Source of the DNA: Membranipora membranacea | Taxonomy: Eukaryota > Bryozoa > Gymnolaemata > Cheilostomatida > Membraniporidae | Assembly (NCBI GenBank): GCA_914767715.1 | Contig: OU612071.1 | Span: forward strand, 13,809,493 to 13,873,492 | Length of the DNA: 64,000 bases | Direction of reading: 5' to 3' | Shown: piece by piece, positions 1 to 64,000 of the stretch | Layout: every line of letters begins with the position of its first letter | How positions within the stretch are numbered: the first letter of the stretch is position 1 | The notes under the pieces: model-generated | Databases searched by the model: none | What the model saw: only the letters and a program-made list of their open reading frames with translations | Told to the model about the DNA's origin: nothing | Position numbers and translations under genes: made by a program

Positions 1-528
1 AAATTCAGACAGTGTTACATTACAACAGCAATGTAAACGATGAGGCCATATTATCAACATTCCCACAATGCAATTTTATTCTGGACTTCCCAGTTAAAAT
101 TAGGTCAATGATAACTTAAATGATAAATGAATTATCTCCCCCGGAATTCCGAAAAACAGCACTGTAGGAATGTTGGTATTGTTATTGTTATTGTCTTACA
201 CTGAAAGCCGTTGAAACAAGCAGCCATATGTGCTGCTGTTAAGGGAGCATAAATCGACTTATTATTCCAGCCCCCCTACCAACTCTATTGATGAACATCT
301 CAATCCAGCTCTTCCAGCCATCAATACAATATGCACTGAGGACTGGAAGAGATGCTCATCAACACCCAGGGGTGGCTTCATGCTGTGGGGCCGGCAATGA
401 GGAGGTTGTACTAGAGAAGGCCTCCTTGACTTTGACTCATGGTTTCTAGCTGAAGACCTGTGTGTTGTACAGTGGTATGTGCACTACTGTATATTGTATC
501 AATTAGAGAGCATTTATACGTTCCTCAC
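1..528. other. Left-edge sequence, intron of the receptor
   Basis: Follows the donor of exon 658-529. It contains a partial inverted repeat (GATGAACATCTCAATCCAGCTCTTCCAG / CTGGAAGAGATGCTCATCAA, 288-362). No exon was recognised. Confidence 0.4.
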
Positions 529-3500
529 CTTGCAGCTTGAACTCTACTGGTTCTGACTTGCTGACAGTGAATAGTACACATGTTCCGTTGTAGTTGTATT
601 TGTATTTGTTACCACTGCCAGGACACATTGTAGTTTTAAATTGTAGGATGGGCTTCACCTGTAAAAAGAAATCTGGCTTTTGATTTCGCAGCCGTCTCCT
701 TGTATTTAAATACATGACTTTCATAGGGGTAGAGCAAAAAAGAGAAAAAATGTAAATTTATGAATTAACAATTCAGCTTTCCCTAGAACTGAACAAAGTG
801 TTCACCGATAATGGTATACCGTCATAAAATCCTGACAATTATGGATATGTCTTCACAATGACTGATAAATGCAGCGTGAAATGTAAGTGCAAAAACCAAT
901 TTCTTTGAAAACACTTTGTTCTACTCATCATCATCATCATGGCTTAAAAGTGAGATATTATCCTACTTACTATGTAGACTGTACCATCCTCTATTATGTT
1001 TTTATTAGTCATACAACTTTAAGTTGTATGACTTTTGTTTTAGTTGAGTTTATTATTCAAATCGTTTTTCTATATCTACGTCGCTGTATGTGAGGTAAAC
1101 AATTTATTCTTAATTTACTTTGATAATAATTTTTATAGAAAACCTCAATATAATAAATAAATAAATACTATAGTGAGATGTTTTCAATGCTACTATACCT
1201 CAAGATGAAGTTGATCTCCCTCTTTGAATGTGCCCAGTAGATTTTGCGTGAATTCCAGAGTTTTTACTGAGTACTCATCAGTTACTTCCGCTACTTCTGG
1301 TGTATACTAAAACATAATATGATTGTTAAAATGAGATACTATATATATATTATATTATCATTATTACTATGAGCTTTATTTTACACTGAACAATGCAATA
1401 AGCAAAAAACACCATGTTTTGAAAACAGCAACGAATAACTCATAGAAAACGATATGTGGATGGTTTCCCTGAATTAATATGATATGGTATCTGTGATAAC
1501 TACATATTTGAAATTGGAATGCTTTCTTGGTAATTGGACAGTCGTGTGATGGCAACTATATTGAATACGAAACATCAGAAAAACCATGGACAGTCTCACA
1601 TTACTTTAAAACATTTGCTCGAATTCAATCTTCTTTTCGTGAACTGCAAATTAGTCTTGCATCAGCCTCAATTTATTTATTAATATCTCATTACTCCCTA
1701 GCCTGTCTTACCAAGATTTGTTGTAGTAACACCCCATCATGCTCAGTAATACTTACACTGTCAATCTCTATTTCTCTATCTTGATTCTTGACTATAATTG
1801 AATATCTCTCAATATAGAGTTTAGCAGGAGCCAATGAGAACTTCACCTCTATTTGGCTGACCTCTGACCCATCGATTAATAGAGTTGTCTTCTCCATGGG
1901 AAGATAATCCTCACCTGCATTGCACAAAATATACACATAAATGTTCACCCAGTGAGTTCTGTTTGTTCGACACAATAAACGAGTCAGTTGAGTCGAACAA
2001 TGAGTGAGTTTGATACTCAGACCACATTCTAATTCAGTCAGGCGCATATAAGAACAGAGACAAGTGCTAGAAATCTTTTTGAAGTATTCATTTACGATGA
2101 CAAAGGATAAATTTATTAAACTGTTTTAAATTTGTTTAGGTGCAATGGTTTCGATCTTTTTAAACCTATTGTGTGGTTTTTATTAGAGGTAACTAGCGTC
2201 TTGTTTGATGGAACCCAAATGTAAAGGAAATGTTGGCATCTGTTTGTTCTAACAGGACAACCAAATCGCTTGTAACTGTTTAGAAGGGACTGCCCTAACT
2301 CTAATGTCAAACTATCCGATTAGTACCTGTGGTTTTAGTTCTTTAAATGAATCAACAAAAGAATCAGACAAAAAGTTAGTTGGGTCAGCCAATAAGTTAC
2401 GGGAGTCCCTGAGCGGCTGATTTCGGCAATGAAAATAGTCAGTATTTCTAATCTAATCTAAAAGCTATAGCTGTGCCTCACCATATTTGGTATCATATTG
2501 AAGGTCCCGGTCTAATTAAGGGGACCATTATAACCTTTTGAATAGCCTAAGGACACAGTTGAAACCATTAGCTTTACTTAGAGGAATTTTTTCTAAACCA
2601 CCAAGGTTGTCCCTCTTTATCTTTTTATGTTATAGTTGATAAAGAGTGGACAACCTTAGTGGTTGAGAAAAGTTGAGAAAAATTGAGAAAAAAATTCATT
2701 TTAGTTCAGCTTATAGTTTCAACTAGTCCACAGGCTGTTCAAAAGGTTGCCATGGTGCTCTTAATTAGACTGAGACCTTCATAATGGTAACAAATATGGG
2801 GAGGTGCAACTGAAGCTATCTAAACTAAAAACTGTATAAAAAACCACATTCTTCCCGCGTGCGTTCTTCACCTGAGACATCACAGTGAGACGCCCCATAG
2901 AGGTTGTTGTTTGCTTTTACACACGGTGGAAACCAACATCCTGACTCAGGTTTATAATTTTTATAAATGACCTTGACCTAAAATACAAAAGAAGTAATTA
3001 ATCATCTGATAAAAACTGACCTTGGAGCTCGATTATCTGACTGTTATACGTGTTATCATCGTCTGCCCAGATACATCCACCTTCCAAGCAACCTGCCCGG
3101 CTTCCTACCTTTTGGAATGGTGTTATCTGGAATATTTATAAATATGTTATACTGTATTCAATACTTTCATATTATTACGCCAGAGTGTCTGTAAGTGGCA
3201 TAATATGATAAGTAAATCACTCAGCTTTTCTCTCTGAAGAAATAATATGCAACTTAAGGAAAACTTTTTGTGTATGTGATAGTTGTGGCCCATTTTGTAT
3301 AACATTAATAGAACAGCCAATTGGCTTTTACAGCCTATATGATTATATCGCAATTGAACAGAAATAGCTTGGAAATTGCACAACTATTTAGACATGTGAC
3401 CTTTTATATCCCTTCTATAAGTCGGCATGGTGTAGCGATGAGTGATGTCGTAGAAAAATGTACTAGCCAAGTCACAAACATTTATATCACCGATAGCTGT

Positions 3501-6500
3501 TACCTATTTTTACATTTTGGTTATATATAAATCTTCGCCTGAAAGAATTTCCCCATCAGATGAAAATTCTGAGAATAAGAATTATGTTCCAGCAATACAA
3601 AATCAAATGACCAAAAATAATGTGATTTATCTCGTCCGATCTAGATTCCATTACAAACCAGACCTAGAGGTTCTTTTACGACTTACCCTGGCCTGATAGC
3701 TTCCAGGCATTATATCATTAAAAGTCTGTGTCCACACAACACCTTCACCCTGTACGACCTGAAAAAACCCAATAACTATCGATGAGCATCAATGAAAAAA
3801 TTTATTTGAATGATCCCCTGTATATGGCTCAACTAAAACATAAAAATATCCTGAAAAGAATAGCATATAAGGTTATCATTGATCTTTTTCTCAATTTATT
3901 TTTCATTTATCATTTCTTATATCACTTTTGTCAGCTATCAAAACGGATAACTTGGAGAAGGGAATGTTTTGAACGGGTATTTTACAGCAGTTCCAATAGT
4001 TGATCGATTTAAGATCAAATTTAGTAGCAACTCTTATGACGTTCATCTTCTCATGTCAGATGAAAGATTGGCAGTTCCTGTGAATTTTTACACCACCGCA
4101 GGGCTGAAGTTCCATCAAATTGGACACAGACAGAAGTGCATCAATCACAAATGTGAGACATGACATGAAACCATAGACCAATGTGAAGCTCTGATGTCCT
4201 AAGGGTATTGTTTATGCTGGCATATCAGTGTCAGCATTAATTGAATCAAACCTCTGCTTGTGAATTGTTGCAAAATGAAAGTCAACCAAAACAACATATT
4301 GGTTTCATTATAATCGAAACAGTTAAGTGAAAACAGAGTAACAAGCCCTAAGCAACGAATATGACAAAAAAGCTTCTTTTGCAGCTGGCCCCTGATTATT
4401 TTATTTTCCCATAAAATAAGCCAGGTTCCTGGTGTTTATTCTTCGTCTCATACAAATGAGAGAATTGCATATACCAGACAATTATCTCACAATGTAGCGA
4501 GCTTTTGAACACATGTGAACATACTGGATTTACTGACAAGAACAATTTCTAAAACTCAATTCCTCGGTATATTGCCAAGCCCTATCTATACCCTTGCCCA
4601 TTGCAAAACCAGCCACTCTACATATCGAAGAGGCAGAGGGGGTTGATTTTACTGCAGGTGGGGTGTGCAAACACAGAGTGGACCTCTATCATAGTAGTCC
4701 TGTTCCGCAAGGACCTGACTGGGATGGATAGCATGCCAATTCCAAATCAAGATTTTCTGCCAGCACGGAGAATTGAGCTTGGACCTCAGTGATCACAAGA
4801 CTGCAACCTAACCACATACCACTCCTGAATGCCCACCTTTAGTGCCAAAACTCACCTTGCTTATTTGAATTAATTCCACATCCGAACCATTCACATGGGT
4901 TGCAGGATCGAAAGCTCCATATTTGGTGAGGGTCAGGTCATAACTGGTGTGATTGTATCTGAAAATTAAACGGATAGATGATGCATCAGTGAAGGGTCAG
5001 TGAAGAATAAGTGAGAGATCAGTGAAGGATAAGTGAAATATCAGTGAGGGATCAGTGTGATATCAGTTAGATATCAGTGAGACATCAGTGATAGTTCAGT
5101 GATAGTTCAGTGAGATATATGAGAGCGTTAGGTCATATATCAGTTCAGATCTGACATGAATTAATCGCATGAAGAGGAGGTTTACTGACAGTGCATATCA
5201 GGGAGACTACACATAGTGGATATATTCAACTAATGTCAAAAAATGTTGAGGTTTTGAAAAAAAATACTGACCCAACATATCAATCCATCAAGGAGAGGGA
5301 GTATATCAAGACTTAACATTTTTAAGTGAAGACAAATTCTGGGTCAATGTGATTGATTGCTAGGGAGTCCAGTAGTGACATTTCATAAGCGAAATACATG
5401 TACTGATCAATAACTGTGATAAGATTTTTGGGCAAACCGAAAAATGATGTGATATGCTGATGAAAGATTTTTTATGAATGTTCAAATCCTATCCTAAAGA
5501 ATATTCAGGTGACGTTAGTTACAAAAGTGCGACTGACGGACTATCTCACATCAAATTTGAGAACCTGACACTTATCCTCATTGTATAAATAAGATGTAGC
5601 AATGTTTGGACAGTTGTTTACAATGAAAGGAGTTCTTAGGAACCCAAACATTCCAACTTCCTAGCTGTATTATCATCTTTCAGCTTCATAACAAAACAAA
5701 ACAAATTCCTTATTATCAATGTGTGTGGACGCCAGGATGATCAGATAACACATTACATTACATCACAAAGAACAATATTTCATTCTGTGGTAAATTTTCA
5801 ATGACATTTGCAATACCTCAAATGAAAGACTAACAAAGTATTCATGTCCTGAGAGGGAAGTAGTGATGGTAATGTCTCGGGCTTGTGGGACCTGTCTCCT
5901 CAAGACACTGTCTCGACTTGTCGAGACAGACGTTGCGACTTTTTCATTAGAGACAATGCCGTGATGATTACCCAATGGGCCATATGTACAGTCAACACCT
6001 AACTATACTATACTATATGATGTATTTTTGTGACCATTGATCTTCCAAAATGATAATGTTTGTTCAGAAGACCAGACGGATGAAATATTAAAATTAATAA
6101 AGTCATTTCTGTATCATACTCAATTTCCAGATGCAAAAGGGGCAGTATTACAATTTTATCGGCATCAATATGTCTCGGTCTCGTCTCGAATTTTATTGCT
6201 GTCTCGTCCTGTCTCGCAAAAATCTGACAATTTGCCGTCACTAGAGGGTAGTAGTGTGGGACAATCTTGATGGATTGTCCGATAACCCGGTTCCATCAGG
6301 TGTATATATAATATTAAGAACATACCTTGTGTCACCATAAAAAGCTCTAGCAAATCGTACAGTGACTGAGTAAGGCTTGATGATTTCGACTGATATGGTC
6401 GTGTTGAGCGTTGGGCTTTCTGTGGTTGTAGTTGGCACAGTGGTAGCAGGTGGATTAGGTGTGTACACGCCCGTTGTCCCTAAAATATAGATACCATAGG

Positions 6501-9500
6501 ATAAGCCTTTGGATATAGACTGTCACTGCAGCATAGAAAGATATTTCCGATGGCTCATGGTTAGTTGAAAGCTATAAAGATTCTTGTTATTGCTATTTCT
6601 GAAAAAAATCCATCCTAATTGCTGGGCAAAAACCCACCAAGTGTAAAAATAGGCCGAGCTTGTTTATTTAAAATATTTCAAACTAAATAAAAAATGAGCA
6701 GTTTTGGACTATTTAGGCTTTATGGGACATCAAAGTCAGTGGATCCATTGTTGGCTTAAAGAACATGAAACAAATTATGTTGTGTAAGAAGTTGCCCTTA
6801 ATGTAGGGGGCGATGATCGAATGATACCCGATAAATTGAAAATCTTTGCGTACGCAGGTCACACGTCATTTTGGTCTGGCGACCAGGGAAAGTAGAATAA
6901 AAAGAAAAAGTTCGATTTGGCAGTTATTTGCTAATAAGATATTATCATATCATTCTGTCAGCTCATTTACTTTCATTTCATAAAAATTTGTTAAAATCAT
7001 AGCAACTGAGTTCATTTCAAAAAGCAGAAAAGACTTACCTGCGTGTAACAGCATAAATATCACAACTAAACTCTTTTGGATAGTTCCGCATGTACCCATT
7101 TTGGTTGAATTTTCATGTTAGTCTTGCTACTCGGTGAAGTATATTATTTCCAGTGATTCTTTGACCTCTTCAACTTAAGTTTTGTCATTCTGACACATTA
7201 GCAAACAAAAGTAGCAACAACGATCACTGATCCCTGAATTTGAAATGTTTGTAATCCAATTTGACATGTAGCATATGATTGACAATTTTTTTCCTGGTGG
7301 CATATATGCCCAAATAACTGCTGGGGTTAGGATGATTTAGCACAATGAGGCTGGGTTTTAATGTCAAAACATCACTGACATATTGATGAGATTATAGCAT
7401 ACTGAGATGATTTTTTGTGATCCGGTGTATGCAAATGGATTCTAATTTTAAATAGTTACTGTTGTATTTCTGAAAATAACCTTGCGCTACCAGGAAGATA
7501 AATGAATTTTGAGGTATCTAAATGAGATTACATGACAAATATCCCAGTACTTAAACTAATGACATTGACTCCTTACCATCAGAAAAGATGTAAACTAGTA
7601 GTAGTGTGGGAACCTAAATGGGAGTGATTTAATGTTAGCTACAGTTTATAGTAGCTAGCTTTGGGCTTCGAGCTAGCGGCAAATTTTAGCTAGCTAAGGC
7701 TGGAGACCAGGTAGAGTGAAGGAGTGGGTATCCTCAAACCTAACAGCTTTACACACTCACTCCTCAACAATCGCCAGAGCTGTGTACCTAAGAGCAGCAC
7801 AGAAAAGTACACCAATAGCTTTGACGTAAAATATGCTATCTAGTTTTTGTGTCACACTACATTTTTGAATTTTTTCCTTTTATTCATTTAAAACTACGCC
7901 ATTAAAACCCCATGGTTTCTTTATGAGTTGCAATAAATTCCTATGTTAAGGAAGGCTTTAAAGGGTCAGTACTATTAGAAAAGTGGATATATTAGCCCAG
8001 TAAATCAAATATTGTGAGCTCATAGGGCAAATAAATTTAATAAAAAAATAAAAATTGTGGAAAATAGCAAATAATTTTTTTTCAATTATTTTAGCAAGGA
8101 TCATAGTAGTCAGGGGGAGGCAATAAATCAATGTGATCCACTAAGATCCAAATTTTGAGACTTTGCAGCAGTTTTACTGCAATTAGGTTCACAGGCTGTT
8201 TTATTTCATATGCCCTAATGACTTTGCAGCCTGAGATCTTTAAAACCATACCAAACACGGCCTAGTAGGGCTGTCACTTCAAAGTATCAACAGCGGCCAG
8301 TGAATACTCAGATTAAAGTATAGCCATGTTCGTAGTGAAGCTTAAAATCATCAGCAGTGTTTCTCCAGCTTTTCAGCTTCATATTTATGCACGGCTGTTG
8401 GGACATCCCAGTTCCTATCACACAGTGATTGCATGACATGGTAACTCCAAATAATTTAAACTATAAAGTAGAGCAGAAGCCTTAGAACCCAATGGAGTCT
8501 TTCACTTAGATAAGCGATGCTTTAGTAAATAAATTCACTATCACATCGCTCAATATTATCACTCTTTTGGTCTTTCAACTAGAGAAAATGGCTCCAAAAT
8601 CGCTCACTCAGAATGTACATAGTTCCATCATTGAATGAGTCATGTATGAGCGACACCCATGCAGGTCTCACTCACTCTCTGAGTGAGCGATCAGAATGTG
8701 ATTTTTTGCTGTTCCTAATTGAAAGACTCCCCAGGCTAACAGTGACCACGAATCATTAGAAAATTGAGAAAGCCTTCACTCACCAGTGCTTTATGTAGAG
8801 AAGAAAAGTTTGGTAGGTACTGCCAGGTCGTAGAGTGGTGCTTTCAAATCGATCAGTGATCGATTGAACTGTATACATTCTGAGTGGGCGATTTGAGAGC
8901 GATTTTGTCTAATTGAAAGACCAAGTGAGTGATAAATTTAAGCAATGTGATAATTGAAAGACCCCCCTGGCTAACAGTGACCCTGATGCTTTTGAAAATT
9001 GAGAAAGCCTTCACTCACCAGTGTCATATGTAGAGAAGAAAAGTTTGGTAGGTACTGGCAGGTCGTAGAGTGGGAGAGGGTAGGCTGTCAACTCTAGATT
9101 GTATGTATTGGCTTTTAGATATCCAGATTCATAACCGAATATAGTTTTCTCTGCGTCTGACTGTGTTATACTCAGATCCGTTGTGTTAACCATTATGAAC
9201 CGGCAAAGCTTTCGACCCTGTCAACCGAAGCAAAAGTGTGCATTATACATGTAAAGAAACAGTCAATGTGAACACTAGTGCGATTTGTTGTAACCATAAT
9301 CATATAAAAAAGTATCTATATGTTTATGGTTGTAACTTTCTATATATTCTAGGAAAACTAATAAGCAATCTAACTACGTAGGAATATATTTCGGAGTTAT
9401 GTATCTGTTGTATGGGATGAAAATTCCTAGATCTAAATACTCTAGTTCATAAGCAATGCTGCCATAAAGGTAATATCATATATCAAAAGAAGTCACATGA

Positions 9501-12500
9501 AAAAGATGCTATGATTCAAACAAATGTTCCCAGTTCATCGCTTTAGTTGGCCTTCTTTCCAACAGTATAAGGACACATTAAGCTTGAATAAGCGTCAGCA
9601 GTTGGGGGGGAGAGGGGGGGGGTACACATGCATTCAAGATGCGCATTAACATTAACATACATTCACATAGTTTAGTGAGTGACCGATTGTGATTAAAACA
9701 ATTAAGGAGTTGTTTTCTCTTGACTGGAGGAGGTGGAAGAAACTCAAACAGAAGAGGATTGATTCTGTGACATCATAATGTTTTGACTGAATTTGTCAAC
9801 ATTATAGAGAAGCTTAGTCTAAAACATCAAACCATATTAAGAGCAAATTTTATGGAGAGAAACAAATGATCAATGTCTGAAGAGTAGTTTTTTGCCAAAC
9901 TGGCTTAGAAAACTAATGTGCCAGCTCTGATTGGTTGACAGGTAATTAATCAGCCAATCAAAATCCAACACATTGAGTCTGAGTATGAAGTTAATCATGT
10001 AACACAAAAGAGTAAATTTCAAATAAATTCAAATATATGATTTAGGAGGGTGGAAATACCCCATCCTTGTATACAGAAGGGAATTCACACCGAAATCTGT
10101 CGCTTATAGTGAAGTGGAAGTTGTAGGTATCCAATAAAACAAAAACGGTGGATATTGGAAAAATAGTTAATAAAAATAAATTAGATTAATTTATTTTTTG
10201 AGTAAAAATTTGATTTTTAAGATCCAACTTAGTATTTCTGGGCAGACCTGATCAGTCCATTAATTAATTTTCCTGCTTTGTGTCAACTATTCACATCATT
10301 TGATAGATTTAGTATTCCACAAACCGGGCTCTCCACCAGCAACAAACCAAAAAACTAACGAAATAGCAAAGGAGGGTGATTGCTAGCATCAAAGTTAATA
10401 ACATGATACCTCATGCAAAATCAAAATTTCAGTCAGGCTCATATTAGGTTATACCTTACAGGATAAAAAACCTTTATTAAGACGCAAGTGGATTGGAATC
10501 CTTGTAGAAATCTCAAGGGAAAACATTATTCTTTTGAGACAAATATTATTTATAGAGAGGAGACAGCACTTGCAATCCTGTAAGGTATGTAATGCTCACT
10601 CAACCTTTCAAAAGACAGCTTCCTTTGAGCCAGGCACAAGATTTACTTGATATGGGAAGCTGTCTTTCATGTTGAGTAAGATGGGAAAACCTGTATGAGC
10701 CTGAGTTTTTTACCGTTTAAGAGATTTATACTTACATCCTCTCTTCCCTAGCCAACCATAATATCAAGTTAAAGACTCTTGGAGATAGACAATGTTACTA
10801 AACAGGACATGTGACACTCACCAACGTAAATGACACTGCTATGCACACAAGAATATCTAATTGTGGACCGGCTGAGGATACTATCTTATACAAAGATTTT
10901 AGGCATTTAGTGAGCTTGAGTGGTTAGGGAAAGTTCATTACCTCTGACACCTTGTTGATGACCATACGGAAGCCCTGAGTCTGCTGCAGCGCTATCGAAG
11001 GAGGAAAAAGAGTACATACATTTCATCGCTGGCAAGAAATAGCAATAGACCAGATTTATTTACAGAATTAATATCGATTACCGGATCATATTGGTTTCAT
11101 AACATCTGTGAGATCAAAGCTGCAGTAGTGACTCAAGTCATAGAATAAACAACAATGAGACACGCTCTTCAAGTTACAAGTGGGACAACTGCTGAATAGA
11201 CTTTCCTTACCCAGATAGTTGGGCGATCTCCATGTGATTCTTACTTTATTTAACCTCGGAAAATCGTCAAGTATTAGAAGTTCTATTTTAAGATCTGAGA
11301 CCCTCTGTCCTGGACCACTGTCGTTCACCCTCGGTATACTATCAGCCAATGTATCGCAATCCCCTATAAATGGTAGATAATAATAATAATAATAAAAATA
11401 AGGTGTATGTTAAGGTCTGGCTGAATACACCATATTTTCCATAGGATCGGAGAACGTGTAGATAGGCTGTGTGTAGCCACAGCTTTAGCCTTTGTTCCAT
11501 GATAATGGTATGGTAGAGTATGGATGATTTCGAATGCAACAGCCACCTTGCATTACGGGGATGATAGCTGTTTAACATGTCACGTTTAGTACGCTGATAG
11601 TGTTTTGGTAGTCTGAGCCCCCCCCCCCCAGATTACTGCCCCCCCTATCTGACGCCCCCTCCCGGCGGTTATGTTGTGGTCTTGTTGTATAGCAGTGATG
11701 GGATGGTTCAGTGATGAGGTATACTGGTATTGTGGAGGTGTGTGGGGGAGGGGAGGGTAGATGAGTCAAGAGTTGGCAAAAGACGGATTAAGTGGTATAT
11801 TATGCCGAGAAGATGATGCAAGAACCAACAGGGAGATAACGGTTGCAATATTTCTTTGTGTCTACTAAATTCATAAAAAACTGATAAGATATTGTTACGC
11901 TAAAACATAACTACTTAGGCCTACATTGTCAAGGAGACAGGCACTGATTGGGATACTTTAATTGGACAAAAATTACTGGGTTGGTTTGAGAAAGTGATTT
12001 TACTGATTTAACTGCAGGATGTCTGGCATTTGTTTGTGGGTGAGTGAGAAAAAATGCCCTAATCAGTAGTGTTATAAACATGGTTTCCTTGTTAGAGTCA
12101 GGATGAAGTAGGTGGGACCAACATGATAGAAACTACTATCTCAACAAGGAGTTAGATTGTGCTCCTTGTTTTCAATCCTTGATTGAGCTTAATGTTAATG
12201 AATCGAGACTGATCACCTGGGGCCATAGACTTAATATACTATAGCATATTAACTCTATGCCTAGGGCCCACATAACACACTTGCAAACAAGGAATTGTCT
12301 TATTGTAAACTCTAAATGAATCGGCACCTCTGCTATAACGATTGCCTTCTCACTGTCATAAATAGTCTTTTCAACAGAGCAACAGGTCAATCTTCTTATC
12401 AAACATTTCATTGTTTACATTGTAGCTTAGTCAAGACAGCTGATTGGATGTCAATTTGCTCTAAACTGTCCAACGAGAAGTAAGAAAACACTGCCAGTAG

Positions 12501-15500
12501 TATGGCCATAGAGTATAACCTAGTCTACGCACTGTGCAGGATTTGCTTGGATTTTTCCTCTCATTACTTCTACATTAATCTTACTTCATATAGCCTAGGG
12601 TCCAATAATACACATTGTATGACCTTTTGTCAATGTCATGAATGACCGCCCTTATTCAAAATGAAAGAAATTCTGGCTGACATTTTCTTCACTACTTGGC
12701 AGTGAATATCTCTGCTCATGAGTATTTCCCAAACATGAGGCTACTTTTCCCAGAGTCTGACTGGAATACTCTCATACCTGGAGCAATATAGTAGGTGGCA
12801 TGAATAGAAATCAATAGATATTGCAGTTTTAGTGCTCCCCTTGATTAACTTATAACACTCAAGAGCAGACAACTCCAGCGAAATCCTGCATTGTTCTCAG
12901 ACTTTTTCCCCTCCGGGGGGCCGTCGGACAGGGGGCAAAGTCTGGGGGCTCAGACTAAGTATAACCAGGCACTACAGATAATCCATGGTCTCTGGTATAA
13001 CCATCAGCATGACAGCAACAACAGCAAAAAATCACTAGGAATTTACTACTTATTGTTAATACATCCAACAGATCAGAGTTGGGTACCCTGGTACTAAATT
13101 GGCTAAGTGCCCAAAGCTATTTAACACAGTCTGAACAATGAATACGTTCCTCTTTCAACATAAATCACAAAAAAATCCTCAGGCCATCTATAATTATTCA
13201 TGTCATGATATTTCTCACAACAACTTTTCGACTAAAGTGGATGCGTAAGTGACAAAAAAGAATGAAGCTATTCACGCATTTGACGCCAGTAAGCATTCAC
13301 AAACAAACGCAAACACACTGTGATTGCAAAACTCACTGAATTTGCCAGCTATAAAGTATTTACATAAAGTTCGCCCATTCATCCTTTTAGTGAACAGGAT
13401 GCATAATAGTTATGCAATTATAAAAAAAGTCTGCCCATGTGTAGCAAAAAACAGAATTTTGTCCTTCTAGAAATAACTTATGGATCTCTATTTTTAGTGA
13501 GTATATGCACCTGCTTGTAAACATGTAGAAGGGGAAAGAGTGACAGTGGGAAGGCAAAATAACTAAGCATGAAGATTTTTTTTAATGAAGCGTTATGATA
13601 GGATGGTGTGACAAAGATACTAGTCTGAGCACCCCCCCCCCCCCCCAGAATATTGTCCCTGCCTGATGCCCCCCCCAAGTCCGGAGAAGATCCATGATAT
13701 TTGTGCGATTCTCTCTAGAATGTTTGATCCAATTTGCCACACTTCGAGTTGTTCTTGTCTTACTAGTAGAAGGGGAGCAACTCTGATTGCAGGCAAATTG
13801 AATCAAACATGATCTAGCCAGAACCAAAACAGTTAAATGCATGGCACATCCCTGATTGCAAGACTTCATACCCATCAGTAAATATCTGTCATCCAAATGG
13901 GCGTAGGTTGCAAGCTACATACAGGCGCGTCATATCGATGTCACTTAAATTATTATACTACATTCCAACTGCAAGCTTATTCCCCTTCTAGCTAATCTAT
14001 TATATCCTGATAATTTCCTGAGGGTGAGTGAGCTTTTACTATTTCAGAAATTGGTCAGCTTGTAAATACAGGTGGGGCAAAGATTATAAATACTGGGTGG
14101 GGTATGTGGATTTGCAGTTGGTAAATAGAGATAACAAATCTCCAAACCCATATGGAGCGCTTGTATCCCACAAAATACATAATCACCAAGCATGATGAAG
14201 TTTTACTTCCTTGTAGACAAGTTATCTTATCCCAGGTTAATTCTATGCTCACTTCGGAAAACACTTTAATCTCGGGATGGTTTATGATTCGTTGCGCTCT
14301 GAATAATAGGCCTTGGAAAGAAAATTAATCTTAATTTGATCCACACAAGCAGCATAATCATCTGTGTTTGATCAGGATTGAGTTACTATGTGTTACATGG
14401 TTCAGATAACAGTTATAGATTGCGCCCATCTAAAACATTTTTAATTTCAGGATAAAGGCTGGTCTCAGTACGCTTGAGGAGTAGTGTTCTCAGCAGGAAA
14501 AGTTTGCCACCCTGCATATGCTTGAAATAGATAACTTAACTCATAATTGCTCCCCGTCCTCAGCTAGCTAAAAGTCCCCCTCCTCCTAAACTATACAGAC
14601 CACAAACTACCCAAGGTTATTGTCAATTCAGTCTATCTATGAAGTTAACATAAGCAAATTTCTCGAAACTTCTAGCAAGTGCTTTGCAAAATCAAGTCGG
14701 AAGGCAATATGAGATTACCAAAGTCAAACCAAAGCACGTGACGATAAAATTTATCAGTTAATAGACCTCTCAAGCTGTATTAAAAGTTGTAAAAACGAAT
14801 ATTTCAAAATATTTTAATGCAAAACTTATCGCTTCTTTAAGTAATGAAGTTATATAGGTAAAGTCATATTTTTATTACTATGCCATGAATGTGCCCTCTT
14901 CATATTAACGGACAAGTTAACTACCACTCTGCATAGAAGCACACCGTTTTCTCTACAGAACAGATCTTGCAATAGCTCACCAATTTTGTTCCTTAATTTG
15001 GACAACCATGAACACCAATCAATCACTTGGAAACAGTAAAAGTTGCAATGAAATACTGGAATGAGTATCTCATAACTCATTAACGTTGCCTAAACACTTT
15101 TACACTTAACACTATTACAACTGGCATTTTTCGATCACCATCACCCTGTCAATACATTGAGACTTAAAAGAGGATAGAGAACCTACAGAATAAGCTGAGT
15201 TAGGAATTTTCCTGGTCCGTAACGACAGATTGCCAAAATATTACAGCAACACTATTTTGATGAGGAAGTAAAATCTGAATGAGAAGGTCATTTGGGTGCA
15301 CTTTCTCAGAGAGCTTCATAAATAGCCACAAATGTTTCGCAATAACATTTGCAACAAACCAATCCGAATGATTTCAAACATGATGAGAGAATTCCAACTT
15401 CTGGCATTTTCAATTAAATGCCATCAAGGATGTGGGAACAAAGTGAATGTCTTTCTAACTTTTTGGTTCCTTATCTGTTCAGCTATTTAGGATTGAGTGA

Positions 15501-18500
15501 GTATCTCACAACCCTGGATTGGGTTAACCTCGATGATCAAAAGATGGCAACCCTGGAAACCAATAGTCAACTGCAGGGTCATGGGAACCTTGTAACAGCA
15601 GCAACAAGTGTCGTTCAGCTTGCTAGATCGGTCTTCCAGAAACCTGTGGTTGGAGAAATCTCTTTCAAAATGAGTAAACAGCGGTCACTCCTCACAACAG
15701 AGGTGTTGACTCACTGGACATGACTAGCCCCTAAGCTGGTCATCCTCAGAGAGCATCCTTGTTTTGGAACACCTTTGTACATCAACTACCAAATAACCCA
15801 ACCCAGGGGAGTCTTTCAATCAAAAACAGCCAAAATTACAATCTGATCACCCACCTGCTAGAGTCTCGCTCAGAAATCGCTCACTCATTAATGTAACAAT
15901 ATATTCATTCTAAGTGAGCGATCCGGGAACGGACTTGTCAAATTGAAACACCAAGTGAGCGATAGTTTTGAGCGATGTGATAGTGATAATTTGCTTTAGT
16001 AAAACATCGCTCTTTCTGATTGAAAGACCGTCCAGAGGCTAGGCTACACAAGTGTCAGGTGTTGGTTATTGTTATGTGACCACCTATGGTGCTGATGCAT
16101 GCTCTTGTTCCGCAGGGCTATCTCTCTATAGGTCAGATGTTTGGGCTTTGGAGTTTGCCATATTTATTGAGAAAAAGACTAGCTTAAAAAACATCCTGTG
16201 GTGATCCAAGGAGTTGTTATAAAAGAGACTGAGCCATTTTTTGTTGCATCTCCTTTCCTCTAACCCCTTGGGTGAGCCAGAGCTTTAGGTTGAGTAATAA
16301 TCTAAACAAGCTTCACAGGCAATTTTGTTGGCGCCCCCTTTAACCTGGTAATTACACAGTGTATATCAAACTCGATAAATTCAACACCTCCAAATGCACC
16401 TTCGATGACACTGCTATTATACAGGACTCAGGCGGTGAGGTGCTGCAAAGATTGCTTCACAATATCAGTTACAATACCAATGACACATTTTCATCCACAA
16501 CTGGCGCCAAGAATGAAACAGAGTTTAATCGTAGATGACAAATTTGTGAAAATGTCATGCCAATATCTGAGAAGAGTTTAAAAAAGAGAGGATTGCCCTA
16601 TTTTCCCCCGAAGAAATTGAAGACAGATTTGTGTGCAGGGAGCCCTATATCAAGGCATCAAATTATTTACTTGAGAGAAAAACCGTGTGAAAAGGGTATG
16701 CGCCACACAAACATTAATTGAAGACTGAATGCTAACCATTAGGACTGTCCCAAGCCTAGAAATTAATTTGGCATCAAACCTAACACTGATTAAAATGATA
16801 TTTACAAGGAAGTGACAACTGAACGCATTGCCAAATATTCTAACTGCATTCTCAACTTGGCATCTGCAAAAACACCTTCAGGTTTACTACTTTTCAGCAA
16901 GGGATAGTGTGACATTGCAAGTCAGATCCATCGCTATTGTTATCCAGTGTGTCTTTCAATTTGATAGCGCTATGCATTTTAATGCAAATTGTCACTTGGT
17001 TCAAAATTATCGCTCACTTTGGTCTTTCAATTAGACAAATAAATTCCCAAATCGCCCACTCAGGATTTATGTAGTTCAATCAATGAGTGATCGATTAGTG
17101 AGCAGATCACGATTTTGGGTGAAGATCCCACACTATCAGGTTTCTTCACAACAAATGAAAGAATTCTTGTTAAAAAAACCCTAGTCACAGATTTTTTTCC
17201 TCTGCCACAAAGTTTTCAAAAATTGCAATTTTTTATGTGAACGCCTGTTTGCTCATTAGAGTTCGCTACGAAACAAGACGCAAGACTTGGCTTATGGGGA
17301 ATTCCTATCTATAAGTTGTAAAAGAAGACAATTTGGCAGGAGTGAAATTTCTTCATCTGTTCAATTTATTAATTATGAGGAACTTGGCCGAGTAGGCAAA
17401 TATTTGATGAGTTAAGTGACCTGTGAAACTCCTGTAAAATTTTCCTGATAAGATTGTATAATGTTAGTTTTAACAGGCCTCATATTTTAGCACATTCTTA
17501 TCTAACATGCAGCATGGATTTTATCGTTTTTCACCGCCTGATCCAATCATTTTTAATACAACTGTTTTTCTCCTTTTTTCAAAAGTCTAAATTTTTATTG
17601 TACGCACACATATATGATGCTAGGCATTCCTATGTGGCAAATTAAATCAATATCAATCAATCAAACCATTATATCACAGAGTAAGGATATATCCTTACTC
17701 TGGGTATCGGTTGGATATACAGTTTAAGCTGGTTAATTGAGACTTTATAATTCAGGACTCCTGTCAATTCAGACAAGGAGAGTTGGTCCCTTCAGCCAGA
17801 TCTCAATGCAAACAAAATACCAATATTTATCTAATCTTCTGTGAAGTTTTGTGACATCAAGCTACAATTATTATCTTTCATGTGTTTTGACCAAAAGACA
17901 AGGGGAAAATTTCAATTAGGCTTGTCGAATGAAGGAACTCTGTCACATTTCAGATAAAATTCCGGAGCACTTGTAACATGACAACTTTTTGTTACAAAGC
18001 TGACTGCATAAGCTAAAACTAAATAATTAAATATTTATCTTATCTTCTGAGTGACATTAAGTTAAATTTACAATTCATCTTAGTTACAAGTGGTTGAGCA
18101 AAGGGCAAGGGGAAATTTTTCATATATGCCTGTCTAACATTCTTGAGCACTTGTAAGATGATATCTACATCCAAAAGTTACGAAAGGATATTTTTGTTTT
18201 CACTGTTTTGGGTTATTTTTTGCAAATTGAAGCTCTTGTAAATGTAGTCTACACTAGTACTGTTATAATGTTTTGTAAAGTATGGCTTGGGAATTTCCTT
18301 GATATGTTAACATGTATGTAGCCTAACTACATGCATGATGCAGAATGGCAAATATTATGAAACTCAAACTAAGGATTGTGCTTACATAGGGGTATGCATT
18401 ACTCTCGTCACCCACTTTTTTCTTCTTTTTTTTAAAAGTGGCGTCATGACAAAGCCTGCTATGCATGCTTTGACATCCACATCAGGAAAACAAATGAATA

Positions 18501-21500
18501 AGTAATATTTTTTTTTAGACAAAAGGTCGCAATAAGGCCACAAAAGATTACTCATTAGCCCGCACTGGCAAAAAGGCCGCAGGTTGCCCACAGCTGGTCT
18601 AAAGGTTTTGTTTGCCGCATCGCGCTTCTGACGTGATACGGATACTACTCGGCTCTAGGTATCGTCGATAAAAATAGCAACAGCAACTTTCATAATATAA
18701 ACAAGTAAAAGTGGATAGAAAAATCCAGATTCCTTTGAAAGATTTACATTGGCCCAACTGCAAGAGGCTATCGACTGATTAAGGCGTGTGGCAGGATAAA
18801 CCTGAGCAGAGCAACGCTGGCCTCTTTCAACAAAGGCAACAGCAAAAGATAAAGGTTATAAGATATTCAAACAGCGATCCATCGTAGCATTTTGGAGGAG
18901 AAATAATTCAAGACCAATACTGCATAGGCAAATTAATTCCTCTACATTTCAATATGCTCTTTTCGGCTATCTTGGCATGCTAAGTGCTAAATTTGATATT
19001 TGGGTTCAGTGATAGTTTTGACAGAGCCGCCATTGAGCTTCAAGTTTCTCAGGATGTACTGTAGAATCAAAACTTTTCTCAGCAATGACCGTAAAACATA
19101 ATATGCCTACATGTAGCAAAATGTTGTCATAGTTTACACACACGGTGAACTAATCAAAATTGCAAAAAAAACCTACATTTGTCTGGGTGTTTTTGCCTGG
19201 TTGATGTAGTTAGTCAGTGGCCTATCCTTTTCTGGTAAGGTACACTGCAAACTCAAGACCACATCAAATACGTGGTGGAACAAATTTGTATCTAGAAAAT
19301 CATTTTCATTGGACACCTGCTCAGTTTGAGTACATTAATATCTGATGCCAACTTTTTGTACGAGAAGGTCTAAATTTTCCGGTCCCAACTTGAATGAATA
19401 AAGAAAAGGGTGAATAAAGAACTTGTGTATCCGAGGGTAGTTTCCCATATGAGCTAGGACAAGTGCTTTCTTTATTCACCTCTTTTGTGAATAATTCTCA
19501 CAGAGACATCAATCTGTTGAAGCATGAACAGACCCTGGTACACCCTGGCAGACCGACAAGAAAGCTTGTTCGTTCAGATGAAACTCTTGAATATTGAACT
19601 AAGACAATATTTTTCCTTGTTCAATGATATCGGAGCAATGATGTGGCAGTTACAGAAAACTTCCTGCTAGAACATCTGATATTTTACAGGACTGTCAAGT
19701 ACCATACATTCAAGTTTTAATAGGTTAAAGTGGATATATAAAATACTATATAAAACATTATATATTATATTTATTTATTCATTAATTTATAAAATCATGT
19801 TAAGATTTTGCAGTTTCATTACTTTAATTTTCTGATCTGAAAAGAACTGGAAAAATTCCGACACCAGTTTCCCCTACACGCCCCCAATCTGGTAATACTC
19901 ATAAACAAAATTAGGGAAATCTCCACTATTTTCAAAGTGATGAGGAATAAATCCTTTGAGATGAATTGCTCGTATTGTTGTTTTAAATATTTTAGGATAT
20001 ATCGCATGAATCAATGTTCTTTGAAATTGTCAATAATAATTGGTGAGACCATAGACTTGATAATAAATTATTTATTATTAAGTCTAAGGGTGAGACGCAG
20101 GTGTACCATTTTCCTCCAATAACTTTTTTTTTCTAGGCGCTCACTCGCCCACATGAACATAATGCAGTAAAATTTTCTTCGAATTGAGAATCACGCTGAA
20201 TACTGTATACTAAGGCTACGCATCAGCATATCAGATGTTTGGCGATATTGGGTGAAACATGAGTGGATATTGTCCAGTATCATGCTCAGAATTTCCTGTT
20301 GATACCAGTACACTGTTTGAATCACAGCTTTACCACACAAGGAACTTCCTTGATGATCAGCTGTTTCATGGATTCAGTGATTATTTTTGAAAAACTTACC
20401 CAGGCCCGTAGTTCTAGGAGAGGTAGGGCCGCACTGCCTCTCCTAGAATGCTGACTAAAGGACATAAAAATTTCATGATTGAATATTCCAAGTAAGAATC
20501 AGCTCATTTGTGACTTTCATTTAGCAATTTATATCATCAAAACGTAACGGAGGCTGGGGCCTCAGGAGGAGCTTACAATACCCAACAAAGATTTTCGCCG
20601 CCACTACCATTTTTCATAAACATTGCAATTGATTTCATGTTGGTTGTTATTAGCCAACAGTTGGTAAGATGGTTTAATTTGATCAGAATTTAACGAAATT
20701 GATATCATGTTCAATTTCAACATTGATGTCTGAGTCTTTTGATGGTGCCAAGAAATTTTCAGGGATATTGTGATTTAATTTTGGCAGCTAAATCACTACA
20801 AGGCACCATAAAGGCTGATTCCCAGCTGTCTACATATGTCAGAATTGTCATATGTGAGGGTTGTCAATCTAATTGTTGCATAATGTTATAAAAAAACTTG
20901 GCAGCAAACTTGGTTGTTGACTAGCCTGTGGGCCCCGAATCTGTTTTGTTGGCGTTGAGAGCACTCCTATGAGGAAACAATCTCAGGCACTGAAATTAGT
21001 GTTAAACATATAAAAATATTGAAAACCACTGTAGCTAGTCTAGGAATGCAGCATTTAAGTAATTGGTGCGGTGTTGGGATAATTTTTCCGTAATTAAGGA
21101 CGAAAAAGGATTTTAACTGATTCCGGCCTGGGTTTTTACAAACTGTCAAGGAGATTTATGATTTAGCGTATAATGGATGACATGTGAGTCAAAATACTTG
21201 CAATTTGTTGTGACATTTTTACATTTAGTAAACTTTACTTGAATGTAGAAGATTTTGAGATCAGTATTGAGCCTTTGATATTTGGATAGAATCACCAAGA
21301 TTTAGTTCCTCCTGTACCAGGGGGTTTTGTTCTAAGACTTGAGGGGGGGGGGGCAGTAGTGTGGACCCCTTTGTGATCACCAGTTCTAGAACACTAAAGC
21401 TACGAGCACTGTATCTTATAGCTGTAGTACCTTATCACTGGCCACCTACGTAACAAGAACTTCTATCAGGTCATAACCTGGCAGTATGCCAAGAGTTACT

Positions 21501-22599
21501 AGCAAAGTGATTGTAGCCAACTACCAAACATATAGTTGTCAACAAACCATCAGTTAAAATAATTTTCCCACGCACACACACATAGTAATAAGTATCTTTG
21601 CAGTCACTACTGATGATTGGATGTACTTAGCGCTAAGAATTTTGTCATTGCTACTCGTAATTTGTGTGGGCGGGTTAGGGAAGGATTTGAAGGGATAGAG
21701 AAATGATGAGAGAGTTGCGATGAAACGGTTTAGGCTTGAATGTGGCCCAAACCTGTGTTATCTACTCACCCGACTGTGTGTACATGGTGCATATAACTGG
21801 CTGAAAATAGAAAAAAATGATCATCAATATGGTTGGTAAATCTGTGATTACAGGCACGCAGCCCAAATCATATAAATATGATAGAAAGGCTATCAACATT
21901 CAAAATAAGCCTCCATTTATTATTGGTTTTAGAATAAATGATTCAAATTGCAATGTCACCGCTGATGTAAATGTGTCAGGTTTTTTAGACGGATTTCGAC
22001 TTTCCATTCAATGATGGGTGTTGGTTTTCATGCTCAACAGCCATCATCTCTAACATGACTCGCTATATCTAATTACACAGAAAGTGCAGTCTCATCATGA
22101 TATTATACCTCGTTACACAAGATAAAATATATAAAATAATATATCCTGACGCTTTGATATTATCATCCACAAAAATAAATGTGTGAGTAATTATTTCAGG
22201 CCTGAGATGTTTGATATATGAGGTAAACACATACCATAGAAACATAAAGGGGTTTGATCAAAAGGAGTGGTCAAGTGAGACTTTGCGTTGAACCAAAACA
22301 ATGTTATTCAAACATGACATGGTTAAGTTTAGTTGGCTTCGCATATATCGGTGATTAGAGTTCACTTTATATAATGCTACCCTTATAGCGGCTGGTCTTC
22401 CCAACCCAAGTGGTCTCATCGAGAGGCAATAGTGGCATTCCTCAGGGCACTGACTTACTGTTGGTACACTGGTGAAGTTCTGACATTGTTCATTTTCATA
22501 GTCTTGTGCCTCAGCAGTCATCACAGTCAAACTGATCAGTGACGTCGTAAATACTAATACCAATAAAGGTCTGATTATCTGATACAATCCTGTCATCAT
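529..22599 (-). CDS. IL-17-receptor-like receptor, 3' end outside window
   Basis: Eleven coding positions join in phase. Exons (minus, 5' to 3'): 22599-22381, 21800-21770, 10991-10942, 9217-9019, 6479-6326, 4958-4856, 3758-3687, then 3126-3021 or 2977-2872, then 1914-1757, 1306-1199 and 658-529. Phase at the end of each is 0,1,0,1,2,0,0,1,0,0,1. About 443 residues are in the window. The start has a signal peptide with the hydrophobic run LLVLVFTTSLISLTVMTA. Residues about 30-166 resemble the first extracellular domain of IL-17 receptors: a GFRMVINKVSEGRKLCRFI strand pair, then ANTYNLELTAYPLP. A Thr/Pro linker (PPATTVPTTTTESPTL) leads to two fibronectin-III-like domains, whose F strands are SYQAR and QLHLEVKP. 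In this family a membrane helix and cytoplasmic SEFIR domain would follow, off the left edge. The family call rests on remembered pattern similarity. A generic fibronectin-III cytokine-receptor-like protein is the alternative. Confidence 0.6.
1007..1033. repeat. Perfect 13-bp-arm palindrome
   Basis: AGTCATACAACTT and its exact reverse complement flank a single T. It lies in the receptor intron between exons 1306-1199 and 658-529. Confidence 0.75.
2459..2823. mobile_element. Foldback (long inverted repeat) element
   Basis: About 365 bp that is almost entirely an imperfect inverted repeat. The outer ends are AAGCTATAGCTGTGCCTC and the complement of GAGGTGCAACTGAAGCTATC. The centre pairs ACCACCAAGGTTGTCC with GGACAACCTTAGTGGT around a short loop. 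There is no coding capacity. It lies in the receptor intron 48 nt beyond the donor of exon copy b. Confidence 0.7.
2872..2977 (-). CDS. Duplicated exon, copy b (candidate mutually exclusive)
   Basis: 106-nt exon with phases 0 in and 1 out, identical to copy a. It encodes VKVIYKNYKPESGCWFPPC then VKANNNLYGASHCDVS. It aligns with copy a at GC....C followed by A-(D/N)-(D/N)-N-x-Y. It has acceptor tttag/GTC and donor CTCAG/gtgaag, and joins in frame to exon 1914-1757 (GEDYLPMEK). Using both copies together would shift the frame, because each is 35 codons plus one base. Confidence 0.6.
3021..3126 (-). CDS. Duplicated exon, copy a (candidate mutually exclusive)
   Basis: 106-nt exon, enters in phase 0 after SYQAR and leaves in phase 1. 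It encodes about 35 residues starting ITPFQKVGSRAGCLEGGC and continuing with IWADDDNTYNSQIIELQ. It forms the end of the second extracellular domain (F strand and a Cys loop). It is 43 nt upstream of copy b, with the same length, phases and GC....C spacing. Confidence 0.6.
4578..4828 (-). repeat. tRNA-derived SINE, family 2
   Basis: On the minus strand it begins CAGGAGTGGTATGTGGTTAGG, a Pol III A-box-like head, with a GAGGTCCAAGC B-box-like element. Its body (CAGGTCCTTGCGGAACAGGA, CTGCCTCTTCG, GGGCAAGGGTATAG) matches the copy at 35188. It lies in an intron of the receptor gene, ending 28 nt from the donor side of exon 4958-4856. Confidence 0.65.
4984..5115. repeat. Degenerate minisatellite of (A)TCAGTGA(G/A) units
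   Basis: About a dozen imperfect copies of ATCAGTGAGAG-like units of 10-12 bp, in the receptor intron beside exon 4958-4856. Confidence 0.7.
7039..7099 (-). CDS. Alternative first exon with its own signal peptide
   Basis: ATG at 7099-7097 begins MGTCGTIQKSLVVIFMLLHA, a compact signal peptide: polar start, hydrophobic core KSLVVIFMLL, small residues at the end. The exon ends in phase 1 at a good donor (CGCAG/gtaagt). It therefore splices in frame to exon 6479-6326, the same acceptor that exon 4 (9019) can use. The context suggests an internal promoter making a receptor that lacks the IL-17R-like first domain. Two separate adjacent genes is the other reading: the upstream one would end by reading through the exon-4 donor. 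Confidence 0.55.
8494..8732. mobile_element. MITE family GGAGTCTTTCA, copy 1
   Basis: Ends GGAGTCTTTCA and TTGAAAGACTCCCC form terminal inverted repeats. The interior has repeated (G)AGTGAGCGAT motifs. No open frame fits a transposase. Related copies lie at 15806, 16949 and, truncated, at 8838. Confidence 0.65.
8732..9080. repeat. 235-bp tandem duplication of receptor exon-4 end
   Basis: GGCTAACAGTGACC through GAGAAAGCCTTCACTCACCAGTG and AGAAGAAAAGTTTGGTAGGTACTG occurs at 8734 and again at 8969, an exact offset of 235 bp. Each copy carries the exon-4 donor and about 45 nt of coding sequence. Only the copy at 9019 continues into the full exon. Confidence 0.75.
8838..8966. mobile_element. MITE family GGAGTCTTTCA, truncated copy 2
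   Basis: Contains GATCAGTGATCGATTGAACTG, CTGAGTGGGCGATTTGAGAGCGA and CTAATTGAAAGACC. Only one end is intact (ATTGAAAGACCCCCC). It is part of a 235-bp tandem duplication that also carries the 3' end of receptor exon 4. Confidence 0.55.
9019..22599 (-). CDS. First-domain module of the receptor (exons 1-4)
   Basis: Exon 1 (22599-22381) carries the signal peptide and a Cys-rich start (CQNFTS, CPEECHYC). Two in-frame ATGs lie at 22599 and 22596. Exon 2 (21800-21770) is a 31-nt micro-exon encoding PVICTMYTQS. Exon 3 (10991-10942) is 50 nt and encodes ALQQTQGFRMVINKVSE. Exon 4 (9217-9019) encodes GRKLCRFIMVN through LPVPTKLFFSTYDT. The reading frame closes at each junction, which supports small exons 2 and 3 despite a 10.8-kb intron between them. 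Exon 4 ends at a strong donor (CTG/gtgagt). Reading through that donor gives a stop two codons later, so intron retention would yield a secreted first domain only. Confidence 0.6.
11600..11680. repeat. Dispersed GC-rich repeat (TCTGAGCCCCC), copy 1
   Basis: GTAGTCTGAGCCCCCCCCCC followed by ACTGCCCCCCCTATCTGACGCCCCC. Relatives are at 12895-12960 (inverted), 13610-13690 and 27430-27480. The GC-rich core stands out from the AT-rich surroundings. Confidence 0.55.
12895..12960. repeat. Dispersed GC-rich repeat, copy 2 (inverted)
   Basis: CCCTCCGGGGGGCCGTCGGACAGGGGGCAAAGTCTGGGGGCTCAGACTA is the reverse complement of the copy at 27430. Confidence 0.55.
13610..13690. repeat. Dispersed GC-rich repeat, copy 3
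   Basis: ACTAGTCTGAGCACCCCC then a C run, ATTGTCCCTGCCTGATGCCCCCC and CCGGAG. Confidence 0.5.
15806..16032. mobile_element. MITE family GGAGTCTTTCA, copy 3
   Basis: Starts GGGGAGTCTTTCAATC and ends CTGATTGAAAGACCGTCC. The interior (ATCGCTCACTCATTAATG, AAGTGAGCGAT, TTTAGTAAAACATCGCTC) matches copy 1 in the opposite direction. It sits in the 10.8-kb receptor intron. Confidence 0.65.
16949..17133. mobile_element. MITE family GGAGTCTTTCA, diverged copy 4
   Basis: Contains GTGTGTCTTTCAATTTGATAG, TTATCGCTCACTTTGGTCTTTCAATTAG and CAATCAATGAGTGATCGATTAGTGAG. It matches the other copies internally but its second end is eroded. Confidence 0.5.
20037..20096. repeat. Inverted repeat hairpin
   Basis: ATAGACTTGATAATAAAT pairs with TTTATTATTAAGTCTA across a short AT loop. 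It is a small MITE-like hairpin in the 10.8-kb receptor intron. Confidence 0.5.
20403..20450. mobile_element. Internally deleted relative of the CAGGGCCGTAGTT element
   Basis: TTCTAGGAGAGGTAGGGC and TGCCTCTCCTAGAA form a near-perfect hairpin. The outer GGCCCGTAG matches the end of the element at 53902-54136. Confidence 0.4.
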
Positions 22600-25500
22600 G
22601 CCAGATCACAAAACTACAATATAAAAAAAGTCGAGTAAATTCAAGAACATGGTAAAATATGAGAGGGAATGAAAATCAAAACTTAGGTGTTTTTAGGCTG
22701 TATAATTGGTGTGCCTACATGATGTCTCAATTTCAGTTTAGGGCAAAAATAAAAGTTTTATTCTGGATTAAAGTATATTTCAGTCATGAATATTTCCATT
22801 TCTTGATGGTACGATATTGCTTAGCGTTTGGTAACACTTTGGATCAAGCAAATCTGTAGAGCCGAGAATCACATGATGGCCAGTCAACCAACAATTTGGA
22901 GATGTCAATCTATTTGGCATCATGTACGCCAAGACATGAAGTCAATCAGGTGAAATATAAAAGATCTTGTGTGCTGATGACTTAGTTTGAAGGGGGAGGG
23001 GGACCTTGAATAAAATTGACCAAATATCTCATAGCCAAATCTCTGCTCTTCAAGTGTTTGAGTTAGTCAAACTTGTTTCTAAATCAATCATTCAGAAGAC
23101 ATATAGGCCTAGTTGCATCAAGCAGGTAGTGATTAAGATACAAAACTTCAGTCTCAGAGATCTAAGTCATCTGAGCAAGGAACACAAAGAAAAGAAATTT
23201 CTCACAGTTCTGAATTCAAAGACTCCCCGAGAGAAGCAAACACCGCTAATTTTATCGTATGTAGTCTATATCAGTATTACAAACCAACTCTATGTTTGTG
23301 GGCCTCACATGTGACCTTTGGCAACATGATTTATCGACCTAACTTACTTACTGGAATTGCTGATGGAAATATCCTATAGCATGAATACCAGAACAGAAGT
23401 TTATAGGCAAAGGCGTTTATGGTCTAGTTATCCTGTTACGGTTGGTCACAGTATTCGTCTTCACGCCTGGAATGAATAGAGACAAACTTCAAACAGTTTC
23501 AAGGGGTCCCAACTGACTCAAGTCCTAAGCAACCAAAGTCCTAAACAACTGCTAAGCTCCCGCCCTCAGTGTCTACTGGTAGTGAGTGACAGAGTCCCTT
23601 CTTATGAGTTGTAGATCGTCAACTTGTGACTTTGTTGTGTTCTTGAGTGTATATTTCCCACTATACGCTCTCTGCTCATGGGACAATTACAAACAAGCAG
23701 CAGCGTGGCTTTTAACAGCCTGAGATCTTGACAGAGGTCCTATTCAGGTGGATGAATACTGACCAAGTAAGAAGAAGGCAGATGAGCATCTACTACTCTG
23801 TGTGGAGATAGGAGGAGTGAACCCAGAGTGTTTGAAAACTGAAGGGATACAACACCTAGAGAGAAGTGACTATACTTAGTAGTATAACCAAGTCCAATGA
23901 CCAATAGCAATGAATGAATTGTGTTTACAACACATGATGACATGAATTACAATATAGAATCTAGCTCAGTCTCAATGAGGTGTACACTGGAGACTAATCT
24001 ACATGCAATATCCTCTATGAGTTAGGTGGTAGACTCACTGCTGTGCCTTGTTGTTGTAGGCTCAAGTTTACTGAGCCTGAGCTATCTTCGTTGTCTCAAT
24101 CCTTTTTTGGCATCATTTCATCAATCAAGTATAAAATCCTTTTGATTGGTCACTTCTGCTTCACAATATTCATCCCATAAATGTTGTAGCACTGCTCCCG
24201 TAACTAAACCACAATAGGCCCTCAAACCATGTGTGCTGTCTAGCAGAGTGGCATCAGAAGTAAGTAAGTAAAGATGAATCACGGGCATGTGTGGGCAGGG
24301 AGTGGTGTGGGGTAACTAAAGTATAACAACAGATAATCTCCCCCCTTACTGAAATAGCCTGAGTTTAGCTTTTGATAGGGATTTTGGTATCACCTTCATA
24401 TGAAGTTAAAAAATTATCTATAATTTAGTACGGTCAAGGTCACCAACAAGGAAGTTTTGTTATTATTATCAGCATTCAGAGTTGTCTTCTTACAGTTGAA
24501 GAGCACATAACAATGTAAGGATGGGTAAGGTTAGGTAGCCTAGGCGAATGGTTAGGTTACACCAGATAAATTTCTTATAATATATTTATTTATTGACATT
24601 TGCTGTAAGCTTTAAACTAACAGTAGTTACTAAAAAGTAGCTTGTCAGCAGCCTGATTTTTGTTTTGGAAGTCAAAACAAAAAAAGGTCGCCGAGATTAA
24701 GGTAACCTACACCTAGTCTGAATTCATGTGGTAACTTCACTTCTATGTAAGTATGTCTGACGAGTTAAATTGATTTAATTTTGAACCGTTTGTTCTGTTA
24801 TTGCATGGAAAGTGTAAATTGTGGGCTCCTCTGCACTAGCTTATGTTTATAAGCCGTTACCCTAATTGCTCGAAAAGCCAGGCTGATGTTGCATTTTTGG
24901 GAATTTTGGTGAACATTTTTAACTGTTTGTACTACATGGAACGTATCGTATTTCTTCAATGCTTTGTATAGTTTTCTTTTTTTTGTCTTCACAAAACAAA
25001 AAATGCAAACTAGTCACACCTAACACCGACCACAAGTGCTCAACAGCCAGACAATGTATATAACTGCTCCTATTTGTGTCACTAAGCTTTCTTTGCATCA
25101 AAAAAGGAAAGATCACAAAGCTCAAGGTAACAGGTGACAAAAAAGAACACTCCATTGTGTTATTTAGACATTTAAAGAATTGGGAACACAGTGGCAAAAC
25201 AAGCTTTTTACAAGAGTGTATGACTTCAACAGTTTTGCCTGGCCGGAAATAACCAATTTTGGCAGCGGTTTGGTGATGATATTGTGACAAAAATTGTACA
25301 CAACATGGTTAACTATTCAATGCAGTGAATGCATACACTAAAATGCACCAAATGAATACACTGCTGCGCTACATACTTTCAACAATGGGTTTTTAATTTA
25401 CAGCTATATTGTGGTTCTCATTTACCTTCTACTGTATCTCTAATTGAGTCCTAGCTCTCTAAGCCAATTTGATGTGTTATTTTTCTGTTTTGTTATTGTC

Positions 25501-28500
25501 ATTAATATATTGTTTTGATTTTTCATTATATTTAAATCATTAAGGTTTCACACTTAGCAATTTGGGTTCTGGTGTAATGAAATATGTCCAAACTCTTGCC
25601 CCCCTCCCAACACCCCTTTCAGCAACACACAAGTTACCATGACTTTGAAGTCCAACAAGATTCTATTCGAAACAATAGAAGTCAAATACAATAATTCTCA
25701 TTTAAAAGATCAAAAGATTGTTATTGGTCATGCCGGTGCTGTTATAAACTATCCTAACATCACAGAGTCTAGTGTAATGTCCGCCTGTCAATATAGTCAA
25801 ACAAGATATGTGGCTTATATGATGATTTAACATATTATCCCCACCTTGCTACTAAGAAGACAACTCCCAAACACTAAGATGCGAGTTTGTCTAAGTTGGT
25901 CGGTACAGTATTCACAGGGGATATATTTTGGCATTTTATGCCTTTTTTCATAGAAATAACAGATGTCTTAGCTAGAGAAAATCCTTTGTCATATCTTAAC
26001 CTTACGTGGGCCTCTGACTCAGACCAAGGAGTTAGGAGTTCCTTGCTCAGACCCTTTCACTGAGATAAGTAATTTGCTTTCTTAGAAATGAGCGATGGGG
26101 TTGTGTTTTTTCAGAATTACCTCTCTTGATCATTTTATTACTTCTCAATATGCGTGATTAACATACGCACAAACTATTTTGTTGAACGTATATTTGCCAA
26201 TGTTTGTCTTGCAATCAACCATATGTAAATAAATGATTTTCTTATCAGGGTCTCAATGATTGATTGTGTTACCTATTGTGCCAAAAAAGGTATGGATGGA
26301 TCCATGACTGTTGGGATTTTGGATTTCCAAAAAAATGGTCTACTTTCAGTTTAAGAAATGTTGAGGCAGGGTTTATGGCAAGCCACCCTCTAAAAAAGCT
26401 CAATAAGTTTTTGAGTCTATTCAAGCAGTTGAGTGGAAGACAAAATATTGCGCAGGCAGTGTTGGCCTAATTCATTTGTGAACTGCGCATTTATCAGTAA
26501 ACATACGATATTACTGCTGGAAATAAGGTTGTCGTTAGATTCATTGCCCTCTCTTTCGGTTGGGGCATTATCTGGAACTTCTGGAAAGGTTGGTACATAC
26601 AGCATACATGGATTAATTTTCAGTTGTTCTTGGCTATAGTTTGTGTAAGAACAAACTTATGAATTCAGGAAAAAGTAGGTCGAGTCTGATCACAATACAA
26701 GTAAATGAAGGAATTCAAACTTTCTGTTACCGATTATATAACCATCATATTAGGTGTAGGGATGCCTCCAATGAGGGTGTAAAGGTAGTAAGGTACCCAA
26801 AAATCCTCGAAAGCCGTAAACGAGCTACCTGGAGGTGGATTCGAGCTGCAATAAACTGAAATAGCAAATCATGGGCAACGAACCATAGATCGTAGCATGA
26901 GTTCATGAGGCAATTTTGGATTCGTAGCATCTTTATTAGAATAAAGAGATAAGGTTGTTGCATTCCTGTTTCATTATAATTGCCTAGGGGGTCTGAAAGA
27001 GGCTTTACATTGTGTCCTGACAGTTTAATTCAATTTATTCTCGTAGCTGAGCTGAATCATGTGTGTATCCTGGGGGGTCCCGTGAAGGTTTCACATGAAA
27101 ACTAATTATTCTTTTGCCAATGATGCTGACTGCTGGGTATTTGTCCAAGTATACCCTTCTGATTAGGCTAATATCAATGTTGTAGAGGGGTCCACCTTCT
27201 TGCTATAAACCAATTGAGGAAGGATTATTATGACGCATGGGCAGTACAGCATGGTATAGACCTTGGCTTCAAGATGTAATAATCTTTTCTGTTTTGTGTA
27301 TTACCACAGAGTTTGACTGTTCTGAATTTGATGTATGCCAGGACGTACTGAAAATACTGAGGTGAGTGTCTGCCAGTACCATGTGAAACGAGTATTATGT
27401 TTTCACTGTAATAATTGACATAACTTCGGCAGTAGTCTGAGCCCCCCAGACTTTTGCCCCTCGGCCGACGGCCCCCGCAGGTTGATAACAGTCTGACTAA
27501 CATTTGAATAATTGTAAATGAACAAAAGTTCATTGTAAACATAGAGGCAGCGATGGCCAAAATAATGTAGTTAATTACGTTACGGAAAGGTGAGATGAAA
27601 ATCTTGCAGTATAACAAGCAAAATACATTGTGGACAATTTCTAAAGTTGGTTCCAATTTTCATATATGGATGGAGCAAAAACAAATAAAATACCCTAATA
27701 ACCTTGCAGAGAGGGCTCAATATAAGAAGAGTCCTTTTCTGACCCAATATAAACTTTCAGAGGTCACTGCGACTCAATGCCAAATATTTGGGAGTTTCGA
27801 ACTGTGAGAATGACTATTAAACTTGATTGCCAAAACACTGTTGATAATGGTTTCAAAAAGCGATATATTATCATGTATGCGTTGTCAGTGTATATACTTT
27901 GGTTGCGAGTGAAATAGTTTTAGGACAATTTTTTATATTCCGCAAATATTTGAAGAGTGACTTTATAGAAATCCTACACTCTGGATTTTCCGATGAAATT
28001 TCCGCAGATGTTGGATAGCAAGTTTTCCATGACTAAAATCAGACTATACACATCCGTCCAATCAGAGTAATGGAAAATTCCCTGGTTCATTGGGTGAGCG
28101 CCAACTATTTTATTGCGATGAGCGTTTTATCTCAGTTGATCGAGTTTATAAATTCTTTTGAATAAATAGGCATAAATAGTTACTTAAATTACTGGGAAGC
28201 TGTTGGCAGTGATGTGATGCCATAGAAGTTTCCCAATATGAAATGAGTTCATCTACCAGGCGCAGGCAGTCTAACAATTCACATGGTGGCTGCTATTTAT
28301 ATGTCAAGTTTTTACCTATACCCTGTAGCTGTAGCAGCCTGTCGCAAAGCGAATCCAAGTCGGTTCACCAATTTTACCTGCCTTCAAGTTGACCTTTAAA
28401 ACAAATAAAGGTGATGCATCAATAACCAAAAAATATCGTCCTGTGGTCTGTGTACCACTGCCCTCAAGCTACATATGAAGGACAGTATGATTGTTTGACT

Positions 28501-29536
28501 TTTCGTCACAAGTTGATTGTCATCAAAACTAGATATGTCATATTGTCAAAAATAATCTAGTTACATAAATATTAGAGGCAGTTTGTCCATTGCAACATGA
28601 TGAGGGTTATCTACAAAAGGGATAAAAGCTGTACTGTGAATGATTTGTCTTTGACTTGCAGAGCTATCGAACATAAGATGATGATGTTATGAGCTCAGGA
28701 ATACCTGCTCTCAAACTGAAAGAACCAACTTTTTAGGTTTTTGCATAACAGTGCAGTGTAGCAGCACTACAAGGGCACACGTACAAACATAAACAGTCAT
28801 AGAATAGTAGGCCTATAATATAAAATTGCATCAATGTGAGTGAGGCATTATTCAACACCAAAAGTTTGTTCACAAGAGAAGTTCCTCGACCAAAATTCAT
28901 AAATGGATATGAGGCAAAATCAGAATTTATAGGTCTTATTCTAAATTCCTCATGGGTTCCTGAGTTGAACCTAATAATCTGAGTATCTCAGGCTAAACCT
29001 GAGTGGTTGAGAGCACTGATAACAAGTGCCAATCCTTTAACTAGTTAGCCACAATTCCGTAGCATAAATGAGTCAAAATAATGACACTTGCAGGTCACTA
29101 CATCATTCAGGCTGCATCCAATATTGGCTAGTTTTCATGAGTGTTTCTATACAATTATAATTTATTCTACTCAGTAGAGTAAACTGAATAATATCACACT
29201 TTATGATTGTCTGATTAATAAGCTAAGTAAATAGATCAATTTCAGTTCACTTTGTCTGCATTTGGAGTTGCACCACTCTACTGATATGGGGAAGCAACTC
29301 AAAACACAGGCAAGCTGAAATAAATTTGTTTGAAATAAATACCAATGTGACGGTGAGGCAAAATATGTCAAAGCACATGTCTGTAAACTATGTCTGGGCT
29401 TATTTTGAATTTCCTAAAACCCTAGCATTACCAATCTGTGTTATGTATTGTAGATTTTTGATTGAGTCACATACAGCCCCAAGTTTTTGTTCGGTATATT
29501 GTTGGACAGAAGGCGTGACTGAGTCAATTCTCCAAA
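22600..29536. other. Intergenic region between receptor and caspase genes
   Basis: Upstream of both divergent genes. It contains one GC-rich repeat copy and scattered low-complexity tracts. No convincing exon, RNA gene or promoter motif was recognised. Confidence 0.45.
27430..27480. repeat. Dispersed GC-rich repeat, copy 4
   Basis: GTAGTCTGAGCCCCCCAGACTTTTGCCCCTCGGCCGACGGCCCCC, the best-preserved core of the family. Confidence 0.55.
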
Positions 29537-32500
29537 ATGGATGGAGCCGCAGCTGCTCCTCGATCGCCAGGTGATTCACAATGTAGGAGCTTCAACTGTA
29601 ACCTATATCCTTTTGATTTCTTTCGATACAGTTTAGCAGTCTATTTGTTCTAGTAAGAGTTAATCCTACTAGTTGAGGATAATTATTCTCAATATATTTT
29701 ATATGATTATAAGTTAGATCAACCAGAGAGTTTCGAAAACCCACTGTAAGGTGATCACGGCTCTCGCTGTGACAAGGTTCATACTCGGCAGCGCATCGGG
29801 GGCATGCCAAGATATGTACTGACATTGTAGAGACAGTCCCACATGTGCAAGCTGCTACACAACACAACATCTCCCTGACACACTTGCAAAAGCAGCGCGT
29901 AGGGCCTGCAGAGTGTGCACACTCTTCAGCACTAATTCCATGCACTTCTATTTTCTGTAAGTCCAAACTCTCTACATGCAGCCAGTGTTGACAGAAGGCT
30001 AGATTGTCCAACCCTGCCAAGCAAGGACAGGAAAGCGTTCAAGTTCTTTTAACAGTCCATGCCAATAGTGGCCACTCAAACAGCTTTTCAACTGCGAGAA
30101 GGGAATTTGTAATCCAGGTACAATATTTGTCCCATCTCTACACTTTCTGCAGAAATGCATATTCCTGTTTTTCCTTACATGTCAGGTGTTAGGTTTAGGA
30201 TTTGATATTTTGGCGCAATAATTGCAGTTCTACTCGTTGGCAGGAAATAGTTTATCAAGGAGTAATATTTTATACCTTGACAATATAATACTAGGTCCTA
30301 GGATATCTGCAGTCCACCGCTAACTAACAAAAAAGAGCTCTTCTCGGGATTGACTGACTGAGCGTTCTTGTATTTTTCTGTGCTATGGCACTGGGGCCCT
30401 AAGACATGTTATCTACCATCAGGGTCATGAATCGCCAGTTCTGCTTTCCCAAATGGAAATTCTGCACCAGATCCTTGAGTCATGACTCACAGCAGAGCTC
30501 AAATCCTTTGTCTGGTTGCCAGGTCCCCGCATACTTGCAGCAGTACGCCAGACATCCTATCGGTTGTCCCACCAGAGATTATCAATGTTGACCTGAAAAT
30601 ATTCCCCATTGAAGATCCACAGAGTTGTATCATTCTTAGGTTAACATTTTCTTACAACAAACACTGTTACTGAATTTTTTTCTCAGGTGACGAGGAATAT
30701 GACATAGTTCCGATACTGGAAACAGTTTCGGTAAATGAGAACCAAGCATCTGGCAACGCACATTTGTCAAGTCAGGGTTATCAGGAAGCTATCCAACCCC
30801 ATGAAGATGCCATCAGCTATTTACCGAATGCACTTCGTTTAGACGCCTGGATGCCTGGAGAAGCGACAGGTACGTAGATAAATAAGTTCAGATACTAGTT
30901 GTAGGCACACTGTAAGCTTTATCCGACACATGGCACCTGTATCATGATTAAATTATAAAATTTTAGGATATCTTATCAAATAAATAAATAAACCAACCTC
31001 AATAATGAACAGGGTCGAAAGGTATTTTTCTTTCTTGAAGAGCATTCTATAAGCAGTCTTTACGTTTCTTAGTTTGACCGCTATCCTTTTCTATAACTAA
31101 TTGGTGGGTCAGATTCTACTTTACTTGTGAAATGGTGGGACCAATCTTCAGACACTTAGAGCCATTGTTGACCAATGTTTAGAGAAAATCTAAGTATCAC
31201 TCAAACTGATTCCATCACCAATTCCTTCAAGGTTGTAGTTTTCTGGCGGCATTCGATGAGCTAGAGTAGCTCTATTATGATGTTTAGGAATTGTGTTATA
31301 TTTCTTTTTATATTTTAGAGGAAACTTTAGATGCTCTCGTGGACAATTTTGGAGCAAACCTAGCTGATCAAGGTATGTTGAAGGTTTTCCACCATGATTA
31401 TATTAATCCCTTCTTACAATACTGCAATAATTACAGACTGTCCTTAGACCAGGAACCCTGACAGAACGTGCCACTCAAGTTTTCTGCAATATTTTTTGAA
31501 AGTAAAATCTGTGCTCACTTGTACTGAGTATGAAATAATAAGTAGATTGATGATGCTCATATACTTAATAATTAACCTAGCCAGGTCACCATAACATCAA
31601 TAGTTAGGCAATTAATTATGGGGGGGGATGTTGTGACTGGAGAAGTTTGATTGGGTAGTAGCAATGATAATACCATTGATTTCCTGTGCACAATCCATGG
31701 TTTTATTTGGATAATTTAGCAGATCACGTTGATCAATTTGATGTTGTTTTTATTTGAAGAAAGAAATTTTTTAGGAGCAAGTTAAGTTCAACCTAAACAC
31801 AACAAGCCGCTCAATCAATATCATTTGTCAAACTCAAATATGATTGCAATTGATCAATTTATCAATAAACAACCCATTGATTGTGCACTGCAAGTCAATC
31901 ATAGCATCATTGCAACTAAACAATACAAAGTCATAACATCAGCCACAATTGAAAGCCTCAGTGCCTCAATGATTAAACTCCATAATATAGTCTAAGATGG
32001 TGTTAACTGTTAATCAAATCCAAATCAGTCTTTCTGTTAAAATGGTTCAAACCCCTTCAGCGTCTATGAAGTTCATAACAGGTTTTTGGCTATCTATAGC
32101 AGACAATGACGCATCCGATAGGATGTCAGCAATCCATGAGAGAGATAGTAACCGTGAGACGTCTGGACTAGGAAATAGCAGAGCTAGTATTGTCGACAGC
32201 ACAGGTAAGACAAATTCACAAAACACTTTGACATTTTTTCTGTGAAACATGTGAATTTTTATTATAATATGATACTATTTTATTATGATTACACATATTA
32301 CTGTGAGAGTTAACTCAAAGGAACCTGTGCCTTTGCTGTATCTATGCCAGGAGTTGGTCAGTGGTTAGTGCTGTTGACACGGTGAAATTAATTCACTGCT
32401 ATATTTTTCCTTTAAAGTAGCATACAACCCTGGCACCACTAGATATAAATCCACTTGCAATTTGCCTTCACAGATAGGCTACATCTCAACAATGAAAATC

Positions 32501-35500
32501 TTAGGTATAAGCTCTGGTTCTGCACCATAGGGCAGTCAGCAGCCCGTAAACCCCAATGGCTGCAAAAAAAATTAAATTAAATTGGGAAGCTGTGTTTTGT
32601 TTATAATCTCATAGAAAAGCGTAATTTTATTTTATTGAAGGCAAAAATATTGTTTCTGTAGATGAATTTTCAATTGACATGACCGTTTATATATTAAGAT
32701 TAAAACAAACAAAAGATTACTGCTTTAATTCTTGAAGCAAATACTTTTCTACATCAATTTTTTCCAGCAATAACTTTATTTTGAGAGTATTAACACTCGG
32801 CCAATCATATTGGGTATGCCTGTTACTGAAACAAAATGGTGGATGAGAGTTTGCAATTAAAATAATTAAAGTTTTCTAATTTGATTTTCTTTTATAACAT
32901 GCAAATTTAGAAGGAGTACATCATTACGCATCAAACATCAAAATCTAACTTTTGTGGTTGTCTGCTACTTTAATCTATAAATAATGCCACTAACAATCAA
33001 AGCTTATATGGAACTTTAAGTTTTGTTATTCTTTTCATTCGAGTAGCTTTATACTTTTGCATCCCAGCTATAGCTTGATTCACTGGTACTTGTTCCAATT
33101 GGCACTGGTGAATCAGAAGACTTGCTTCAAATTGTCCACAAAGATTCCAAGGGGATTGATTTAACGCTGCCAATTTATATGCCGTCATTTGATAAACGCA
33201 AGATGAAGTGATATTTAGGTTACCAGTCTTGATTTTTCTCAGTACCATATAAAGGAAAGATAATATTGGGTATTCTGTTTCAGGTGATGAGAACATGATC
33301 TATGTCCTTACTCTTGAGCGTACACGCTGGAGTGAAGAGATTCTTACCACAGCTTTGTCGCACTCTCATCTGGATGACAGTGATCGAAAGATTGTTTTGG
33401 AGGGTAAAAAATTTCATTACATTCATCGGCTCAAAAGATCTGGTAAGCCTAATGATATAACAACCGAAGACAAAAATAATTATCCACCAGGACACCAAAC
33501 CCATGCTAATGTTCACAATTTAGATCTGTGTCTTGACAGATATGGACAGAAAATTTCAAATGTCAACACATTTATCAAATTAATATTCAACTATGAAAGA
33601 TGGTGTATCCAGAGGTCTTTGTTGGCTTCAAGCATCCCATACACGCAGTTTGCTGTTATTACAGATCAGAAGAGTACAGTGATGGATGTTGCGATAGAAG
33701 ATGAAATAACTGTACAAACTTACGAGCGGAATGTGTTAAATAACTACGGTGAGCATTGGTTCCAAAACTCTTGCAAGTACTTTGCTAGAGGTTTTTAGGA
33801 AAATTTTGTTCTCTGCTGCCATTTAAATTTATTCAGTATAAGACGAATGCCTTCCAAGAGAGAAAGGAAAGTTAAATGCAAAGCAGAATAAAGGGAACAC
33901 GAATTTATGGTTTATTAAATTTCCAAGCTCGCAGGGTGCATCACTTGAAGCATTATGATAGACGAGAATACATGTCTTAGCCTAAACAATCACACAAGTG
34001 TTTTGCATCCCTGATTAGCTTCTGATCATTAGAATGAAATTTCTTTATCTTTGTAGTCATACTCCATTCCCTTCTTGTGAATTCTAAGAATTTACAGATA
34101 AACCTATCTGATGAGCAAGACAAAAATGCGATTTTCATGCTGGTATTTATGCAATTGAGACACTTGCTCATAGGATGTTCGCTCAGCCCAAGTGATTTTG
34201 ATGGAAGAATAACATTCGACAAAGACAGCAGAGGAGATATATGGTTTCAGATCCATCTCTCTGATGCAGGTGGGTATTTTCAAATCCCAAATTTTAAGTA
34301 TCCATGCTGCCACTTTTCATTTGATGTCCTGTTCTGCAAATTGATACAGCAACAATTTACTGTTTATTTTAGTGATTTTACAAATTAACTAGTTAGTTGA
34401 ATTGTGATTTAAGGATAAGGGTAATATTTATTTGTTACTAAGATCAAAGATCTAGCAAACATAATTGGCTGGCAGATTTAAAAATCAAATTGTAGAAATA
34501 GAACTGATGAAATGTTGTGTCGTTCTTTTGTTGCCACAGATGAAAATATGTTTATCCCTATCCCTAGTTGCAAACATGCTTGGTGTGAATCCTGATAAAA
34601 ATCCTCCGCTGTTATAAAAAATGTTCATTAGTCCTCAATGAAAAACAATATCTTCAATTTTATGTAGAATGTGAAATGATCAGAAAATATATAGAGGGAA
34701 GCAGTAAACTACCCTGTTTCTGCATCGGTATGCCAGACATAAAGATGAAGTTGAAACTCCTCCCCAATCAACCTTCTAGGGAGGATGATCAGACTGAAGG
34801 TAATCATCAATAATAATGCTCAACAATTGTAACAGATGTACAGAGGGTACTCTGCAGAGGTAGTTATACTGCCTGTGGTTTTGATCCATGATGATGGGAA
34901 ATGAGTCAATAAGAGAATGAAAATGACAGACGTGTCTATGCATGCAGCTTTTTACTCAAATGAGATGACTATTGGTAGTTATATTCCTCAATTACACTTG
35001 ATGGTAATAGTATCAGATGCAATATTGAATTTTACCATTGCGTTATGATATAAATGTGGGATCTTTTTTGGGCGTATTTGACTTGTTATTAACAAATTTG
35101 AAGTTAGATATGACAATCTGAGTCATCATTGCGGAGAGGGTTACACCCTAGATTACAGGTACAGGTATTCATGGTACTCAAGCTGCACCCTATACCCTTG
35201 CCCGCCGGGATTCCGGCTACTCTCTTTACCGAAGAGGCAGAACACACAGTGGGCCACCGGTATTTAAGTCCCATTGCGCAAGGACCTGTCTAGGATGAAT
35301 GGCGAGCCAGTACTAAATTAGAAATGACTGCTGGCGCCTGGACCTCACAGATCACAAGTCTGTACCCTTAACCATCAGACCACTCCTGTCAGGACAGTCA
35401 ATCATCATTTAACTTTTAGGGAGTTACGGGGATGATAACAGAAGTGCAGATGAGAGATGTGGCCACCCAAGTAACGGAAATGGAAATTTCATCCCTACAC

Positions 35501-38500
35501 AAAGCGGAGAAGGTAGAAACAGCGAGCAAAGTGACCAATGCACTGACTCTGGCAACATTGACGCTGCCCTGGATATGCTTGTACATGATGTGGTGAAGTT
35601 GAAGAACCATCGATGTGAGTTTGTGCAAACCTTATATGGTATCTAATGGGTAGTTTACACACTAATCAAAGTCAGAAGCCAACTTGTAAAAGGCGGTTTG
35701 GCATGATCAGAAAGGTCAATCTGCCACTTCCTCATCAGGTCACCTTATCAATGCTTTGGGTTGCTATCTTTCAGAGAAGTTGCAACATGGGTAGAAGTTA
35801 GCTGAATACAATATCAATTTTACTAGTAATTTCGAATATTCTGATTGCAGTGTTTGATGTTCTCTTACAAAAGCTTATAGAGCAGGAACCACTTAACCAA
35901 CAGCACATCGAATGTCTCTCCCCTTTCTCATCTGAGTACATAGCACCAATCAATACAAAGCATGTTAGACCATACTGCCTTATATTCTACAATGAACATG
36001 ACAGGGAAGGCGCACGTGAAGAGGCAAACACCTTGAACGAGGGATTTGCATGTAAGGGGTTTGATGTCCAAATGCAGAATTGGGAACACACAAACCATCT
36101 GCTACACAGGATATCAGCTTCTATTGATGCAGTTTCTGATTCATGCTCAATCATGGTCATCAGCATCTTGGCACATGGGCAACATGGAATGGTCCGAGGT
36201 GTAGAGAAGTCAGAGATAACATTCAATGATGTTGTAGAGAAAATCAAACAGAAGCTGCCTGTACACATTCCTCTGGTAAGTTCATAAGTTAAATTAGGGT
36301 AGAAGGTAAAATATCTGAATATGAACTCAACTGATCTCAGTGTTCTAAACTTTTGTTTGGTGATAATTTATTATTTGCTCACTCATCTCATGGTGTGCTG
36401 TTTGTTGTGTAGGTTGTGCTTATTCAAGCATGTCAGCTAGCTGATGCTACAAAGCACCAAGACATAACTATGAAACGCCCACACACACTGCTTCTCATGG
36501 CAACTTCACACAATGGCATTGCTGTTAGAGGGAAATACACGGGCGCCATTGCTGAGCAGGTCAAGCTTGCTGACGAAACTACCCATATCATCGACATTCA
36601 TGAAAAGGCTGCAGCAAGTATCTGCGGAAGAAGCCCTCTCAATCAGATGCCTTCCTTTCACAGTACCCTGTCAAAGAAGATATATTTGGGAAAGCGATTC
36701 ATTCCCAATAAAGATAGCGGTGACAGCAAGCTAAGTGATGGAATAGGTGACATTTAAGACATTGATCTTGATCACTTTGAAGCTCATAAAATAATATTGT
36801 GACCTTGCATCTCAAGCTTAAAAATTGAACACACCCTGAATGTTTGGATAACACATCATTGATAAGAAGCTATAAATCGTTTACATACAGTCTTTGGTGT
36901 GAAAAGCTTGCATATTTCATCAAACCTCCACCTTTACCCGGAGTCACTAAAATGATTATGGATTATTGTTAGAAGTTTGTTAAAAACATAAGGTCTGTCT
37001 CAGACTGAGAAATACCATAATCAACAATAATATATATTTTTTATTGCAAACTGGATAATGGTTCTATAGCAAAGGCAACACAATTCATTTTTCAGATCAA
37101 TGTGATTGTGATAGCGGGATAGGCGATGATCTTCCTCCAGAAGTCTCACCACCTGATACATTGCGGGGGGGAAATAAGATGTGCTCTTTGGGGAGCATCC
37201 TTGGTAAGTAATTACAATTATTATGAGGAGAGAAACATGAAATTTCCACCCCAGATACTGTTCGGTGTCAGTAATAAGATGATCATCTTATTAAAGTCTG
37301 ATTTTGGCTGTGATAATTCAGAACCATTTTATATTTCATATTGTGGGCAAGTTGTTGCCTGACGATATTATCCAAAACATGTTAAAAATTGTGCTGTTTT
37401 GACCATACCATAGTTCCCCTACTTAGCCCTTGCAATGAATCATTATTAGTCTAAATTGACCTGCTATGTGAAACCCGGCAGCTGCGATTTGATACTCCAA
37501 AATTATTATGGGCTCAATGTGATAAACTAACTCTAAATCGTGATTCTTAATTGATTCTATCTTAGGTTATGTGGGGCAACTATCTTGACCTAGAGTCATT
37601 CTTGTTCTTAATTTTTTCTGTGTGATTTATTGCTATGATTGTGTTCACTTCTATTTAATTGTTAGGCCTTCAGCATATTGAGATGAGCCTTTGTGAAGAA
37701 AAGCGACCCACTCTATCGAAGCCGAAAAAAAGGTTTGTCTCCCATCATTTCTCTAAACATAGCTAAAGATGTGATATCATAATGATATTATTGGTCATGT
37801 TTTTCTCATGCAGGGGAAAGATTTTGGATTGATAATCGCAAACATGCCTTGACAAGCTCTGTAGTTTGGTTGTACAGAGCAGAAAATCATGTGTCATATA
37901 AGGAGAATGGTGTGCTATAACAATATACCGTGAATGTATTGTAGATCATTGTATGATCGAGAGGCAAAGAGTCTGAGAGAGCTTCAAAAAGCCTTCTGTA
38001 CTGCTGTGAAAACTGCAGTAAAAAAAAAAGGAGCAGGTAGTCCGTTCAGAGTTCTGAAATACTTAAACAGTATAGACCAACAACATCATGAAGCAACAAT
38101 ACTGCTGCCTATTGAAAAACGAAAAGACTCTGTGCAGTTTGCGTTGGATGGAAGTTGCACTAAGCTATTTATTCTGCTGCTGGCCAAAATCGACGCAAAA
38201 GTATATCTGAACAGTAACAAACTGCTGGAAAAGGCCATTTGTGAAGGAAATGAGACAATGGTGAAGGCCGTGTTACTCGCACACGAACGCAACGATGTAG
38301 AAGTTTTTCTGTCAACCTTCAATGAAAGAACAAAGCGCCGGTTGTATGATGGCAGTTGGAGCCAAGCTGTGATACAGAAACTATATCCGCACACTTCGAG
38401 CTTCTTCATTCCACGCGGACAGGCAAAAGCGAAGATGATGGCCTTAGTCTATTACAACACGTTTGAGATATCAGAAAATAGCAGACATGAAATCCAAAAG

Positions 38501-39840
38501 ATTACTAAGGGTTTAGTAGATTATGGATTCACAGTTCAGAAACCGCTCATTGATTGGACCGTAGAGAGGCTGAAGAAAGAACTACGATGTCAACTGAAAG
38601 AGATTGAAGACCAGGCCTCACTAATTCTGATTTGCCTGCATACCGAGGGTGTATTCAGTAAAATAAGTGACACTGAAGGTCACTCAATGGAAACAGATGA
38701 ACTTTTGGAAGAGCTTGATTGTATCAAAACACCCGTCCCGGTGGTTTGTATCAAGTAGAAGTATATTTAAAACTATTTCAAAACACTGGCTGCAGCAAAC
38801 TATCCATTTCCCTGAACTGAAGCCATAGATTTAGCATATATCTCTTGTAGTAACTGTTTCGGTAAAGCAACGAGATATCGATGATTCAAAAGTGCTGGTA
38901 ATGAATTTGAAAGTTTATTCCTGCATTTATCATTCATGTATTCATATTAATTAATGAAGGCCTTTAGATTACAAAATTAACGGAAGTTATTGTGAGAAAC
39001 AGTGCAATCTAACACTGCAATTAATTAACTGCAAGATTTCACACTCAGATGTTGCTACTCCAAATCTAGTGACGAGACATAGCAGGGAAAACATGTACCA
39101 TGAATGGAAATTTCTCGTATTTCAGGTAATATTGATCGACTCATATTTGCCTGACACACAGAGAGCAGAATATAAACGCGAAGGGTCACTGCGTCTATCC
39201 CGCCTAAACACCCTTGTGGTGACAGCACAAATTGAAGCTGAAAGGGAACGCCGCAGCTTTCTTGCGTACATTGTCGAGCAACTAGAGGGAGCTGATGGGA
39301 TAACAAGTTTAAACACCATGATACAACTCTGCTCAAAGCGAATGAGCTTTGAGGGTGTAAGAGATAGTGCACGTTGCACTTATCAACTCATGGCACAACC
39401 ACTGATACTGCCACGTTCAGCCACACTAGATAGGAGACAACTTGTACAAACAGGTAACAGTAAGTGCCATGACTAAGCAGACTTTGCACTATTGATTACT
39501 TAATAATACTTATTGAATTTCACCAGATTGGTGTTCTATGCAAGATATACAATCCATAAAAATCCAGTCCAATCATATTTGAAAATTGTTGATAATATGC
39601 CCAGGACTGATCAATGGTAAAGTATTACCATGGAATACATTTCCATGTCTTCTTTTGTGTGTCAAGTATAAATAATAAAACTCTTAGCTGCTTTCTCTTG
39701 CCAGCAGAGCAATAATCTATTTTGTATTTCTAGGTACTGGTCGAACTAGAAATAATATGTTATCACTTAGCTTTGGACTACGAGATCTGTTCCATGGAAA
39801 GATGAGGGATAGATTACTTTCCCAATTTTATAAGCCATAA
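29537..39840 (+). CDS. Tandem caspase / pseudocaspase protein
   Basis: Fifteen exons join in phase to a stop (3243 nt, about 1080 residues): 29537-29570, 30687-30869, 31319-31372, 32100-32204, 33284-33442, 34057-34269, 34668-34799, 35420-35614, 35851-36275, 36413-36746, 37096-37203, 37666-37732, 37945-38743, 39126-39453, 39734-39840. The start is MDGAAAAPRSP. Residues 1-125 are acidic and low complexity. Residues about 126-293 are an unrecognised, partly helical region that could be a diverged death-fold. Residues 359-611 form a caspase domain with His467 (LAHGQHG) and Cys507 (IQACQL). A Cys/Asp-rich linker follows (QCDCDSGIGDD). Residues 670-820 are helical, with an ankyrin-like stretch (LLEKAICEGNETMVKAVL). 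Residues about 830-1045 form a second caspase fold whose Cys position is Tyr943. A polyadenylation signal AATAAA lies at 40370. Caspases cut after Asp in apoptosis or inflammation; the direction of control here is unknown. Confidence 0.8.
29592..30013 (-). CDS. Possible Cys-rich, leucine-repeat-like terminal exon
   Basis: An open frame of about 140 codons follows a strong acceptor with a pyrimidine tract (cctgtccttgcttggcag) and ends at a stop 22 nt from the first exon of the opposite-strand caspase gene. The protein has many Cys (FCKCVREMLCCVAACTCG, CPRCAAEYEPC) and then a stretch resembling leucine-rich repeats (LVDLTYNHIKYIENNYPQLV). No upstream exon or signal peptide was found, so it may be the last exon of an unseen gene, a relic, or a chance frame. 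Confidence 0.3.
35188..35390 (-). repeat. tRNA-derived SINE, family 2 (second copy)
   Basis: The minus-strand head CAGGAGTGGTCTGATGGTTAAGG and GTGAGGTCCAGGC resemble A and B boxes. The body shares CAGGTCCTTGCGCAATGGGA and GCGGGCAAGGGTATAGGGTG with the copy at 4578. It ends 29 nt before the acceptor of caspase exon 35420-35614, in the zone where a branch point would lie. Confidence 0.7.
35851..36746 (+). CDS. Caspase domain 1 (catalytic), exons 9-10
   Basis: Exon 35851-36275 gives the large-subunit core: the strand VRPYCLIFYN, the DREGAREEANTL segment matching the R-x-G-T-x-x-D region that holds a substrate-binding Arg (Arg410), the strand CSIMVISILAHG with catalytic His467, and a final strand PVHIPL. 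Exon 36413-36746 starts VVLIQACQLADA with catalytic Cys507, then a small-subunit region (HTLLLMATSHNGIAVRGKYTG) that keeps the Arg of the S-x-R motif. Two departures from the usual pattern are visible: the Ser before HG is Ala, and QAC is followed by Gln-Leu where the usual sequence is x-Gly. Both catalytic residues are present, so activity is plausible but unproven. Confidence 0.85.
37945..39453 (+). CDS. Caspase domain 2 (inactive-looking), exons 13-14
   Basis: Exon 37945-38743 ends with a caspase large-subunit pattern: MMALVYYN, then SRHEIQKITKGLVDYGFTVQ, then SLILICLHTEG, which keeps a His (His902). Exon 39126-39453 begins VILIDSYLPD exactly where domain 1 reads VVLIQACQL, so the catalytic Cys is replaced by Tyr943. 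The intron between them is phase 0 at the same structural point as in domain 1 (PVPV/VILI versus HIPL/VVLI), which argues for an internal duplication. The open frame runs past the donor at 38743 to a stop at 38758, so a shorter product lacking the second small subunit is possible. Confidence 0.75.
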
Positions 39841-40369
39841 GTGCAGAGATTGTTGAGATTCTGAAGTTTCCAGCAGCAGGTAGCGGCATATTTTACATGT
39901 CTGGCCAAAGCTAAGTTTGGATCACAGACACGGCGAGAAAATTTTGAATCTAAGACTCAAACTCTTTTGAGTTAGTGCTTATGATTCTAATTAATCGGTC
40001 TTCAGTTTCATTTCACTTTTGTACCACCTTTTGACATGAATACCTGGAAATATTATCACCATTATAACAATCTATCAACTGAGCTGACCCTCTACTAATA
40101 CTTATTACAGACCCCAATTCTGAAGGAAATCTTCTATCCTATATATTATGTTTTCAATTTTATTAAACATCATTTGTCTGGATGTTGAATGATCTATCTG
40201 ATGAGATGACCTTGAAATTTCTTTTCTATGCACTGTGACACTCAAAACAGAGTCTCTGTGCTAGGAACAAAGAATGAAGTATCCGACTCCGTACTCTGTA
40301 TAATTTCGATTTTGTACATTATCCATTATTATATTCATTTTAATAGCAACAAATCTTATACGGTTCTTT

Positions 40370-40375
40370 AATAAA
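40370..40375 (+). terminator. Polyadenylation signal of the tandem caspase gene
   Basis: AATAAA lies 530 nt past the stop at 39840. It is the first strong signal I noticed after the last exon. Confidence 0.5.
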
Positions 40376-42128
40376 CTATTTTATGGAATGAAGTCAAAGT
40401 TTAATGTCATTGTGATTGGGTAAAAAATTTTAAATACATACAACACAAATCAATGCAGAGCCATAGTCCTACCATAAATGGACACTTACAACTTACGCTA
40501 GTGTGGCTGTCAGCGATTTTAGATGTGTGGATATCTTTTTGTGATGGTAGTGCTGACACCCAGGTGGAAAGAAAACTTTACGTGATGATACTGAAACCAA
40601 AATAGCTTTGCACAAAGTTTTTTTCTAGTTTTGCTTTCAAAACAGGTTGCCTCTTTGTTTTTGCAGAGTAATTAGTGCGCATAGACTGTAAGATATGTGT
40701 TAAATAACATTGGGGCTTGGGAGATCCATGAGCCCACAATTTCCCTGTCCATTTTTGCGATAATTTTCTTCCTGCTGATGACGGGAATTTGACTAAGTGT
40801 TATATTTTGCTGTTGAGCTTAATTGACTAATTGTTTTTTCCATTAAGTCATGTATAAGGGCTTAGACATTTGGTTGTTATGTTAACTAGTCATATCCGGA
40901 AGATAAATATTTTACTAACATTGCTCAAAGAACTCTATGAGAAAGGTGAGGATGCGTGTTCCAAGGAAATGGATTTGACATAAATGGACATGGTCACAGG
41001 AAACTTTGAATCAGTTATCATGTTTCCTTTACTATGAGGATTGTTGTCAGTCCGAATAATGGTCCATACAGAGTTGTTTAAGGCATCCCGTCTCTCACAG
41101 GTCAGGGGTCACAGGTCAGGGGTAGGGAGAGCATCGTAAAATGCTGGGTTTGATCCTAACTGATATTTCAAGTTGTGCCCACATTAATGTTGAAAAACAA
41201 CTCCGACCATCTTAGATCATGCATGTTGGGTTTAAAGTTCAAATAAAGTTTGGTTACAGAGACCTGTATATCATGATCAGAAGGAAGCCGTCGGCAATTA
41301 TTCATTTATATTTCTAAAGTACAGCCCTCAGTTCTTAAGCAGGAAGACATAGAACAATCCAAAGTCTCAAGTTCAAACATCGTTATTTCAGACAGATTTA
41401 CTTAATTGATTTTTAACATGAATGGGAGCTGCACACTACAGAAAATTCAATTCAGAAATTTGAAAAAAAGATTCAAATTGAATCATATATTCTTCTTACA
41501 AAACATTGCGCATAAAATCATTTAATAATCATTTATTGTTAATTCATGCTATTTCTAACTGTACTTATTATCATTAAAGGGCAACCAGGGTTTCAAACAA
41601 GTTCTCATCGATTGATAGCAGATTGCACCTTATGCATTAGCGTAAAAAACCGAATCTAAATCGGATGATTATTCAGTGAGAATTCCTTTTAAATATTTCA
41701 TCCATCCGGTGCTAAAATTTTTTCAAACTCAATTAATATGGAACGTCACAGAGCAGTTACCTGTTCCTTTTATATTTAGCCTGGGCTCTATCATGATTAC
41801 AGCAATGTCTTTGAACCTCCCCTAAACTGAAATTTAACTCAGCTAAGAGTGAGCAACTGCTTTTAGTTTTGCATGGCCTAATGCACAAAGCTGATGCTGC
41901 TTAGCACATTCTTTACTACCCATTTATGCATCGCTGCGAAACCCTGGTTGCCCTTTAAAATGGATTAGAAATTGGGATTTAATTATTATGGTTGAGCCAT
42001 CGTTTCATCAAAATAGAACGTAACATCTGTGGGGAAAAAAATTAAGGACATGAATACTCGTGTAAAAATATTGCTTCGACTATTCCGCAGTGGTAATAGC
42101 GTCCTTACAATACTTACAGATATCACAC

Positions 42129-42163
42129 CATAGACAAAACACACAATGTGTGTTTTGTCTATG
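42129..42163. repeat. Perfect 17-bp-arm palindrome
   Basis: CATAGACAAAACACACA and its exact reverse complement are separated by one base. TATCACA flanks both sides (42121-42127 and 42164-42170). It lies about 155 nt past the stop of the sushi gene, so it would be transcribed as a hairpin if the 3' untranslated region extends that far. Confidence 0.85.
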
Positions 42164-42316
42164 TATCACATAATTAGCATACAATCAATCTAAGAGTGTA
42201 AAAAAAACATTTTGATGACAGCCGGAAACTTGAATCTAAATCTGAACGAATCTAAAGTCCCTCTTTAATACAAACAATAGCAATTTCAAAATAAATTTTC
42301 AACTCTGTTGCTTGGA

Positions 42317-45239
42317 TCAGGGTGTAAATGAACTACAGCATTCGATGTCTCCTGCAGTGATGGTTATAAAGCCTGTGCCGATCAGGTTTTGCTCATCGTG
42401 GCTCACATACTGATAATTAGTAAGATAGTTCAAGTTCGCTGAGGTAATAGCTGTAGTGACTGTGTCCGTGCCTGTTTGAGCTATGTTGTTATCTACACAT
42501 GTACATCTGCAAATATAATTTGAGAATAGCTTTCTATGTTGAAGTGGCTCAACACCAACAAGGGTCAAAAAACAATTTTACCTCTTAGTAATTTTAGATA
42601 TAAAAAAGGAGACAAATTCATAATAAATGCAATATCATATTGCAACAATGTGTTTCGAATCTGAGCCATTGCAATGTTAAAGAAAGACATTTTGAGTGCT
42701 TTTCTAAACTACGTTTTGTAGCAATCGTATTCCGCAGAAAATAAACAATTGTAAATAAAGCTTGCACTTATTTTTCCTGGTCAAATTCTTTGGATATTTT
42801 CATGTAACTCTAAGCTGTCCAGGTACACAATAATTTTGCGGTTGTGATTGTGGTTAATAGCAAACTTACCCATTGGCACAGGTTCCTGCCAAACCACAGT
42901 CACATAGGGCAAAAGCATTAGTAGTTGTGATTACGTCAACACTGGCTGCAGCTATAGCCTGTGTTGCATACATCATTCCGGTCTGACCGTTTCTGTTCAA
43001 CACAAAGTTGGCATCAACCAGCGTGTTGCACTGTATAGTTGTCTGCAATAAATTTAATAAAATAATTGAATAAATAAATAATACAATAAATGAATGAATA
43101 TAATGAAAAAAATATGATAAATAAAATAAAGTGAATGGATAAAAAATAAAAATAAAATAAATAAATTAAAATGAATATATTGGGTAACAAGTGTTAAATA
43201 TTCATGAAGATTTTTTCCTGGCTGAAACACAATAATTAGAGTATTTTTGTTTTCAGTTACAGGGTTTTCTCCAAAGCTCTGATAACTTATATATCGCAAA
43301 GGTCATGTCAAGTCATGTGCCTACAATGTCTGAATTTGGATTTTCTGTCCTTTGAAATACTGCAATGCGGCTCAGCATTTAATTTGTAACTTATTATTTA
43401 ATTTTCGCTCTTCTCAGAGTTGGTGTGGGCTAGCAGTTAAATTAAGATGTTCAAGATCTCCTGAACAATGATTTGTCCATAAAATGTTTAATGTGTTAGT
43501 CAATGTTATTTAGACAGTTTTATAGTTTTCTTTTTTATTATTTATTATCCATGTTTTAGTGTCTTGATGTTGATGTTGATATTATGTTTATTTTAGTGTT
43601 TTAAAGTTTGATTATGTTATTTTTAGCTAGTTAATAGTAGTTTATAGTTATTAAATGTTATTTACAATTCATGCTTCGGCTCATGACATTGTATATTATA
43701 AAAGGACAGATTACTCACTCTTTGTTGACATGAACCGCCAGCTGCTTGAATCATAGCTCTTAGTTCAGTATCAGATAGACCATATGATATAGTGGTCAAG
43801 GTATTCTCACAGAAGTTAGACTCAGTAGATGATGTGTCAGAGTCAAATATGGCTGACGAAGCAGTTGTACATACAGCTTGGGCGGTGTGCGGACTTCTAT
43901 CAGCTGTTGCTGTTGCCTGAAAATATAAACCGTTTATAAAGAAGCTGCAGGTAACACTGCTAAAAAAGTTTTGAAGAGTGTGACTTTGTTCTATTGCTAC
44001 CTATCTTGCATAAAATTGGTGATTGGGATGTGCTCATCCTGTATTTGACCTCAATTTTGGAGTAACGCTTACTTAGATTACAGGATGTTTCTAAAAACTT
44101 CGAACACTGGAGCAAAGATGTCCCCAAACCCTCCAGCAGGAGCAGGGTGGGCAGGAAAATGACATTTGCACTAAGGCTGATTTATTATTAAACCACTTAA
44201 ACACCATTGTGGCAAATCAGCCTCCGTGGCCTAATGGATAAGGCATCTGCCTCCTAAGCAGGGGATTGCGGGTTCGAGTCCCGCCGGAGGTTGTTTTTTT
44301 CACTACTTAATTTTCCATCCTTAATTACAACTGCCAGTGCAGCTTTCAAAAGTCATCTCCGGTGTATGAATTAGAGCCAATAAACATTTTCTTACTAGTT
44401 GAAGGATACTATCATCACCCTATGTATGTGTTTAGAAAATTATCAGAAAAAAAAAGATTCTTACACTGAAATTCATGCAGCAATGTGTGGCATGTGTTCA
44501 TTAATAAATTCTTTTCACAAAAACTTTTACATAGGCAATTTCACTCCTTTAACTACCAGTTGCACATTGCATCCTTTGAAGGGACTAGGGAACCATGCAT
44601 TTAACACCAGAAAAGAAAAGGCTCAATTATAGAAAAAGTTTGTATTGTATCCAGCAACAAAGGTTAAAACCTCAGTATTACATCCCAGGAGCAAAGCACT
44701 TCTTATACAGTACAAAATACCAACAATCAGTGCAAGGGTGTACTCAAACAATACAGCTTCTGGTGAACCCAGAAGGTTTTGGTTTGATGCTCATCTAAAG
44801 AGTAGCAACTAAATTCAACCCTAATCCCGTGTAACCTTGTACCTAGCCAGTTTGTTGGCTCTGATATGATCGACTGAGCCTATGCCAGGTCATAGAGAGC
44901 ACCTATGGAGATATAATGAAAGTGAAACTGAATTATTTATCACTCACTATAATATATATAGGTACTTTCAGGAAAGTACCATCTGACCTGGCATTGGCTG
45001 TTTCAAACCCACCAGCCAATCAGAGCCAACATATTGGCTAGTTGTACATACCCTGGAGCAGACATCAGTGAGCCCAGATTTGCAGCACTGTACTGTAGCT
45101 GGTCCAGGGTTAGCCACTGTTGAGCCGGGTACAGATGGTCCTTGTGGATCGATGGTCACAGTTACACAAGCAGACACGGAGGTAGCAGCAAAGATATTAT
45201 CTCTTCTAAAGTAGTCTGCACAACTCTCTGGATTCACAT
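42317..45239 (-). CDS. Uncharacterised Cys-rich C-terminal domain, exons 10-13
   Basis: Four exons with boundary phases 1-0, 0-0, 0-2, 2-stop encode about 250 residues. Landmarks are NPESCADYFRRDN, a double Cys (PATVQCCKS), a middle part ending SYGLSDTELRAMIQAAGGSC, then TTIQCNTLVDANFVL, a Cys cluster (LCDCGLAGTCANGCTC) and the end GDIECCSSFTP. The same landmarks recur, with the same exon phases, in the paralogue at 62746 onward. I do not recognise the fold. It could be a lectin-like or matrix-binding domain, but nothing in the sequence proves it. Confidence 0.65.
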
Positions 45240-48200
45240 CTGGAAAGAGCCAATTTTAAATGATAATTATTAATAATAAATAATGATAAAATTAAATTAT
45301 AATATAGTCAACAGTATATAATTCTAATAATAATAATAATCAATAATATTAAATAATATTAATGATAAATAATAATTATAAATAATAATCAATAATAATA
45401 ATTAACATTCATAATAATCAATTACAATATTTTTAATAATAATCAATAATAATAATTAATATAAATAATATTCAATTATGATAATTGTTTATAATCAATA
45501 ATAATATTAAATATAAATAATAATCAATTATATTAATTATTTATAGTAATAATCAATTGTAATAACTGATGATAATAATAATCAATAATAATGATTAATG
45601 CAAATAATAATCAACAATAATGGTTAATATAAATAATCATTAATAATTATAGCTCATTACAATTGTTAATATAAGTGATTATATCAATAAATTATTTTGG
45701 AGAACAACAAACTGGTACCTAAAACATAAATTTTCTCCACCTAATAGCACATCTGTTGTGATTTACAGCACACAGGAGACCAGCTAAACTGCACAGTCAG
45801 TCTGACAGCCACAGTTGTCAGGGTGATTTAAAGGAAAGCACCGCATCAAAATGCATCACTCAAAAATTTCATTGTTTTGCTATTAAATTAGGTGCCAATC
45901 CGAGCAGTGATAGGTGGTGAACTGGTGGGAGCGGAGTTCCCACAAAGAAATATTTAGCGGGAACTCTTAGAACACAGTTCCCACTAAAGTCTGTGCCTAA
46001 AACAGTGTGAAAATGCTTCTTATTGACAAGATTTCAATCTTACTATCAATCATACTATTACAGATCTATATTTCTGCATAAGTGTTATGCTCAACAGCAT
46101 GGATTTGCATAATAACATAGATATTGCAAAGAAATTCCCTGCGGCTGCACTGCGGCCATTTTGGCTGCTGTAGACCCAGAAACTAGAGTTCCCACAAAGA
46201 AAGAAAGTCCACTTAGACCACTGGATCCAAGAAGTTTACTTACAGGGACATTTCCAACAATTTGGTAAATATATGTGTTGAGGCAGGTCTTTCTTGTCTC
46301 AGCGATGAACTATCAGACCCACAAAACTAACTTACAGACACACGTGACAGTTGGGGTGGTGAATGTACCATCGGCCTGACATGTTACAGCGATGTCTCTG
46401 TTGTTTGAGCCTGGTGTTCCGGGTGCTGTCCTGTAGGATACCTGACACTGGAAGGTGAAGCTGTCCCCGATAGGTATATCTCTGCTAGCGTAATTAACTG
46501 GACCGAGTGTAGAGGCAATCGTATCCAGCTGTGTGCCTTTACAGACTTTTTCTACAATAGAAAACACGCAATTGTTTCCCAGTCTAAATTTGCAGGTCTT
46601 TCTCATGTAAAACAATATACTTTTAAATACTATATACTGAAAATAATTCTTGTGCTCCCTATATCATTACAACTACATTTTCCAAAGTCTTTGATATCAT
46701 GACACACAAGTTTTGAAGCTTGAATCATGTAGAAAGATGCTTGGCCAGTTTTCAACAGTAACTGGAATTCCCAGGGTACTGGAATTCCCAGAGATATCAG
46801 CGGACAATCATACTGAAGCATGAAACTTAACCTTGACCTTATTTGAAAATATTTAGTTGCGTTGTATATTGTCGAACAGCCTGGTTGCTTTCAAGTTGGG
46901 AAATGAATATTTCAGTTAAAGCTTTGATTATTTCCCAAAACATTACTAACACTTGGGAAGCACTAAAACCCAGGGTCCTCCTCTCTGATAGTTACAGTTC
47001 TAATTGAACAATGAAATAAACAGCTGTGGGATTGTAACTTACGTGTGCAGGTTGGTGGACTTTTGGACCATGTGCCATCAGCCATACACTCCACAGACAA
47101 GTCCTCTGATGAGGCCTCGTAGTTAGTGTTACATGTGTATGTAAATTTATCTCCGAACCTTGTGCCAGAAGGAACCACAGTTTTAGTTTGTGTTCCACTG
47201 TCAGGAGTTCCACACATGACCTCTGATATGCAAGGAAAATCGAAAGATATAAAAAACTCATGTCCATTTATAGTTGCAATACAGAACTGCCTCGGGTAGA
47301 GACTCCTTCCTCAGACATTTGATTTTAATATTACAAGATATTTTTTAGTCCACTAGAAGTCAGACCTAAAAGTATAAACACTCAATCTTGCAGCATACCT
47401 AATGTTTGTGACAAAATAAACCAACCAACACACCCTGTGATACCGTGTGAGTAACCTTAATGCTGCTTGTTATTTTTGTTTCTGGTATCAGTAAGGGTAT
47501 ACAGACTAATGTGGCACAGAAGCATTTGAGGTCGGATGCCCTCATGACACCACCGTGACCCACCGGGAATCGAACACAGGACCCTTTGACTGAAAGACAC
47601 AGCCTTAACGATATATAACAAAAATAATTTCAAGCTTTTTGAGATAATAGTTGCAAATGCGAAACAGTTTATAAAATTTGTAGTAAATTTCAACTTGAAA
47701 ACATAAATAAAAAGTCTAAAGTGTAGCTGACATCTGTATTGGTACTTGATAACTACAAAACATATTGAAAGCAACCTTTGAACATCTTACCATGGAACTT
47801 TTCCCATTAGTACTTACTTTCACAGGTTGGGGTGGGACTAAATGTACCATCACTCAAACAGAAGGCTCGACCAGTCTTATCGGAGTTGTTATTTCCACCA
47901 GTGACCCTGTATCCTGTTACACATGTGTACTCGACACTGCCTCCAATCTATGAATTAGAGAATTATTAAATTTTAGATTGGTCATTGCCTATCCAATAAT
48001 ATCGCTACTTTAGCTTCAGGTGTAGCTTCTGGGTTACTTTAGCCTTAGTTTTGCCAGAACACTACTTTTACAACAAGGTTTCAATTAGAAAATTCCGAAC
48101 CCTAAACCTTTACTCTAAATGCATAATGTTGAATCATAGGTGAGTAATTTGGGAATAAAAATTTGAGCAGGTCTCGCTCATTCAACAATTTTGGTAAAAA

Positions 48201-51200
48201 ACCAGTTGTGTTGAGTAATTGAACATCAACGCTTTAAATTAGTATAAAACTGTCAAACCTTTTTTTTCCACTGCAGCAAACTTTTTTCGGCCTTAAACTC
48301 AGTGTATAGGCATTGAATCAATGTATCAATGAGTCTTCTAATGGAACACTCATTAAGCTTGTGATACCAACCGTTAATCGATTTGGACATTTAATGATTC
48401 GGACATTATATAAATCATTGGAAAGCTTATCGAACACAGATTCTGAAAATATTGGTTTCAGCATGACGTCATGTCATTGCGATGTGCTATTATGATAAAA
48501 GGCAGGATAAGCGTACTTGAGGGGGATTTTATCATAATCTTAAAACATGCTGCAGTAGTAATCAGGAGTACCATACTCAAATCCAAAATTTATGACATCA
48601 CTTTATTTGCAAATGACTTCCACGGTTACGAGATTTTAGCTCTTACATACATCATATACACCAGATTAAGCAATTACAGGTTAATCAATGCTTGTATCCC
48701 TTTGTCTTTTTCCACTCACTGATGATCTCAGTTTAAACAACTTCAATAGGTGATGTGCTGCAATCTCACCTCATAAGCATCACTGACATCTTCTCTCACT
48801 ATCTTCTCATCTCCACAAGGGGGCGCTTTGAGACATCGAGTCATTGGAGGTGGCGTGACTTCAGCATTACGGTCTGCAACAGTCCATTATTATATATATA
48901 TATATATATATATATTTATTTACATGAATCAACTCACAATGAAGGAATGCGGAATCTGAACAAGAGCTGTGTTCCATGGGTTCACAAAAATAATCAGAAG
49001 CTTGTGCTTAGATATAGCTTCACTCTAAGCAGTCACCATTATTGCATGCTTCACATGTACGAAATTTGGCTTCTTCCTGTCTTATTATCTACATAAAAAG
49101 AATATTTTCATGGGAGTGTCACCGATAAATTAATCAATTTTCTGTTTAATTGATCAGTTGATTAGTTGATTTTTACCAAATTCTAAATAATTGCATTTAT
49201 AAAGGAATTTAAAAAAAAAGAGTCTTTTTGCTTCTAAACATTCAACTTTGAAAGCATGATCGATTAGCTAGTCATGCAAACAAATTTAATTAATTCCGGG
49301 ACTAATTAAGACAGACATTGCGATGAAATTTTAATCAGAACTGCTTGTTTGAGTTTGAGTGTAAAATATCACCTTACCACAAACTGGAATACTAGTTGTA
49401 GACCAAGCTCCATTTGTACATCTTATGGTTGGGGGTGTACCCACCCGTAATGTGTATCCAGTTATACAAGTGTAAGAAGCCTGGGTGCCAGTGCTATCCA
49501 GTGTAGATTGCGAATTTGCAACTGTGGGTGGCGCACCGCAACCTGTTGACGGTAATTCTGTTTTGACAATGAGATATGTGTCGTCTGTTTTCTCATTAAT
49601 AGCTAGTCTTTCAATCAAAATTTGCCGTAATAAGGATCCTTAAGAAGTATTACCATTCAAAATTGAACCAAAAACTAACTTAAGCGCTCAAACTGTGCTG
49701 GGATACCTGGTAGTGGCATTTCATTATCAACCACTTCCCCAAAGTGGAGTGTGGTTGATAATGAAGTGCCACTACCAGCTAAACTAACTAAACACCAGTT
49801 ATTCAGAAAATAATTTACCTTCACAGGTCGGTAGGGGCCAGGATTGTGTGCCGATGTTGCAGGTTATAGTCACACTGGTAGCTCCATTCCTCCCTGCTAC
49901 TCTATATCCAGGTAAGCAGAGGTAAGTAGCAGAGGTACCACTGAATGACACAATCGGTGGTTGGGCAAAAGGGACGTTTTGCGGTTGAGGGCAGATTTCT
50001 ACAATAGAAAATTACTATTGACTACGCTATTGTATGAGGTAAATATATTGATTTTAATACATATTATTTGCAACAATTCCACTCTGCAATATATTAATTC
50101 AAAATAATACCCAAATACTCTTCTTTATAAAACCGTTATGTTTTATGTTATGATTTTTGTTCACAATTTGTGGTGGGGCCTAATCTGTAGATATGAATTA
50201 GGCTTTACCAAATACTGTCCTATCACTAAGGGACCTAAAGATCTCACATCACTAGTTGAACTATTTACCACTCGTGAACAATATTGTTTCTGTAAAAATA
50301 GAGCTAGATGAATCATGCCTCAATAACTTATGAAAAAGACAGAAATAACAAACATGACATTCCTTACTCGTTCATACCAATTGCTGCAAAATGATGATGC
50401 AGACAAAAATAATTAAAATTCAAATGGCCTTCATAGTTCAGCTAAGTAGGGGTAAGTTAAGGTTTAACAATTTATAATTCTCAAGATAATTGATATTAAT
50501 AATTTTATGTTAATGTTATTAAATATTAATACTATATATATATATATATAATTATCAATAAATGTCAATAAATAAATATTAATAAAATAATATTGATAAA
50601 TTAGTATTAATAAATTAAAATTAATGTTGATACATATTAATACTATTAATAAATAAATATTAATCAATAAGTGTCAATAAAGATTAATAAATTAATATCA
50701 TTAAATTAATATTAATATTGATAAATATAAATACTATCAATAAATAAATATTAATCAATAAATGTCAATAAATGAATATTAATAAATTAATATTAATGAA
50801 TTAATATCAATGAATATTAATATGTATTTGTTAATAAATAAACCAATAAACGCTAACAATAAAGTTAAAAAAAGCCCAAAGAATGTTCAAATTTGATAGA
50901 GCAGACTTACGACGTCGACAACTGGGAGCCACGGTCCACCTTCCGTTGACACATGTGATAGTGTTGGTTCCTTGAAGAACGAACCCTGGCTGACAAGCAT
51001 ACTGAATAGTGTTACCTGAGTCTATTCCTTGTCCATTAGAGACATGGGGTATTGGTGGGCAAGCGGCTGTGTAAAAGATCAATTAGATTCTTTTGTATAC
51101 ATGGGGAAATGGTTAGCCAATGCGTTGGCTCTGATTGGCTGGTGGGAAGGAAAGTTTCTATATATATTATAGTAAGTTATATATAGTTCAGTTTCACTTT

Positions 51201-52690
51201 TATTACATCTCAATGGGTGCTTTCTGTGACCTGGCATCGGCTATGTTCCCCATCCAACAGCCAATAATATCAGAGCCAACAAATTGGTTAGGGATTGGTG
51301 GGAAAGCTCCTGTGGTGGAGATAGATTAGAGTTTGAAGGGTAGAATCAACACCGTCCCCCACTCTGTGTGACATAGACTGTTGGTTGGTAGGAATTTTTT
51401 GTAGAATTGGTCTTGAGCTATTTCACCAAGTGTTCTTTAACTGGAAAGACTGTGGATCCCAATCATTAATTAACTTTTTGAACCAATATTGTGCACAGGT
51501 TTTTAAATTACACAACCTTGCCCCTCCATGAGTAGCAGGACCACTGTGTTACAGAGAAAGTAAGTGACACCTTCTGGTTGTCTTAGAGATGTTGAATATT
51601 GCAGCTCATGGGGCAAAGACTTAGTGAGAGTTAAAAAGAAATCAAAGTTCCATAGACTAGTAGCAGCAAGCTCTTTTTATGATGAAGTATATGCATCCTT
51701 TGCTGGCAACATATCATGTTTGTGATAGCTAATAAATCAATAAAACAATTAATCAATACCATCCTCAGGTAGACGGAATTTACTCACTTAGGGGCCTGGC
51801 ACTAGGGGCTGGCGGTGAAGGGGTTGTCTTATGTCTCCTCGGCCCTGCCCTTACCCTCCTGCCACCTTTTTTCCTCCCAACCTTCATCCTATAAATCAAA
51901 GTGAGAATTCAGAATTTACAGCTTCATTTTTCTGGTGGTGGAAGATTCTTTGTTTAGTTACTGGAGAATGGTTGACCTTTTCAACGAGGTATCAGGCTCG
52001 TTGTTTATAGTCTCGGAGTTTAGTATACATCGTATATTTGCATTTGCTTATGTATTGGCATTGCAAACCATTCATAACGCTAGAACAACTCCCATCTGGT
52101 AGATACAGAGTGCCAGCCTACCGTGTAAACTGCCGTAAATACTGTTTTCGCTCATTATGTGTAAAACTGCTCAATCGAATAGCTTGATTCATTTATTATA
52201 AATCTAGTCAATGTTTTATTATAATTTTTAAAACTTTATTTTTATTCACAGAGCACAAGAGAAACATTGATTTTATCATGAGAATTGATACAAATATATA
52301 CATACACATACACAAATGTTGCAGTTTAATACAAAGCTTGATTATGAAAAGGCAGGTACAAAAGGCCCAGTCAATGTAAAGCGATCAGCCGGTCATACAA
52401 AATTGGGATAGGGTTAGCAGCATTCATATTTCGCCTTCCCTTCAGGTATAATAGAAGCAGAAGTGAAGTTTTTCATATGAATATGGAATTTGCTGATGCA
52501 GAACCATGCGATACCCCTCCCATACACAGTTTTCCCAAATAATGATTATGAAAAATGAGCTTTTAGGAAAAAAGACAAGATAATTGAGTTGCCTTACCTG
52601 AGTCCCTCCACAATCAAGAGCAGTGCAGCGGCTGTAATCAGCAGCATCCTCGCTGTCTTCGTAACCTCCATTCTGCTATGCTTTTAATTG
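42317..52690 (-). CDS. Secreted six-sushi protein with Cys-rich C-terminus
   Basis: Thirteen coding exons join in phase to a stop (2055 nt, about 684 residues). Exons, minus: 52690-52598 (ATG at 52671), 51888-51788, 51066-50911, 49998-49819, 49542-49378, 48873-48770, 47947-47818, 47222-47043, 46551-46336, 45239-45052, 43916-43719, 43042-42870, 42506-42317. A signal peptide (MLLITAAALLLIVEG) is followed by a very basic segment (GRKKGGRRVRAGPRRHK) and Pro-rich linker, six sushi/CCP domains, and a Cys-rich C-terminal region of about 250 residues. No membrane segment is seen, so it should be secreted. Sushi arrays bind complement or other surface proteins. The target here is unknown. A non-coding first exon and TATA box lie upstream at 53592-53646. 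Confidence 0.8.
43055..43185. repeat. AT-rich AATAAATA tract
   Basis: Low-complexity AATAAA/AATGAA repeats directly upstream of sushi-gene exon 43042-42870. Confidence 0.7.
44220..44291 (+). tRNA. tRNA-Arg (anticodon CCT)
   Basis: A 72-nt cloverleaf. The 7-bp acceptor stem GCCTCCG pairs with CGGAGGT (one G-T pair). The D arm is GGCC..GGC, the anticodon loop CTCCTAA sits in a TCTGC/GCAGG stem, and the T arm is GCGGG-TTCGAGT-CCCGC. A T run (44294-44299) serves as Pol III terminator. It lies in an intron of the sushi gene, on the opposite strand. The intact stems and terminator suggest a functional gene rather than a SINE head. Confidence 0.93.
44845..45045. mobile_element. MITE family TTGTTGGCTCTGAT, copy 1
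   Basis: Ends GCCAGTTTGTTGGCTCTGAT and, inverted, GCCAATCAGAGCCAACATATTGGCT. The interior includes TGCCAGGTCATAGAGAGCACC and ATAATGAAAGTGAAACTGAA. It ends only about 7 bp from the donor of sushi-gene exon 45239-45052. Confidence 0.6.
45250..45690. repeat. AAT-rich low-complexity tract
   Basis: About 440 bp of degenerate AATAAT/TAATCA repeats in the sushi-gene intron, directly upstream of exon 45239-45052. Confidence 0.85.
46336..51066 (-). CDS. Six sushi/CCP domains, exons 3-9
   Basis: Each domain shows the sushi pattern of four Cys, a Tyr or Phe before the second Cys, a Gly-Tyr or Gly-Phe after it, and a Trp (Phe in the split domain and the last one) before the last Cys. Examples: CPPIPHVSNGQ...YACQPGF...RWTVAPSC (51066-50911), CPQPQNVPF...YLCLPGY...SWPLPTC (49998-49819), CGAPPTVANSQ...YTCITGY...AWSTTSIPVC (49542-49378), CGTPDSG...YTCNTNYE...TWSKSPPTC (47222-47043) and CKGTQLD...FQCQVSY...TFTTPTVTC (46551-46336). 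Most domains are one symmetric phase 1-1 exon. One is split by a phase-0 intron between 48873-48770 and 47947-47818, just before YTCVTGYRV. Confidence 0.85.
47455..47605 (-). repeat. tRNA-derived SINE, family 1 (second copy)
   Basis: On the minus strand it shares the body with the copy at 59903: GGTCCTGTGTTCGATTCCCGG (a better B box), then GTCATGAGGGCATCCGACCTCAAATGCTTCTGTGCCAC and GTATACCC..ACTGATACCAGAAAC. It lies in an intron of the sushi gene, in the gene's orientation. Confidence 0.65.
48891..48916. repeat. TA microsatellite
   Basis: About 11-12 uninterrupted TA units in a sushi-gene intron. Confidence 0.9.
50465..50840. repeat. AT-rich degenerate AATAAATATTAAT tract
   Basis: About 375 bp of imperfect AATATTAATAAA repeats including a (TA)n run at 50534-50551, in a sushi-gene intron. 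Confidence 0.85.
51110..51302. mobile_element. MITE family TTGTTGGCTCTGAT, copy 2
   Basis: GTTAGCCAATGCGTTGGCTC and, inverted, CAGAGCCAACAAATTGGTTAGG form the ends. The interior (CAGTTTCACTTTTATTACATCTC, GGGTGCTTTCTGTGACCTGGCA) matches copy 1 in reverse. It lies 44 bp upstream of the acceptor of sushi exon 51066-50911. Confidence 0.6.
51788..51888 (-). CDS. Basic and Pro-rich linker exon
   Basis: Phase 2 in, phase 1 out. It directly follows the signal-peptide exon and encodes RMKVGRKKGGRRVRAGPRRH followed by KTTPSPPAPSARPL. Nearly half of the first 20 residues are Arg or Lys, so the mature protein would start with a strongly cationic tail. Such tails can bind glycosaminoglycans or bacterial surfaces, or act as furin-cleaved propeptides. 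Which applies is not determinable here. Confidence 0.7.
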
Positions 52691-53591
52691 CTAAAATTAG
52701 AACAAAAAGAAAGCAATATAGGACATATAAATCAAAACAACACAATAATTCACAAAAGGAGACAACAACAACAAAATCTTGGTCCATGAAACTGATTTGA
52801 CATCATCGGTATCGTCACTTGACCATATGTACCATGAATGTAAGAGCCCCGAAAAAAGACACAAATTGTTTTTTTTCGAACTAAAATACTTAAGACTTGC
52901 AAGGGTCCTCAACAAACGACAACACCCCTCGCTCTTCCTGTAAGACTAAACACTGTCTACTCAATGTAAACGAATTAGAGCTGGAACGATATAGAGCCTT
53001 TTCAATTTGATTTTTTAATTTTGTTCTTTCATATCTACACCAACATATTCATACAAAAATACAATCAATACATCAGGAGCAGGATGTGATTATTGTGAAA
53101 GTTTTACTTTAAAGATTGCTAGAAAAGATATGTTTAAAGAGAAGTGGATCGCACCAATGTGACATGAAATGAATAAATACATTTTTTGAGGAGCCCAAAT
53201 AAATGAATTCATCATCCTAATTCCCCAAAGAGAGATTAGTAGCAAAATATTCAGCCAATATTGAGCTCTCCATGAAAAAACAAAATAATGGCCGTACTCA
53301 TAGCTGTAGCCTGCATTCAGTCATTCAACAAGATTGTTGTTGTATCACAAAACTTTCAAAAACAGTGAACATCAACATTGATTAAATAAAAATAATATAT
53401 TATTCCGCAGGAAACAATTGAAATGAGAGTAAGCAAAGACATGTCGTCTACCTGGATTAGCAAAAGTTGCCATGACACTGTCATGAAATTGATGGGGGAA
53501 AATACCAAAATTAACTTTACTTAAACATCTAAAGATTATCTCAAAAAAAAAATTAAAACTGATATATCATGTTAACAAAAACATCACATAC

Positions 53592-53646
53592 CTGTGATTA
53601 TCCAGCAGCGCTAGTCTGGAGTATGGAGCCTCATGCCATTTATATA
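53592..53646 (-). promoter_or_regulatory. TATA box and non-coding first exon of the sushi gene
   Basis: On the minus strand TATATAAA lies at 53646-53639. About 50 nt downstream is a good donor (ATCACAG/gtatgtg, exon end 53592). The next acceptor (attttag, 52691) leads into the exon holding the ATG at 52671. The transcription start is inferred near 53610-53617, giving a short 5' untranslated exon and an intron of about 0.9 kb. Confidence 0.55.
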
Positions 53647-53901
53647 CTGCTGCCATAAGGTATGTTAACTCCATACCTACAGGCAGCAATCATATCTTAA
53701 TCCGTTTGCCCTTGCTTTAGCTATCCCGTGTCGTAAGCGAAATTCTTTCACATATCCTATTAGATGGAATTTCAGGTCATTGCTGAAATCCCCTGCCACT
53801 TCTTGATACAGCTTTTTTGAACAGGTAAAAGAGCTTAACAGATGCATTGAGTTATTACTTTATCTGCGCCCACTCTGAGCTTGTACAGTTACGTCCGTTG
53901 C

Positions 53902-54136
53902 AGGGCCGTAGTTATAGCGTAGTGGTAGGGGAGAAAAAAACCGAGGCTAGTCCAAAGCATCCACAGGAGGGGTGCTGTAAGCTACTCCCCATGCAATTTA
54001 TGCAATATAATTAGCAAACGTAAATCCAAAAGGGGCCGATATTACATTAATATCTCTGTTATAGTATTTTTAGGCCACTGTTGTTATCTTTCTAGGGGAA
54101 GCAGTGCCTCTTTGCCTCCCCTAGAAATACGGGCCT
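53902..54136. mobile_element. Short inverted-repeat element (CAGGGCCGTAGTT)
   Basis: Ends GCAGGGCCGTAGTTATAG and CCCCTAGAAATACGGGCC are inverted repeats of each other in part (GGCCCGTA). A shorter relative with the same ends (GGCCCGTAGTTCTAGGAGAGG...GCCTCTCCTAGAA) is at 20403-20450. It has no coding potential. Confidence 0.5.
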
Positions 54137-55558
54137 TCAAACAATGGATAATTACCGTGAATCACAGGCGATAATCATCACTAAACGCACTGAGCATGAA
54201 AAAATATGGTTATGAAACAGAAAAACTTTGTTACAAAACACATTTATAATGTGTACACAGTGCATTTTGACAGTTTGTGCTAATGTTCTTTTTGTCACGG
54301 ACAATTAGCATCAAGGATGAAGGAGCTTATGCCAGACAAGGAAGCACTATGGGTCGGAACAATTTGTACAGCCGTAACAAAATTGATAGATGTGACCTTT
54401 GGATCTCTCAAGAGACATAGCTTATCTGTGAAGGATCTACTCAAACCACTCAAAGTTATCTCTTTGATTCTGAAATTTGCTGGTATGATAAGTGGTGTAA
54501 CTTCTTTTCTAGCTACACTGGACAAGCTTGAAACTGAGCATGAGCTATAGTTCATTTGCCAACTTTTTTTCCAAGTGTGAAATATGTGATACAAATCAAG
54601 TAATTGGGCAAATATGCAAAAGAAGAAAGGTGAAGAAGCCAAGGATTTCCAAGCGACTTCTGAATCTGTTTCTGTGTTCTCTACATATCATTTACATTTG
54701 TATACTACCAGAAGTAGATTTGCTTATTGCAAATTAACTGGCGTAGTTATATAACATCACAGACCTAAAACGCTTTACTTTGCTTAGTCTGCCCAGAATA
54801 ATTGCTAAGGCTTATAATTATTGGAGTTTCTTTAAAAAACCCATATTTCATCATATTATTTATATCTAAATTATCAAATAGAGTAACTAGCAAGAGCAAT
54901 TGTTTGTTTGTCATTGAGACACCGAAGATTCAGGTTAAAGAGTAAATCCCCATTATTTTGTTGAGTTGGTCATTTTTATAGTCCGTTAATTACTCCACCA
55001 TGTTACAAAAGAATACATAAATTTTCCACGGACCAGAATTATATTGGACTTCGATTGAATAATGATGTTTCCAAATTATGTTCTTTTAGATGAAAATAAA
55101 TATACAAGGAGCATGCCAACTGATCAAAAACGATATTCATTATCTGAATATCGGATTTCAATATACAGACCAGATATTTTTACTGATTACCCTATGAGAT
55201 AAGATGACCCTATAACCAATCCACTTCTGTACCTAGGAGCTTAGTGAAATTTAATTTGCTTGTCCGTTGTCATGACGTCTAGTTTTCAACCTATTAAAAC
55301 CTATCATAACCAATTGCATTTAGTTTAAACTTTTTTACATAATAGCACTCCGTGTAACACTTGCCAAAATTTTAAAAGTTATAGTTTTTTTATTTATTAT
55401 CATGTTTTTATTGAGGTTTTCATATGTATAAGTATGTCATAAACAAAGGAAAATAACAATTTTTTGACCTCATAAACAAAACAAAAAAGAAAGAAACATA
55501 TTTATAGATATGGACAGAAATGATAATCAGTTGGGAGAAAAATTTTTACTGTATGTGA

Positions 55559-55975
55559 TTGATTGATATATATTATTACGCTTTACTAAATAAAATGAAT
55601 CGGTTTAAAAATCTTGTTTTACCATATTTGGTCCGATATTTTGGTTTAATTATTCTACGTCCTGACCGCAAGACTCTATTGTGCATTTTGCAGGACATGA
55701 TTAGTTTAAGGATGAAAAATGAGGTGTTCTTGCCCAGAGTGGCATTATTGACAAACCTATCAAAAGTTGCCCTCCTCCTGTCACCCAGAGTGGAAAGATT
55801 CAGACCAGTTGAGATAGAAAATGAGTTGGTACCAAGAATTATTCTGATGGCTCTGTTTTGACAAAGTTCTAACAAGTTAGAGTTGTAATCAGAAGTATTT
55901 AATAACAGAGAAGAACAATACTCCAAGATGGGACGAACATACGATTTATAAGCTTGAAGCAGATGTGAAGGATTG
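55559..55975 (-). pseudogene. LINE reverse-transcriptase 3' fragment
   Basis: The minus-strand frame reads HLLQAYKSYVRPILEYCSSL, then LLELCQNRAIRIILG, STGLNLSTLGDRRRATFDRF and a stop after RFLNRFILFSKA. This is the typical C-terminal end of a jockey/CR1-type non-LTR retrotransposon polymerase (the Y-V-x-P-x-L-E-Y and Q-N-R-A-I-R-I-I motifs). Nothing of the upstream polymerase or endonuclease is present, so it is a 5'-truncated dead copy. Confidence 0.75.
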
Positions 55976-56450
55976 ACAAATTTTCGAATTTTAGAGAGAC
56001 AGTCGAATTTTAGAGAGACAGTTCGAATTTTAGAGTTATCCTATAATAAATCAAAAACAATAAATCACACATTTTAAGAGCTTTGGTGGCTAGGGCTTTC
56101 AGGGTCCCCCAGACCAACCCAGCAAGCAAGGTGATGAAACACCATTTATAGAGCCCAGCCAACTTGTCATGAGTAGGAATCAGGTGGCATTGCAATTCAA
56201 GAAAGTGTGAAGTTATAGTTTTTTTTATAGGTTTACTGTATCTGGAACATACATTGTGCAATTAATTTTATCACTTGACAACTCAGAATTTTAAATGAGT
56301 TGTTTTGCTGTTGATCAATCGTCTGATCCAGAAGGAAAAAATGGTATCTTGTAAAACCGAAACGAATTAGAGTCAGGACCACTTCAGATTTATCAGAGCT
56401 AACAAACATATATTGTGCTTGCCAAAAGTCAAACCCAATTTGAATTTCAT

Positions 56451-56990
56451 TAGGGTCAAAAGCGCCATGTAATATTTTATTTCCCATGACATCATAATCC
56501 AGATTTTGCTACCTTGGCAACCAGTTTCTCTCATATTGTATGTCTGCAAATGGAGCATTGATGATGAAGCTGGTTTTATAACAAATTTATTTTAGGGTCA
56601 AAAGTGCCATGTTATATTATATTTCCCATGACATCATAATCCAGATTTTGCAACCTTGGCAACCAGTTTCTCTCATCTTGTATGTCTGCAAATGGAGCAT
56701 TGATGATGTAGCTGGTTTTATAACAAATTCATTTTAGGGTCAAAAGCGCCATGTTATATTATATTTCCCATGACATCATAAAGCGGATTCAAACACACAA
56801 GGCCCAATATCTCTGTTTGATGAAACTGTCAGAGAGTACTTACTAGCACTTTACCAGTGTGTACAAAATAATGTTCTGAGCTGCACCGTTATGGATAATC
56901 CACATTTTGCAACCCGGGCAACCAGTTTGTCTCAGATTGTATGTCTGCAAATGGAGCATTGACAATGAAGCTGGTTTTATAACAAAGAAA
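56451..56990. repeat. 142-bp tandem repeat, interrupted
   Basis: AGGGTCAAAAGCGCCATGT recurs at 56452, 56594 and 56736, each 142 bp apart. Units contain TTTCCCATGACATCATAA, CTTGGCAACCAGTTTCTCTC and GGTTTTATAACAAA. The third unit is split by about 110 bp of unrelated sequence (from 56781) and resumes with ATAATCCACATTTTGCAACC. Confidence 0.8.
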
Positions 56991-57284
56991 CTCCTACCTG
57001 AAGTGACTCACAATTCAAAGGCATTAGCTTCAGACTAGATTAATCGGATGGTTGCTACACTAGTCCCCTACTACATGACCATACCTCTGCACTATTTTTA
57101 GAGTTTTCAATTTATTTCCGAATTAAAATTTTTACTGAGCGCGGGAAATCTAGATAAATCTATTTATCATGTATTTTTAATCAATTCTCACCGATGTTTT
57201 AATTCATTGCAAGAATATGGTTCGCTTACCAAATTATAAACATTAATGAATATCCTTAAGTTTGTTAGGAAGAGACTTTCTCAA

Positions 57285-58045
57285 CTGTAATGGGGTTGTG
57301 TCAGGAGTTGTCCTTTTTTATAGGGGGCACTGAACAGATGAGACCATAAATTGGCATTTTTTTATATAAGCTATCATTGTAGCAGATCACACTTTTTGGT
57401 CTGGCAGCCAGGGAAGTTGAGATAAAAACAAAATGAGGGTATTTTCATTGGCGGATTATGCTGACCCACGTTATGACACAAAAATTGACTTCGAATATAA
57501 TTTGATATTTATTATATTATATAATATAATAAATATATCATTAAAATAAAGAGAAATAATAATATTCCAGCTTTGAATTTTGAATATTATATAAATCCAA
57601 CCTGAAAATATTGATTGCAGAAAAAAAATTCAGAATAACATATATATATATTTATGTTATTGTAATACAAAACAATTCTATATTTAATACAATAACTAAA
57701 TATATATATAGAAATTTTTTGCAAAACAAATTTAGCTGTATATTTCATGACACCCTCTTTCCCGATACGGAATTTCATTGTGATTGATCAAGTTTTTTTA
57801 TAATTTAATGTATTATCATTTAATTTTAATTGTATTAAAAGTTAAGATTTTCCGATACTTTTTCAGATTTTTGGATTTCCGAATAAAAACATCAATTGTA
57901 GTTAGCATAAACCGATGAGTATCTACAGCAAAAGTTCTCATCTGCTTCCTTTATGGCTTTTATAAAACTTTGCAAAAGTATGGTCTCATCTGTAAATAAT
58001 CAAGGGAGATCACTCCGAAAAACACAACCCCATTCAAGGGACTCT
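57285..58045. mobile_element. Inverted-repeat transposon relic
   Basis: AATGGGGTTGTGTCAGGAGT and CAGATGAGACCATAAA near 57290-57350 recur inverted at 57977-58041 (ATGGTCTCATCTGTAAATAA, AACACAACCCCATTCAAGGG). The interior is AT-rich with no coding frame, as in a non-autonomous DNA transposon. Confidence 0.45.
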
Positions 58046-58482
58046 TAAAGCTCCATCTTATCAATAGTTTTGCTACAGCGATATATTATCATGTTTATTA
58101 GTGGTGGGAGCACTGCTATCCTAAATGATTCCCAATCTTTATCATTATTATCGCTCTAAACACGAAATCAAAGTCTTTCATTTTTCAACCCCTTAGAGTT
58201 TTTTCGTAATTCTGCTTAAAAATAAAAATTTCTATGCTCTTAACAAACAAAAAATTGTGCAGTAGTACAAAAGTACAAAATTACAACTTGGGTCTATATA
58301 TTTGTCCCCCTGGTCATCATGCTTCAACCACATATAAAACAACTGTTCATTAAAAATCCAAAGTTCATATTATTGTGAAATAAGGGTACATTTCTTACTA
58401 ATCAAGCATATTTTTTTGCAGGTCTTTTTCTATATTTGTTGGTTAGGAGTTGGCAATTTAGTTTAATTATTAGACAAATGCC

Positions 58483-58770
58483 CTGCAGAACAAAAACATG
58501 CATTCAAAAAAGGTGAGAGCTTGGAAAAGAGATTATCGTGGCCGACACCAGCTAATGAGGGATGTTACTCAAGTCAACACAGCCCATCAACTACACAAGA
58601 AAAGCTATTAGGATTAAATCTGCAGAACAAAAACATGCGTTCAAAAAAGGTTTATGAGAGCTTGGAAAAGAGATTATCGTGGCCGACACCAGCTAATGAG
58701 GGATGTAACTCAAGTCAACACAGCCCATCAACTACACAAAAAAAGCTATTAGGATTAAATCTGATCCTTG
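58483..58770 (+). repeat. Two-copy coding-like tandem repeat
   Basis: Two units offset by 141 bp inside (GAGCTTGGAAAAGAG at 58517 and 58658) and 137 bp at the start (CTGCAGAACAAAAACATGC at 58483 and 58620). They stay in one open frame encoding SLEKRLSWPTPANEGCYSSQ and HSPSTTQEKLLGLNL twice. The first copy lacks 4 bp at the join. No known family was recognised. Confidence 0.6.
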
Positions 58771-59506
58771 TGTCCTGGTCATGTGCCAGGAAGGATATAC
58801 CCCATAAACCAAATTTTTCCAGTGATATTCAAATACAAATTTACATAGACATATGCATAAATACAGTTTGCACCCATATCTCTGGGTGTTGACAGTCTGT
58901 TATAATACAAGTTTATCTAGTAGATATGCAATAATAGAATCAAAACCATAAGACCTCAACGGAACCTAACAAACCCTAATGTTATTTGCCGATGCAAATC
59001 CTTGGGGATCTTGAGTCCTATATATTACACCCCTTATTAGTGACACAAGGATCTCGCTAGGCTTCCGTGCTTAAGAGCTAAATAACCAACCTGGTGTTTA
59101 CAAACTCAGCAATTTTTGCCTTCCCTACCATTTTTTGCCTATACTACGCCCCTGTCAAACCAGCTTTCCCTTACGGTCACATCACTCATCGATAATGGCC
59201 AATCCCAAAGATATAATATTGTTAAATCTATAGGTCAAAGAAAGTTTAATGTGGAATCAAAATACTTGTTGATCCACTATCCTAAAGCCAGAGAAAAAGA
59301 ATAAGGGCGAATTGATATAGACACTATGGTCTCTACTCAGAGTAACAATCAGTCAAACATAATATATTCTTGTTACACAACAGTTAATTGTATGATATAC
59401 CAGCTCTTCGGTTCAGAGGTAACTGCTTGGTTGTTAACTTACCTGATTTGCTCTTAAATATTATGCTATATATTTGGACAACATTGAAATAAAACAGTAA
59501 GCCAAC

Positions 59507-59685
59507 AACATGTCCACAACATGTCCACAACATGTCCACAACATGTCCACAACATGTCCACAACATGTCCACAAGATGTCCACAACATGTCCACAACATG
59601 TCCACAACATGTCCACGATATGTCCACAACCTTTCCGATATGTCCACAACCTTCCCGATATGTCCACAACCTTTCCGATATGTGT
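59507..59685. repeat. Minisatellite of CATGTCCACAA units
   Basis: About ten copies of the 11-bp unit CATGTCCACAA, then three to four copies of a 20-bp derivative GATATGTCCACAACCTTTCC. Open frames in several phases here are a by-product of the repeat. Confidence 0.9.
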
Positions 59686-59902
59686 TTAATCAATCTCCAC
59701 ATTGCGAATTTTTCACAAATCAATTACTAATGCATGCGCTTGCTTCTGCGAGAGAAACTATGGTACGAAGCATGTCCCACAAACACCTCTAGCAAGGAGA
59801 TATAACATGATATCTGATTAGGAGTAAAGAGCTTGAATTGGTTCTCTGCAATTTCCTAAGATACCACATGTTTTTTGCAGATGATCGTATCTATCTAATA
59901 AG

Positions 59903-60135
59903 GGAGCGGCCGTGGTATAATGGATAGGGCATGGGTTTTTCAATCGAGAGGTCCCATGTCCGATTCACGGCGGTTCACAGTGGTGTCAGGATAAGCATCC
60001 GACCTCAAATGCTCCTGTGCCACTTTGGTATACAGTCCTTAGACCCGTATCGATGATACCGGAAATAATTAAACCAGAAAAACATCAATGTTTCTCACAC
60101 GGATCACAGGGTAGATTTAGATTAGATTAGATTTT
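59903..60135 (+). repeat. tRNA-derived SINE, family 1
   Basis: The head GGCCGTGGTATAATGGATAG resembles a Pol III A box and TCCGATTCACGG resembles a degenerate B box. The body includes ATCCGACCTCAAATGCTCCTG and the tail is a repeated TAGAT. The stems are not those of a working tRNA. A second copy in reverse lies at 47455-47605. Confidence 0.7.
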
Positions 60136-61420
60136 ATTGATACATTCGTTATCAATGATGATAGTGTGGAATGTGTACAATGCGTAAAAAAAAAATACTA
60201 AGAGTGGTGATTGTTGAAATATGTCATAAAAAAAGGAAAAAACGATTTGGCACGCTTTTGTGTTCTACATTTCTTAGGTCTAAAAATGGTATTATTGCAA
60301 GAGGAAACCCTACTAAAATTTCTTGGTATTCGATTATAAAGTGGATGGGTCGGATCATCAGCTATTCGTGAAAAATGGCAGTATAAATGAACGCGAGTTT
60401 TTGTATCTATCTAATATAAATTCCAAGCCACAACCCCTTACCCCATACACTTAACATTTAGATAAATGAAAAATGCAACAAAGACCGTGCTTTGATGCAG
60501 GTGTAATTATATTAAACAAGCTAGTAATTAGGAAGTGTGGCAACAGACTCGGGTGTCGCTCGCCACCCAGATGCCCCGCTGTTTGACAAGGAAGCTGCGC
60601 AATACTGTTTATTATAGTGCTCTCATTTTTTACTCAACGTTATTCAGTTTTTTTTTCATCATTTTATATTTTGCTCCTACGTATTTTACTGCTAACTCAA
60701 TTTTCTTAGTAGGATTCACTCCAGTATATCACACTGCTGAGTTTCAGAGGAACACAAAATAAATACATACAAATACATACACACAATGTAATAATTCTTT
60801 TACTTTAGATGAAGGCTGGTTGGTTCATCTTGTGTTGCCTTATAGGTGGATGTATTCCACGCTGGATACCCATATACAGAGGAACCTTGTCTTATGTATC
60901 TGAAGGATGTCGGAGGTCATATTACGTCAAAAGGACAATAAGGTTAAAAAAAGGTAACTGACTCAGGAAATCATGCACACAGGAAATCATTGGAAGCAAA
61001 TATCCGACCCGACAAACAAACTTGTGTGCATGGTCTGCTCTGTTGTCTTGTGTTTGCTAGGGGGAGGGAGAAGGTAGTGGTGGATACAGGAGGGGGAGTA
61101 GGTTGAGGTAGATCTTGGTTAAACACCGATTACCTCAAACCCTTGAAGGATAATTGGAAATAGCATCACATCGTATTCAAAACACATAAAAAGGCTACTG
61201 AACGATTGAATTTTCCTCGGAGATGTAACCTGTGCATGAAAGTCAATTTCAATATAAGGCACTAGAAAACACCAGAATTAAACCCCCCCTCCACCTCAAA
61301 GATATACCCTAGATTCACCACCGGCAGTGGTTATATAAGTTTTTATTGTAGTCAGGTCACCCATGTTTTGTGACCTTTTCCCAAAGGAAACAAAACGGAT
61401 TTGGACATCCTGTGTTAAAG

Positions 61421-61479
61421 TATAAATACTGAGCTCTTCGAATAAAATAACACAAATCTTAGGACTCCAGTCAGACTAG
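61421..61479 (+). promoter_or_regulatory. TATA box and start region of the second sushi gene
   Basis: TATAAATA at 61421-61428 lies 67 nt before the ATG at 61495. The leader contains CAGACTAG (61472-61479). The same octamer occurs on the minus strand at 53618-53611, just downstream of the TATA box of the paralogous gene, which hints at a retained leader element. Confidence 0.5.
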
Positions 61480-61494
61480 AGAACCTCCAACAGT

Positions 61495-64000
61495 ATGAAG
61501 TTTCTGTTAGCAGCGATTGTCTTATTCGTCTCCATTGGATACAGCGTTCAGCGTAAGTATCATAATGACTTGAATAACTTAACTGACTCTGTTAATAAAT
61601 ATTTTATGACTTAAAACCTTCAACATGCATGTCTTCCGTGTAACTGTAAGGGACTGGCTATTAAAATGTGCCCACATGCCAATCAGAATTCATCACCAGG
61701 GCTAGTCACTGAGAGGTTTTCAGCTCCACCCAAGTTGTATCATGCAGTTGTTTGCCTGACAATCACTGATCATACCTCAAAACTGAGACCAATTTTGTGC
61801 CAAATGACAGACCATGAAATTTCTAGAAACAGTTTTTTTAAAAATTAAAAACTCTACTAGGTTGATGTCATTTCTTATGTTTTTTTTTCATATTTCGAAT
61901 ATGATTTCAACTCTGCGCCAGTCGTGATTTTATCATTGCTTTGCAAAGACGTTCCTTACAATCTTGACCAACATTATTCTTTGAAATTAAAGCATTTTAA
62001 AGTGGATGTAGCTTGTTACATTTGTTCCTCCCTTATTTAGAATGTGATGTAGCCTCAGCTCCAGTGGTTGAAAATGCCATCCCGACCACAACGTCCACAG
62101 ATAACAACAAGAGACTGTCAATAAAATGCAAGCAAGACTTCATAGCATCCCCACCAGGAGCCCCATTGAATCAACCGGACAAGTTCAAGGTTCGATGCAT
62201 TGGGCTGAACACTTACGAACCCTCAACTACAAGATGTATCTGTGAGTATCTAGACTGAGTTTAGTCCGTTTGCCTGCATATGGAGTTGCTCCCCTCCAAA
62301 AACAGGATCAAACTTTTACTAGAGAGTATCCTGGTTATAGAAAACTGCTCATAACAACTCAATTGCTCCATTATTGATATATTGTTTTCTCTTTTTGAAA
62401 ATTTGAATTTCGGATCTTATATTTTAGCATTCAAATTATTTGTTGATCAAAAATAATCTTATTGCATTCACACGCAATAGATCAAAATAAATAATTGTGA
62501 ATAAAGATAAACCAGTTATCATCACAATAAAAGACTGCACTGAATATACGTAATGTATTGTGCCCATAAAACCTACATACTTTCAACAATTATGTAAAAA
62601 ATCATATTAATTAATATATATATATTTAAACAATATGTAAATACCAAAAAAATATACATAAATAGGAATAAATATAAAAAAAACCACATAAATCCAAATC
62701 GATATAAATAAATGAAACTTAAAAAATGTCACAAATATGTTTTAGACAAATACCCTGCAAGCTGTGCAGATTTCTTTCGAAGAGAGGGAGATTGGAATTC
62801 AAGGGCGGATGGAGATTGTACAGATGTTACTATCGCTCCTCTAGCAGAGAACACTACAAGCCCAGCTACTGTAACATGCTGCAAGCTAAGCGCCACTGAG
62901 CTGAAGACTGAAGTAAGTGCAAGGCTTTATCTTGAATTATTTTCTTAAAATTAGAATTCTTTTTTGAATTAGTTTTATATTGATCTTATTGTTATTGCGA
63001 AATAGGATAAGCAGCAACTTAGGCTAGTCATGTAATTACCCATTGTTATAACTATTTTGTTGATCTTCACAGATTGGCTAACATCAAAATTGAAGAATAT
63101 GCTCGAGTCCTGAATTAATGGCGGCTACGAAATGAAATTATGTTACTCGCTCAAAGTACAGTTATGTTCTATTTTGTGTTCAAAACTATAATGTGTGAAG
63201 GATAAGTTAGTATCAGCACTGGCTTTTCAATAGTCGAATTAAGGCCAAAATATTATAACCAGATGATTTTTATCATCGGTGGAGCTTGGTGCCATTCGTG
63301 ATTGCTTAACTCATATTGCAGTCATGTTTAATCAATGTTAAATTTAATTTTGTTACACAATTATAAAAAAAACTGTGACTTTTTTTCTGCAGATGATGCC
63401 AGCAGCAGGTACTGATTATTCCGCCCCTGGCCCCCTGTCTTGTAGTGGCTCGACTACACCTATCATGCCTGAGACTATATTTGATACAGCCCGTAGTGCT
63501 GTCTGTGGTGATGAAGTCAATGTAACTTACCCGCTGATGGAAGACGATATCAAAGCAATGGTTACTGCCAGCAGTGGAGAGTGCAAACAAGTGGTAAGGG
63601 TATAGATAATGGAACATTATAGGATATTAAATAATATTATTATATCATTAAATGTATTACAGTATTGTAGGAAGCATTAAAACAATTTTGATCCAGTTTG
63701 CCTGCATACTAGTAATTTGCCTTCGGCAGCGTCATCGGTGGAGGGGGGAGCAACTCTAAATGCAGGCAAATGGTCCAAACATGGTCTACTAGAGATGTAT
63801 GAAAGAAATAAAACAAGTAATATTGATCATGAGATATGGAATAAATATTGCTAGCAAACATTGATTCAACCTCAATACTTTATATACCCCATCATTTTAC
63901 TATCTTTCATAATACTAGTACTAGCTAATGGCTAATATGTGTCACAATTCTTGCAGGTGACAATTGACTGCACCACTGCTGCCAAAGGCTTATCCCTGGC
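61495..64000 (+). CDS. Secreted sushi-like paralogue, 3' end outside window
   Basis: Exons 61495-61552, 62041-62241, 62746-62912, 63393-63593 and 63957 to beyond the window join in phase (1,1,0,0). The start MKFLLAAIVLFVSIGYSVQ is a signal peptide. Exon 2 encodes one divergent sushi-like domain (CDVASAPVVENAIP...LSIKCKQDF...KVRCIG...TTRC) lacking the usual Trp. The following exons match the C-terminal region of the minus-strand gene at 42317: YPASCADFFRREGDW versus NPESCADYFRRDN, PATVTCCK versus PATVQCCK, DDIKAMVTASSGEC versus TELRAMIQAAGGSC, and VTIDCTTAA versus TTIQCNTLV. Intron phases match too. It lies head to head with its paralogue, about 7.8 kb apart. Confidence 0.75.
63692..63776. mobile_element. 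Tiny inverted-repeat element (TTTGCCTGCAT)
   Basis: AGTTTGCCTGCAT and ATGCAGGCAAA form the ends of an 85-bp element containing GGGGGGAGCAACTCTA. Parts recur at 62262-62300 (inverted) and 13765-13800, all in introns. Confidence 0.5.

Follow-up and report, generated by a model that had tools for sequence, protein, structure and literature searches.

Caspases activate through pairing, and c-FLIP consists of two DED domains and a pseudocaspase. The long form c-FLIP(L), in which Arg315 and Tyr360 replace the catalytic His and Cys, can stand in for one caspase-8 partner (PMC7586951). In Acropora, caspase-X is described as a single chain with an inactive caspase domain first and an active one second, and the same-chain inactive domain reduced killing by the active domain; one A. 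digitifera prediction is reported with four caspase domains (PMC4715348). In caspase-16, which is described in mammals and is closest to caspase-14, exon duplication of the caspase domain is reported, with one copy dead and the duplicated exon structure visible. A same-chain pair was proposed there from a homology model, and conservation of the dead domain does not extend to echidna; the same source states that caspase activity requires dimerization (PMC12198278). The comparison with c-FLIP and caspase-8 has already been made for caspase-X (PMC4715348) and for caspase-16 (PMC12198278).

The locus described here was analysed within a 64-kb window, which is the whole stretch of Membranipora membranacea DNA that was examined. 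A spliced open frame at 29537-39840 (+ strand), comprising 15 exons with GT-AG introns and zero internal stops, encodes 1183 amino acids (Table 1). It contains an active-looking caspase domain (D1), a helical region and a second, pseudocaspase-like domain (D2). Like caspase-X, for which a c-FLIP/caspase-8-like intramolecular pair was proposed, it is predicted to combine inactive and active caspase domains on one chain; unlike caspase-X, where the inactive domain comes first, D1 leads and the helical region lies ahead of the dead domain (PMC4715348). A duplicated caspase domain with one dead copy is shared with caspase-16, but the order is again reversed, the dead domain of caspase-16 being N-terminal and the active one C-terminal (PMC12198278). 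c-FLIP(L) resembles D2 as the pseudocaspase partner of an active caspase; however, c-FLIP(L) and caspase-8 are separate proteins joined via the DED (PMC7586951), and residues 1-460 here gave no Pfam match to a DED.

The gene is not a member of the caspase-X or caspase-16 groups because its domains do not run inactive-then-active, though it may work alike. The preliminary description of this DNA had drawn the caspase-8/c-FLIP analogy, which is reasonable, and had known of no standard family with this architecture. That second statement does not hold in general, since caspase-X (PMC4715348) and caspase-16 (PMC12198278) join inactive and active domains. A dead and an active caspase on one chain is already known; the predicted active-first order and the helical region before D2 are what differ. 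Among the matches listed in the open-access literature (titles and abstract starts), no description of the active-then-inactive order was found, and the caspases encountered in the listed work on mussel, bivalve, amphioxus and Nematostella were expanded or mutated, none of them forming a tandem of this kind.

Table 1. Exons of the spliced gene model, in positions of the window.
Feature	Position	Strand	Basis or remark
Exon 1, start codon, residues 1-11	29537-29570	+	ATG and GT donor; least certain model end
Exon 2, N-terminal region	30687-30869	+	Spliced model
Exon 3, N-terminal region	31319-31372	+	Spliced model
Exon 4, N-terminal region	32100-32204	+	Spliced model
Exon 5, prodomain residues 126-280	33284-33748	+	No Pfam match at cut-off
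Exon 6, prodomain	34057-34269	+	Spliced model
Exon 7, prodomain	34668-34799	+	Spliced model
Exon 8, linker before D1	35420-35614	+	Unstructured by inspection alone
Exon 9, D1 large-subunit (p20) half, Arg512, catalytic His569	35851-36275	+	PF00656, CED-3 alignment
Exon 10, D1 QAC motif with Cys609, small-subunit (p10) half	36413-36746	+	PF00656, CED-3 alignment
Exon 11, acidic linker D1-D2	37096-37203	+	Best-scoring bridge; unstructured by inspection alone
Exon 12, basic linker	37666-37732	+	Supplies frame required by exon 13
Exon 13, helical region (residues 772 to ~925) and D2 p20 half	37945-38743	+	AlphaFold model, relatives P0003/P0004
Exon 14, D2 IDSY motif (Tyr1045 at 39144-39146), p10-like half	39126-39453	+	Phase-0 intron position as in D1
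Exon 15, C-terminal tail and stop codon	39734-39840	+	Spliced model

A candidate exon at 37814-37909 was dropped; it introduced stops and would have reduced the intron upstream of exon 13 to 35 bases. The preliminary description had the same later exons, and its residue numbers are 102 lower (His467, Cys507, His902 and Tyr943 for His569, Cys609, His1004 and Tyr1045), so a shorter N-terminal model had been used. No further copies of the caspase/pseudocaspase gene were found in the 64-kb window by tblastn, which returned one stray N-terminal match (E=0.17).

Other features of the window were recorded alongside. Sushi (SCR) repeats were found in three of the ten other frames scanned (46316-49639, - strand; E 1.8e-9, 2.4e-7 and 1.6e-4), and these three frames probably belong to a single split gene of the opposite strand. 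Taken with the split genes and the animal-type caspase, this neighbour suggests an animal source. A tRNA-Arg with anticodon CCT lies at 44219-44293 (+ strand; Rfam 65.6 bits). Tandem repeats comprise an array at 59505-59670 with an 11-base unit, ACAACATGTCC, in approximately 15.5 copies, and two tandem pairs at 56450-56781 and 58483-58763 whose repeat units measure 142 and 141 bases and match at 95%. A 154-residue open frame at 55579-56040 (- strand) is taken to resemble the final part of a non-LTR reverse transcriptase; Pfam gave nothing for it at E values up to 0.1.

Residues 126-395 of the prodomain (33284-34799, + strand) are without a recognised fold and without caspase similarity. A third, degenerate caspase was sought in these residues by comparison with D1, D2, P0003, P0004 and two helical regions, and scored no better than shuffles (300 each, at least 90 of 300 reaching the score). 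For residues 1-460, a Pfam match to CFAP54_N fell below the cut-off and was rejected. The prodomain may determine what recruits the protein.

Exons 9 and 10, when spliced, gave a full-length caspase domain that matched PF00656 at E=4e-13 over profile positions 3-233 of 233, covering the large and small subunit regions. The active-site His and Cys previously assigned to the first domain were borne out as His569 (36174-36176) and Cys609 (36431-36433). With Gln607 in place, they align to the SHG and QAC of CED-3. In the PDB, D1 is closest in sequence to CED-3 and to an ancestral effector caspase, with E values from 2.4e-4 to 1.2e-3. The DREG stretch that holds Arg512 aligns with TRNG of CED-3 and, in a four-sequence profile, with DRNG of caspase-8; we take Arg512 to be the substrate-pocket Arg, which would fit Asp-directed cleavage, and Arg641 may be the second such residue. 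The end of D1 carries a CED-3-like QMP...LSKKIYL stretch. In phmmer this likeness appeared only as an insignificant second stretch (0.4 bits); the PF00656 match nevertheless extends to the profile end. D1 is without any sequence sign of inactivity and is predicted to be an active caspase.

Relatives of exon 13 were found in two contig proteins, P0003 and P0004 (sources 'ena' and 'lgn'). Both share with exon 13 the helical region followed by a caspase p20, at identities of 48% and 42%, and the similarity ends together with that exon. Their closest PDB sequence is caspase-8 p18. Unlike D2, they retain the catalytic His and the DRxG Arg; the Cys half is absent from these proteins. When proteins were searched with D1 and D2 together, none of the 7989 candidates scored had E<=1. 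When D1 was used alone, 1 of 95 candidates did, namely P0001; it matches exon 9 and presumably represents the gene described here. Scans of viral and GTDB genome contigs gave 5, 2, 27 and 83 pattern-matching stretches and zero relatives.

The catalytic His position of D2 is occupied by Glu1006 (38645-38647). The alignment around SHG is gap-free, setting CLHTEG of D2 against CLMSHG of P0003/P0004, and the His that had been thought retained in the second domain, His1004, therefore lies two residues upstream of the catalytic position. The Cys position falls on Tyr1045 when D2 is read ungapped from the intron common with D1, a Tyr replacing the Cys in c-FLIP(L) too (Tyr360), and on Thr1049 in three automatic alignments. 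The earlier placement of Tyr1045 at this position thus holds for the ungapped reading only, and its accompanying claim that the Cys is missing stands with either residue because there is no Cys in residues 1031-1107. The pocket Arg is also gone (EISENSR in D2 versus DREGAR/DRNGAK in the relatives). With catalytic His, Cys and pocket Arg all absent, D2 looks like a full pseudocaspase, more degenerate than had been held. The simplest reading of the sequences is that D2 had an ancestor in which the active-site His was still present, and that silencing followed the split from P0003/P0004.

D1 and D2 resemble each other far above chance: their Smith-Waterman score is 124, whereas 1000 shuffles averaged 33.6 (sd 4.8) and peaked at 57. 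In the p20 half, D2 is 51% identical to P0003, 44% to P0004 and 22% to D1, the last figure lending no support to co-evolution of D1 and D2 as a pair; P0003 and P0004 share 67%. The AlphaFold model of exon 13 has a caspase fold (mean pLDDT 72.8), with moderate confidence in the D2 p20 portion (10-residue block means of 52-77 from residue 161 on), and its input alignment included caspase-like relatives, which makes the fold less than fully independent as evidence. D2 alone had no PF00656 match in Pfam, whereas P0003 and P0004 do match PF00656. A U-box match for D2 was below the Pfam cut-off and was rejected. The p10-like half (exon 14) is weakly similar to exon 10, its score being reached by 45 of 2000 shuffles; it is without the QMP stretch of D1 (by inspection), and its isolated fold prediction was poor (mean pLDDT 51.9). 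The caspase fold expected of the second domain was recovered for p20 and is weakly supported for the p10-like half.

The uninterrupted 15-exon frame supports the preliminary placement of an active-looking caspase and then a pseudocaspase in one reading frame. Joined directly, exons 10 and 13 are out of frame with each other; exons 11 and 12 restore the frame. This pair was the best of 22 in-frame bridges with a score of 67.5, which was reached by 0 of 200 interval shuffles (147 had any bridge and 53 none); because the splice and codon tables were built on this gene's remaining exons and introns, score and model are not independent. On the predicted exon structure, D1 and D2 are likely to lie on one chain. 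Alternatively, exon 10 would be the last exon of the caspase, and the pseudocaspase would have a gene of its own that starts near 37934 and whose product works in trans, as c-FLIP does, or is inert. When exon 10 is read past its donor, a stop follows within four codons, there is an in-frame ATG immediately upstream of exon 13 (37934), the interval between the domains holds one ATTAAA (37290), and P0003 and P0004 begin with Met approximately 20-30 residues ahead of the shared part. The intron 10 donor is weak, its score being equalled by 10% of the window's GT sites; this and the ATTAAA at 37290 also speak against a built-in partner. Against two genes stand the bridge itself, unmatched in the shuffles, the T at -3 of the 37934 ATG (by inspection, a weak start context) and the polyadenylation-type motifs: AATAAA is absent from 36747-37944, and ATTAAA (40162) and AATAAA (40370) lie downstream of exon 15. 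Two adjacent genes are considered unlikely.

The reading favoured here, by analogy and at a probability of roughly 0.5, is a self-regulating caspase in which D2 would be the same-chain dimer partner of D1, as c-FLIP(L) is for caspase-8. D1 would be the sole catalytic unit, with one active site per chain. D2, a former caspase domain that would have lost its active site and kept its fold, would complete a putative intramolecular dimer and set the timing or strength of switching on; the regulation may be activating or inhibiting in sign. The acidic linker of exon 11 is a candidate cleavage site that would release D1. The p10 half, the would-be carrier of the dimer strand, is weakly supported, which counts against this arrangement.

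A role without dimerization, in which the helical region and the dead fold would form a scaffold or substrate-binding module that recruits targets of D1 or an upstream sensor, appears improbable. The helical region is the best-predicted part of the model (block means of 86-92 over P0002 residues 11-120, with one block at 68), and of the 76 columns identical in both relatives 43 are also kept here. Its matches to ankyrin-repeat proteins in the viral library BFVD are weak (E 0.05-0.11), however, no ankyrin match was listed by Pfam up to E=5 for P0002-P0004, and the reported need for dimerization (PMC12198278) argues against a module with no part in it. That D2 is a functionless relic, a duplicated caspase half in the course of being lost, is very improbable: the loss of the active site, the weak p10 half and the greater distance of D2 from each relative than of the relatives from each other in p20 would fit, but approximately 376 D2 codons in exons 13-14 are open without a stop or frameshift, a 274-codon open frame from one given start place has a chance of 1.5e-8 at the local stop rate (uncorrected for how many places there are), and non-catalytic columns are better kept than catalytic ones (30/50 versus 5/17 shared columns in p20, p=0.048, for three sequences with the loops picked after inspection).

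For the same-chain pair, an independent, order-reversed fusion is tentatively proposed, at somewhat less than even odds: a once-active C-terminal caspase with a helical, sensor-like region would have been joined behind a second caspase and then silenced. If so, P0003 and P0004 would preserve the stage prior to silencing, and built-in pseudocaspase partners would, with caspase-X and caspase-16, be a recurrent evolutionary solution. Confirmation of the reversed order would point to a domain order of no critical importance and to more than one origin of these fusions, and would provide a compact model for the tuning of active caspases by pseudocaspases. A caspase with its own dead partner could act as a one-chain switch, without needing the concentration-driven pairing that other caspases show.
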